Below are positions 1-5,199 of a stretch of DNA of 5,199 bases, one piece after another; position 1 is the first letter of the stretch, and the number at the start of each line of letters is the position of its first letter. The notes under the pieces are model-generated. The model had not been told where the DNA came from. It saw only the letters and a program-made list of their open reading frames with translations, and did no database searches. Position numbers and translations under genes: made by a program. Source of the DNA: Candidatus Fermentibacterales bacterium (GTDB lineage Bacteria; Fermentibacterota; Fermentibacteria; Fermentibacterales; JAFGKQ01); assembly GCA_016928495.1 (NCBI GenBank), contig JAFGKQ010000285.1:1-5199 (forward strand). The letters are read 5' to 3'.

Positions 1-1
1 G

Positions 2-151
2 ACGGACGTGCAGGCGCTCCTGGACAGCTGGGAGAAGCTCCTCGGAATGGGTGCCACGACGATCTGGCCGGCGCACGGCAGGCCTTTCCCGGCATCCGTC
101 ATCAGGAAGAGAATGGGCCGGCGGCGCCTGGCCGGGCCCCCCCGGGACTAG
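2..151 (+). CDS. MBL-fold metallo-hydrolase, C-terminal fragment (5' end outside window)
   Basis: Only the last 49 codons are present, read in the second frame from the left edge to a TAG stop. The visible part has a helix (LLDSWEKLLGMGA) followed by the strand and turn TIWPAHGRPFP. An 'I-x-P-A-H-G-x-P-F/P' element near the C-terminus is typical of metallo-beta-lactamase-fold hydrolases, where this His is the last metal ligand of the binuclear site. The tail is short and basic (RKRMGRRR). The substrate cannot be inferred because the HxHxDH core lies outside the window. The stop codon interlocks with that of the convergent gene on the minus strand, so the two transcription units meet with no intergenic space. 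The family call rests on one motif and its context, so it is likely rather than certain. Confidence 0.72.
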   Translation, partial: TDVQALLDSWEKLLGMGATTIWPAHGRPFPASVIRKRMGRRRLAGPPRD

Positions 152-1638
152 AGCACCACCAGACGGGCAGTCACCGCCCCCGCCGGCGTCTCGCACCTGA
201 TCAGATAGGTCCCGCAGGGAACGCGGCCTCCGCCCGGACCGCCCGGGTCCCAGACGACCCCCGCTCCTTCCGGTGACGTCTCCAGCTCCCCCAGGTCGGC
301 GACCATCCTGCCAGAGAGGTCGAAAACCGCAAGGCTCGCGTGCTCACCCCGGGGCCCCGACAGCGAGACAGTGACCGGGCCGGAGGACGGATTCGGCAGG
401 CAACAGATGGAGAGGGCGGCAGGTGCCGGCCCCATGCCGGGAATCCCCTCGCTCGACCTGTAGGCCCGGACGTCAGTCCCGATTCCGCAGACGACCACCG
501 TGCCGTTCTGGCCGAGGGCGGGGCCCCCGATGTTGATGTTGGTCACCGCGGTGTCCCAGAGGGGGTCGAGGTTGGCGGTGAAGGCGTAGAGGCGCCCGCC
601 GGCGAACGAGCCGTTCGAGAAGAACACCGTTCCGTCCGCATCCAGTGCGAGCCTGCACTTGGAGTAGTCCGGAAGCGTGTCCGTCTGAGCAAGGACCGTC
701 CCGTCGTCGGGGTCGACACGAGCCAGGCAGGGGCCGGGGATCACGAAGTAGACCGATCCGTCGGGGCCTACTCCGAACTCGGGACCGGCGGCGTTCACGG
801 TCGGGATGTGCCACTTCTCCGTGAAGCCGGTACCGGTGTCCTCGAAAGCGTAGAAGTAGTCTACCGCCGGGTTGCTCTGGCTGCGGTTGAAGTAGAGGGT
901 CCCGTCCGGCCCCGCCATCGGGGTGCATTGCGCGGTGAACCCGGACATGACCGGGCCATGGTAGAGCTCGGCTCCGGTTTCGAGATCGTACTTCACGAAG
1001 GCGTGACCCCCGGGGACGGCATCGACCACGTAGAAGCCGTCTCCATGGATGCACCCGCCGCACTCCCCGCTGACCGATGCCGTCCTCGAGGCATGCCACT
1101 CGGTCGAGCCGTCGACGCAGTCGATCCGCCAGATGTCCCGGAAGGAAGCGATCACTGGGTCCCCGTCGCCGGCGAACACCACCCCGTCGTAGGCGCCGGC
1201 GTCGATCTCATCGTCCGAGACCCACACCACAGAGCCGTCCGTCACGTCCAGGGCATAGAGGGGAGCGCTCACCGAGGCCCCGTTGCCTCCCCTGGAGGCG
1301 AACACCAGGCCGTTCATCACCCCGGCGATCCAGGTTATCCAGTCACCGGTCGCGTAAGGGATGTCCTCGGCCCACTCCTCCCCACCGGTGGAGAGGTCCA
1401 TGCAGACCACGGGTGAGTCGCCGGGTGTCCCGGGCCAGGCCGCCTGCCTGACCACGAAGAGCAGGTTGCCTTCCGTGACGGGCTGCCACGCGATGAGGGA
1501 GGTCCTGCCGCCCGACCACAGGAGATCGGCCTCTATGGGCCCGACCTCCTCTGTCAGGCAGTTCCTGCCCTGGTTGCCCCCCGAGTTGCTCCAGTCGGCC
1601 CCGGTCAGCGCCATCATCATCACCATCACGAATGCCAT
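148..1638 (-). CDS. Exported PQQ-like beta-propeller protein with C-terminal sorting (T9SS type A / FlgD-Ig-like) domain
   Basis: This 496-residue protein starts with a short hydrophobic segment (MAFVMVMMMALTGA) that looks like a signal peptide, although it has no Lys or Arg before the core. Residues about 35-395 hold repeated blades of the PQQ/quinoprotein type: LYALDVTDGSVVW (128-139), IWRIDCVDGSTEW (169-181), VKYDLETGAELY (215-226), LARVDPDDGTV (305-315), each close to 'h-y-A-L-D-x-x-T/D-G-x-x-x-W'. Residues about 411-496 form a beta-sandwich sorting domain with PNP (415-417), VFDLSGRMV (438-446) and GTYLIR (476-481). Such domains direct export through, or anchoring after, the Por secretion system in Bacteroidetes-like bacteria. 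The dehydrogenase catalytic features of true quinoproteins are not evident, so a structural or binding role is more likely than an enzymatic one. A GGAGGT lies 4 nt before the chosen ATG. The gene is transcribed divergently from the serine hydrolase on the far side of the inverted-repeat segment. Confidence 0.85.
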   Translation of the reverse strand: MAFVMVMMMALTGADWSNSGGNQGRNCLTEEVGPIEADLLWSGGRTSLIAWQPVTEGNLLFVVRQAAWPGTPGDSPVVCMDLSTGGEEWAEDIPYATGDWITWIAGVMNGLVFASRGGNGASVSAPLYALDVTDGSVVWVSDDEIDAGAYDGVVFAGDGDPVIASFRDIWRIDCVDGSTEWHASRTASVSGECGGCIHGDGFYVVDAVPGGHAFVKYDLETGAELYHGPVMSGFTAQCTPMAGPDGTLYFNRSQSNPAVDYFYAFEDTGTGFTEKWHIPTVNAAGPEFGVGPDGSVYFVIPGPCLARVDPDDGTVLAQTDTLPDYSKCRLALDADGTVFFSNGSFAGGRLYAFTANLDPLWDTAVTNINIGGPALGQNGTVVVCGIGTDVRAYRSSEGIPGMGPAPAALSICCLPNPSSGPVTVSLSGPRGEHASLAVFDLSGRMVADLGELETSPEGAGVVWDPGGPGGGRVPCGTYLIRCETPAGAVTARLVVL

Positions 1639-1642
1639 CTCG

Positions 1643-1648
1643 ACCTCC
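1643..1648 (-). promoter_or_regulatory. Shine-Dalgarno site of the beta-propeller gene
   Basis: The minus strand reads GGAGGT here, a perfect Shine-Dalgarno core, with 4 nt to the ATG at 1638. It fixes the start: the next in-frame Met codons (residues 5, 7, 8 and 9) would be too far away. The site lies just outside the left inverted-repeat arm. Confidence 0.75.
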
Positions 1649-1649
1649 G

Positions 1650-1682
1650 GGGACGTAGTTAAAGAAAGTTAAGAAACTTGGC
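1650..1682 (-). repeat. Left arm of 33-bp perfect inverted repeat
   Basis: The reverse complement of these 33 bases is identical to 2985-3017. Pairing follows the rule that paired positions sum to 4667, and it breaks at 1649/3018 and 1683/2984. Within the arm are two adjacent 10-bp units, AGTTAAAGAA (1657-1666) and AGTTAAGAAA (1667-1676), and a small hairpin AAGTT-AAGA-AACTT (1666-1679). The outer end begins GGGACGTAG. The arm ends 11 bp upstream of the beta-propeller ATG and so forms part of that gene's 5' region. Confidence 0.93.
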
Positions 1683-1959
1683 CTTTTACTATTTCTTGGG
1701 AAGGATAATAGCTGTACCAGCTATCGCAGCACTTACCGCAAGGAATCTACCCCTTTCAGCAATCCAGGAACATCCGATGCGGACAATCTGCAGCCACCTC
1801 CTGGATGGCCGACCGGGCTCGAGAGACAGAATGGGGCACCTTCTGGGGCACGTTCGTTCAGGTATGACGCCTGTCGCTGCAGTCGAATGTGGTTGCAGCC
1901 CGGACACGGGTCTCGTGCCCGGGCTGCACCTCGCCTACCGGATCGCAGGCAGTCGGTCT
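1683..1959. other. Non-coding stretch inside left arm
   Basis: There are 277 bp between the left arm and the stop codon of the barrel gene. The first ~50 bp are AT-rich compared with the rest of the window and include a perfect 7-bp hairpin, ATAGCTG-TAC-CAGCTAT, at 1708-1724. This is a plausible place for promoter or operator sequence of the beta-propeller gene, but no clear -35/-10 pair was found on the minus strand. A second, GC-rich hairpin at 1895-1927 lies nearer the barrel gene. Open frames crossing the region on either strand resemble no family I recognise. Confidence 0.5.
1895..1927 (-). terminator. GC-rich hairpin after the barrel gene
   Basis: GCAGCCCGG (1895-1903) pairs perfectly with CCGGGCTGC (1919-1927). 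A further 4-bp CACG/CGTG stem lies inside after a single mismatch, closing a 5-nt loop. An outer T-A pair at 1894/1928 extends it. The hairpin lies 32 bp past the stop codon of the barrel gene, where a transcription terminator or 3'-end stabiliser is expected. It has no following U-tract on the minus strand, so it is not a canonical intrinsic terminator. Confidence 0.4.
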
Positions 1960-2562
1960 CTAGAAACCAGTACCTATCATGCCGCGGAAGGCCCAGTGGT
2001 TGAAGTCATAGGACTCATTGAAGTCCTCTGGCTCCAGGGAAACGATGTGGTAGACACCTTCTACCCCGGCGTACACCTTCGGGGACACGTTGGTGAGATA
2101 GCCGCCGCCTATGTTGAAGCCTATGCCGCTCTCGAGGTCTCCGTCGACCGTGTACCCATACCACTCATCGTAGTACTCGACAGAGCCAGAATAGGAAGCC
2201 ACGCCACCTCGCGCGAAGAATGACTCCGCGATGAAGTACCGCCCGACAAGACCTATCGTCGTCATGGAGAGGTCGAGCGTCTCATCCCAGTAGTAGCCTG
2301 CTTCGTAGTACTCCTCTTCCCACGAGAACTCCTTGGCACACAGCTCGAACTCCGCTCCCACCTGGAACTTCGGAGAGACCTGGTAGAAGAACTGCGCACC
2401 GGCCGGAACGTATGCTTCCTGATCCCACGGATCCAGGAAGTCTTCGTCAAACGCCGACATTCCGTAGCCCAGGAACCCGTACACGGAGTACTTCCCTGGT
2501 GTCGAGCTCCCGCCTCCAGCAACGAGGCTCATCGACAGCAGTGCCGTCAGAAACAGCGACAT
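1960..2562 (-). CDS. Small outer-membrane beta-barrel protein (OmpA/Opa-like eight-stranded type)
   Basis: The chosen ATG at 2562 gives 200 residues. It is preceded by an AGAGGGGG Shine-Dalgarno-like run and followed by a hydrophobic signal segment (SLFLTALLSMSLVAGG). An in-frame ATG at 2619 is possible but would translate the Shine-Dalgarno region. The mature part shows alternating amphipathic strands rich in Gly and aromatics: KYSVYGFLGYGMS, AQFFYQVSPKFQVGAEFEL, TTIGLVGRYFI, FFARGGVASYSGSVEYY, GIGFNIGGGYL, KVYAGVEGVYHIV and AFRGMIGTGF. The chain ends in Phe, the usual C-terminal signal for outer-membrane barrel assembly. Probable surface loops are strongly acidic (for example EEEYYEAGYYWDET). 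Length and pattern fit the outer-membrane beta-barrel (OMP_b-brl) group; the substrate or partner is unknown. It is the only complete gene between the inverted repeats and looks less GC-biased than its neighbours. Confidence 0.8.
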   Translation of the reverse strand: MSLFLTALLSMSLVAGGGSSTPGKYSVYGFLGYGMSAFDEDFLDPWDQEAYVPAGAQFFYQVSPKFQVGAEFELCAKEFSWEEEYYEAGYYWDETLDLSMTTIGLVGRYFIAESFFARGGVASYSGSVEYYDEWYGYTVDGDLESGIGFNIGGGYLTNVSPKVYAGVEGVYHIVSLEPEDFNESYDFNHWAFRGMIGTGF

Positions 2563-2984
2563 GCTACCCCCTCTAAGTGACAAAGAATGGCCCGGAGACA
2601 GGGCCGCAATAAGAAACACAGGAACTAGAGCCCGACCCGGGGCGCCGCCAAGGCCAAGAGGTCTGCTCGAACCTCCACAGCACCAGCAACGTGGAGATGA
2701 AAGCCTGATTCCCCGATCGAGGTGCTCAGCCCTGCCGCACTGCCCACGATCTCTCTCCGGGCATGTCAGCTGTCAGGCCGGGTCGGGGTTCCTACTCACC
2801 ACGGCCTCGAAGGCAATCCACCCGGAACGTGGCTCGGAAGACGTCGAGGAACCACGTGCTCTGCTGCAATCTCATCGACTCCTCGGTGAACTCCTTCGGA
2901 CGCAAGCCCGGCAGAAGTACACATCCATCCGGTGTGTCTTGCCTACCGAATCAGCCCTCTACCCACTCGAGGGCCTGATGAACC
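2563..2984. other. Long upstream region of the barrel gene, no recognisable gene
   Basis: This is 422 bp between the barrel gene start and the right arm. Immediately upstream of the gene, a short hairpin GGCCC/GGGCC (2589-2605, 7-nt loop) is followed on the minus strand by ATTCTTTGT; it could be a weak terminator or a leader structure. Further out, a minus-strand frame stays open for 52 codons (2792-2950) without a good start or ribosome site, and plus-strand frames are open but resemble nothing I know. It may be decayed coding sequence or regulatory DNA; I cannot assign a function. Confidence 0.5.
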
Positions 2985-3017
2985 GCCAAGTTTCTTAACT
3001 TTCTTTAACTACGTCCC
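2985..3017 (+). repeat. Right arm of 33-bp perfect inverted repeat
   Basis: Identical to the reverse complement of 1650-1682. In this orientation it contains the tandem units TTTCTTAACT (2991-3000) and TTCTTTAACT (3001-3010), then ACGTCCC at the outer end. It stops 12 bp before the serine-hydrolase ATG, so this arm, like its partner, abuts the start of an exported-protein gene. Confidence 0.93.
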
Positions 3018-3023
3018 TATATT
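2995..3023 (+). promoter_or_regulatory. Possible sigma70-like promoter of the serine hydrolase gene (leaderless start)
   Basis: TTAACT (2995-3000, four of six matches to TTGACA) and TATATT (3018-3023, five of six matches to TATAAT) are separated by 17 bp. With standard spacing, transcription would begin at about 3030, the A of the ATG. The -35-like hexamer lies inside the repeat arm and the -10-like hexamer just outside it. The lack of a Shine-Dalgarno sequence before the ATG agrees with a leaderless message. The organism's sigma-factor consensus is unknown, so this is a prediction from generic rules. Confidence 0.4.
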
Positions 3024-3029
3024 CGGGTC

Positions 3030-4493
3030 ATGGTTGCCATGCTGATCGCGGCGGTTCTTGCTGTGGCTCCCCGGCCCGTGCGGACCCCCTGGCCACAGCC
3101 GGAGCAGCGGGCAGCTCTCCCCTGTCCCGACCGGGGCAGGGACTGGATCGAGGTCTACATCATCCAGCAGATGCAGGACCTCCATATCGCCGGGCTGACC
3201 GCCTGCATCGTGGTGGGCGACGAGGTAGTCTGGACCTTCGCCCACGGCTACCAGCAGCTGTTCCCTGAGAGGCTTGCGACCGACTCGACGCTGTTCATGA
3301 TGGCCTCGATATCCAAGACCTTCACCGGGACAGCGGTCCTCCAGCTCTGGGAGGACGGCCTGATAGATCTCTACGCCCGGGTGAACGACTACCTGACGAC
3401 GCTTCAGGTAGAGAACCCGGTGCACCCGTCACCGGACATCAGCATCTGGAACCTGGTGACCCATACCTCCTCGCTCAGGGACAACTGGACGGTGATGATG
3501 GAGCTCTACACCTGGGGCGCTGACTCGCCCATACCCTTGGGCGAGTATCTCTTCGACTACTTCGATCCCTCCGGCGAGTACTACGACCGCAAGCAGAACT
3601 TCTACGACTACCCTCCGGGCGCCTACTGGAACTACTGCAACGAGGCCTACGCCCTCATGGGCTATCTGGTCGAGGAAGTGACCGGTTCGCCGTTCGACGA
3701 GTACTGCAACCAGAACCTCTTCGAGCCCATGGGAATGTACGAGACATCCTGGTTCCTTGCCGATCTCGACACGACACGCATCGCCATGCCCTACCAGTGG
3801 ACGGGGTCGCGCTGGCAGCCCTACGGCCACTACGGTTACCCCGACTACCCGGCAGGACAGCTGCGCACGAGCTCCGGGCAGCTCGCACAGCTTCTCATCG
3901 CGTTCCTGAACGACGGCTGGGTCAACGGCTATCAGCTCCTCGACTCCGCAACAGTGGCGGAGGCGACCACCCTCCAGTGCCCGGGGCTGAACTCCTCGAT
4001 GGGCCTGACCTGGTTCAAGAGCCAGGCAGGCTCACATACCGTCTGGGGCCATGGCGGCGGGGACCTTGGGGTCAGCACGCAGTTCGGCTTCTGCCCCTCC
4101 GAAGGAACTGGAGTGGTGGTCCTCACCAACAGCGATGCGGGATTGTGGAGCATCTTCGTCCAGCTCTTCGACTACGCGGCGGAGCTGACGGGCTGCCCGG
4201 AGCAGGGGCCCCAGCCCGGCGACTGCTGCTCGATCGCGGTCACCCCGAACCCGATGGCACACATGGGCTGGATACTGGTTGGCATGCCGGAGGCCGGGAG
4301 CGCCAGCGTAGCGGTCTACGACCTTGCGGGCAGGGTGGTGATGCAGGTGCTGGAGGAGACACCCCTGCCGATCGGAGCCAGCTCTCTCGCTCTGGACTCC
4401 GGGGATCTGCCTCCCGGGGTCTACGTCGTGGTCCTCCGCACTGCGTACGGATCGAAAGCCTCGAGGTTCATCAGAACAGCGGACACGCGCTGA
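3030..4493 (+). CDS. Exported serine hydrolase, beta-lactamase/EstB/PBP4*-like family, with C-terminal sorting domain
   Basis: The 487-residue protein has a short N-terminal hydrophobic stretch (MVAMLIAAVLAVA), probably a signal peptide. A class C beta-lactamase-related domain spans about 38-385. Its three active-site motifs are intact: S93-I-S-K96 (SxxK, nucleophile Ser and general-base Lys), Y202-C-N204 (YxN) and H341-G-G343, which replaces the KTG of true beta-lactamases. HxG is usual in esterases and D-amino-acid or peptidoglycan peptidases of this family, so hydrolysis of an ester or peptide is more likely than antibiotic resistance. Residues about 399-484 are a sorting domain with PNP (406-408), VYDLAGRVV (429-437) and PPGVYVVVLR (461-470), as in the divergent beta-propeller protein. 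An in-frame TAA just upstream leaves ATG 3030 or 3039 as starts; neither has a clear Shine-Dalgarno. The downstream neighbour converges, leaving a 28-bp gap. Confidence 0.9.
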   Translation: MVAMLIAAVLAVAPRPVRTPWPQPEQRAALPCPDRGRDWIEVYIIQQMQDLHIAGLTACIVVGDEVVWTFAHGYQQLFPERLATDSTLFMMASISKTFTGTAVLQLWEDGLIDLYARVNDYLTTLQVENPVHPSPDISIWNLVTHTSSLRDNWTVMMELYTWGADSPIPLGEYLFDYFDPSGEYYDRKQNFYDYPPGAYWNYCNEAYALMGYLVEEVTGSPFDEYCNQNLFEPMGMYETSWFLADLDTTRIAMPYQWTGSRWQPYGHYGYPDYPAGQLRTSSGQLAQLLIAFLNDGWVNGYQLLDSATVAEATTLQCPGLNSSMGLTWFKSQAGSHTVWGHGGGDLGVSTQFGFCPSEGTGVVVLTNSDAGLWSIFVQLFDYAAELTGCPEQGPQPGDCCSIAVTPNPMAHMGWILVGMPEAGSASVAVYDLAGRVVMQVLEETPLPIGASSLALDSGDLPPGVYVVVLRTAYGSKASRFIRTADTR

Positions 4494-4521
4494 AGTCCCG
4501 GAAGAACGGCTGGCCGCTTCG

Positions 4522-4905
4522 CTAATCGTCCATGCCCCTGTCGAACTCCTCCTCGATGATCTCCTCGATCGGATGCTGGTCCTCGTTCTTCTTGATCAGA
4601 TCGAGGACATGCTCGTATTCCCTGTCGAAGTCCCCCGAGAGTGCCTTGAACGCCCTTCTGGTCCTTCGAGAGGTCGAGTGGCAGTCCAGTCTGAGGCTTC
4701 GAAGGAAGGACTCGTAGCGCCTCTCCGACGTGTAGCCGGAGATGATGTACCTGGCAACGTACTCGCCGCACTCGGCGCACTGGACGTAGACCTTCACGTC
4801 TCCTCCCGGATGGAAGTAGACGTTGTTCCTCATCCTCGTGGATCCGCAGGCCCTGCAGTGCTCCGCACGGGCCCTCTCTCCCGCGCTGCTGTCATTCGGG
4901 ACCAA
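4522..4905 (-). CDS. Small zinc-ribbon protein of unknown function (TTG start)
   Basis: With the TTG start at 4905 the product is 127 residues. A zinc ribbon is indicated by two CxxC knuckles, C17-R-A-C20 and C43-A-E-C46, separated by 22 residues of predicted beta-strand (NNVYFHPGGDVKVYVQ). A helical, basic middle (SERRYESFLRSLR; SRRTRRAFKAL) and a very acidic C-terminal tail (IEEIIEEEFDRGMDD) follow. I do not recognise the family; a nucleic-acid or protein-binding adaptor role would fit but is unproven. The TTG is preferred because a perfect GGAGGT lies 7 nt before it and it falls 23 bp after the transporter stop. An ATG at 4968 would give 148 residues but would overlap the transporter by 40 bp. 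It is probably translated from the transporter mRNA. Confidence 0.7.
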   Translation of the reverse strand: MVPNDSSAGERARAEHCRACGSTRMRNNVYFHPGGDVKVYVQCAECGEYVARYIISGYTSERRYESFLRSLRLDCHSTSRRTRRAFKALSGDFDREYEHVLDLIKKNEDQHPIEEIIEEEFDRGMDD

Positions 4906-4912
4906 GACGCCC

Positions 4913-4918
4913 ACCTCC
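4913..4918 (-). promoter_or_regulatory. Shine-Dalgarno site that decides the TTG start of the zinc-ribbon gene
   Basis: The minus strand reads GGGGAGGTGG around this point, with the GGAGGT core 7 nt upstream of TTG at 4905. No comparable site precedes the upstream ATG at 4968, which lies inside the transporter gene. Confidence 0.65.
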
Positions 4919-4928
4919 CCTTCGGACC

Positions 4929-5199
4929 TCAGAAGACCAGACCTATGAACAGCGAGATCAGCAAACACCCCGTCAGAGTGATGACGATTCCTGACCTCGC
5001 CATGTCGAATACCCGGATCTGACCGGAACCGTACGCGATCGCGTTGGGCGGCGTGCTTATGGGCAGTATCATGGCTGTGGACGAGGCGAGCGCCACTACG
5101 ACCGCGCTCCTTGCCGACGGAATCGCACTCACCCCTACCACTATCGGTATCAGGAGGTTGGCGGTGGCGCTGTTGGATATGAAGGTTGACATGCCCGCC
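4929..5199 (-). CDS. DASS/SLC13-type sodium-coupled anion (dicarboxylate/sulfate) transporter, C-terminal fragment
   Basis: The last 89 residues are visible; the gene runs off the right edge, so the Met near the edge (5192) is internal. Two family signatures are present. The first is the second SNT-type hairpin motif, here S-N-S followed by ATANLLIP. The second is STPPNAIAYGSG, which in VcINDY-like proteins helps form the sodium and substrate site. Hydrophobic segments between and after these (AVVVALASSTAMILPI; IVITLTGCLLISLFIGLVF) are the final membrane helices. DASS proteins import di- or tricarboxylates, or sulfate, with sodium; the substrate cannot be told from this fragment. The Ser in place of Thr in SNT is a conservative change. 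It is the first gene of a minus-strand pair with the zinc-ribbon gene. Confidence 0.9.
   Translation of the reverse strand, partial: AGMSTFISNSATANLLIPIVVGVSAIPSARSAVVVALASSTAMILPISTPPNAIAYGSGQIRVFDMARSGIVITLTGCLLISLFIGLVF

Follow-up and report, generated by a model that had tools for sequence, protein, structure and literature searches.

Genes and features of the locus

The window, by which is meant the whole stretch of 5,199 nucleotides analysed from a Candidatus Fermentibacterales bacterium, contains a segment bracketed by long inverted arms, with a gene for a protein with a T9SS-type tail on either side. Its features are the following:

148–1638, minus strand: PQQ/BamB-like repeat protein, T9SS-type tail; its GGAGG ribosome site lies immediately outside the left arm
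1650–1682, plus strand: left TIR arm, GGGACGTAGTTAAAGAAAGTTAAGAAACTTGGC; the end signature, with the inner motif, reaches to about 1692
1683–1959, no strand: non-coding interior, 3' of the barrel gene; contains a hairpin (15-bp stem) at 1894–1928
1960–2562, minus strand: probable cargo gene, most likely for a 200-aa outer-membrane beta-barrel comparable in size to NspA/OmpX; signal peptide, ribosome site AGAGGGGG, Phe at the C terminus
2563–2984, no strand: non-coding interior, 5' of the barrel gene
2985–3017, minus strand: right TIR arm, identical to the left arm and inverted; inner motif from about 2975
2995–3023, plus strand: promoter-like junction, with TTAACT inside the arm and TATATT 17 nt further on in the flank
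3030–4493, plus strand: PF00144 serine hydrolase, beta-lactamase fold, T9SS-type tail

The two 33-nt arms are 100% complementary, lie 1302 nt apart and form by far the best inverted repeat of the window. Between the left arm and the start codon at 1638 (minus strand) there are 11 bp, and between the right arm and the start codon at 3030 (plus strand) 12 bp, exactly as the first-pass annotation had described. Its picture needs one correction: the PQQ gene shares its strand with the barrel gene and follows it downstream, so that the hydrolase gene alone diverges from the segment.

The barrel gene is the only convincing gene within the segment. A profile built from six of its relatives matches NspA (1p4t) with an E value of 4e-4 and, weakly, 2erv, and the product is most likely an 8-stranded outer-membrane barrel. 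Searches of the gene against Pfam, NCBIfam and PHROGs returned nothing useful, no homologs were found in phages and viral contigs, and an AlphaFold model computed without an alignment was uninformative (pLDDT 33). Relatives at 32–36% identity occur in three genomes of other lineages, where no long repeats surround them; adjacent tandem pairs of barrel-gene relatives are present in two unrelated genomes (L140, L141). The 41 other genomes of the order had no clear relative, only three weak matches. Such absence is poor evidence for a foreign origin of the gene, and that argument was dropped, because one of the neighbouring genes is nearly as rare, being found in a single relative. The GC3 of the barrel gene, 0.75, resembles that of the transposase described below (0.72) and is lower than that of its window neighbours (0.86–0.87), which speaks for the element reading given further on.

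In the remainder of the interior, the hairpin at 1894–1928 lies just downstream of the barrel gene and lacks a T run, and a plus-strand open reading frame at 2561–2998 has a GC3 of 0.58 and no family match. No transposase (Y1) fragments were found in the window interior, an Rfam search gave no match above threshold, and no second copy of the interior exists in the host genome, the window element being single copy.

The arms belong to a mobile family

The host genome is a draft of 2.31 Mb in 337 contigs, estimated to be 81% complete. It contains 17 copies of the arm at up to 3 mismatches, against 0 in a reversed-pattern control, and the repeat is thus far beyond chance. An arm found nowhere else had been named by the first-pass annotation as an argument against a mobile element; the search it proposed points the other way, and the perfect inverted repeats are the TIRs of mobile elements whose family has about 20 arm copies in this genome. 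A shorter arm pattern occurs in 31 places, among them a second subfamily, GGGACGTAGTTGAACTAATTCAAC. This second type is also seen at L080:4441-4517 and L076:4856-5084 as GGGACGTAGTTGAACTAATTCAACTTACTC, with a GTAG-tagged palindrome resembling a classical REP. The window arm is absent from 98 other genomes (0/98), and an exact search of public genomes and viral contigs gave no match.

The inward-facing arm pairs measure 146, 146, 146, 147, 160, 204, 1259 (contig C225) and 1368 bp (the window), and four solo arms complete the set. The six pairs of 146–204 bp, four of them of 146–147 bp, are transposase-less hairpin elements; folded as single strands, the three 146-bp elements and the 147-bp element form long hairpins with z scores of -4.7 to -13.9. 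These four (L067:9007-9152, L069:8092-8237 and L070:4747-4892, of 146 bp each, and L071:4472-4618, of 147 bp) have arms in common and unrelated cores of 56–57 bp, the length being constant and the core sequence not. A further outer inward-facing pair, on contig C28, spans 2.2 kb with resident genes inside, and pairs that enclose resident genes do arise through clustering (C28; G035:C2, 4.3 kb).

Several of the copies outside the window sit at the 3' ends of genes and provide their stop codons, as has been published for REPs; a position between two 5' ends, such as that of the window copy, is unusual. The arm has stop codons in all three inward frames; at L065:1051-1073 and L068:4640-4662, read inward, it appends GDVVKET and a stop to the open reading frames that enter it. 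No consistent target duplication was found in any copy of the family, which fits HUH transposition, yet takes away a proof of insertion.

The ends of the window copy carry further marks of the family. Past the 33 bp, element ends have an inner motif of about 10 bp (consensus CATTTATTGG), and it is found at both ends of the window copy (p 0.0001 left, 0.008 right). Both window arms also have G at position 19, where 18/18 other arms have C, and such mirrored changes are not present in the other imperfect arm pairs. This private base bears on whether the locus could be an assembly artefact, in which unrelated segments were joined at repeat copies. Such joins are conceivable in a draft of 337 contigs with a repeat family, but the shared base sets the window arms apart from every other copy, and the word lengths usual in assembly exceed 33 bp, which makes an artefact most improbable.

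A transposase gene with the same ends

At C225:1051-2309 (1259 bp), window-type arms with 1 mismatch in 31 nt surround a Y1_Tnp/RAYT open reading frame. The encoded protein, of 359 aa, has a Y1_Tnp domain (E 9e-8) and matches the RAYT model NF047646 with an E value of 2e-14, which is below the cut-off of that model. In an alignment of its relatives, the HUH motif (NHxH) and RYIHxNP, the context of the catalytic Tyr, are invariant. A second Y1 gene is located on contig C90.

Matches to the C225 transposase are found in 27 of the 42 genomes of the order, and many transposase genes of the order have perfect flanking repeats whose sequence is lineage-specific. Across the order and other phyla, the transposase genes of relatives are bracketed by perfect inverted repeats of about 20–34 bp, 0.9–1.3 kb apart; those from public genomes come from records named Deltaproteobacteria/Desulfobacterales, Nitrospirae, Fermentibacteria and others. 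Of 71 testable loci, 44 had the transposase gene within a perfect inverted repeat of 16 bp or more, compared with 0/71 in the reversed control, and in the same scan 36 loci had GGGG near the outer end. Arms such as GGGGACGTACCACACTTCTTCAACTT are common to relatives in the order and to records named Aegiribacteria and Fermentibacteria. In one relative (L131:1515-5846), two perfect arms of 27 bp point towards each other over a distance of 4.3 kb, with several apparently resident genes between them, likely by chance.

Flanking genes and a possible promoter

The right arm contains an outward-pointing, -35-like TTAACT at 2995–3000, which forms with TATATT in the flank, 17 nt away, the only sigma-70-like promoter called between 1560 and 3100. 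Shuffled sequence yields 0.5 such sites per region, so that the match is weak by itself and its location is what stands out. A start 7 nt beyond TATATT would coincide with the ATG of the hydrolase gene (3030), ahead of which no ribosome site is evident. The private base at position 19 changes a second outward hexamer of the arm from TTAAGT, as in the other arms, to TTAACT, the hexamer of this promoter site. On the left, or PQQ, side no sigma-70-like site was found, and transcription of the PQQ gene may come from the barrel gene, which runs in the same direction. The proposal that the arms drive both flanking genes can thus be kept in part for the hydrolase gene, where the right arm supplies the -35 and the flank the -10, and not for the PQQ gene, where read-through from the barrel gene is possible. 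On this pattern, the arms would alter the transcription of their neighbours.

The same promoter bears on the suggestion that the segment is an invertible switch, in which recombination between the arms would flip the 1302 bp and alter the expression of the flanking genes. Perfect inverted arms are able to recombine, and a promoter-like site does lie across the right arm junction. However, the -10 lies outside the arm and on one side only, and a flip would therefore leave the promoter in place; moreover, the arms are transposon ends with about 20 occurrences, and 33 bp is short for efficient RecA recombination. The analysis turned up no invertase, no site-specific recombinase is encoded in the window, the remaining paired copies are ends of transposons that form hairpins, and the assembly shows one orientation. 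A switch is accordingly very unlikely. Among the processes that the first-pass annotation had listed, it is transposition that holds in kind, since the arm serves as TIR both in a Y1-transposase element and in short hairpin elements.

One element or two arms

The reading favoured here, with a probability of roughly 0.6, is that 1650–3017 is one non-autonomous mobile element, in which TIR ends of the Y1/HUH RAYT type surround a barrel gene instead of a transposase. Single-stranded, the arms would fold back as a 33-bp hairpin, which the transposase encoded on C225 would recognise; it would then excise or copy the segment at a replication fork, and the segment would be inserted without duplication of the target. 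On this reading, the C225 transposase would act on the window copy and the barrel segment would have moved as a unit, the barrel gene being probably a hitch-hiking cargo.

Alternatively, the barrel gene may be a resident on either side of which two separate solo arms landed. The second would probably have hopped there locally from the first, and this would account for the shared private base. The host genome does have four solo arms, and in relatives most arms are single and sometimes clustered within 40 bp (among the matches listed, for one arm family). Such an origin nevertheless requires opposite orientation, a nearly symmetric position relative to the two start codons (11 and 12 bp) and the shared private base. 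Under random placement, 0.004 brackets are expected by chance with the 6 unpaired arms and 0.056 with all 20. One element is favoured over two chance arms because of the private base, the inner motifs and this low chance expectation, and two separate arms around a resident gene are judged less likely, although the solo arms, the clustered arms and the outer pairs with genes inside give that reading some weight.

It could also be that an element of the 146-bp type inserted first and that its core later gained the barrel DNA, so that the whole never moved as a unit. Because the cores of the short elements are mutually unrelated while their length is kept, cores seem to tolerate change; no trace of a short-element core is recognisable in the window, as the cores have no common sequence. 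This order of events appears improbable.

Against the single mobile element stand the interior being single copy and the missing target duplications, both described above, and two further searches. The hydrolase ortholog (59% identity) has different neighbours and no synteny, so that it offers no empty site, and no other cargo-bearing pair was found among the copies searched (in relatives, one arm family among the matches listed).

Relation to known systems

The usual view of RAYTs is that they are domesticated and spread nothing larger than tiny palindromes. Should their long-TIR relatives move whole genes as well, uncultured phyla could gain genes and change promoters by this route; this genome, with a single transposase copy, several short copies, one copy with a gene and about 20 ends, would allow a test. 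It is conceivable, though less likely than not, that single-strand transposases of the RAYT/TIRYT type are able to move passenger genes, with a REPIN-like TIR pair here carrying an outer-membrane gene, and that a -35 borne on the arm makes a hybrid, possibly leaderless, promoter for the neighbour at the landing site. Passenger-gene cassettes of classical ISs are known, and no precedent for a RAYT/REPIN or TIRYT with passenger genes was found in the open-access literature searched.

The closest published systems are of three types. TIRtrons, or TIRYTs, are TIR-associated tyrosine transposases (PMC3733652), mostly assigned to subclass 2.1 of TnpA-REP (PMC6006769). The arm family and the C225 transposase are of this kind and are related to REPINs: C225 and the short copies present a RAYT-like Y1/HUH transposase within long TIRs that carry a motif starting with GGGG, and in both cases there are moderate families of dispersed TIR copies, as singles and dimers. 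The G at 1649, which precedes the left arm, gives a GGGGACG start, and the left end, GGGGACGT, fits the first six of the eight positions of the published motif GGGGWSAS (GGGGAC, then GT), while the right end lacks the fourth G. The window copy differs in having an unrelated gene inside and no transposase; it is a derivative and not itself a TIRtron.

REPINs are inverted REP doublets mobilised by RAYTs (PMC3116915). The copies of 146–147 bp resemble them in their inverted arm pairs, set spacing, variable cores and hairpin folding, although the arms here are long TIRs and not short palindromic REPs. At 1368 bp and with a gene inside, the window copy falls outside the definition of a short doublet.

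Finally, mobile insertion cassettes (MIC/MICE) are non-autonomous IS derivatives with a coding sequence (PMC5444012). The locus is like them in having transposon ends around a passenger gene, a transposase elsewhere and, within one genome, MITE versions that lack a gene, and the window copy agrees with their definition in that its ends enclose a coding sequence (1960–2562) and no transposase. To our knowledge, known MICs use double-strand-cutting transposases, whereas the ends here belong to a single-strand HUH transposase and there is no target duplication.
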